Assembly (NCBI GenBank): GCA_002938125.1
Contig: PTLN01000007.1
Span: 1 to 33,196 of the forward strand
DNA length: 33,196 nt
Direction: 5' to 3'
Source: Alphaproteobacteria bacterium MarineAlpha2_Bin1
Lineage (GTDB): Bacteria; Pseudomonadota; Alphaproteobacteria; SHVP01
The first letter of the stretch is position 1. Each line of letters starts with the position of its first letter. The notes below the pieces were generated by a model. That model worked only from the letters and a program-made list of their open reading frames with translations, searched no databases and was not told the DNA's origin. Shown in pieces: positions 1-33,196 of this stretch. Made by a program: the position numbers and the translations under genes.

Positions 1-1688
1 TCCAAAATAAACCCTGCTATTTCTTTCCCTTTGTTAATTATCTTTATTGAAGCATTAATAATGGCAGAACCAGCTATACTTACAGATCTTGAACCAAAGG
101 TCCCGAAACCTTTTGATATTAAATCAGTATCACCTTGATGAAACGATATATTTTCTATTCTTACTCCAAGTTTTTGTGCGACAATCTGTTTGAATACAGT
201 TTCATGACCTTGTCCATGAGAATGAGTGCCAACGAAAAGTTCTATCTTACCTTTTGAATTAACTTTTAAGTGCGCATCCTCTTCGCCCATAGCAGCTGAT
301 CTTTCAATAACATTGGCAATTCCAAAACCCCTTAATTTATTTTTTTTCTCAGATTCCTCCCTTCTTATATTAAAATTAACATAATCTGAGTAAGAAAGAG
401 CCTTTTCTAAATTATCTAAAAAATTCCCAGAATCATACTCAAAAACTAGACCTGTTTTATATGGAATCAAGTCTTTAGTTATAGTATTAATTTTCCTTAA
501 AAAAGCTGGATCTAAATTAAGCTTAAAAGCCGCATGATCAATAATTCTTTCTATTGCAAAACTTGCCTCTGGTCTTCCTGCACCTCTATAGGCTGAAGTA
601 GGTATAGTATTTGTAAAGACTCCTTTTACGTTTACATATATTGCTTTAGTTTTATATACTCCAGCCAATCCACCCAAATTCGCAGTTGGAGGTGATGATC
701 CTCCAGAAGATATAAATGCTCCAAGAGCAGCAAGAGTACTTACTTTCAATGACAAAAATTTATAATTTTCATCTAAAGCTATTGATACTTTGGTATAATT
801 ATCTCTAGCTTGATCATCACCTAAGAATCCCTCTGACCTTTCACTGCTCCATTTAACTGGTAAACCTAAAAGTTTAGAAAACCACATAACTAGTGGCATT
901 TCTGGGTAAATACTTGATCTCATTCCAAAAGCACCTCCCATATCAGGACTGACAACCCTTACTTTCGACTCTAAAATATTAAAAATATTATTAGAAAAAA
1001 TTTTTTTTAAGTTGTGCGGAGCTTGTGTGCCAGAATATAAAGTAAACTTATCTAAATTTTTATCGTAAAGGCCTATAGCCGACCTATTCTCCATTGGTGC
1101 AGCATAAACTCTACTTATTTCGTGATCTATTTCAAATGTGTACTTTGCTTTTCTAAATAATTGATTCACATTCTCCTCATCTCCTAAGTCAAAGTTAAAT
1201 GAAATATTATCCTTACATTCTTTCCACACTTTTGGAGACTCAGTCTTTATAGCTTCTTTAATATCTGTTACAGCTTCTAAATTATCAAATTCGATTTTAA
1301 CATAATCTGATGCAGATTTTGCAATATGAATACTTTTAGCAAGTATACAAACGATTGGTTGACCAGTATAAACAACTTTTTTATCAGCTAGTACATATCT
1401 TGGTGGCTTAAACATTGGTTCTTTATCAGATTTAGTATAATTTCCAAATGAAGGTAATGGATTGATATATTTTTTTATATCATTAAAAGTATAGATACCT
1501 AAAACACCATCAATTTTTAATGCATCAGAATAATAAATGTTTTTTATAATTGCAGAGGAGTGATTAGACCTTAAAACATACATATGAGCTGTTTCTAAAA
1601 AAGAAATATCATCTGTGTATTCTCCCAAGCCTTTTAAGAACTTGTCATCTTCAACTCTTTGAATAGGTTTTCCTAGTGAGTCCGCCAT
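1..1688 (-). CDS. Xanthine dehydrogenase/CoxL-family molybdopterin-binding subunit (form II), 3' end cut by window
   Basis: Absent from the ORF track because no stop lies in the window; I translated it from the minus strand. It starts at ATG 1688 and stays open for 562 codons to the window edge. Visible motifs are a GKPIQRVED-like N-terminus, MGGAFGMRSS (Mo-cofactor contact), AYRGAGRPEA near residues 366-374, and GTHSHGQGHETVF. AYRGAGR is the active-site-loop signature of form-II CoxL-like proteins; true aerobic CO dehydrogenases (form I) carry AYRCSFR. It is therefore a large subunit of a Mo-containing hydroxylase of unknown substrate, not demonstrably a CO dehydrogenase. The C-terminal ~200 residues, with the usual catalytic Glu, lie outside. 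Its ATG is only 5 bases after the tonB stop, so it probably shares the B12-operon transcript. FeS and FAD subunits are not in the window. Confidence 0.9.
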   Translation of the reverse strand, partial: MADSLGKPIQRVEDDKFLKGLGEYTDDISFLETAHMYVLRSNHSSAIIKNIYYSDALKIDGVLGIYTFNDIKKYINPLPSFGNYTKSDKEPMFKPPRYVLADKKVVYTGQPIVCILAKSIHIAKSASDYVKIEFDNLEAVTDIKEAIKTESPKVWKECKDNISFNFDLGDEENVNQLFRKAKYTFEIDHEISRVYAAPMENRSAIGLYDKNLDKFTLYSGTQAPHNLKKIFSNNIFNILESKVRVVSPDMGGAFGMRSSIYPEMPLVMWFSKLLGLPVKWSSERSEGFLGDDQARDNYTKVSIALDENYKFLSLKVSTLAALGAFISSGGSSPPTANLGGLAGVYKTKAIYVNVKGVFTNTIPTSAYRGAGRPEASFAIERIIDHAAFKLNLDPAFLRKINTITKDLIPYKTGLVFEYDSGNFLDNLEKALSYSDYVNFNIRREESEKKNKLRGFGIANVIERSAAMGEEDAHLKVNSKGKIELFVGTHSHGQGHETVFKQIVAQKLGVRIENISFHQGDTDLISKGFGTFGSRSVSIAGSAIINASIKIINKGKEIAGFIL

Positions 1689-1693
1689 ACTAA

Positions 1694-2455
1694 TCAACCG
1701 GATTTCAATTGGAATGTTATTGGAACTTTTATTTTAGTTGGCAAAAGTATACCAGAAGCCTGAAATTTTTTATTTTTTATTTTTCTTGCTGCTTTTAATG
1801 CAGCTAAGTCTAATATCTTGTAACCACTTGAAGTATCTAAACTAACTTTAATAATTTTCATTGAACTATCTATGCTTAAACTGAGTATTACTTTTCCTTC
1901 AATACCTCTCAACCTAGCAAACCGAGGATATTCAGGTGTAATTTGAATTTCATTAAATTTTTTGACCTTGTAATTCAAATGATGACTATCTATTGAAATT
2001 AGTCTAATTTTTTTTGGAATTGATACCGTGCTTATATAAGAATTATTTATTTCAGAGAAATTGAATATATTTTTATTTTCTTTTAAAGTTCTGATTTTTA
2101 TTTTTTTTTGATTTTTCTCTGTTCCGTCAAAATAAAAATCATGAGATTCAAAATTTAACAAATCATCTTGTTTTACTTTTTTAAATACCTGTTTTTTATT
2201 AAAAACAGTATCTTTTACTACTTTCAACTTAGATTCCTTATTAATTATTTTTTTTGTAGTTTTTAAATATTTATTATTTAGAGTAGATTTATCAACAAAT
2301 TTTTTTTGCTTATCTTCAATTAAATTTACAACTACAGGTATATGATTTACGGTGCCTATACTTTTTTTATTATATGAATAAAAAATTACCAAAATAATTA
2401 ACATGTGCACAGACAAAGAAAAAAATAAAAATTTTTTACTAATACAATTTCTCAT
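1694..2455 (-). CDS. tonB: TonB-family energy transducer
   Basis: A 253-residue protein with an N-terminal membrane anchor (about residues 9-27), a long Lys-rich linker that would span the periplasm, and a C-terminal TonB domain: PEYPRFARLRGIEGKVILSLSID followed by LDLAALKAARKIK. TonB carries proton-motive energy from the inner membrane to TonB-dependent outer-membrane receptors. The linker is Lys/Asn-rich rather than the classical Pro-Lys repeat, which fits the AT-rich genome. It lies 4 bases after btuD in the B12-uptake operon and so is presumably the transducer for the BtuB-type receptor encoded at the head of that operon. No exbB or exbD is in the window. Confidence 0.9.
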   Translation of the reverse strand: MRNCISKKFLFFSLSVHMLIILVIFYSYNKKSIGTVNHIPVVVNLIEDKQKKFVDKSTLNNKYLKTTKKIINKESKLKVVKDTVFNKKQVFKKVKQDDLLNFESHDFYFDGTEKNQKKIKIRTLKENKNIFNFSEINNSYISTVSIPKKIRLISIDSHHLNYKVKKFNEIQITPEYPRFARLRGIEGKVILSLSIDSSMKIIKVSLDTSSGYKILDLAALKAARKIKNKKFQASGILLPTKIKVPITFQLKSG

Positions 2456-2459
2456 TCTT

Positions 2460-3203
2460 TTAACTCAAAATTAATTTATTTCCATCATATTCTACCGCAA
2501 AAATTTCTTTAAGATTTTTATTATCTAGAGATATATGCGGCCTATCATTAAAAATAACTTTACCATCTCTAATTACAACAACATTGTCACAAAATCTTCT
2601 CGCTAAATCTAAGTCGTGCATTATTATTATAGCTCCCATCCCAGACTTAACCCTCTTTAATATTAATTCCAGTATATTTAACTGATAATAAGGATCAAGA
2701 GACGAAACAGGTTCGTCCGCTAACAAAAAGTTTGGGTTTCCAACTAATGCTCGGGCTAGGCACACTCTAGACCTCTCACCAGTCGATAATATATTTACTG
2801 ATTTCAATGCAAATTTTTTTAGATTTAACTCTTCTATAATTGAGTTAACCCTTTTATCCTTTTTTTTATTATTTAACTCTTTGTCAGGAAAGGGTATAAG
2901 GCCTGCCATTATTACATTGTATACAGAAAGGGGCCAAGCAATTGTTATTTCTTGAGGTAGATATGAAATTTTCTTTGCTAGATCTAATCTACTATATTTT
3001 TTGTAATTTCTATTATTATAGCAAATGGATCCAGAATAAGTGGTTAAAATATTTGCAATAATTTTTAGTATAGTGGTTTTTCCAGAACCATTTGGACCTA
3101 CTATTCCAGTTAAAACGCCAGAACGAAATAAAATATTTATTTCTGATAAAATATTTTTTTTACGAATATCCAAACTAACTCTATCCATTAATATCTCTGT
3201 CAT
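2460..3203 (-). CDS. btuD: ABC transporter ATP-binding protein, cobalamin-type
   Basis: A 247-residue ATPase of the FecE/BtuD group. Walker A GPNGSGKTT is at residues 36-44, the Q-loop Gln near 84, the signature LSTGE at 139-143, Walker B FLLADE at 159-164 and the switch His in IIIMHD at 196. All catalytic elements are intact and length is normal. It would power cobalamin import through the inner membrane with the permease encoded just upstream. The start ATG overlaps the permease stop as ATGA, the usual sign of translational coupling. B12 specificity comes from context (riboswitch and btuB-like receptor), because the ATPase alone does not distinguish B12 from iron-siderophore systems. Confidence 0.9.
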   Translation of the reverse strand: MTEILMDRVSLDIRKKNILSEINILFRSGVLTGIVGPNGSGKTTILKIIANILTTYSGSICYNNRNYKKYSRLDLAKKISYLPQEITIAWPLSVYNVIMAGLIPFPDKELNNKKKDKRVNSIIEELNLKKFALKSVNILSTGERSRVCLARALVGNPNFLLADEPVSSLDPYYQLNILELILKRVKSGMGAIIIMHDLDLARRFCDNVVVIRDGKVIFNDRPHISLDNKNLKEIFAVEYDGNKLILS

Positions 3204-4219
3204 GCTTGTATGCGCTTTATATAAAAAATTAAATAGATAAAGAACGGGGCGCCAATTATTGCTGTTACTACTCCTATTTGTAACTCTGGGTTGATATCTA
3301 AAAGTCTAATAAAAATATCCGCTAATAATAACATAATAGCACCACCTATTCCTGAAGGTAAAAGTAACTTTTCAGGATTATAATTGTATAGAGGCCTTAA
3401 TAAATGTGGAACAACCAAACCAATAAAACCTATTCCGCCCGTAATAGAAACAACCGAACCAATTGATAGAGCTGATCCAATTATTATTTTACTTCTAAAT
3501 ATTCTTAAATCTAACCCCATAGATTGAGCTGTCTCTTCCCCAAGTGAAAGGGCAGTAAACCATTTTTTTGAAAATATAATAATTATCCAACCTAAAACAG
3601 TAATTGGTGTAATCATTAAAACATGATTAAGATTTTTATCAGCTAGTGATCCCAAAAGCCAAAACATTATTTCATATGCTGCATATGGACTAGGAGATAA
3701 ATTTAATGTCAGAGATGTTAATGCTGATGAGAATGAACTGATTGCAACACCTGTCAAAATAATTACAAGAGTACTAACATTACTTTGAATTATAAAAAAA
3801 ATAACCATAACTGCAATTATTGCTCCAATAATTCCCCCTAATGGTAATGCAAAGAAAAAAATATTTGCAAGACCAAAGTAAAAAATAATTACCGATCCTA
3901 AACCTGCAGAGGAAGTAACACCTATAATACTTGGATCAGCCAATGGATTCCTAAACAGACCTTGCATAGCTGCTCCACAAATACCAAGTGAAAAACCAGC
4001 TATAAGCGCTAAAATAGTTCTTGGGAGTCTTATTTCTAAAATTAATACTCTTATTAATTCTTTAACATCATTAGATTTATCAGATAATAATAGTTCAATT
4101 AAATTTATCTTTCCAAATAATACAGAAAATACTAGAAGAAAAATTAAAATAAAAAATAGTATTATTGTTAAAAGATTATTAAAAAAGTCATCCGCATTTA
4201 AAAATTTGAACTTAGTCAT
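3200..4219 (-). CDS. btuC: FecCD-family ABC permease, cobalamin-type
   Basis: A 339-residue polytopic membrane protein of the FecCD/BtuC family. Hydrophobic segments run throughout, with the family motif RLPRTILALIAGFSLGICGAAMQGLFRNPLADPSIIG near residues 63-100 and a conserved GGIGFIGLVVPHLLRP region near the C-terminus. It would form the inner-membrane channel as a homodimer and receive B12 from the periplasmic binding protein. The start is 4 bases after the btuF stop and the stop overlaps the btuD start. A ferric-siderophore permease would look very similar; the cobalamin riboswitch upstream decides the call. Confidence 0.92.
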   Translation of the reverse strand: MTKFKFLNADDFFNNLLTIILFFILIFLLVFSVLFGKINLIELLLSDKSNDVKELIRVLILEIRLPRTILALIAGFSLGICGAAMQGLFRNPLADPSIIGVTSSAGLGSVIIFYFGLANIFFFALPLGGIIGAIIAVMVIFFIIQSNVSTLVIILTGVAISSFSSALTSLTLNLSPSPYAAYEIMFWLLGSLADKNLNHVLMITPITVLGWIIIIFSKKWFTALSLGEETAQSMGLDLRIFRSKIIIGSALSIGSVVSITGGIGFIGLVVPHLLRPLYNYNPEKLLLPSGIGGAIMLLLADIFIRLLDINPELQIGVVTAIIGAPFFIYLIFYIKRIQA

Positions 4220-4223
4220 TGTG

Positions 4224-5042
4224 TTATTTAATTAACTCTTTAATTATTTTTGTTGAATAAGGACCACTACAGTTCATTAATTTTTTATTTAAATTTAGAA
4301 CTTCTCCTTTTTTTACTATATACTTTATAACAGAATGGTTTAAGAATTCTTGAGACAAAGACACCGAATCGCTATAACTATCTTCTATAATAACAACTTC
4401 AGGATCTGAATAAAGGATTTGTTCAAGACTAATCCTGCCATAGGAACTAATATTTAAATTACTAGTTACATTAGTATAACCTATTTCTTTAAGAATACCC
4501 CCTACAAGTGTATCTTCTCCAGTAACATAGCCATTTGGACTTATGATAATAACTTTTTTATTTTCTTTTCTTTTACTATAATTAAAAAATTTTTTTATTT
4601 CATTATCAATTTTATTTACTAATTCTAATCCCTTTTTTTCTCTATGTAGTAATTTAGCAATGAGATAAACTTGTTCTTTAATTTGTTTAAAATTTTTTGC
4701 ATCAGATATATTTACAACTTTATAATTCAATTTTTGCAATAGGCTTACTGTGGCAATCGAGGATCCCAGTCCTGCAAAAATTATATCCGGATCTTGTCTA
4801 ATAATCTCTTCTGCGCGCCCATTATTTAATTTAATATCTAATATTTTATCTGATATAAAAGAAATATTTTTATCTTTTGACATATAACTGAGTGAGGTAA
4901 TTTGATTTTTGTTTGCAATTAAATATAAATATTGATCCGTACATAAATTTATTGATGCAGCTGTAATATTATTAGCATTTAAAGTATTTATTATAGCAAC
5001 TAAATACATTGACAAAGATAGAAATAAAAAAAAATTTACCAT
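4224..5042 (-). CDS. btuF: Periplasmic cobalamin-binding protein of ABC transporter
   Basis: A 272-residue substrate-binding protein with an N-terminal signal peptide (hydrophobic residues about 3-22). It begins its mature domain with ASINLCTDQYLYLIA and ITSLSYMS, typical of alphaproteobacterial BtuF-like proteins encoded beside B12 receptors. It then shows the two-lobed type III binding-protein pattern (RAEEIIRQDPDIIFAG, ISLEQILYSDPEVVII). It would carry cobalamin from the outer-membrane receptor to the permease. The ATG lies inside the last codons of the receptor gene (7-base overlap), indicating coupled translation. Ligand identity is inferred from the operon and riboswitch. Confidence 0.88.
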   Translation of the reverse strand: MVNFFLFLSLSMYLVAIINTLNANNITAASINLCTDQYLYLIANKNQITSLSYMSKDKNISFISDKILDIKLNNGRAEEIIRQDPDIIFAGLGSSIATVSLLQKLNYKVVNISDAKNFKQIKEQVYLIAKLLHREKKGLELVNKIDNEIKKFFNYSKRKENKKVIIISPNGYVTGEDTLVGGILKEIGYTNVTSNLNISSYGRISLEQILYSDPEVVIIEDSYSDSVSLSQEFLNHSVIKYIVKKGEVLNLNKKLMNCSGPYSTKIIKELIK

Positions 5043-6973
5043 ATTTTCTTAAACCCAAGATGCAAAGATCTATCTTGGCCCTTAAAACCATCAGCAACTT
5101 CATAATTATTATCTGTCAAATTGTATATTTTACCATATATTGTAAGATTATCATTTACTTTATAATTTGTTACAATGTTTGATACTATATAACCTCCTCT
5201 GTAAACTGACCCCCCATTAAACCCTACATCACTTGTTTTACCTATATATTTAATTGTATTAATAATTTCTAATTTCTCTAAAGGGAATACTTCTAAATTA
5301 AAATCAACCTTATGTTTTGGTCTTCTCAAAAGAGCTGTACCAGATTCTTTATTTTCTGCTGAAGTAAATGTATGTGAAAGATTAATTTTAATTTTTTTGT
5401 TTGGAATTATTGTTGCCTGTGTTTCTATTCCATTTATTTTCGCATTAAGAGAATGGATTGGTACTGTAGGAAAACCTGAGGCTACAATTAGATCATCAAT
5501 TTTGGTATCAAAATAGGTAATACCTAAGAATAAATTATCATCAAATAATTGTGAATCAAAACCTAGTTCCCAGCTTTTTGATTTTTCAGGGGAAAGATCT
5601 CTATTGCCTCTAAAACTATCGCCAAAGGCAGTCGTCGAGCTTCCAAAAAGCTCAAAAAGTGCTGGTGCTCTAAAACCAGTTCCGTAAGCACCTCTTAGCC
5701 TAGTGTTAATTGAATTTATATAAAAAACTGGGCTAAATCTATACGTAAAATCACCTTTAAATCTTTTATTTTTATCATACCTTAGATCTCCAATAATATG
5801 AAAATATTCAGAGAAACTAAAAGTATCCTGTAAGAAAACTGTTTTTGTTACTGATGTTTCTGAGCTTGATCCTTCGATTATAAATCCACTAAAATCTGCG
5901 AATTGTGTATTATCTTGCTTTTCATGTTCATACTCAAACCCAAGGCTCAAAATATGATCTTCAAAGAAAAGTATGTCACTCCTTAAGTTCAGTTTTACTC
6001 TTTCACCATCATCAAGAGTTGACTGAAAAGTATTAGATAATTGATCAGGATAGTTAAAAAATTCTCTATTAATTTTACTTAGATTCACAGAAAAAATATT
6101 ATTAACGAAACCATCAAATATAAATGAGGATACTTCTAATTTAGTAAAATATTGTGTGGAGGTAGAGTTTGCATCGGGATCTTCAGCAGTTGGATCTAAT
6201 TCAGCTTTAGTATCAAAATAATGAAATATAAAATTTAAATCAGTAGAATCATACAAATCTAAATTCAATCTTAATGAACCAGAGACATTTTCAAAAGAAT
6301 CTTTCTCATCAAAAGTTCCCGCGCCTCTGAACCTTGAAGACGTTATGGAGTCACCGTCTGAAGCATTAAAACTTAGAGAACTTATAAACTTTATTCTTTG
6401 AAATACTCTTGAAATCTCTAAATTTTCTCTGTGAGAGGAATTTGTGCCTAGACTCATTTTATATGTGAAATAATTTGCTGAAGGAACTGGAGTAATAATA
6501 TTTACAACACCACCTATTGCTTCAGAACCATATGTTGACGCTTGTGAACCTCTTAAAACTTCTAACCGATCAATCATGCCTAAAAATACATTTCCATAAT
6601 CAAATGCTCCACTGGACGCACTAGGGTCACCCATCTCAATACCATCAATCAAAATTAGTGAATGATTAGAATTAGTTCCTCTAATAAATATTGAAGTCTG
6701 ATGTCCCATATTACCAATAGAAACCCTATTCAGACCCGGAACTTGAGAGAGAGCCTCAGATAGATCAGTAAACTGCATTTTATCAATTTCTATACTATCA
6801 ATTATACTAATAGGACTTCCAATTTTTTTGGAGGGTGTATTTATTCTTGTAGCTGTAACAAAAATTTCTTCAGGTATGTAATATTCCTCTGCAATAGCAA
6901 ATTTAGTAATATAAACAGAGGCTATTAAGATAAAAATAAACTGATAATAGAATAGACATTTTTTAGAGAACAT
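5036..6973 (-). CDS. btuB: TonB-dependent outer-membrane cobalamin receptor
   Basis: A 645-residue TonB-dependent receptor. It has an N-terminal signal peptide ending near AIA/EE, a TonB box EEIFVTATR at residues 35-43, and a plug domain from about 45 to 162 with the characteristic SIFIRGTNSNHSLILIDG and RGSQASTYGSEAIGGVVNIITP. A beta-barrel follows to an aromatic C-terminal residue (Trp), as outer-membrane proteins need for assembly. It would bind B12 at the cell surface and import it with TonB energy. It is the first gene of the operon, just downstream of a cobalamin riboswitch, which supports the BtuB call over a siderophore receptor. Confidence 0.93.
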   Translation of the reverse strand: MFSKKCLFYYQFIFILIASVYITKFAIAEEYYIPEEIFVTATRINTPSKKIGSPISIIDSIEIDKMQFTDLSEALSQVPGLNRVSIGNMGHQTSIFIRGTNSNHSLILIDGIEMGDPSASSGAFDYGNVFLGMIDRLEVLRGSQASTYGSEAIGGVVNIITPVPSANYFTYKMSLGTNSSHRENLEISRVFQRIKFISSLSFNASDGDSITSSRFRGAGTFDEKDSFENVSGSLRLNLDLYDSTDLNFIFHYFDTKAELDPTAEDPDANSTSTQYFTKLEVSSFIFDGFVNNIFSVNLSKINREFFNYPDQLSNTFQSTLDDGERVKLNLRSDILFFEDHILSLGFEYEHEKQDNTQFADFSGFIIEGSSSETSVTKTVFLQDTFSFSEYFHIIGDLRYDKNKRFKGDFTYRFSPVFYINSINTRLRGAYGTGFRAPALFELFGSSTTAFGDSFRGNRDLSPEKSKSWELGFDSQLFDDNLFLGITYFDTKIDDLIVASGFPTVPIHSLNAKINGIETQATIIPNKKIKINLSHTFTSAENKESGTALLRRPKHKVDFNLEVFPLEKLEIINTIKYIGKTSDVGFNGGSVYRGGYIVSNIVTNYKVNDNLTIYGKIYNLTDNNYEVADGFKGQDRSLHLGFKKIW

Positions 6974-7024
6974 AAATATCCGCCCACAAGTAATAATTTA
7001 AAGTATTACCTCTACGGATATCCG
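6974..7024 (-). promoter_or_regulatory. Candidate translational expression platform of the B12 riboswitch
   Basis: On the minus strand, ATATCCG (7021-7015) can pair with CGGATAT (6982-6976), which ends 3 bases before the btuB ATG. Between them AGGTAATA (7011-7004) pairs with TATTACTT (6995-6988) around an 8-base loop. Together they form one long interrupted hairpin that would bury the region just before the start codon. The upstream arm is also part of the perfect palindrome CGGATATCCG (7015-7024), giving an alternative pairing. There is no run of U after the stem, so translational control fits better than a terminator. Folding is inferred by eye. Confidence 0.5.
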
Positions 7025-7059
7025 CACTTCTGAAACACCCCGTTCATTAGTTGGGCAAT

Positions 7060-7200
7060 TTGTACGGCAGGTCTCCTGGCTTATGGATAATCACTTTATA
7101 TTCTGCCTTCCCAGTTTCCCAGTGGCTAAATACGAAATAAAGCTAACCAAACACAGTTGCGGGGACAGCCACGGAATAATTTTTACCGTGTTCCCTTTTA
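7060..7200 (-). promoter_or_regulatory. Cobalamin (adenosylcobalamin-class) riboswitch aptamer
   Basis: The minus strand carries the conserved cobalamin aptamer core in order: GGGAACACGGT...ATTCCGTGGCTGTCCCCGCAACTGT, then GCCACTGGGAAACTGGGAAGGC, then the B12 box AGCCAGGAGACCTGCC. These blocks and their spacing are diagnostic of the cobalamin riboswitch family. The RNA lies in the leader of the btuB-btuF-btuC-btuD-tonB operon, about 90 bases before the btuB ATG. In known members, B12 binding lowers expression of the downstream uptake genes. Confidence 0.96.
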
Positions 7201-7225
7201 ATTTTTGTTAAAAACCGCTATATTT

Positions 7226-7254
7226 AATTTTATAAAAAATTAATTTTAAGTCAA
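7226..7254 (-). promoter_or_regulatory. Possible sigma-70 promoter for the B12 operon
   Basis: TTGACT on the minus strand (7254-7249) is a good -35 match upstream of the riboswitch. The -10 is not clear: TATAAA (7234-7229) gives a 14-base spacer, and the hexamer at 17 bases is a poor match in an all-A/T stretch. Position is right for a transcript starting just before the aptamer. Confidence 0.35.
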
Positions 7255-7280
7255 GCACTATTAATATTAAGTGTTTTTGT

Positions 7281-7284
7281 GGAG
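7281..7284 (+). promoter_or_regulatory. Ribosome binding site that decides the hupE start
   Basis: GGAG lies 7 bases before TTG 7292, whereas GTG 7271 (the ORF-track start) has only AT-rich DNA upstream and lies near the divergent promoter region. Confidence 0.6.
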
Positions 7285-7291
7285 CAGGTTA

Positions 7292-7909
7292 TTGATAATA
7301 AAAAAAATTTTATTTTTTTTAGTAATTATACCTAGTTTATTTGTAACAAAAATATCTTCAGCTCACCATTTTATAGAAGGCGAAGTCCCTAGAAACCTTC
7401 TACAAGGTCTTATCTCAGGAATTGCTCATCCAGTAATTGGATTAGATCATTTATTTTTTCTAATTTTTACCTCTCTTATTGTTTATTTTATATTCAAAAA
7501 AAATTTCTTTATTTTTTTATTTATATTTTCAACAATTTTAGGAAGTTTTATATCTATCTTTAATATAAGTTTTCCATTATTAGAACTGTCAATAATTGTT
7601 TCCATATTACTTGTAGGATTTTCTTTCTTCATTTATAAAAGTATCCCAAGTTTCGTTATACTTATTTCGTTTATTATATTTGGCATTCTTCATGGAAGCG
7701 CTTATGGTAAAACAATTATTGATGCGTCGGTACAAATCCAAATATCCTATATTCTTGGTTTTACTTTAATTCAATTTATAATATGTCTACTTAGCTTTTC
7801 GTTGGTTAAATTATTTGTTAATACGGAATCAAAAGAAAATTTTAGCCGATATATAATCGGATCACTAAACATTAGTGCTGGGGCACTAATGTTATATATT
7901 TATTTTTAG
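7292..7909 (+). CDS. hupE: HupE/UreJ-family metal permease (probable cobalt/nickel uptake)
   Basis: A small polytopic membrane protein with the family signature HPVIGLDHLFFLI and a second conserved HGSAYG. Both His-rich motifs are thought to bind Ni or Co in HupE/UreJ proteins. The ORF track starts it at GTG 7271, but a GGAG at 7281-7284 sits 7 bases before an in-frame TTG at 7292. That start gives a clean signal-like N-terminus, IIKKILFFLVIIPSLFVTKISSAHHF (cleavage after SSA), and 205 residues. I prefer 7292. It is divergent from the riboswitch-controlled B12 operon. HupE genes are known companions of B12 regulons, so a cobalt role is reasonable, but specificity is inferred. Its 3' end nearly abuts the convergent RND gene. 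Confidence 0.82.
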   Translation: MIIKKILFFLVIIPSLFVTKISSAHHFIEGEVPRNLLQGLISGIAHPVIGLDHLFFLIFTSLIVYFIFKKNFFIFLFIFSTILGSFISIFNISFPLLELSIIVSILLVGFSFFIYKSIPSFVILISFIIFGILHGSAYGKTIIDASVQIQISYILGFTLIQFIICLLSFSLVKLFVNTESKENFSRYIIGSLNISAGALMLYIYF

Positions 7910-7916
7910 AATTCGC

Positions 7917-10900
7917 TTATGTAGCATTTTTTTGCTCTAAATAATCTACTGTTATTGATAACATTGGAGGGATAATTGCCATTGTGAGTAAAGCTGATAG
8001 TGATAAACCTCCTACCACAACAGAACCTAGACCTCTATACAATTCAGATCCAGAACCAGGAAATAGAACAAGCGGTAACATGCCAAAAACTGAAGTTAAT
8101 GTGGACATAAAAATTGGTCTAATCCTATTTTTTGTTGCATTTGATATTGCATAAGCACTATCCATATTCAATTTTCTAATATTATAAAGAGTTTGGTGCA
8201 CAAGCAAAATAGCATTGTTCACAACAATACCTACTAAAATAACAAACCCTAATATAGTTAACATATCCAGAGGTTGTTCAACCCAAATATTTAAAAGAGT
8301 TAGACCTGCTAAACCTCCTGCAGCAGCTACAGGAACGGAGAATAAAATTATAAAAGGGTATATAAAACTTCCGAATAATACTGCCATAACTAGATATACG
8401 ATTAATAAAGCTAAAAATAAATCAATAATAAGCTCATTCCAAGTTTTGGTAAGCTTATCTGCTGTTCCTGATAAGTTAAATTTTATACCATCAGAAAGAT
8501 TCATCTCTTTCATTGGACTAATCACTTCATTTTTTATTTTATCCATCGCAGCTTGTAACGGAAGGTCTTTTGATGGAGTAATTGAGATTGTAACCGTTCT
8601 TATCTTCTCAATTCTCCTTATCTCCGTAGGACCAGAAGTAACAAAAATATCTGCAACACTAGAAACAGGGACAACTCTTCCACTGCTATTTACAACAGGA
8701 ATTGAAGCAATTGATTGAGTGCTTTTTTTGCCTAATGATTGACCGCTAAGTGTTAAATCTAATCTTTTGCTTCCAAGGTTTATTTCAGTAACTTTAAATC
8801 CGTCATTAAAAACATCTATTGATCTTCCTAACTCATTTACTGAAATACCGTTATTTGCTAATCTAACCGGATCAGGAATTACTCTTACTTCAGGCGCAAC
8901 AAGTTCTAAACTAGGCTTAGGTCTTATTTTATGTCCCTTACTAAATGGTAAAACCTTGAGAACTTTTTCAAATGTCTCTCTAGCTACCTCATGAATATCT
9001 TCTAAACTATCACCACTTATATCAATATCAATAGAACGACCCCCTCCAACAGATCGACCAAAAAGTGATGGCTGAAACATAAAAGCTCTTGTACCTGGCT
9101 CTTTATTTGCAGGGCTTTGCATTATAGGAATAAGTTCTGATGCTTTGCTTGCATCAAGTGATTTGCCACCCATAAATGCTCTTCCCTCAAGAGCCACTAC
9201 AAAGAAGTCACTTATTACCGGATTTTTTTTGTTTATAGTTTCATTATTTCCTAATAGCCAATACTTTTTAGTTTCCTCTTCTACATTTAAAGTAAGTTTA
9301 TTTGTTGTTTCTAAATTATATCCAGGTGGTGTCTGAATAAAACCAAATACGAAGTTTCTATTTCCTGTAGGTAAATAGTCTAGCTTGGGCATTAAAACTA
9401 AAGTTAAAAGAATTGCTGTTAAACTTAGTAAAATAATTACAAAACAAGCAACTATTTTTCTTCTTATTACTAATAGTGAAAAATTTACCCAAAAAATTAC
9501 AAATTCTTTTGCAATATAATCTAATATTGGGATTTTTTTATTTTTATTAATACCATCAATAAAAAGGTTCTTTGATAGTGCAGGTATCAGAGTCACAGAC
9601 ACAATTAATGACAATATTACTGATACAGATATAGCTACAGCTATATCTCTAAACAACTGACCTGCTTCGAGATCCATGATTAAAATTGGGATAAAAACCA
9701 TTACGGTTGTTAATGAGGATACAAAAATAGCAGGCCATACTTGGGAAGCTCCATTAAAAGCAGACTCCAAACTATTTTTTCCGCTTTGTCTTAATCTAAA
9801 TATATTTTCAAGAACAACAATAGCAGCATCTACAACCATACCAACTGCAAAAGCAATTCCTGCTAAACTAATTACGTTTAAAGACCTTCCTAAGATTGCC
9901 ATTGCAACAAAAGAACCAATTACTGAGACAGGAATTGATATTGAAATAACAAGAGTAGCTCTCCATGATTTTAAGAAAACTAATAAAATGATTATAGCAA
10001 ATAGGCCCCCAATAAAAATGTTTTGTAAAACCAAGTTAATTGCAGATTTTATATAATCTGTCTCATCATAGAGCTGAATTAATTTTAAGTTTAATTTTTT
10101 TAAAGTGCTTTCAGATAATTCACTTACAACATATTTAATTTTAGCCATGGTTTCAATAACATTTGACCCCGCTTCACCTGTTAGGCTCATAGTTAAAGTT
10201 GGACTTCCGAATCTTCTTGCATAAGCTCTTCTCTCTTTATATAAAAAATCAACATTTGCAACATCTCCGAGAGATACTCTTCCAATAGTACCATTCTGAT
10301 TATTTGTTCTTAGTATGATATTTTCTACTTGCTCTATTGAAGTTAAATCTCCTTCAGTTCTGACTACATATCTTCTTTTTCCCTCCTCAACACTACCTCC
10401 TGTTATAGAAATATTGGATTGCCTTATCTTATTAATTAATTCTGATACGGTAAGTGAATATTTAGCTAACATGTATGGATCGATAGTAACTCTTAACTCT
10501 CTCTCTGAAACTCCACGAGCATAAAGTGATGATACACCGTCGATCCTCTCTAATTTTTCCTTAATTATATCATTTACTATCTCGCTATTTGATATTGATG
10601 TTCTTTGATTTTCTTTATTTATACTTTGTAAACTAAACCAGGCAATTGAATTATCCTCTGTTCCACTAGTTGATAGAAACGGTTGTTGGGCATCTTCTGG
10701 ATATTCTCTGATTAAATCTAACCTATTACTCACTAACAAAAGAGCCTGGTTCATATCAGACCCAACTTTAAAATTTAACTGTATATTCCCCTGATTTGGC
10801 CTTGAAGAACTTTGTATCCTTTCAACACCTCTTAACCCACCAAGAACTTCTTCTTGTACTTTTATAATCTCTCTTTCGACTTCAACTGGAGCTGCTCCCG

Positions 10901-11054
10901 GCCAATTTGTAGTAATACTAATTATAGGTTGACGAACATCTGGAGACATTTGGATAGGTATTCTGTTTAATGAAACCCAGCCAAAAATAAGAACCATGAC
11001 CACAACAGAAATAACTGCAATAGGTTTCTCAATTGATAATTTTATGATATTCAC
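7917..11054 (-). CDS. RND efflux transporter permease (HAE1/AcrB-like)
   Basis: A 1045-residue inner-membrane pump of usual AcrB length. It begins with a short cytoplasmic stretch and TM1 (PIAVISVVVMVLIFGWVSL), has two large periplasmic loops, and contains paired TM bundles (SLAGIAFAVGMVVDAAIVVLENIFR and ILGFVILVGIVVNNAILLV). It exports substrates by proton exchange together with the adaptor encoded 9 bases upstream. The proton-relay sites differ from AcrB: the AcrB D407-D408 pair aligns with D-A, and K940 aligns with N, while the R971 equivalent (RIRPIFMSTL) is kept. This variant is common among non-AcrB HAE1 pumps, so function is expected. No TolC-like channel gene is present. Substrate unknown. 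Confidence 0.93.
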   Translation of the reverse strand: MNIIKLSIEKPIAVISVVVMVLIFGWVSLNRIPIQMSPDVRQPIISITTNWPGAAPVEVEREIIKVQEEVLGGLRGVERIQSSSRPNQGNIQLNFKVGSDMNQALLLVSNRLDLIREYPEDAQQPFLSTSGTEDNSIAWFSLQSINKENQRTSISNSEIVNDIIKEKLERIDGVSSLYARGVSERELRVTIDPYMLAKYSLTVSELINKIRQSNISITGGSVEEGKRRYVVRTEGDLTSIEQVENIILRTNNQNGTIGRVSLGDVANVDFLYKERRAYARRFGSPTLTMSLTGEAGSNVIETMAKIKYVVSELSESTLKKLNLKLIQLYDETDYIKSAINLVLQNIFIGGLFAIIILLVFLKSWRATLVISISIPVSVIGSFVAMAILGRSLNVISLAGIAFAVGMVVDAAIVVLENIFRLRQSGKNSLESAFNGASQVWPAIFVSSLTTVMVFIPILIMDLEAGQLFRDIAVAISVSVILSLIVSVTLIPALSKNLFIDGINKNKKIPILDYIAKEFVIFWVNFSLLVIRRKIVACFVIILLSLTAILLTLVLMPKLDYLPTGNRNFVFGFIQTPPGYNLETTNKLTLNVEEETKKYWLLGNNETINKKNPVISDFFVVALEGRAFMGGKSLDASKASELIPIMQSPANKEPGTRAFMFQPSLFGRSVGGGRSIDIDISGDSLEDIHEVARETFEKVLKVLPFSKGHKIRPKPSLELVAPEVRVIPDPVRLANNGISVNELGRSIDVFNDGFKVTEINLGSKRLDLTLSGQSLGKKSTQSIASIPVVNSSGRVVPVSSVADIFVTSGPTEIRRIEKIRTVTISITPSKDLPLQAAMDKIKNEVISPMKEMNLSDGIKFNLSGTADKLTKTWNELIIDLFLALLIVYLVMAVLFGSFIYPFIILFSVPVAAAGGLAGLTLLNIWVEQPLDMLTILGFVILVGIVVNNAILLVHQTLYNIRKLNMDSAYAISNATKNRIRPIFMSTLTSVFGMLPLVLFPGSGSELYRGLGSVVVGGLSLSALLTMAIIPPMLSITVDYLEQKNAT

Positions 11055-11063
11055 TTTAATAAC

Positions 11064-12545
11064 CTAATTGGTATTAAGAACTTTTACATTCTGATTATCT
11101 CTTAAAGACTCGTTTCCTCTAATTACTACTAAATCTCCCTCTTTTAAGCCTTCTCTAACAATAAATCTATTGTCATTTGAGCCCATTAAGGAAATAACTT
11201 TTTCCTTAACCTTTCCTTGAGAAACAACAAACACATATGATTTGTTGTCTTTAGAAATAACTCCATCCTTATGGACAGTAATGCCAATTTCTTTGCTGTA
11301 AACTGGCATATTAATATTAACACTTTTATTAAGGCTTAGATTATCATCTAAATTCTTTCTTTGAATTGAAAACCTAACTTCTGCTGTTCTCGTTAATTGA
11401 TTTTCTTCAGGCAGAATTGCCCTTACAAACGCATGAAATCTGTTGGAATTATCAAAACTTATTGAGACCTTTTTACCAATTTTAAGTGATGATAAAATCT
11501 TTGTTGGAACTTGTGCAGAAATCTCTAAATTTGACATATCTAAAAGAGTTAAAGCAGTCATACCAGTTGATATATAAGACCCAATACCTGTATTTATTTT
11601 AATTACCATACCACTGAAAGGTGAAGTAATAATTGTATTCTTTAAATTCAAATTAGCTCTATTAAGTTCTTCAACCGCTTGCTCTAATAATGACTCTCTT
11701 TCATTAACTACTGATTTTTTAATAATTATATCTTGTGTAATATTATCAAATTTTTTCTTTGAAAAAGCAGAAGAGTTTTTCAAACCTTCTATTCTTTTCT
11801 GATCAAGCAAAACTTTTTCTAACTCTGCCTGAGCTATTTTTACTTGAGATTGCCTTTGTCTTACAATCGCAAATCTTTTTTGTGCCTCTAACTCAAATTG
11901 GTCCTGTTGTATTTTTATTAAAAAGTCACCTTTTTTAACTTTATCTCCTACCTTTACCATCACCTCAGTAATTGTTCCAGAAACTTTAGATGAAATAGGA
12001 CCATTCGCATTGCCAACCAGCCTGCCAATTATAGAAACGGTTTGACTCAATTTACTTAACTCTACTTTATCAGTAAATACAGCACTTTTATTAGCAGTAA
12101 AGAAAGTATTTAGCTCTTTCGGATCAATTATATTATCAGAATTTGTATCAATTGATGAAAACCTATTAGCAATAAAACCTGAAGCTTCTTTACGTTCAAT
12201 CAAATTGTTATTATTTTTATCTAAAAATTTTATTCTTGATGGAAGAATTTTTGGATTACTATTCTCATTTTCCGTGACATCAGATTGAGAGCCAAATTTT
12301 TTTTTAAAAAAATTTGAGATCTCACTTCCGTCAAGCATCTCATTATTATCGTTATCAATTGCCTCAAAATCGGTTTTTAGAGGTCCTATAGCTTCGTTTT
12401 TGTCAATAAATCCATTTTTATTAATGTCTAATTTTTTTGCTCTCTCAGATAGATCCGTGGCTACAGCAGCAGATAAACTAAATATTAATGTTATTAGGAT
12501 TATAAATAAAAAGCTCATTAAATATTTATCAATAACCCCGTACAT
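11064..12545 (-). CDS. RND periplasmic adaptor (MFP/HlyD-like) with four N-terminal EF-hands
   Basis: I place the start at ATG 12545 (493 residues), not the ORF-track 12611: AAGAGGA precedes this ATG by a few bases, and 12611 falls inside a plausible -35 box. The N-terminus is a signal peptide ending near SAAVA. Four 12-residue EF-hand loops follow (numbered on the 515-residue track ORF): DINKNGFIDKNE at 62-73, DNDNNEMLDGSE at 86-97, DKNNNNLIERKE at 131-142 and DTNSDNIIDPKE at 155-166, each with Asp/Asn at positions 1, 3 and 5 and Glu at 12. A standard adaptor follows: barrel-sandwich hybrid (GPISSKVSGTITEVMVKVGDKVKKGDFL), alpha-hairpin coiled coil, and beta-barrel/membrane-proximal domains. 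It links the RND pump to an outer-membrane channel. The Ca-binding module is unusual here and suggests calcium-dependent folding or gating. Confidence 0.9.
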   Translation of the reverse strand: MYGVIDKYLMSFLFIILITLIFSLSAAVATDLSERAKKLDINKNGFIDKNEAIGPLKTDFEAIDNDNNEMLDGSEISNFFKKKFGSQSDVTENENSNPKILPSRIKFLDKNNNNLIERKEASGFIANRFSSIDTNSDNIIDPKELNTFFTANKSAVFTDKVELSKLSQTVSIIGRLVGNANGPISSKVSGTITEVMVKVGDKVKKGDFLIKIQQDQFELEAQKRFAIVRQRQSQVKIAQAELEKVLLDQKRIEGLKNSSAFSKKKFDNITQDIIIKKSVVNERESLLEQAVEELNRANLNLKNTIITSPFSGMVIKINTGIGSYISTGMTALTLLDMSNLEISAQVPTKILSSLKIGKKVSISFDNSNRFHAFVRAILPEENQLTRTAEVRFSIQRKNLDDNLSLNKSVNINMPVYSKEIGITVHKDGVISKDNKSYVFVVSQGKVKEKVISLMGSNDNRFIVREGLKEGDLVVIRGNESLRDNQNVKVLNTN

Positions 12546-12583
12546 TATTCCTCTTGAAAAAAATTTGTATATAATTAAATCTA

Positions 12584-12611
12584 TATATATCTGAGATCTA
12601 TGTAAACTCAA
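12584..12611 (-). promoter_or_regulatory. Candidate promoter for the adaptor-RND operon
   Basis: On the minus strand TTGAGT (12611-12606) and TATATA (12589-12584) are 16 bases apart. Transcription would start near 12577, leaving a leader of about 30 bases with an AAGAGGA ribosome site before ATG 12545. Moderate consensus match in AT-rich DNA. Confidence 0.4.
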
Positions 12612-12629
12612 TTATTTAAAAGGTATATT

Positions 12630-13157
12630 ATGAAACTTGGTTTTATTACACTTTTTACTAGCTTTTTTATTTTTTCATTCACCTCAACCATTGGAGCAGA
12701 ACCTATAGATACACATACAGATAAATTCAGACTTGAGACCTATTTTTTGGGAAAAACCAAGGCTTGGGGTATAATTGAAAATAGGTTTGGCAAAAATAAA
12801 TTTACACACTTTGAAGTTGATATTACAGGTTCTTGGGACGGAAAAATTCTCACTCTTGAAGAAGATTTCCTCTACTCATCAGGAAGGACAGATCGTCGTG
12901 TTTGGAAAATTAGTAAGACTGGTGAAAATACCTATTCTGGAACCGCAGATGATGTAATAGGTGTGGCTAACGGAGAAATATTAGGCAATAGATTTAGTTG
13001 GAAATATTATATGAAACTTCCCATTGGTAAAAGTGTAATAAAAGTTAAATTAGATGATAAAATGTGGCTTCAAAAAAATGGCGTACTTATAAATAATGCA
13101 AAAATCAAAAAATTTGGTTTAAAATTTGCTGATCTAACTATTTTCTTTATAAAGTAA
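12630..13157 (+). CDS. DUF3833 family secreted protein
   Basis: A 175-residue protein with a signal peptide (MKLGFITLFTSFFIFSF...IGA/E). It then has the DUF3833 pattern: FRLETYFLGKTKAWGIIENRFGK, VDITGSWDGKILTLEEDFLYSSGRTDRRVWKI, and KMWLQKNGVLINNAKIKKFGLKFADLTIFF. The biochemical role of the family is unknown. Members often occur with cyclopropane-synthase-like, DUF1365 and FAD-oxidoreductase genes, which are present here on the opposite strand. No lipobox Cys follows the signal peptide, so this copy looks soluble and periplasmic rather than a lipoprotein. AAAGG lies 6 bases before the ATG. It is divergent from the EF-hand adaptor gene and convergent with the lipid cluster. Confidence 0.85.
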   Translation: MKLGFITLFTSFFIFSFTSTIGAEPIDTHTDKFRLETYFLGKTKAWGIIENRFGKNKFTHFEVDITGSWDGKILTLEEDFLYSSGRTDRRVWKISKTGENTYSGTADDVIGVANGEILGNRFSWKYYMKLPIGKSVIKVKLDDKMWLQKNGVLINNAKIKKFGLKFADLTIFFIK

Positions 13158-13170
13158 TTTTAAAGTCGAT

Positions 13171-13605
13171 CTATATCGAAAGTTTCTTAATTAAATATCT
13201 AATTAAATATTTAATTATCGGTATTTTAGCAAAAATTTGGGAAGCAGAGTCCCAATAGTCTACATGCGAAGTAACTAGACCATCTTCATTAAATTTAATT
13301 TCGCTTATCCCTTCAATTTCTACAAATTTACCACTAGAAAAATTCCACTTCATGTACGCTGTATTATTAATTGTACAAATATCACTTATAAAAAATTTGG
13401 GATTAGACGCTTGCTTATACATATGTTGAAAAACTTTTTTAAACTTATCTAAACCAGTAAAAGAGTTAAAAGGATCTCTAAAAAACATATCTTTTGCGCA
13501 CAGTATATTTAAACTTTCAATTTTATCCTCTGTAATATTTTCAAAGAATTCTCCATATATTTTTGCATAGCTTCCAACATTTATCTTTGGATTACTTGTG
13601 ACCAA
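13171..13605 (-). CDS. NTF2-like / SnoaL-like fold protein
   Basis: A 144-residue protein with the NTF2-like cone-fold pattern: an N-terminal helix (YAKIYGEFFENI), MFFRDPFNSFTGLDKFKKVFQHMY, then strands ending FNEDGLVTSHVDYWD. These proteins bind small hydrophobic ligands or act as simple isomerases or hydrolases; its substrate is not evident. The TTG start at 13605 is supported by GAGG seven bases upstream, overlapping the DUF6134 stop, so translation is probably coupled. It is the last gene of the SpeD-FAD-DUF1365-Cfa-DUF6134 run. Related NTF2 genes occur in similar lipid clusters in other proteobacteria. Confidence 0.8.
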   Translation of the reverse strand: MVTSNPKINVGSYAKIYGEFFENITEDKIESLNILCAKDMFFRDPFNSFTGLDKFKKVFQHMYKQASNPKFFISDICTINNTAYMKWNFSSGKFVEIEGISEIKFNEDGLVTSHVDYWDSASQIFAKIPIIKYLIRYLIKKLSI

Positions 13606-13609
13606 TGTT

Positions 13610-14257
13610 CTACCTCATAAAATAATCTATTTCATTTCCTCTTGCAACGAATGCAATCTTTACTAATGAATTGTTATGATACCATAAAGATAGATTTAAA
13701 TCATTAGAGATATCATATCTTTCAGCTGATATTTTCTTACCATGAAAGCTCTCTATATTTTCAACCCCATTGTAGCTAATATTTAAATTAAGAGGGATGC
13801 CTCTTTGAGTATCTAACCAATTTTTATTTTTTATGCTCAAATAATTCCAATAACTAGTTGGGACAATCTCTAAAGGTAGAACTTTAGTTCCATCCTGCGT
13901 ATTTATGATAAAACCTTCTTTAGTTGATTTGCCATTTATAAAAAAATTTTTCCCATTATCATATGTTGTAGTATTAATCTGGAATAATTTTCCATTTCTC
14001 CATGTCTCTTTATTTTCATGTTTATATGAAAAAAGTTTTACAAAACCTAGTTTTACTTCTAGCTCAATATTAATACTTACAATAAGATCCTCATTATCCT
14101 GTTTTTTAAACACTATTTTATGGAAACCAAATTCTTTTCCATTTCTAGTAACAAGGAAATTAATATTTTCTGGCAGCTCAGCACTTTTACTGGTCAATGG
14201 GAATATCAAAAAAATTAAAAAAATTTTAAATAAGAATTTATACTTAATGAGTTGCAT
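13610..14257 (-). CDS. DUF6134 family periplasmic protein
   Basis: A 215-residue protein with a signal peptide (KYKFLFKIFLIFLIFPLTSKSAE). The rest is beta-rich: NINFLVTRNGKEFGFHKIVF, KLFSYKHENKETWRNGKLFQINTTTYDNGK, and a C-terminal YDISNDLNLSLWYHNNSLVKIAFVARGNEIDYFMR. This matches the DUF6134 family as I know it, whose function is not established. Fold and setting resemble periplasmic lipid-handling proteins, but this is inference. It starts 11 bases after the Cfa stop and runs into the NTF2-like gene. Confidence 0.7.
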   Translation of the reverse strand: MQLIKYKFLFKIFLIFLIFPLTSKSAELPENINFLVTRNGKEFGFHKIVFKKQDNEDLIVSINIELEVKLGFVKLFSYKHENKETWRNGKLFQINTTTYDNGKNFFINGKSTKEGFIINTQDGTKVLPLEIVPTSYWNYLSIKNKNWLDTQRGIPLNLNISYNGVENIESFHGKKISAERYDISNDLNLSLWYHNNSLVKIAFVARGNEIDYFMR

Positions 14258-14268
14258 ATTAATTTTAA

Positions 14269-15465
14269 CTAATTATTTTCCATTATAATTTGGCGCACGT
14301 CTATACCTTCTCCTCTAAACGAACCCTCACAACTGGCAAGATAAAAACTCCATAACCTTTTAAACCTGGCATCAAACCCTAAGTTTTTTATCTTTGGCCA
14401 TGCGTTATGAAAACTATTTCTCCATATTGCTAGTGTGCTAGCATAATCTTTACCAAAACCTTTATCACTTATAATATTCATGCCTACTTCATTACAGTTG
14501 TCTTTTATGCTTCTTTGGCAAGGCAGCATACCACCTGGAAAAATATATTTTTGAATAAAATCAGGTTGCTTTCTATATATCTCAAATTTTTCATCCTTTA
14601 CAGTTATTGCTTGAAGCGCAAACCGCCCTCCTTTTTTTAAATTTTGAGAAATTGATTGAAAATACTTTGGCCAGTAATTCTCCCCAACAGCTTCTATCAT
14701 CTCAATAGAAGCAATGTGATCAAATTTTGAAGAAAAATCCCTGTAATCGCATAATTTAATATTAATTTTTTCTTGTAATCCAAGTTTTCCTACTAATTGA
14801 TTAGCATAATTATATTGTTCATTTGAAATAGTTAAACCTGTGACTTTAAAACCTTCTTTTGCAGCAAATATAGCAAACCCCCCCCATCCACAGCCAACTT
14901 CTAATATATGCTCACCTTCTTTAACTTGCAGAGAGGTTAATATTCTAGAGTATTTTTTCCCCTGGGCATCTTCAAGATTCTGGGAATTTTTAATTTCAAT
15001 AGCAGATGAGTAAGTCATACTATTATCAAGCCAATATGAATAGAATTCATTTCCAAGATCATAATGGAAAGCAATATTCTTTTTGCTGCCCAGTCGAGTA
15101 TTATGATTTATGAGGTGTCTTAACCAATTATATTTCCTTAACAGCAGTTGACCCTGATTTTCACTATGAATAGAATTTTTTGTAACCAATTCAATAAAGG
15201 TTGGTAAATTAGATGAGTCCCACTCACCAGCTAAGTACCCTTCTGCAAAGCCAATACTTCCGTTAAAAAAAAGCCGAAAAATAGGTCTCCAGGTATGTAA
15301 AGAAATATTAGCATCCGGCCCTGACATTTCTCCATGTATTTTACCTTCAAACCCGTTAGGAAGCCTGAATGATAATGATCCCAATTTAAACTGGCTGGCT
15401 ATTTTTTTTACTATAGGCCTAATAAAAATTGGCACTTTTTTATAATTATGGTCTAAATTCATCAT
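14269..15465 (-). CDS. Cyclopropane-fatty-acid-synthase-like SAM methyltransferase
   Basis: A 398-residue member of the Cfa/mycolic acid cyclopropane synthase family acting on membrane phospholipid acyl chains. Seen in order: FHYDLGNEFYSYWLDNSMTYSS (133-154), the SAM site ILEVGCGWGGFA (187-198), IEMIEAVGENYWPKYF, YIFPGGMLP (307-315), DYASTLAIWRNSF and FYLASCEGSFR. Compared with E. coli Cfa bicarbonate ligands, the Glu (EAVG) and Tyr (DYAST) are kept, but Cys139 aligns with Ser154 and His266 with Gln285. Family members with such changes are often methyltransferases in clusters like this one rather than classical cyclopropanating enzymes. I therefore leave the symbol blank. Two adjacent ATGs (15465, 15462) are possible starts. 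Confidence 0.9.
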   Translation of the reverse strand: MMNLDHNYKKVPIFIRPIVKKIASQFKLGSLSFRLPNGFEGKIHGEMSGPDANISLHTWRPIFRLFFNGSIGFAEGYLAGEWDSSNLPTFIELVTKNSIHSENQGQLLLRKYNWLRHLINHNTRLGSKKNIAFHYDLGNEFYSYWLDNSMTYSSAIEIKNSQNLEDAQGKKYSRILTSLQVKEGEHILEVGCGWGGFAIFAAKEGFKVTGLTISNEQYNYANQLVGKLGLQEKINIKLCDYRDFSSKFDHIASIEMIEAVGENYWPKYFQSISQNLKKGGRFALQAITVKDEKFEIYRKQPDFIQKYIFPGGMLPCQRSIKDNCNEVGMNIISDKGFGKDYASTLAIWRNSFHNAWPKIKNLGFDARFKRLWSFYLASCEGSFRGEGIDVRQIIMENN

Positions 15466-15517
15466 AGATAAAATTAATAAATTAGGTATGAAAAAACAAC
15501 GTAAAACTATAATACTT

Positions 15518-16363
15518 TTATTTATTTTTTGGCAAAAAAACCTTGAATATACTTAAGAACAACGAGATAGAAATTGCAACCGTTTTATTTTTTATCTTAG
15601 GTATCTCAGGGGAAACTGGGATACCCTTCAAAAATAATCTAAATGCCTCATAGTGTATTGCAAAAATAACTTTAATTGTCATTAAAGGATATAAAAATAT
15701 ACAAATTATCAAATTAATAACTGAAAATTTTTTTCTCTTACCTTCAAAATAAGCCGATAAGATTTTCTCTTCTTTTTCTAGTTCGTCAATACGAATAAAA
15801 AATTTTTCTTCTGGAATTATTATTTTAAAATCATATTTATGATCAATTGGATTAAATGGGGAAACTATCATTTTTTTCATACATGAGTGACTAAGAATAT
15901 TTGATTTTGAATTAACTTTAATTAAATAACAATGCTGATCACCAAAAGTATTTTTTACTTCATAAACTATGACCCTGAGAGAATTATTTTTATTAAAATA
16001 AAAATAAATTGTTATTGGGTTAAAGACATAACCAAATACTCTCGGAAAACAACTTACATATACTTTTCCATCAAAAGAAATACCATTTTGTTTTAATAAA
16101 TCAACAAACCAATTAAATGTAGAGGATCCATCTCTTAGGCCATGGTCAATATCATAAAAACTAAATATGGAGGGTCTATTATAATTAAATAAAAGATTAT
16201 ATTTTTTAATATTTTCAAAATATTTTAAATTAGCGTGAATAAAAAAAGCTTTATACAGGAATCTATGAATTTTTGGTTTTTTTCTTATATGTGTAATTGA
16301 TCCCAAATATAAGTTGAACTCAGATTCTAATTCTTTACTTCTAAATAAAGTCACTCTAATCAT
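15518..16363 (-). CDS. DUF1365 family protein
   Basis: DUF1365 protein with the characteristic N-terminus LYLGSITHIRKKPKIHRFLYKAFFIHANL, the central FNWFVDLLKQNGISFDGKVYVSCFPRVFGYVFNPITIYFYFN and VIVYEVKNTFGDQHCYLIKV, and a hydrophobic C-terminal stretch. Molecular activity is unknown; it accompanies FAD oxidoreductase and Cfa genes in many proteobacteria and is inferred to act in acyl-lipid modification. The ORF track starts at 16387. I prefer ATG 16363 (281 residues): the family starts here, GGAAAG precedes it, and it overlaps the upstream stop as ATGATTAG, indicating coupled translation. Confidence 0.87.
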   Translation of the reverse strand: MIRVTLFRSKELESEFNLYLGSITHIRKKPKIHRFLYKAFFIHANLKYFENIKKYNLLFNYNRPSIFSFYDIDHGLRDGSSTFNWFVDLLKQNGISFDGKVYVSCFPRVFGYVFNPITIYFYFNKNNSLRVIVYEVKNTFGDQHCYLIKVNSKSNILSHSCMKKMIVSPFNPIDHKYDFKIIIPEEKFFIRIDELEKEEKILSAYFEGKRKKFSVINLIICIFLYPLMTIKVIFAIHYEAFRLFLKGIPVSPEIPKIKNKTVAISISLFLSIFKVFLPKNK

Positions 16364-17642
16364 CTTTCCATGGCACATGGCATCCAAATTTTTTTGCTAT
16401 TTTAATCCCAGAGGTAAGGCCATCTTCATGGAAACCAAAACCATTCCACGCTCCAGAATACCAGGTATTTTTTTTCCCTTGCATTCTATCAATTTGAGAC
16501 TGGTATTGAACCGTTTTTAAATCATATATTGGATGAAGATATTTAAATTCTTTATATACTTTTTCAGCTGATGGGGGTTTTGGGGGGTTAAGTGAAAGAA
16601 AAAAATTATTTTTACTTTCAATCTTTTGCAAAAGATTTAACCAATATGTAACAAATACTTTAGAATTTGTATTTTGATTTTCATTTGAAAAATAATTCCA
16701 ACTCGACCAAGCATTTTTTCTTCTTGGCATTAAATCAGCATCACTATGAACAAAACAAATATTCTCTTCGACATCAAATTTTTTTAAAATTTCTGTTTCC
16801 TCTAGTGAAGGATCTCTCAAAATTTTTAATATATTTTGTGGATGAATCGCAAAAATAACGTGGTCAAAATCTAAATTTTGTTTTTCTAACATAATTTTTA
16901 TAGTATTATCGTCTCTTGAAACACTAGATATATTTGAGTTCAAAATTATTTCACCACCAAAATCATCCAACAGTTTTTTTATATATAATTTGCTTCCGCC
17001 CTTAATTGTTCTCCATTTAGGGCGGTTTAAAAAGCTTAACAAACCATGGCTATTATAAAAATGAACAAATGACTCTGCATTAAAATTCATTACTCTTTTT
17101 ATTGGCTGTGACCAAATAGCTGATGCCATTGGAAATAAATGGTCGTAGCAATAGTATTTTGAAAATTTACCTAACTCCAAAAAATTTATGAGATTAATAT
17201 CCTTTCTGTTTGATTTAAAATTATATTTTTTTGCAAATTTATAAAACTTAGGGATATCAAAAAGCATTCTTAAAAATCTTTTCTTAGCAAGATTTGAAGG
17301 TTGTATGAAAGGGCCTAATGGCAGAGTGCTTGCGTATTCAAACGCCCCTTCACTTGCTGAAACAGAAAATGACATATTACTTTTTTGAGTAGGAACATTA
17401 AAATGATTCAATAGATTAACAAAATTTGGGTAATTAAAATTATTAAAAACAATAAAACCAACATCTAAATCATAACTTGTTGACTCATGATTTATTGTTA
17501 TTGTATTTGCATGCCCACCTATATAGTTATTACGCTCAAATAAAGTAACCGTATTATTTTGAGATAAAAGCCAAGCTAGCGAGATCCCTGATACACCAGA
17601 ACCTATTACAGCTATCTTATTTTTTTTGTTTTTTATGATCAA
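16356..17642 (-). CDS. FAD-dependent oxidoreductase (amine-oxidase-like)
   Basis: A 428-residue flavoprotein. The dinucleotide-binding motif IAVIGSGVSGISLAWLL is at residues 10-26, followed by LFERNNYIGGHANTI. Next come the subfamily's VGFIVFNNFNYPNFVNLLNHFNV and a C-terminal YSGAWNGFGFHEDGLTSGIKIA (FAD site). It belongs to the NAD(P)/FAD-binding amine-oxidase-like group found beside DUF1365 and Cfa genes, proposed to oxidise or desaturate acyl chains; the reaction is unproven. The start is a TTG with no clear ribosome site and no better candidate nearby, so the exact N-terminus is uncertain. It lies 42 bases after speD and overlaps DUF1365. Confidence 0.88.
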   Translation of the reverse strand: MIIKNKKNKIAVIGSGVSGISLAWLLSQNNTVTLFERNNYIGGHANTITINHESTSYDLDVGFIVFNNFNYPNFVNLLNHFNVPTQKSNMSFSVSASEGAFEYASTLPLGPFIQPSNLAKKRFLRMLFDIPKFYKFAKKYNFKSNRKDINLINFLELGKFSKYYCYDHLFPMASAIWSQPIKRVMNFNAESFVHFYNSHGLLSFLNRPKWRTIKGGSKLYIKKLLDDFGGEIILNSNISSVSRDDNTIKIMLEKQNLDFDHVIFAIHPQNILKILRDPSLEETEILKKFDVEENICFVHSDADLMPRRKNAWSSWNYFSNENQNTNSKVFVTYWLNLLQKIESKNNFFLSLNPPKPPSAEKVYKEFKYLHPIYDLKTVQYQSQIDRMQGKKNTWYSGAWNGFGFHEDGLTSGIKIAKKFGCHVPWKDD

Positions 17643-17684
17643 TTTATTAATTTTTTATAAAATTATTTAATTCTATTGTAATTA

Positions 17685-18074
17685 TTATTTTATATCTAAA
17701 CCTCTTTCAATTGATTCTGTAAAAAAATTTCTAGCATTAATCAATTTTGAGAAAGACTTAATCACATCAAATGGATTTGCAGGACCACAGGAAAATATAT
17801 CTACACCTAGATAATTATATTCAGGATAACTATGAAAAGCTGCGTGAGATTCAGTTAATACAAAAAAACCAGTTACACCAGAATTTATTCCAGGAAATTT
17901 TAGAACTTTCTCATCGAGAATTGTAAATGCGTTTTTTTCTAGGGAAACCCTTAGGTTATCCATCAAAAATATTGGATCTTTTAATTTTTCCTCCTCAACA
18001 CCTTTAATGTCAGCTACGCAATGAATGCCGATGGCATTTTTATTAGGTTTGTTTAGTTCTATAATTTCAACCAT
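17685..18074 (-). CDS. speD: S-adenosylmethionine decarboxylase proenzyme (class 1B type)
   Basis: A 129-residue prokaryotic AdoMet decarboxylase that self-cleaves to make its pyruvoyl cofactor. The motif TESHAAFHSYPEYNYLGVDIFSCG holds the three key residues: Ser76 (pyruvoyl precursor, cleaved after Glu75), His81 and Cys96, spaced as in the Thermotoga enzyme (S63, H68, C83). Active enzyme supplies decarboxylated SAM for spermidine synthesis. No spermidine synthase is adjacent. Instead it heads the minus-strand run into FAD oxidoreductase, DUF1365 and a SAM-using Cfa-like enzyme, an odd partnership. A good promoter match (TTGATA-18-TAGAAT) lies just upstream. Confidence 0.92.
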   Translation of the reverse strand: MVEIIELNKPNKNAIGIHCVADIKGVEEEKLKDPIFLMDNLRVSLEKNAFTILDEKVLKFPGINSGVTGFFVLTESHAAFHSYPEYNYLGVDIFSCGPANPFDVIKSFSKLINARNFFTESIERGLDIK

Positions 18075-18098
18075 ATTGAAAATATACCTTATGAAAAA

Positions 18099-18128
18099 AT
18101 TCTAAAATATAAAAAAAAAAACTATCAA
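18099..18128 (-). promoter_or_regulatory. Candidate promoter for speD and the lipid cluster
   Basis: On the minus strand TTGATA (18128-18123) and TAGAAT (18104-18099) are separated by 18 bases that include an 11-base T run. Each hexamer matches consensus at 5 of 6 positions. The leader to the speD ATG would be short, about 20 bases. Confidence 0.5.
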
Positions 18129-18155
18129 CAAATTTAGACAAGATTCAACTATTTT

Positions 18156-18183
18156 TTGAGTTTATTGCAAATTTACCTATAAT
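18156..18183 (+). promoter_or_regulatory. Candidate promoter for the alpha/beta-hydrolase-fold gene
   Basis: TTGAGT (18156-18161), a 16-base spacer and a perfect TATAAT (18178-18183) on the plus strand. Transcription from about 18190 would leave an unusually long leader of about 165 bases for this compact genome. It is back to back with the speD promoter. Confidence 0.5.
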
Positions 18184-18204
18184 ATTACAATAAATCCCTT
18201 TTTA

Positions 18205-18218
18205 CTCTAATATTAGAG
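18205..18218. repeat. Perfect 14-base palindrome in the hydrolase leader
   Basis: CTCTAATATTAGAG reads the same on both strands and is followed directly by the purine stretch GAGGAAAATAAG. It lies just after the inferred transcription start, where a repressor operator could sit. No factor can be named from sequence. Confidence 0.45.
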
Positions 18219-18355
18219 GAGGAAAATAAGAGATAAAATATTTGGGTTTCAGAAAAAATAAAATTTAGCTATGATATGCCTTATAAATCAGTTTCACCAA
18301 CAAATATATTAGCGTACTTAAGGGTGAACAGTTAAAAAAATGAGTATTATTAATT

Positions 18356-19189
18356 ATGAGAACCTATAGAGCGTTTACTAAAATAGATGAAGGCCAAGCC
18401 CACTACCGTTATATAAAGAATAATGACGATGAGAAAAAATTACCGATAATTATTTTGCATATGTCACCAGTCGCTAGTGGATTTGTAGTGCCTCTAATGG
18501 AAAATTTAAAATTAAATAGAGATATTTTTGCTCCAGACACATTAGGGAATGGTGACTCGTCTCCCCTTAAAATAAAAAAACCTGAAATCATAGATTTTGC
18601 AGAGGGTCTAACCAGAGTTTTAGACTCCATAGGAATAAAAAGAGCTCACTTTTATGGTGTTAGAACAGGAGCAATGATAGCTTCTGAAGTTGCTATTAAT
18701 TTTCCTGAAAGAGTAGAGTCTTTAATGATAGATGAATTAGTTCCTGCAAGGTCTTCTGCTGAAAATCCAAGCATTGGAGAGCCTTGCCCAGAAGTAAATG
18801 TATTTGGATCTCAATTAACCTGGGCATGGCACGTAATGAGAGACCATTTTATATATCATCCTTGGTGGGATAGGTATGCACAAAATAGAATAACCCTAGA
18901 TCTTCCTTCTGCAGAACTTTTACATCAATACACAACAGAACTACTAAAAGCAATTAGGACTTTTCACTTTTCTTACAACGCAGCACAAAGGTGGAATAGA
19001 ATTGATAGGTTATCTCTTATTAGAATACCTACAGGAGTTTTCTATGAACCTGCACATGAGGCCTTTCCTGATACAAGACCAATAGCGAATGTTATTCCTG
19101 AGTCTGATTTATTAATACTACCAAAAAAAGATACTAGTCAGAAATCTAAAGCAAAATTAATTCAAAAATGGCTAACTAATTTAGAATAG
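18356..19189 (+). CDS. Alpha/beta-hydrolase-fold protein with non-canonical nucleophile elbow
   Basis: A 277-residue protein with the alpha/beta hydrolase layout: IIILHMSPVASG (oxyanion strand), DIFAPDTLGNGDSS, the elbow FYGVRTGAMIASEVA (99-113), a cap region and a final strand SDLLILPKKD. The elbow reads G-V-R-T-G, so Arg103 occupies the position of the usual Ser/Asp/Cys nucleophile. No His is visible at the normal C-terminal site (LPKKDTSQK). A related group in alphaproteobacteria, as I recall, has HTG at this place. It may be a non-hydrolytic binding protein or use different chemistry. It ends 3 bases from the convergent small membrane gene. Confidence 0.8.
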   Translation: MRTYRAFTKIDEGQAHYRYIKNNDDEKKLPIIILHMSPVASGFVVPLMENLKLNRDIFAPDTLGNGDSSPLKIKKPEIIDFAEGLTRVLDSIGIKRAHFYGVRTGAMIASEVAINFPERVESLMIDELVPARSSAENPSIGEPCPEVNVFGSQLTWAWHVMRDHFIYHPWWDRYAQNRITLDLPSAELLHQYTTELLKAIRTFHFSYNAAQRWNRIDRLSLIRIPTGVFYEPAHEAFPDTRPIANVIPESDLLILPKKDTSQKSKAKLIQKWLTNLE

Positions 19190-19192
19190 TCA

Positions 19193-19390
19193 TTATTTTT
19201 TTGAGAAAGCCCACAAAAGTGAAATAGCCCATCCAATTCCTGTCCAACCAAAAATTGAATTTAGCAAGGCAATGTAAAAGGATTTAGGATGTTTCCTTCT
19301 TATTGCTATGAGAATAGGTAAAATGAAAACAGGCCCTAATACTGCAAATCCAATCAACATGAAAATTATTTGAGTTATATTAATATACAT
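19193..19390 (-). CDS. Superinfection-immunity-family small membrane protein
   Basis: A 65-residue protein with two hydrophobic helices (IIFMLIGFAVLGPVFILPILIAI and GWAISLLWAF) and the family signature LLNSIFGWTGIGWAISLLWAFSK. This motif is shared with T4 Imm and its bacterial homologues (superinfection immunity protein family). T4 Imm blocks DNA injection by a second phage, but chromosomal homologues are widespread and mostly uncharacterised, so phage defence is only a possibility. It lies between convergent and divergent metabolic genes with no phage genes around it. Start ATG lacks a clear ribosome site. Confidence 0.78.
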   Translation of the reverse strand: MYINITQIIFMLIGFAVLGPVFILPILIAIRRKHPKSFYIALLNSIFGWTGIGWAISLLWAFSKK

Positions 19391-19472
19391 ATTTATTTAT
19401 AGTTCAAAAAGATTAAAGTTAAGCTTGTATTACTATACAATAAATTTAATTAATATATCTAATGGTGAAATA

Positions 19473-20444
19473 ATGAAAGCAATTTTATGTAATAAATGGG
19501 GTGACCCAGAGGTTTTGGAATTAAAAGAAATAAGCAATCCTCAACCTAATGAAAATGAGATTCTAATTAAGATAAAAGCGGTAGCAGTAAATTACGCAGA
19601 CTTAGTAATGCTTAAAGGTCAATATCAAACAAAACCAGAGTTTCCCTTTGGTCCTGGTCTAGAATGTGCTGGTGAGATAGTTTCATTGGGTAAAAATGTA
19701 ACTCAATTCATGATTAATCAAAGAGTTCTTGCTAAAATTCCTCACAGCGGTTTTGCTGAATACACTTTAGCAAATCCAGAGTTTGTGTATGAAATACCTA
19801 ACAATATGTCTTGGGAACATGCTGCCTCATTTTTTGTTGCATACGTATCCTCTTATACTGCAATTAAATACCAAGGAGATTTAAAACCAGGCCAGAAGCT
19901 TTTAGTTTTAGGGGCTTCAGGAGGAACAGGTTTAACAGCAGTTGAAATTGGAAAAGCGATAGGTGCACAAGTATATGCTGCAGCTAGCAGTCAAGCAAAA
20001 ATTGATATAATTGAAAATTATAATCCAGACTACACAATTAATTATAAAGATAAAAACCTAAAAGAAGAGATAAAAAATCTAACTGATAATAAAGGTGTAG
20101 ATGTGGTATTTGACCCTGTAGGTGGTGAATTCTTCGATCAAGCTCTTTCTTCACTTGATTGGGGTGGAAAATATCTAATCTTTGGTTTTGTAGGAGGAAT
20201 CCCACAAATACCATCAAATAGACTGTTAGTAAAACATCGTTCTGCGATAGGTTGTAGTTTAAGATTTTATGAGAATCATGATAAAGAAAAAATACACTCA
20301 AGTGTTAAAAAGCTATTTGAATGGTATGATTCTGGACTTATAAAACCCTTTATATCAGAGCAATTTGAACTTAAGGACGCTCAAAAAGCATTAAATATTC
20401 TAAAAAGTAGAAAAGCAACTGGCCGAATTATTATATCAGTATAG
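19473..20444 (+). CDS. Zinc-independent MDR oxidoreductase (NADPH:quinone oxidoreductase-like)
   Basis: A medium-chain dehydrogenase/reductase of quinone oxidoreductase type. The GroES-like N-domain begins MKAILCNKWGDPEVLELKEI and includes NYADLVMLKGQY and FPFGPGLECAGEIV. The Rossmann domain carries LVLGASGGTGLTAVEIGKAIGAQVYAAASS, and the end is KALNILKSRKATGRIIIS. The Cys/His set that binds catalytic zinc is missing, as in this subfamily. It would use NADPH to reduce quinones or enones; substrate unknown. I prefer ATG 19473 (323 residues) over the track's 19425 because family proteins begin MKA and GGTGAAATA precedes it; the 16 extra residues look like leader. Confidence 0.88.
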   Translation: MKAILCNKWGDPEVLELKEISNPQPNENEILIKIKAVAVNYADLVMLKGQYQTKPEFPFGPGLECAGEIVSLGKNVTQFMINQRVLAKIPHSGFAEYTLANPEFVYEIPNNMSWEHAASFFVAYVSSYTAIKYQGDLKPGQKLLVLGASGGTGLTAVEIGKAIGAQVYAAASSQAKIDIIENYNPDYTINYKDKNLKEEIKNLTDNKGVDVVFDPVGGEFFDQALSSLDWGGKYLIFGFVGGIPQIPSNRLLVKHRSAIGCSLRFYENHDKEKIHSSVKKLFEWYDSGLIKPFISEQFELKDAQKALNILKSRKATGRIIISV

Positions 20445-20447
20445 TTG

Positions 20448-21170
20448 TTATTTCATTACCATACCTGCATTAATTGGCATCACTGTGCCTGTTATGTATC
20501 CAGAATCTTCAGACGCTAGAAACAAAACTGCTGCGGCTATTTCCTCAGGTTTAGCAAAGCGTTTTAAGGGTATTAATTTTTTTCTTTCCTCTAGTTTTAA
20601 TCTATCATGAACATCTAACATTTTAGTATCTACTGGACCGGGGGCAATACAGTTTGCTGTAATTTTTCTATCAGCAAAATATGATGCTAAATACTTGGTA
20701 AAACCTTCCATACCACCTTTTGAAGCAGCATATGCAGGGCCAGTAACAAAACTACCTTGATGACCAGCCATAGATCCCAAAGTTACTATTCTACCATTTG
20801 AAGAAATCCAATTTTCTGCTTCAACCATACATTTGTAAAAGCCAGTTAAATTTATTGATAAGACTTTATTCCATTCATCTAAATTTAAATTTTTTAAATT
20901 TTTATTTTCTACTATACCCGCAGTAAAAATAAAAACATTTATCTTGCGAGTTATTTCTTTTGCTTTATAAAAAGCATTTTTTATTGAGTCATCACTCTCT
21001 AAATTAATTTCAATTTTCTCAGATTCATAACCTCTAGAAATATTATCAAAATCGTTGGAAGGACGGTCCATCATTACTAATGGATCATAACCTTTTTTTC
21101 TGAATAGCTTTACTATCTGAGTTCCAATTCCTCCACCAGACCCAACTATACAAACGCTCCTATGTTCCAT
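20448..21170 (-). CDS. Short-chain dehydrogenase/reductase (SDR)
   Basis: A classical SDR. On the 253-residue track numbering: cofactor motif VGSGGGIGTQI at 22-32, NVFIFTAG for the NNAG-like strand, catalytic Ser146 (LGSMAGHQG), Tyr160 and Lys164 (YAASK), CIAPGPVDTKM, and C-terminal YITGTVMPINAGMVMK. It oxidises or reduces an alcohol/ketone pair with NAD(P); substrate not predictable. The track begins at a TTG (21209). ATG 21170 is better: GAGGAAGTT lies just before it and EHRSVCIVGSGGG is a normal SDR start, giving 240 residues. It follows a small non-ATG-start gene by 28 bases on the same strand. Confidence 0.87.
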   Translation of the reverse strand: MEHRSVCIVGSGGGIGTQIVKLFRKKGYDPLVMMDRPSNDFDNISRGYESEKIEINLESDDSIKNAFYKAKEITRKINVFIFTAGIVENKNLKNLNLDEWNKVLSINLTGFYKCMVEAENWISSNGRIVTLGSMAGHQGSFVTGPAYAASKGGMEGFTKYLASYFADRKITANCIAPGPVDTKMLDVHDRLKLEERKKLIPLKRFAKPEEIAAAVLFLASEDSGYITGTVMPINAGMVMK

Positions 21171-21198
21171 AACTTCCTCAGTTTTAATTTTAGAAAAA

Positions 21199-21423
21199 TT
21201 ATTTATCAATGTACCTACTTGATAGCGACTCTATTAAATCGACTATTACTTTTTTAAATTGTTTTTCATCTACACCCATTATAGTTGCGTCATCTAGTGA
21301 GTCCTGAAAAAGACCCTCAATTTCTGAAATATTTTGATTTAATAAGCTAATCTTCTCTTTACAATTAACAGGTTTGCCATCAGAAGATGCCCATTTTGGG
21401 GGTTTAAATTTATTATTAATAAT
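21199..21423 (-). CDS. Small conserved-looking protein (about 74 aa) with ATT or ATA start
   Basis: Not in the ORF track because it has no ATG/GTG/TTG start. The frame reads IINNKFKPPKWASSDGKPVN, then CKEKISLLNQNISEIEGLFQ, then DSLDDATIMGVDEKQFKKVI, and ends VDLIESLSSRYIDK. It is acidic and helical, with the PPKWASSDGKPVN opening and a LNQNISEIEGLFQDSLDDATIMGVDEKQF core that reads as a genuine soluble protein; I recall similar short proteins in other proteobacteria but cannot name the family. A strong AAGGAG (21438-21433) lies 9 bases before ATT 21423 and 6 before ATA 21426, and two in-frame stops sit just upstream. The first internal ATG is past mid-gene. ATT-initiated genes are known (infC). 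It is upstream of the SDR, likely one transcript. Function unknown. Confidence 0.72.
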   Translation of the reverse strand: MINNKFKPPKWASSDGKPVNCKEKISLLNQNISEIEGLFQDSLDDATIMGVDEKQFKKVIVDLIESLSSRYIDK

Positions 21424-21432
21424 TATTTACTA

Positions 21433-21438
21433 CTCCTT
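21433..21438 (-). promoter_or_regulatory. Strong ribosome binding site of the ATT/ATA-start small gene
   Basis: AAAAGGAG on the minus strand, among the best Shine-Dalgarno matches in the window, with no ATG, GTG or TTG at usable spacing in the small gene's frame. Confidence 0.65.
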
Positions 21439-21472
21439 TTCAGAACTTTCTATTAAGCTTCATTTATAGAGA

Positions 21473-22372
21473 ATGGCTTTGGAGATTTTAGTGGGAAAAG
21501 ACATAAATAAAAAGCTAAAAACAATTATAGAACGAAGAAATGCTACAATAGTTCCAGGGGCTTTCAACGCAATTACAGCTAAACAAATACAAGATGCAAA
21601 TTTTGAAGCTGTTTATCTTACCGGTGCCGGAATAACTAATGCACAACTTGGTCTACCAGATCTAGGTTTTATTAATGTAAATAATTTACTTGATATAGTT
21701 AATTCCGTACGAGATATTTGTGAATTACCTATTATAGTTGATATTGATACTGGATTTGGTAATGAAATAAATTTATATCGCACAATCAGAGCTCTTGAAA
21801 GATCTGGAGTAAGTGGAGTTCAGATTGAGGACCAAGAGTTTCCTAAGAAGTGCGGACATTTTGAAGAAAAAAAAATTATCTCTATAAATGAAGCTATTAA
21901 TAAAATAAAGGCAGCTGTAGACTCTCGTATAGATAATAATTTTTGTATTATAGCTCGAACTGATGCTAGGGCAGTTCTTGGATTTAATGCAGCAATTGAC
22001 CGAGCAGGAGCTTTTCTTAATGCTGGAGCAGATGTAATATTTATAGAATCTCCAACTACAAAAGAAGAAATTTTAAAGATCCCTAATCTAATTAAAGCTC
22101 CCCACATGATAAATCTGGTTCATGGAGGAAAAACACCAGTTTTAGAAAAAAAAGAATTAGAGCAAATGGGTTATAGTATAGTCCTTTATGCAAATGCATT
22201 ACTTCAAGCCGCTATGTTGTCTTCCTATGAAATATTGAATTATATAAATAAGAATGGAAGTATATCTGGTTATGAAAATAAGTTAGTAAGTTTCAATGAA
22301 AGACAAAAAATTTTAAACAAAGATTTTTTTGATAATTTTGAAAAAAAATATTCCTTGAATGGTGATAAATAA
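21473..22372 (+). CDS. PEP mutase/isocitrate lyase superfamily C-C lyase
   Basis: A 299-residue TIM-barrel enzyme of the isocitrate lyase/PEP mutase superfamily. Visible: VPGAFNAITAKQIQDANFEAVYLTGAG, Mg ligands in VDIDTGFGN (89-97), VQIEDQEFPKKCGH (116-129) with the catalytic Cys127 typical of methylisocitrate-lyase-like members, and ARTDAR. The KKCGH loop favours a lyase on a 2-methyl- or 2,3-dimethyl-malate/isocitrate-type substrate, or oxaloacetate decarboxylation, over P-C bond formation. Two starts are possible: ATG 21473, or in-frame GTG 21491 with GGAG six bases before. It heads a three-gene plus-strand run and overlaps the isochorismatase ORF as tracked. Substrate unknown. Confidence 0.88.
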   Translation: MALEILVGKDINKKLKTIIERRNATIVPGAFNAITAKQIQDANFEAVYLTGAGITNAQLGLPDLGFINVNNLLDIVNSVRDICELPIIVDIDTGFGNEINLYRTIRALERSGVSGVQIEDQEFPKKCGHFEEKKIISINEAINKIKAAVDSRIDNNFCIIARTDARAVLGFNAAIDRAGAFLNAGADVIFIESPTTKEEILKIPNLIKAPHMINLVHGGKTPVLEKKELEQMGYSIVLYANALLQAAMLSSYEILNYINKNGSISGYENKLVSFNERQKILNKDFFDNFEKKYSLNGDK

Positions 22373-22373
22373 A

Positions 22374-23051
22374 ATGAAACCTTGGGATAAATTAATATCA
22401 GACAAAGAAAAAAAAGCATATCGTGCCGCAGGGTTTGGCCGAAAAGGCGGTATGGGAATAAAACCCGTTCTATTAATTATTGATGTACAATATAGAACAG
22501 CTGGGAGTTCAGCAAAACCTTTCTGGGATTCAATAAAAGAATATCCAACAAGTTGTGGTGACGTAGCATGGACCGCCATAAAAAATATTTCAGATATTCT
22601 TAAAACATTTAGGAAAAATAATTGGCCAATTATTTACCCACATGTCGCTCCAAAGAAATCTTATGATGGAGGACAATTAGCATTAAAAGTTCCAGAAATA
22701 ATGAATATTTCTGAGGAGGGATATAAATTTGTAAAAGAAGTTGAACCAACTGAAAAAGATATTCTTGTACCTAAAAAGCATCCTAGCGCTTTTTTTGGAA
22801 CATCTCTCTCTTCTTACCTCATTGACTTAAAAGCTGATACACTAATCCTAACTGGTTGCACTACTTCTGGTTGTATAAGAGCTTCAGTAATTGATGCTTT
22901 TTCATTAAATTATAAAATTATTGTTCCTCATGATGCTGTTTACGACAGAAGTGTAACTTCACATGCAATAAATTTATTTGATATTTCTGAGAAATATGCT
23001 GATGTAATGACATCCAATCAATTGAAAATAAAATTAAAAAAAATAATTTAG
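22374..23051 (+). CDS. Isochorismatase-family cysteine hydrolase (N-carbamoylsarcosine amidase-like)
   Basis: On the 230-residue track numbering the Asp-Lys-Cys triad is visible: Asp42 in LLIIDVQYRT, Lys140 in VPKKHPSAFFGT, and Cys172 in TGCTTSGCIRASVIDAF. Overall sequence resembles N-carbamoylsarcosine amidase-type hydrolases, which cleave amides to release ammonia. ATG 22374 (225 residues) is preferred over the tracked 22359, since GGTGA lies nine bases ahead and it would start just past the stop of the lyase gene. Placed between a lyase and a CoA-transferase it may remove an amide from a pathway intermediate; the actual substrate is unknown. Confidence 0.86.
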   Translation: MKPWDKLISDKEKKAYRAAGFGRKGGMGIKPVLLIIDVQYRTAGSSAKPFWDSIKEYPTSCGDVAWTAIKNISDILKTFRKNNWPIIYPHVAPKKSYDGGQLALKVPEIMNISEEGYKFVKEVEPTEKDILVPKKHPSAFFGTSLSSYLIDLKADTLILTGCTTSGCIRASVIDAFSLNYKIIVPHDAVYDRSVTSHAINLFDISEKYADVMTSNQLKIKLKKII

Positions 23052-23071
23052 ACAATCAATTTAGCAAAATA

Positions 23072-24280
23072 ATGAAAAAAAATAAAAATAAAACAAATGG
23101 GCCTATTCAAGGGATAAAAATTTTAGATATGTCTAGAGTGCTTGGTGGTCCATACTGTACTCAATTATTAGGCGATATGGGAGCGTCAATTATAAAATTA
23201 GAACCTCCACAAGGTGATGAAACTAGAGATTGGGGCCCTCCTTTCAAAAATGGTGAGGCCGCATATTTCATGGGAGTAAATAGAAATAAAGATAGCATAA
23301 GTCTTGATATTTCAAAACCAGTAGGTAAAAAAATACTATATAAACTTTTAGAAGATACTGACGTTTTAGTTGAAAATTTCAAACCAGGAACAATGGAAAA
23401 ATGGAATATTGGTTTTGATGAGCTAAAAAAAACTTTTCCTAAGTTAGTACATTGTAGAGTAAGTGGCTTTGGTTCGGGAGGTCCACTTGGAGGATTACCA
23501 GGATATGATGCTCTTCTTCAAGCAATGTGCGGTTGGTTTAGTGTAAATGGCGAACCTAAATCTGAAGGTGTAAGGATGGGCATACCCTTAATAGATCTTG
23601 GAACAGGACTTTTTGCCAGTAATGCAATACTTGCTGCTCTAATTGAAAGAGAAAAATCTGGAATAGGTCAATTTGTAGAAGTTACACTTTTTGATACTGG
23701 TATAGCACTTCAACACCCTCATGCAGCAAACTGGTTTGTATCAAAAAAACAACCAGAAAGAGTTGGAAATGCTCACACTAATATTGCTCCATATGATTCT
23801 TTTCCTACAAGGACTATCCCTATATACATGTCAGTTGGCAATGACAGACAATTTAAAATTCTTTGTGAAACCTTAGGAAATATTGACCTAGCTAGTGATG
23901 AAAGATTCTTAAATAATGCTCAAAGAGTAAAAAATAAATCTAAACTTAGAAATATTTTAATCAAACTACTATCTGAAAAGGATGGCTTAAAAATTTCAAA
24001 TAAACTCTTAAAATTAGGTGTGCCTGCTGGTCCAATACTTGATATGCAAGGAATTCTTAACCACGAGCATACTCAAAATCGAAATATGATAGTTAAAAAA
24101 GATAACTATTACGGTCTGGGTATTCCAATTAAATTTCAAAGAACACCCGGATCAATAAGAAAGAAACCTCCAACTTTTGCTGAAGATACAGAGAGAGTTT
24201 TTAATAGTGTAAATATAAGTAAAAAAGAAATTAGTGAGTTAATAAAGAAAAAAATAATTTTTACCAAAAGAAAAAAATAA
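23072..24280 (+). CDS. CaiB/BaiF-family (class III) CoA-transferase
   Basis: A 402-residue class III CoA-transferase. Family features: GIKILDMSRVLGGPYCTQLLGDMGASIIKLEPPQGDETRDWGPP at 14-57, NRNKDSISLDI, VENFKPGTMEKWNIG (100-114), and GLPGYDALLQAMCGW, where Asp146 is the expected catalytic aspartate. It moves CoA between carboxylic acids, probably activating a dicarboxylate or hydroxy acid in the same pathway as the lyase 1.5 kb upstream. Length is normal. It follows the isochorismatase-family gene by 20 bases and is convergent with the glutamine amidotransferase. Donor and acceptor acids cannot be told from sequence. Confidence 0.92.
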   Translation: MKKNKNKTNGPIQGIKILDMSRVLGGPYCTQLLGDMGASIIKLEPPQGDETRDWGPPFKNGEAAYFMGVNRNKDSISLDISKPVGKKILYKLLEDTDVLVENFKPGTMEKWNIGFDELKKTFPKLVHCRVSGFGSGGPLGGLPGYDALLQAMCGWFSVNGEPKSEGVRMGIPLIDLGTGLFASNAILAALIEREKSGIGQFVEVTLFDTGIALQHPHAANWFVSKKQPERVGNAHTNIAPYDSFPTRTIPIYMSVGNDRQFKILCETLGNIDLASDERFLNNAQRVKNKSKLRNILIKLLSEKDGLKISNKLLKLGVPAGPILDMQGILNHEHTQNRNMIVKKDNYYGLGIPIKFQRTPGSIRKKPPTFAEDTERVFNSVNISKKEISELIKKKIIFTKRKK

Positions 24281-24304
24281 AGAAATATATAAATTTTAAT
24301 AAAA

Positions 24305-25003
24305 CTATTTTTTTATAAATAAATTTTTTAATTGCAATTTAAGCCAATTTCTAACACTACTTTCATGCTTTACCGCAATTGACTCTAATTCGTTAACTGC
24401 TTGAACACCTCGGATGTTTCTGTTAATTGCAAATTTAGTCCACTTTTTCATCACATTGATAGTGAGTTCAGGGTGAAATTGAATAGCTAGAGTGTTCTCA
24501 TTGTATATGAAAGCTTGGTTTTTAAATTTATTGCCTGATGCAATTAAAGTAGCACCTGGTGGTATAGAAAAAGTATCTTTATGCCATTGATAAGCGTAAA
24601 AATTTTCTTTTTTTCCAAAAAAATTTACATATCCATTTTCAGGAAAAACAGGATAGTATCCCACTTCATGTATTTTTTTAGTATGAGGAAAAACATCACC
24701 ACCTATAGATTTAGCTATCAGTTGGGCCCCCAAACAAATTCCAAAAAGAGGAACATTATTATCTATAACTCGTTTTATCCAATCTAACTCAACTTTCAAA
24801 AATTTATATTTATTATTTTCATAAACACTCATTGGGCCTCCAAAAACAATAACTCCTCTATAATTATTAAAATTATCTGGAAGCTTTTCACCAGAACAAG
24901 GCCTAATAATTCTATAATTTAAACCAAGTTTTTTTATTTGGTTACCTATGCGCCGAACCCTAGAATGCGGCTGATGCAAGATACAAATTATGGTGTTTTT
25001 CAT
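24305..25003 (-). CDS. Class I glutamine amidotransferase-like protein
   Basis: A 232-residue stand-alone GATase1 domain. The nucleophile elbow is GICLGAQLIAKSIGG (Cys90), with His177 and Glu179 in AIQFHPELT completing the triad; VIVFGGPMSVYEN and YQWHKDTFSIP match the GMP-synthase-like subgroup. It would hydrolyse glutamine or a gamma-glutamyl compound; such stand-alone members include gamma-glutamyl-polyamine and other peptidases, so the target is open. The C-terminal region MKKWTKFAINRNIRGVQAVNELES is a helical extension. It is transcribed away from yggT and towards the CoA-transferase. Confidence 0.87.
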   Translation of the reverse strand: MKNTIICILHQPHSRVRRIGNQIKKLGLNYRIIRPCSGEKLPDNFNNYRGVIVFGGPMSVYENNKYKFLKVELDWIKRVIDNNVPLFGICLGAQLIAKSIGGDVFPHTKKIHEVGYYPVFPENGYVNFFGKKENFYAYQWHKDTFSIPPGATLIASGNKFKNQAFIYNENTLAIQFHPELTINVMKKWTKFAINRNIRGVQAVNELESIAVKHESSVRNWLKLQLKNLFIKK

Positions 25004-25097
25004 ATCAGTAAGATTATAAATAAATTAATTCAATAATATTTTTTTATGTATACTGGAATAAATAACATAATTTTACCTATTAAATATTAAAAAAGTA

Positions 25098-25123
25098 TTG
25101 TTTTTTTTCACTTCGTATATAAT
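25098..25123 (+). promoter_or_regulatory. Weak candidate promoter for yggT-folD
   Basis: A perfect TATAAT (25118-25123) lies 40 bases before yggT. The nearest -35-like TTGTTT (25098-25103) is only 14 bases away, so only the -10 is persuasive. The rest of the 159-base gap is AT-rich with no hairpin I could see. Confidence 0.3.
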
Positions 25124-25162
25124 TATATATCTATCAAAAATGTCTACCGATAAATTTAACTA

Positions 25163-25441
25163 ATGATAGCTTTTATTAACCTTATAGATTCAGTTATAAC
25201 ACTATATATATGGTGTATTATTATTTCATCAGTATTAAGCTGGCTTGTAGCCTTCAAGGTTGTCAATACAAACAATCAATTAGTATACACTATTGGTAAT
25301 TTCTTATTCAGAATAACCGACCCTTTACTTGGACCAATTAGGAGACTTCTACCAAACCTTGGTGGGGTTGATATATCCCCAGTACTACTAATTATTCTTT
25401 TAATCTTTATAAAAAATCTTATAATTGAGATCCTCATATGA
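25163..25441 (+). CDS. yggT: YggT-family membrane protein
   Basis: A 92-residue protein with two hydrophobic helices and the family hallmark ITDPLLGPIRRLLPNLGGVDISPVLLIILLIFI. It is a single-unit YggT, the short form common in alphaproteobacteria; the E. coli protein has two such units. The function is not well established; links to cell division and osmotic tolerance have been proposed for the family. Its stop overlaps the folD start by four bases (ATGA), so the two are translated together. Confidence 0.9.
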   Translation: MIAFINLIDSVITLYIWCIIISSVLSWLVAFKVVNTNNQLVYTIGNFLFRITDPLLGPIRRLLPNLGGVDISPVLLIILLIFIKNLIIEILI

Positions 25442-26361
25442 GTACTGACTCTATACTTAGATCTAAAATTATTGATGGAAAAAAAAGATCGCTTACAATT
25501 AGAGAATGGATAAAGAGTGAAATTCTTAAATTAAAAGAAAGTTATAATTTTATTCCTGGCCTTGCTGTAATTATTGTAGGCGATGATCCTGCAAGTCATA
25601 TTTACGTTAAAAACAAAGAAAAACAAAGTATTGAGTCTGGAATGAATTCATGGAAATATATTTTGCCATCTGATGTATCAGAAAAAGAAATTATTGAACA
25701 AATTAATAAACTTAATGAGGATAGTATGGTTGATGGAATACTTGTTCAACTTCCTTTACCTAAAACTAGCTCAGTATCAGAGAGAAATGTTATAAATGCA
25801 ATTTCTCCTGAAAAAGATGTTGATGGCCTTACCATCATTAACTCTGGGAAACTTGCTTGTGGTGAGGATGGTCTTTTCCCTGCAACACCCTCTGGGTGTA
25901 TTATTTTAATCAAAGAACTCTCTTTAAATTTAGCAGGAAAAAAAGCACTAGTTATTGGTCGATCAAATTTAGTTGGGAAGCCTATTGCTTCCATGCTGCT
26001 TAAAGAGAATTGTACGGTAACAATTGCTCATTCCAAAACAAAAAATTTAATTCAAGAATGTAAAAATGCTGATATAATTATAGCTGCTATTGGTATTCCA
26101 AATTTTGTTAAGGGAGACTGGGTAAAAAAAGATTCAATAATTATTGATGTTGGAATTAATAGGATTGATAATTTGGATAATCCAAAAAAAAGAATAGTAG
26201 GGGATGTGGATTATGAAGAAGCTATCAAAGTTTGTAAAGCTATTACTCCTGTACCTGGAGGTGTAGGTCCTATGACAATTGCTTGCTTACTTTTAAATAC
26301 ACTCAAGGCTTCATGTATTAGAAGAAATATAGAATCACCAATATATAATTTTACTGTTTAG
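25438..26361 (+). CDS. folD: Bifunctional methylenetetrahydrofolate dehydrogenase/cyclohydrolase
   Basis: A 307-residue FolD, slightly longer than the E. coli enzyme. It interconverts methylene-, methenyl- and formyl-tetrahydrofolate in the cytosol. The catalytic YVKNK motif is at 56-60 (Lys60), with [27 protein letters not shown], the NADP-binding [17 protein letters not shown], and [15 protein letters not shown] near the C-terminus. All functional motifs are intact. It overlaps yggT by four bases and its 3' end overlaps the convergent argG by 11 bases, showing how compact the genome is. Confidence 0.97.
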
Positions 26362-27568
26362 AATAATTTCTTTTATTTAAAATTTTAAGCCTCAAAGCAT
26401 TAAGTTTGATAAAGCCTTCTGCATCTTGATGGTTATATACGTTGTCGTCTTCAAAAGTCACATGGGGTAAACTATATAAACTATCATCTGACTCTCTGCT
26501 GATGACGCCAACTGAACCTTTATAAAGTTTTAATTTTACGGAACCATTGACCCTTTCCTGAGATTTATCTATTGCAGCCTGTAACATCTCTCTTTCTGGA
26601 GACCACCAAAAACCATCATAAATTAAACTCGCATATTTAGGCATCAATTCATCTTTTAAATGAGCAGATGATCTATCAAGAGTGATAGACTCTATAGCTC
26701 TGTGACCTGATAAAAGTATTGTCCCTCCTGGAGTTTCATATACACCTCTGGACTTCATTCCTAGAAATCTATTTTCTACTAAATCAAGTCGACCTATTCC
26801 ATTTTTTTTTCCAAGTTTATTTAAAGTTTCAAGTAATTTTGCTGGAGATGATTTGACACCATCTACTGATACTAAATCTCCTTTTTCAAAAACTAATTCT
26901 GTGATAGTAGGATCATTGGAAGCACTTTCAGGTGATACAGTTCTCGAGAATACATATTCCTCAGGCTCTATGCTTGGGTCTTCAAGAACTTTTCCTTCAC
27001 TTGATGTATGTAAAATATTGGAGTCGACAGAAAATGGTGCTTCACCCATCTTATCTTTAGAGATTAGTATCTGATTCTTTTCGGCAAACTGAATCAATTT
27101 ACTTCTTGATGTAAGATCCCAGGTTCGCCAAGGAGCTATGACCTGAATTTCCGGATTAAGAGCATAATAGCTTAATTCAAAGCGAATCTGGTCATTACCT
27201 TTTCCTGTTGCGCCGTGAGAAACAGCGTCTGCTCCCGTTTCTTTAGCTATTTCTATCTGACGTTTGGCTATCAACGGTCTTGCTATAGCTGTACCTAGAA
27301 GATATTGCCCCTCATATAAAGTATTAGCTCTGAACATTGGGAAAACATATTCTGATACAAATTCTTCTTTAAGATCTTCAGTAAAAATTTCTTTAACACC
27401 TAATGAAAGCGCCTTTTTTTTAGCTTCATCTAGCTCAGCTCCTTGACCTAAGTCAGCAGTAAAAGTTACTATTTCACAATCATAATTTTCTTGTAACCAC
27501 TTTACTATTACTGAGGTATCAAGACCTCCCGAATAAGCCAAAACAACTTTATTTATTTTAATATTCAT
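26351..27568 (-). CDS. argG: Argininosuccinate synthase
   Basis: A 405-residue ArgG joining citrulline and aspartate with ATP in arginine synthesis. The N-terminal PP-loop [17 protein letters not shown] is clear, followed by [35 protein letters not shown] (citrulline/aspartate site) and [12 protein letters not shown]. Length and motifs are typical of the type-I enzyme. It is the last gene of the minus-strand run aacS, RNA methyltransferase, ialB-like, rlmN, argG; the rlmN-argG gap is 44 bases. The 3' end overlaps the convergent folD by 11 bases. Confidence 0.98.
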
Positions 27569-27612
27569 AGTATTTTCTAAAATTAATGTTCTTAAATTAT
27601 TTATAATATATT

Positions 27613-28707
27613 TTATATATTTATACTACCCTGTTCACGCTTGTTCTTCCTTTTACTATCACTTATAAGTTGACCACAAGCAGCCATTATATCTCTTCCC
27701 CTTGGTTTTCTGATTGGAGAAGAATAACCTGCATTATTTATAATTTCAGAGAAGGCTCTAATTTTTTTTTGATCTGAACATTGATATTTATTGAATGGCC
27801 AAGGATTAAATGGAATTAAATTGACTTTAGCTGGAATTCCAGAAATTATCCTGCATAACTCTCTCGCATCAGAAACAGAATCATTTATATCTTTGAGCAT
27901 AACGTACTCAAAAGTTATTTTTCTTGAACTGTTAAATTGAGCATATTTTTTTAAAGAGTGAAGTAACTCTTTAATAGGGTACTTTTTGTTTATTGGAACA
28001 AGCTGGTTTCTTATATCATCTTTTACTGCATGAAGAGATATAGCTAAACTTATTCCTATCTCTTCTCCTAATCTATCTATCATTGGAACAATGCCTGCAG
28101 TTGAGAGAGTTATTTTTCTTCTAGAAAAATTAATTCCTTCTGGATCAATAAGTATTTTAATAGCCTTCGATACTTCCTCGTAATTGTATAAAGGTTCTCC
28201 CATACCCATTAAAATTACGTTGCTCAATTTTCTGTTTTCATTTTTTTTTTGCCAATCATTTAGTTTATCTTTAGCTAAAAAAACCTGAGTAAGTATCTCT
28301 GAAGCTGTTAGATTTCTTACCAATGGCATTGTACCAGTATGACAGAAACTACATTTGAGTGTACAACCGACCTGGGATGAAATACATAACGATCCTCTAT
28401 TTTTTTCAGGAATATATACTGTTTCTATTTCGTTTTTATCTCTTAAACATAACAACCACTTTTTTGTACCATCTTTGGAAACTAATTCTTTTTTTATTTC
28501 AACCCTTTCTAATGTAAAATGTTTATTCAATTCTTCTCTAAAATTTTTTGAAATTGTTGTTATTTTATCAATCTGTTGAAAACCGCGATAGTAGATGCCG
28601 TGAAAAATTTGTGCTGTTCGCATTTTCAAATGATTCTCACTTATACCGTATGATAGTAGCAAATCACCAATGTCATTCCTACTATACCCTATGAGAGATT
28701 TTTTCAT
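27613..28707 (-). CDS. rlmN: 23S rRNA/tRNA adenine-C2 methyltransferase
   Basis: A 364-residue radical-SAM enzyme that methylates A2503 of 23S rRNA and A37 of some tRNAs. The 4Fe-4S motif CTLKCSFC gives Cys115, Cys119 and Cys122; Cys108 (LCISSQVG) and the methyl-carrying Cys344 (MAACGQL) match the two conserved cysteines of E. coli Rlm[15 protein letters not shown] and [22 protein letters not shown] are also typical. It sits 27 bases after the IalB-family gene and before argG, an arrangement seen in other alphaproteobacteria. Confidence 0.97.
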
Positions 28708-28734
28708 TTTAAACCTTAATTATAAAAACAAGCT

Positions 28735-29271
28735 CTATTTGCAAGTTCGGTTGATAACGTTATGGGCAGAAGTAAAACCTAGGAGAGAGTATATATCTTT
28801 AGTTTTGGTTCCTCTCGATGAAACGCCATTTATTATAAGCTGATTACCTGATCTCATTGCTTGCACTAATTTTTTATCAGTCTTTGAATCTCGAGCCCAG
28901 GCAGTTTTTTCATCTGTGAACAGCCTAAAATTCTTTCCATCTATTGAAGCTATTACTTCAGATTTTTTCTTAAATGGATATCCAACATATACACTTACTT
29001 CATCTCTAGTACCAAAAGAAGGCCTATGAGTAACAAGAATATAGATATCTCCTCTATTAACTCCCTTTGGTTTTGAGCTCCATTTTGTAGGAGAAGAAGA
29101 TATGAAACATACAAGTTTTCCTTTTTCTTTATATTTCAGAGCTATCCAAGACTTATATTCTCCTATTATTTTTGGAGACGTCTGAGAGTTGGCCATATTA
29201 GTAAAAATAAAAGCATTACAAAAAGAGCCTATGAATAATATGGCCCAAAATAAATATCTCATTAAAATCAT
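28735..29271 (-). CDS. Invasion-associated locus B (IalB) family periplasmic protein
   Basis: A 178-residue secreted protein. After a signal peptide (RYLFWAILFIGSFCNAFIF) the mature part shows the IalB-type beta-rich pattern: YKSWIALKYKEKGKLVCFISSSPTKWSSKPKGVNRGDIYILVTHRP, then VGYPFKKKSEVIASIDGKNFRLFTDEKTAWARD, and GFTSAHNVINRTCK with a terminal Cys. The name comes from Bartonella, where IalB affects erythrocyte invasion; free-living alphaproteobacteria carry it widely and it should not be read as virulence. Cellular role unknown. It lies directly upstream of rlmN. Confidence 0.88.
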   Translation of the reverse strand: MILMRYLFWAILFIGSFCNAFIFTNMANSQTSPKIIGEYKSWIALKYKEKGKLVCFISSSPTKWSSKPKGVNRGDIYILVTHRPSFGTRDEVSVYVGYPFKKKSEVIASIDGKNFRLFTDEKTAWARDSKTDKKLVQAMRSGNQLIINGVSSRGTKTKDIYSLLGFTSAHNVINRTCK

Positions 29272-29306
29272 AACTTATATTACTCAATTACATAAATATT
29301 AATAAA

Positions 29307-29786
29307 CTACCTATAATTTTGATTAAAAACAACTGGTCTCGGTTTATATTGCCCCATACTAATGACTCTATCATACATTACTATAGCACCAGCCATTGCC
29401 AAATTTATACAAAATTTTGTCGGAATTTTAACGGTATATTTACAACTAGAGATAATATTTTTTGATAAATTTCCTTTCTCAGGACCTAAAATATAAATAG
29501 CTTTTTGTGGATGCCTAAATTTTGGTAATTCAATTGAATCTTCAGTTAACTCAATACCTATAAGTATTGAACCTTCTGGGATCAAAAAATCAGAAAACTT
29601 GTTATAATTGTAAATTGGCATATGGACTATAGATTTTGAAGTATTTGATTTAGCTAAACTTGGAGAATACCGGCCTCCTATTGTAAATACAAAACTTGCA
29701 CCAAATGCATGCGCTGACCTAAATAGGTTTCCAGCATTCATTTGTTTGCTGAGACTCTCGACCCCTATAGCAAAAAAACCTCGCAT
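29307..29786 (-). CDS. SpoU/TrmH-family (SPOUT) RNA methyltransferase
   Basis: A compact 159-residue SPOUT methyltransferase. Motif 1 is NAGNLFRSAHAFGASFVFTIGG, motif 2 is AIYILGPEKGNLSKNII, and motif 3 is KIPTKFCINLAMAGAIVMYDR, which together form the SAM-binding trefoil knot. It lacks an N-terminal substrate-binding extension, as in TrmL-size enzymes. It would 2'-O-methylate a tRNA or rRNA ribose; which nucleotide cannot be assigned. Situated between aacS and the ialB-like gene on the same strand, with about 35-base gaps on both sides. Confidence 0.87.
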   Translation of the reverse strand: MRGFFAIGVESLSKQMNAGNLFRSAHAFGASFVFTIGGRYSPSLAKSNTSKSIVHMPIYNYNKFSDFLIPEGSILIGIELTEDSIELPKFRHPQKAIYILGPEKGNLSKNIISSCKYTVKIPTKFCINLAMAGAIVMYDRVISMGQYKPRPVVFNQNYR

Positions 29787-29821
29787 ACCTGTCCTTAACT
29801 ATTTCTTTAAATTTATAATAT

Positions 29822-31783
29822 TTAGCGCTCTAATTGTTTTAAATTTTTAAAATAATTCAATGCTTGAGGGTTAGATAAAGCCTCTTTATTTTTTACTGGC
29901 CTGTTATGAATAACTTCTCTCACTGCTAATTCAGTAATTTTACCTGAAATGGTCCTAGGAATATCCTCAACAGATATTACTTTTGCAGGGACATGCCTAG
30001 GGGAGGTATTAATTTTTATTTTATTTTTTATATCTTCTATAAATTGATCGTCTAATTTTTCTCCAGGGACCATTTTTACAAATAATATTATTCGAATATC
30101 ATCATTCCATTCTTGTGAAACACAAATAGCTTCAGAAATTTCTTTGTAACTTTCTACTTGTCTATAAATTTCAGCTGTCCCAATTCTAACACCACCTGGA
30201 TTAAGAATTGCATCAGACCTTCCATAAATAACCATTCCGTTATTTTTAGTAATCTCCGAATAGTCACCATGAGTCCAGATACCTGGGAATTTTTTAAAGT
30301 AAGCCTCTAAATATTTCTCATTATTTTTATCATCCCAAAAACCAATTGGCATAGATGGGAAAGATTCAATACAAACCAACTCTCCTTTTTCACCTACAAT
30401 TTCTTGAGCGTCTTCATTATATACTCTAACCTTCATTCCAATAGCCTTAGATTGTATTTCACCTCTCCAAACTGGTTTAACAGACAAACCTGACGCAAAA
30501 CAAGCTATTATATCTGTACCACCGGATATAGATGATAAACGAACATTATTTTTAACTTTTTCATAAATATAATCAAATGAATCAGGTGATAAGGGAGAAC
30601 CTGTTGATAAGATAGTTCTTAAAGAATCTAGCTTAAAGGTTTTATTTAAAATTATTTCTTCCTTCGAGCATGCATCAATAAATTTAGCCGATGTACCAAA
30701 AATATTTACATTATATTTCTCAATTAAACCCCAGAGCCTCTCAAAATTAGGGTAAAAAGGTGAGCCATCATACAAAATTAAAGTTGCCTTGCGTGATAAA
30801 GCTGAAACGACCCAATTCCACATCATCCAACCACATGTTGTAAAATAAAAAATTTTATCACCTTCTTTAAGGTCCGTGTGAAAAATATGTTCCTTATTAT
30901 GCTGTAATAAAGTTCCACCAATACTGTGAATTATACATTTTGGTATACCTGTTGTACCTGAGGAATACATAATATATAAGGGGTCATTAAATTTCATATG
31001 TTTGAACGTTATATTTGCTTGAGAAAAATTTTTTACATAGTTATTCCATGAAATAGATTTTTTTAGAGTAACTGTTTGCTCCTCTTTTGAATTGTATGGA
31101 ACAATTACTACTCTCTTTAGTGATTCAAGTTCACTTATTATTTTTTCTATTTTTGATAAACAATCAAATCTCCTACCATTATAAAAATAATTACTGCAAG
31201 CGACTAATACAGAAGGCTCAATTTGGCCAAATCTATCTTTTACTCCTTGAACGCCGAAATCAGGTGAGCATGAAGACCATATTGCACCCAAGCTTGTAGC
31301 AGCTAACATAGCAATAATAGTTTCAGGCATATTAGGCATATAAGCGACAACTCTATCTCCTTCTTTAATACCATCTGCTTTTAGAGCTTGGGCAAATATT
31401 GAAACTTGATGACGTAACATAATCCATGAAATTTTTTTTGTAGTTTGATCTTCACCTTCAAAAATTATTGCATCCGTGTCGTCTTCTCCAATCATTAGAT
31501 TTTCAGCAAAATTTAATTGTGCATCTGGAAACCATTTAGCACCTGGCATTAAATGCCTGTCCTCTACAATTTTTTTTCCTCTAGTTTTGGAAATAATTTG
31601 GCTGAAATCCCAAAGAGATTCATAAAATTCTTCAGGATTTTTTTCAGCCCAACAAAAAAGACCTTCGTAATTTTCTAATATCACTCCCTTTGGAATTAGG
31701 TAAGAAATAAATTTATTTATATTACTTTTTTTAATATCTTCTTCACTAGGGGACCATAATGGTATATTTTCTGATTTATCCAT
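29822..31783 (-). CDS. aacS: Acetoacetyl-CoA synthetase
   Basis: A 653-residue adenylate-forming acid-CoA ligase of the acetoacetate subgroup. It opens with PLWSPSEEDIKKSNINKFISYL, carries GAKWFPDAQLNFAENLM, the P-loop-like YSSGTTGIPKCIIHS, YFTTCGWMMWNWVVSAL, and a C-terminal AMP-binding domain with THGDYSEIT, YGRSDAILNPGGVRIGTAEIY and the terminal acylation Lys in RTISGKITELAVREV. It activates acetoacetate to acetoacetyl-CoA using ATP in the cytosol, feeding ketone bodies or PHB breakdown products into metabolism. It is divergent from the EamA transporter with 39 bases between. Confidence 0.95.
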   Translation of the reverse strand: MDKSENIPLWSPSEEDIKKSNINKFISYLIPKGVILENYEGLFCWAEKNPEEFYESLWDFSQIISKTRGKKIVEDRHLMPGAKWFPDAQLNFAENLMIGEDDTDAIIFEGEDQTTKKISWIMLRHQVSIFAQALKADGIKEGDRVVAYMPNMPETIIAMLAATSLGAIWSSCSPDFGVQGVKDRFGQIEPSVLVACSNYFYNGRRFDCLSKIEKIISELESLKRVVIVPYNSKEEQTVTLKKSISWNNYVKNFSQANITFKHMKFNDPLYIMYSSGTTGIPKCIIHSIGGTLLQHNKEHIFHTDLKEGDKIFYFTTCGWMMWNWVVSALSRKATLILYDGSPFYPNFERLWGLIEKYNVNIFGTSAKFIDACSKEEIILNKTFKLDSLRTILSTGSPLSPDSFDYIYEKVKNNVRLSSISGGTDIIACFASGLSVKPVWRGEIQSKAIGMKVRVYNEDAQEIVGEKGELVCIESFPSMPIGFWDDKNNEKYLEAYFKKFPGIWTHGDYSEITKNNGMVIYGRSDAILNPGGVRIGTAEIYRQVESYKEISEAICVSQEWNDDIRIILFVKMVPGEKLDDQFIEDIKNKIKINTSPRHVPAKVISVEDIPRTISGKITELAVREVIHNRPVKNKEALSNPQALNYFKNLKQLER

Positions 31784-31822
31784 TTATTTACTCTTAAAAA
31801 CATTTAGCTCTATCTTAAATTA

Positions 31823-32683
31823 ATGAGAATAAAAATAAACATATTTTTAGTTGCAACTTTATTAATGTTGGGATCTGCCCTACTCTTTACAATAATGATT
31901 GCTGCTATTCGATTAGCATCTGAGGAAGTAAATGCATTTGTAATTGTATTTTACCGCAATCTTTTTGGGTTTATAATTGTTGGCCCAATATTATATAAAA
32001 ATGGCTTTAATTTATTAAAAACAAAAAAATTAAAAATCTTTTTTTTAAGATCATTTGTGGGTATTCTAGCCATGTTTACTTGGTTTCATGGAGTAATTTA
32101 TACACCCTTAGCTGAGGCAGTGGCTCTAAATTTTACAATGCCGCTATTTGTGATAATAGTTGCAGCTTTTGCTTTAACAGAGAAAATAAGATGGAGGAGA
32201 TGGTTAGCAACTTTTATAGGTTTTGGTGGCACATTAGTAGTTTTAAAACCTGGTTTCGAAGTAATTACTTTTGGTCATCTAGAAATTCTTTTATCTTCAC
32301 TGTTTATGGCTATTGCATTTATACTTGTAAAAAAATTATCTTTAACAGAACCAACAAACAGAATTGTAGTATACATGCTTCTTATTAACACACCTATTGC
32401 CTTTATTCCTGCATTATTTTTTTGGGAATGGCCATCTCTTTATATATTAATGATTCTAATATTAATCGGTGTATCTGGGACCCTTGCTCATTTTATGTTT
32501 ACCAAGTCAGTTTCACTAGTCGAAATAACTTCAATAATACCAATTGACTTTTCAAGATTACCAATGACAGCAATAATAGCGTATGTTTTTTTTCTCGAAA
32601 GACCTACTTTAGATACTTTTATTGGAGGACTAATTATTTTTGTAAGCACAATATATATTCTCCACCGAGAAATAAAAAAATAA
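31823..32683 (+). CDS. EamA-family (DMT superfamily) transporter
   Basis: A 286-residue inner-membrane protein with about ten hydrophobic helices in two EamA repeats. The first repeat has FVIVFYRNLFGFIIVGPILY and LAEAVALNFTMPLFVIIVAAFALTEKIRWRRWLATFIGFGGTLVVLKPG. The second ends SIIPIDFSRLPMTAIIAYVFFLERPTLDTFIGGLIIF. Family members export amino acids, metabolites or precursors; the substrate here is unknown. The next gene, a protein tyrosine phosphatase, begins nine bases after its stop, so the two are likely co-transcribed. Confidence 0.9.
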   Translation: MRIKINIFLVATLLMLGSALLFTIMIAAIRLASEEVNAFVIVFYRNLFGFIIVGPILYKNGFNLLKTKKLKIFFLRSFVGILAMFTWFHGVIYTPLAEAVALNFTMPLFVIIVAAFALTEKIRWRRWLATFIGFGGTLVVLKPGFEVITFGHLEILLSSLFMAIAFILVKKLSLTEPTNRIVVYMLLINTPIAFIPALFFWEWPSLYILMILILIGVSGTLAHFMFTKSVSLVEITSIIPIDFSRLPMTAIIAYVFFLERPTLDTFIGGLIIFVSTIYILHREIKK

Positions 32684-32692
32684 TTTAATTCT

Positions 32693-33175
32693 ATGACAAA
32701 AAAAATTAATATTTTATTTCTATGTACTGGAAATATTTGTCGTTCACCTACAGCTGAAGGAATATTCAGAAAAAAAGTTGAAGAAGAAAATATTGAGAAA
32801 TTTTTTTTTATTGACTCTGCAGGTACACATGGTTACCACGATGGAGAAGCACCTGATTTACGCTCGCAAAAAGAATGCAGAAAAAATAATATAGATTTGT
32901 CCAAAATAAAATCACGTAAATTAAATAATGAAGATATAAAAAATTTTGATTACATCATAGCGATGGATAGAAATCATTATAATTTTATAATGAAAAAAAA
33001 ACAAAAAGTAAATTGCAGTTTACTTATGACTTATGCAAAAAAAACTAATATAACTGATGTCCCAGATCCTTATTACGGAAGTGAAAAAAATTTTTTTGAA
33101 ACATTCAAAATAATTAATGATGGAATAGTAGGATTAATAAAGGAATTAAAAAAAATACATCATATTGAAGGTTAG
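32693..33175 (+). CDS. Low-molecular-weight protein tyrosine phosphatase
   Basis: A 160-residue cytosolic phosphatase. The P-loop CTGNICRS gives nucleophile Cys11 and Arg17 (C-x5-R) at the N-terminus, and the general acid is Asp125 in DVPDPYYG. FFFIDSAGTHGYHDGEAPDLRSQKECRKNNIDLS is the usual family middle. It would remove phosphate from tyrosine residues, or act as an arsenate-reductase-like relative; the DP loop and TGNICRS favour phosphatase. No tyrosine kinase or exopolysaccharide gene is adjacent. The remaining 21 bases of the window show no gene start. Confidence 0.93.
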   Translation: MTKKINILFLCTGNICRSPTAEGIFRKKVEEENIEKFFFIDSAGTHGYHDGEAPDLRSQKECRKNNIDLSKIKSRKLNNEDIKNFDYIIAMDRNHYNFIMKKKQKVNCSLLMTYAKKTNITDVPDPYYGSEKNFFETFKIINDGIVGLIKELKKIHHIEG

Positions 33176-33196
33176 TAAATTTATTTTTGCAATTCT

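Follow-up and report, generated by a model that had tools for sequence, protein, structure and literature searches.

The inspection of a 33,196 nt stretch of DNA from Alphaproteobacteria bacterium MarineAlpha2_Bin1 (contig PTLN01000007.1, assembly GCA_002938125.1; this whole stretch is referred to as the window) showed an open reading frame on the reverse strand (11064-12611) with its ATG start codon at 12545, preceded by the Shine-Dalgarno-like sequence AAGAGGA. The 493-residue product is composed, in a single unbroken frame, of a signal peptide, an EF-hand module and the body of an RND adaptor (Table 1). The body contains barrel-sandwich, alpha-hairpin, beta-barrel and membrane-proximal parts, and it matched RND_mfp TIGR01730 (3.4e-55; 187 bits for a cut-off of 95), the Pfam models HlyD_D23 (4.7e-24) and HlyD_3 (4.8e-15), the PDB entries of MacA, MexJ and ZneB and, in Foldseek, MacA (1.3e-16). 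The product of 11067-12545 (-) is therefore an RND periplasmic adaptor. Its signal peptide has no lipobox Cys, the likely signal peptidase I site, assigned by eye, falling between AVA and TD. Alignment placed the module after the signal peptide and before the first membrane-proximal strand of the adaptor. The gene for the RND permease starts 9 bases after the adaptor stop codon.

Table 1. Features of the adaptor-permease operon in the window.
Feature	Coordinates	Strand	Remarks
Start codon and signal peptide	12462..12545	-	Residues about 1-28; hydrophobic stretch, helix in model
EF-hand pair 1	12297..12461	-	Residues 29-83; Pfam EF-hand matches
EF loop 1, DINKNGFIDKNE	12393..12428	-	Residues 40-51
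EF loop 2, DNDNNEMLDGSE	12321..12356	-	Residues 64-75; Glu replaces Gly at position 6
EF-hand pair 2	12090..12254	-	Residues 98-152
EF loop 3, DKNNNNLIERKE	12186..12221	-	Residues 109-120
EF loop 4, DTNSDNIIDPKE	12114..12149	-	Residues 133-144
RND adaptor body and stop codon	11064..12083	-	RND_mfp TIGR01730
Cognate RND permease, 1045 aa	7917..11054	-	PDB RND pumps matched; NCBIfam RND_permease_2

The original prediction, made from the nucleotide sequence, placed four EF-hand loops, grouped as two pairs, between the signal peptide and the adaptor body, and this was confirmed. The N-terminus matched EF-hand_6 (3.7e-7) with 29.7 bits, above the Pfam cut-off of 25, as well as EF-hand_1 (3.8e-5), and all four loops obey the rule on which the prediction was based (D/N at positions 1, 3 and 5, a hydrophobic residue at 8, D/E at 9 and E at 12). 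The pair profile A3 aligned to 12297-12458 (E 1.8e-25) and 12090-12251 (E 1.9e-25), values to be read in the light of the profile containing this same sequence. The loops are separated by 12 residues within each pair, and the pairs by 33. When the 129-residue module was shuffled 20,000 times, four strict loops were never obtained; a single loop appeared in 37 of the shuffled sequences, and never more than one. These shuffles, together with the conservation described below, rule out an artefact of chance or composition, while a frame fusion or assembly error is ruled out by the identical architecture seen in independent genomes and metagenome-assembled genomes (MAGs). AlphaFold predicted two helix-loop-helix pairs with a short beta bridge between the paired loops, with a pLDDT of 77 for the module overall and of 85-89 across most of both pairs, in models of isolated proteins, rather than of the assembled pump, built on shallow alignments of 4-5 sequences. 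All 50 Foldseek matches listed for the module were EF-hand proteins (best E 5.5e-3, none reaching 0.001). The model of the full-length adaptor was poor (pLDDT 63, pTM 0.28), and the arrangement of domains was not read from it.

Adaptors were expected to lack such a module as a rule. In agreement with this, Pfam found no EF-hand in five orthologues without the module, in which the signal peptide leads directly into the body, and the others that were inspected had no such module either. The search for the same architecture in other genomes, in a sample containing one genome per species, found the module in 13/13 orthologues of one alphaproteobacterial clade and in none of the 26 orthologues sampled outside it. 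In a tree of these 39 adaptors, computed from body columns only with the EF columns excluded, the 13 module-bearing proteins lay on one side of a single branch with a support of 100/100, so that one change is needed; the simplest reading of the sampled tree would be that the module was gained once. Within the window's order an orthologue was present in seven of ten genomes, always with the module (7/7), and the other three gave no orthologue match at E 1e-35. A class-wide profile search of 385 genomes returned 75 orthologues at E 1e-60, and the matches that extended over the module came from the window's family and from one other family, f102 (4/4 genomes). The trait thus marks a clade larger than the window's genus. 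A search of contigs yielded five loci. The true relatives among these were three, namely two further MAG contigs carrying the module and a third belonging to the same genome as G007. Outside the class, a search of 299 genomes from the phylum, with a threshold of E 1e-60, detected no adaptor-EF-hand fusion, and a search of plasmids for the fusion gave no match.

Within the clade, one EF-hand pair is as common as two. A single pair is present in loci L004, L005, L006, L049, L054, L056 and L059, and two pairs in L047, L048, L058 and all three species of the genus to which the window belongs. The two pairs of one protein are 87% identical in L047 and 80% in L058, and 33% in the window. The pair duplications of L047 and L058 look recent, given how closely alike their two pairs are, and they also look separate from one another; the tree of individual pairs has only 55 columns and its deeper branches were left unused. 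The EF-hand pair itself seems to be a portable exported module. The long frames with EF-hand pairs found elsewhere were, among those inspected, EF-hand-only or DUF1566-like proteins by sequence. Two loci of another genus of the same phylum (L122 and L175) code for DUF1566-like proteins with a like EF-hand pair, EVRGPLKNDFSRID, at the C-terminus.

The divergence of the window's second pair from the first, and the loss of the Gly at position 6 from loops 2, 3 and 4 (E, N and N, respectively; only loop 1 keeps it), would be expected of a decaying or neutral N-terminal spacer that binds no metal in the window species. The pattern of conservation makes this improbable, as the ligand residues are far more conserved within the genus than the neighbouring positions. 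When the window's genus was compared across its three species, identity was 92% at the 20 ligand positions, 57% elsewhere in the loops and 65% in the remainder of the module; of 5,000 sets of positions drawn at random from the module, only 2 were as conserved as the ligand set. This stronger constraint on the ligand positions speaks for selection on metal binding, the second pair apparently included and the lost glycines notwithstanding. Across the clade, all 19 pairs share D1, N3, N5 and E12 in the first loop, and D1 and E12 in the second. The module also has a ligand signature of its own when set against 111 reference loops of EF-hand proteins that other alphaproteobacteria encode: Asn or Ser occupies position 5 in 34/38 module loops versus 8/111 reference loops, and Asp or Glu occupies position 9 in 34/38 versus 19/111, a plain difference, although both sets include related sequences and its significance is overstated. 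The mean number of acidic ligands per loop is similar (3.0 and 3.7 for the first and second module loops, 3.5 for the reference). With Asn at positions 3 and 5 in the first loop, and Gly6 absent from three of the four window loops, the affinity may be low, to a degree that could leave the sites responsive or, in the window species, even empty.

The pair profile found lanmodulins as its top PDB matches (8e-14, the next match being at 6.5e-10), which raises the question of whether the module might be a lanthanide-binding relative of lanmodulin fused to a pump. Lanmodulins have been defined by four EF-hands, 12-13 residues between neighbouring hands and a Pro at position 2 of at least one loop (PMC10232371). 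The window species does have four EF-hands, with 12-residue spacing within each pair and an acidic position 9; like lanmodulin (PDB 6mi5, 8fns), the module is periplasmic and alphaproteobacterial. However, several clade members have only two loops, the pairs are 33 residues apart, Pro2 occurs in 0/38 loops, the window loops have 3-4 acidic ligands each versus 4-5 in lanmodulin, and the NCBIfam LanM model gave 40.4 bits for a cut-off of 135. Unlike lanmodulin, the module is part of a pump adaptor and its hosts mostly lack a PQQ alcohol dehydrogenase: matches to the model for this enzyme were weak or absent, and in no case convincing, in 15/16 host genomes, with none above the model cut-off. Further, a 12-residue linker was found in 24/28 alphaproteobacterial EF-hand proteins with at least two loops (loci L143-L172). 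Because it is the norm in the class, this linker is not diagnostic and should not, alone, identify lanmodulins. The lanthanide link was rejected on the lack of Pro2 and of a convincing PQQ alcohol dehydrogenase, and we consider it highly improbable.

A metal-binding addition to an RND adaptor could also serve to capture a substrate, the module handing Ca2+ or another hard cation to the pump for export. There is a precedent, since RND adaptors with metal-binding additions at either end have been described (PMC4446572), but the features of the permease make this reading distinctly improbable here. The permease matched NCBIfam RND_permease_2 with 2e-171, below the subfamily cut-off, and scored 572 bits with a multidrug model compared with 336 bits for CusA/CzcA TIGR00914 (cut-off 701), both scores being below cut-off. 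By sequence it is HAE-like and closest to the multidrug RND models, with nothing metal-specific. The motifs of TM4 (GMVVDAAIVVLEN) and TM10 are identical in permeases whose adaptor has or lacks the module, and the permeases of both groups span the same range of lengths. The chemistry of the pump thus looks unaltered by the module. A permease change co-varying with the module was also sought and rejected: apart from the shared TM motifs, 16 columns differed in a comparison of 11 permeases from EF-hand loci with three from loci lacking the module, too few for a conclusion.

In its whole body, domain order, signal peptide and operon with an RND permease, the protein resembles the adaptors of the MexA/AcrA/MdtA/MacA type (TIGR01730), from which it differs by the one or two EF-hand pairs that precede the body. 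In a review of adaptors, additional metal-binding domains at the N- or C-terminus are described for metal pumps only (CusB and SilB); the review mentions neither EF-hands nor calcium, and none of the adaptors it names has such a module (PMC4446572). Excerpts of a later review (PMC8277102) make no mention of EF-hands. CusB and SilB do share with the window's adaptor a metal-binding addition at one end. In those copper and silver pumps, where such additions are already described, they bind a soft metal through a Met-rich stretch or a CusF-like barrel and feed the substrate to an HME pump, whereas here the addition is an EF-hand, suited to hard cations, and the permease is HAE-like. In its fold, short linker and periplasmic export, the module resembles the secreted or periplasmic EF-hand proteins of Pseudomonadota, such as EfhP, the Caulobacter CaBP and PF13202 proteins; these are mostly small and separate, while the module is part of an adaptor and has a differing ligand signature (N/S5, D/E9). 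The statement in the original prediction that no characterized adaptor is built this way held up, in that no paper describing an EF-hand joined to an RND adaptor or HlyD protein was found in the library of open-licence papers searched. As far as those papers show, accessory metal-binding domains on RND adaptors are known, and an EF-hand fold in this role has apparently not been reported before.

Taken as a whole, the data suggest, with a probability of about 0.5, that the module is a clade-specific, Ca2+-folded accessory domain near the membrane-proximal end of the adaptor, and that its role is structural or in docking rather than that of a dynamic gate. An ordinary EF-hand pair of the alphaproteobacterial secreted type would have been gained once by the ancestor of the clade, inserted into the adaptor gene of a two-gene RND operon, after the signal peptide and ahead of the first membrane-proximal-domain strand, and would have been retained since then, doubling to two pairs in several lineages. 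Each pair would bind Ca2+ in the periplasm and so fold into a compact domain, probably tethered by a short linker close to the adaptor's inner-membrane end. If the adaptor forms hexamers, as it does in known pumps, a ring of 12-24 Ca2+ sites would surround the pump, and the Ca2+-stabilized domain might either aid the assembly of the adaptor on the pump or recruit a periplasmic partner. Were this true, a hard-cation EF-hand on a multidrug-type pump would mean that envelope calcium is able to act on tripartite efflux directly, through structure. The clade with the module, its close relatives without it, and the one-pair and two-pair versions form a natural test set.

The original prediction raised the idea of a calcium gate or sensor, in which the binding and release of Ca2+ at the module would switch adaptor docking or pump activity in response to changing envelope or external calcium. 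EF-hand pairs often alter their shape with Ca2+, the N/S5 and D/E9 residues make up a specific set of ligands by which affinity could be tuned, and calcium regulation of RND pumps is on record for another organism (Khanam 2017, going by its citation in PMC9132961). Seawater calcium is, however, high and fairly constant, so sites of micromolar affinity would stay saturated, and the comparison of related loci revealed no regulatory partner linked to the operon. We therefore regard a gate as doubtful. The narrower proposal that periplasmic calcium switches pump assembly or efflux directly via a Ca2+ sensor in the adaptor, with no regulator or change in transcription, appears unlikely. The structural or docking role is preferred to a switch on the grounds that the sites would normally be kept filled by external calcium. 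This expectation is based on the calcium-rich habitat that the original prediction suggested and on the 13.7 uM Ca2+ affinity of EfhP, another periplasmic EF-hand protein (PMC9132961).

Almost every related locus whose flanks are intact has kept the adaptor-permease pair. In L047, a short MAG contig that ends soon past the adaptor, the permease was not called. The operon of family f102 retains neighbours common to relatives without EF-hands, namely genes that by sequence resemble those for histone deacetylases and polyprenyl synthases, and in most of the window's family the operon adjoins a cyclopropane-synthase cluster. In the window this cluster (12630-17642) includes genes for DUF3833, SnoaL-like, DUF6134 and cyclopropane-fatty-acid synthase proteins plus two more; its conservation extends across the window's genus and to part of the family. 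On the other side, the efflux operon adjoins a cobalamin-uptake operon formed by a cobalamin riboswitch (RF00174, 106.8 bits; 7049-7234, -) and the genes it leads (1694-6973, -), which code for a TonB-dependent receptor, a periplasmic binding protein, a permease, an ATPase and a TonB-like protein. A gene for a HupE/UreJ-family membrane protein (7271-7909, +; 2.7e-26) separates the cobalamin operon from the RND gene, and it is conserved in a sister species.
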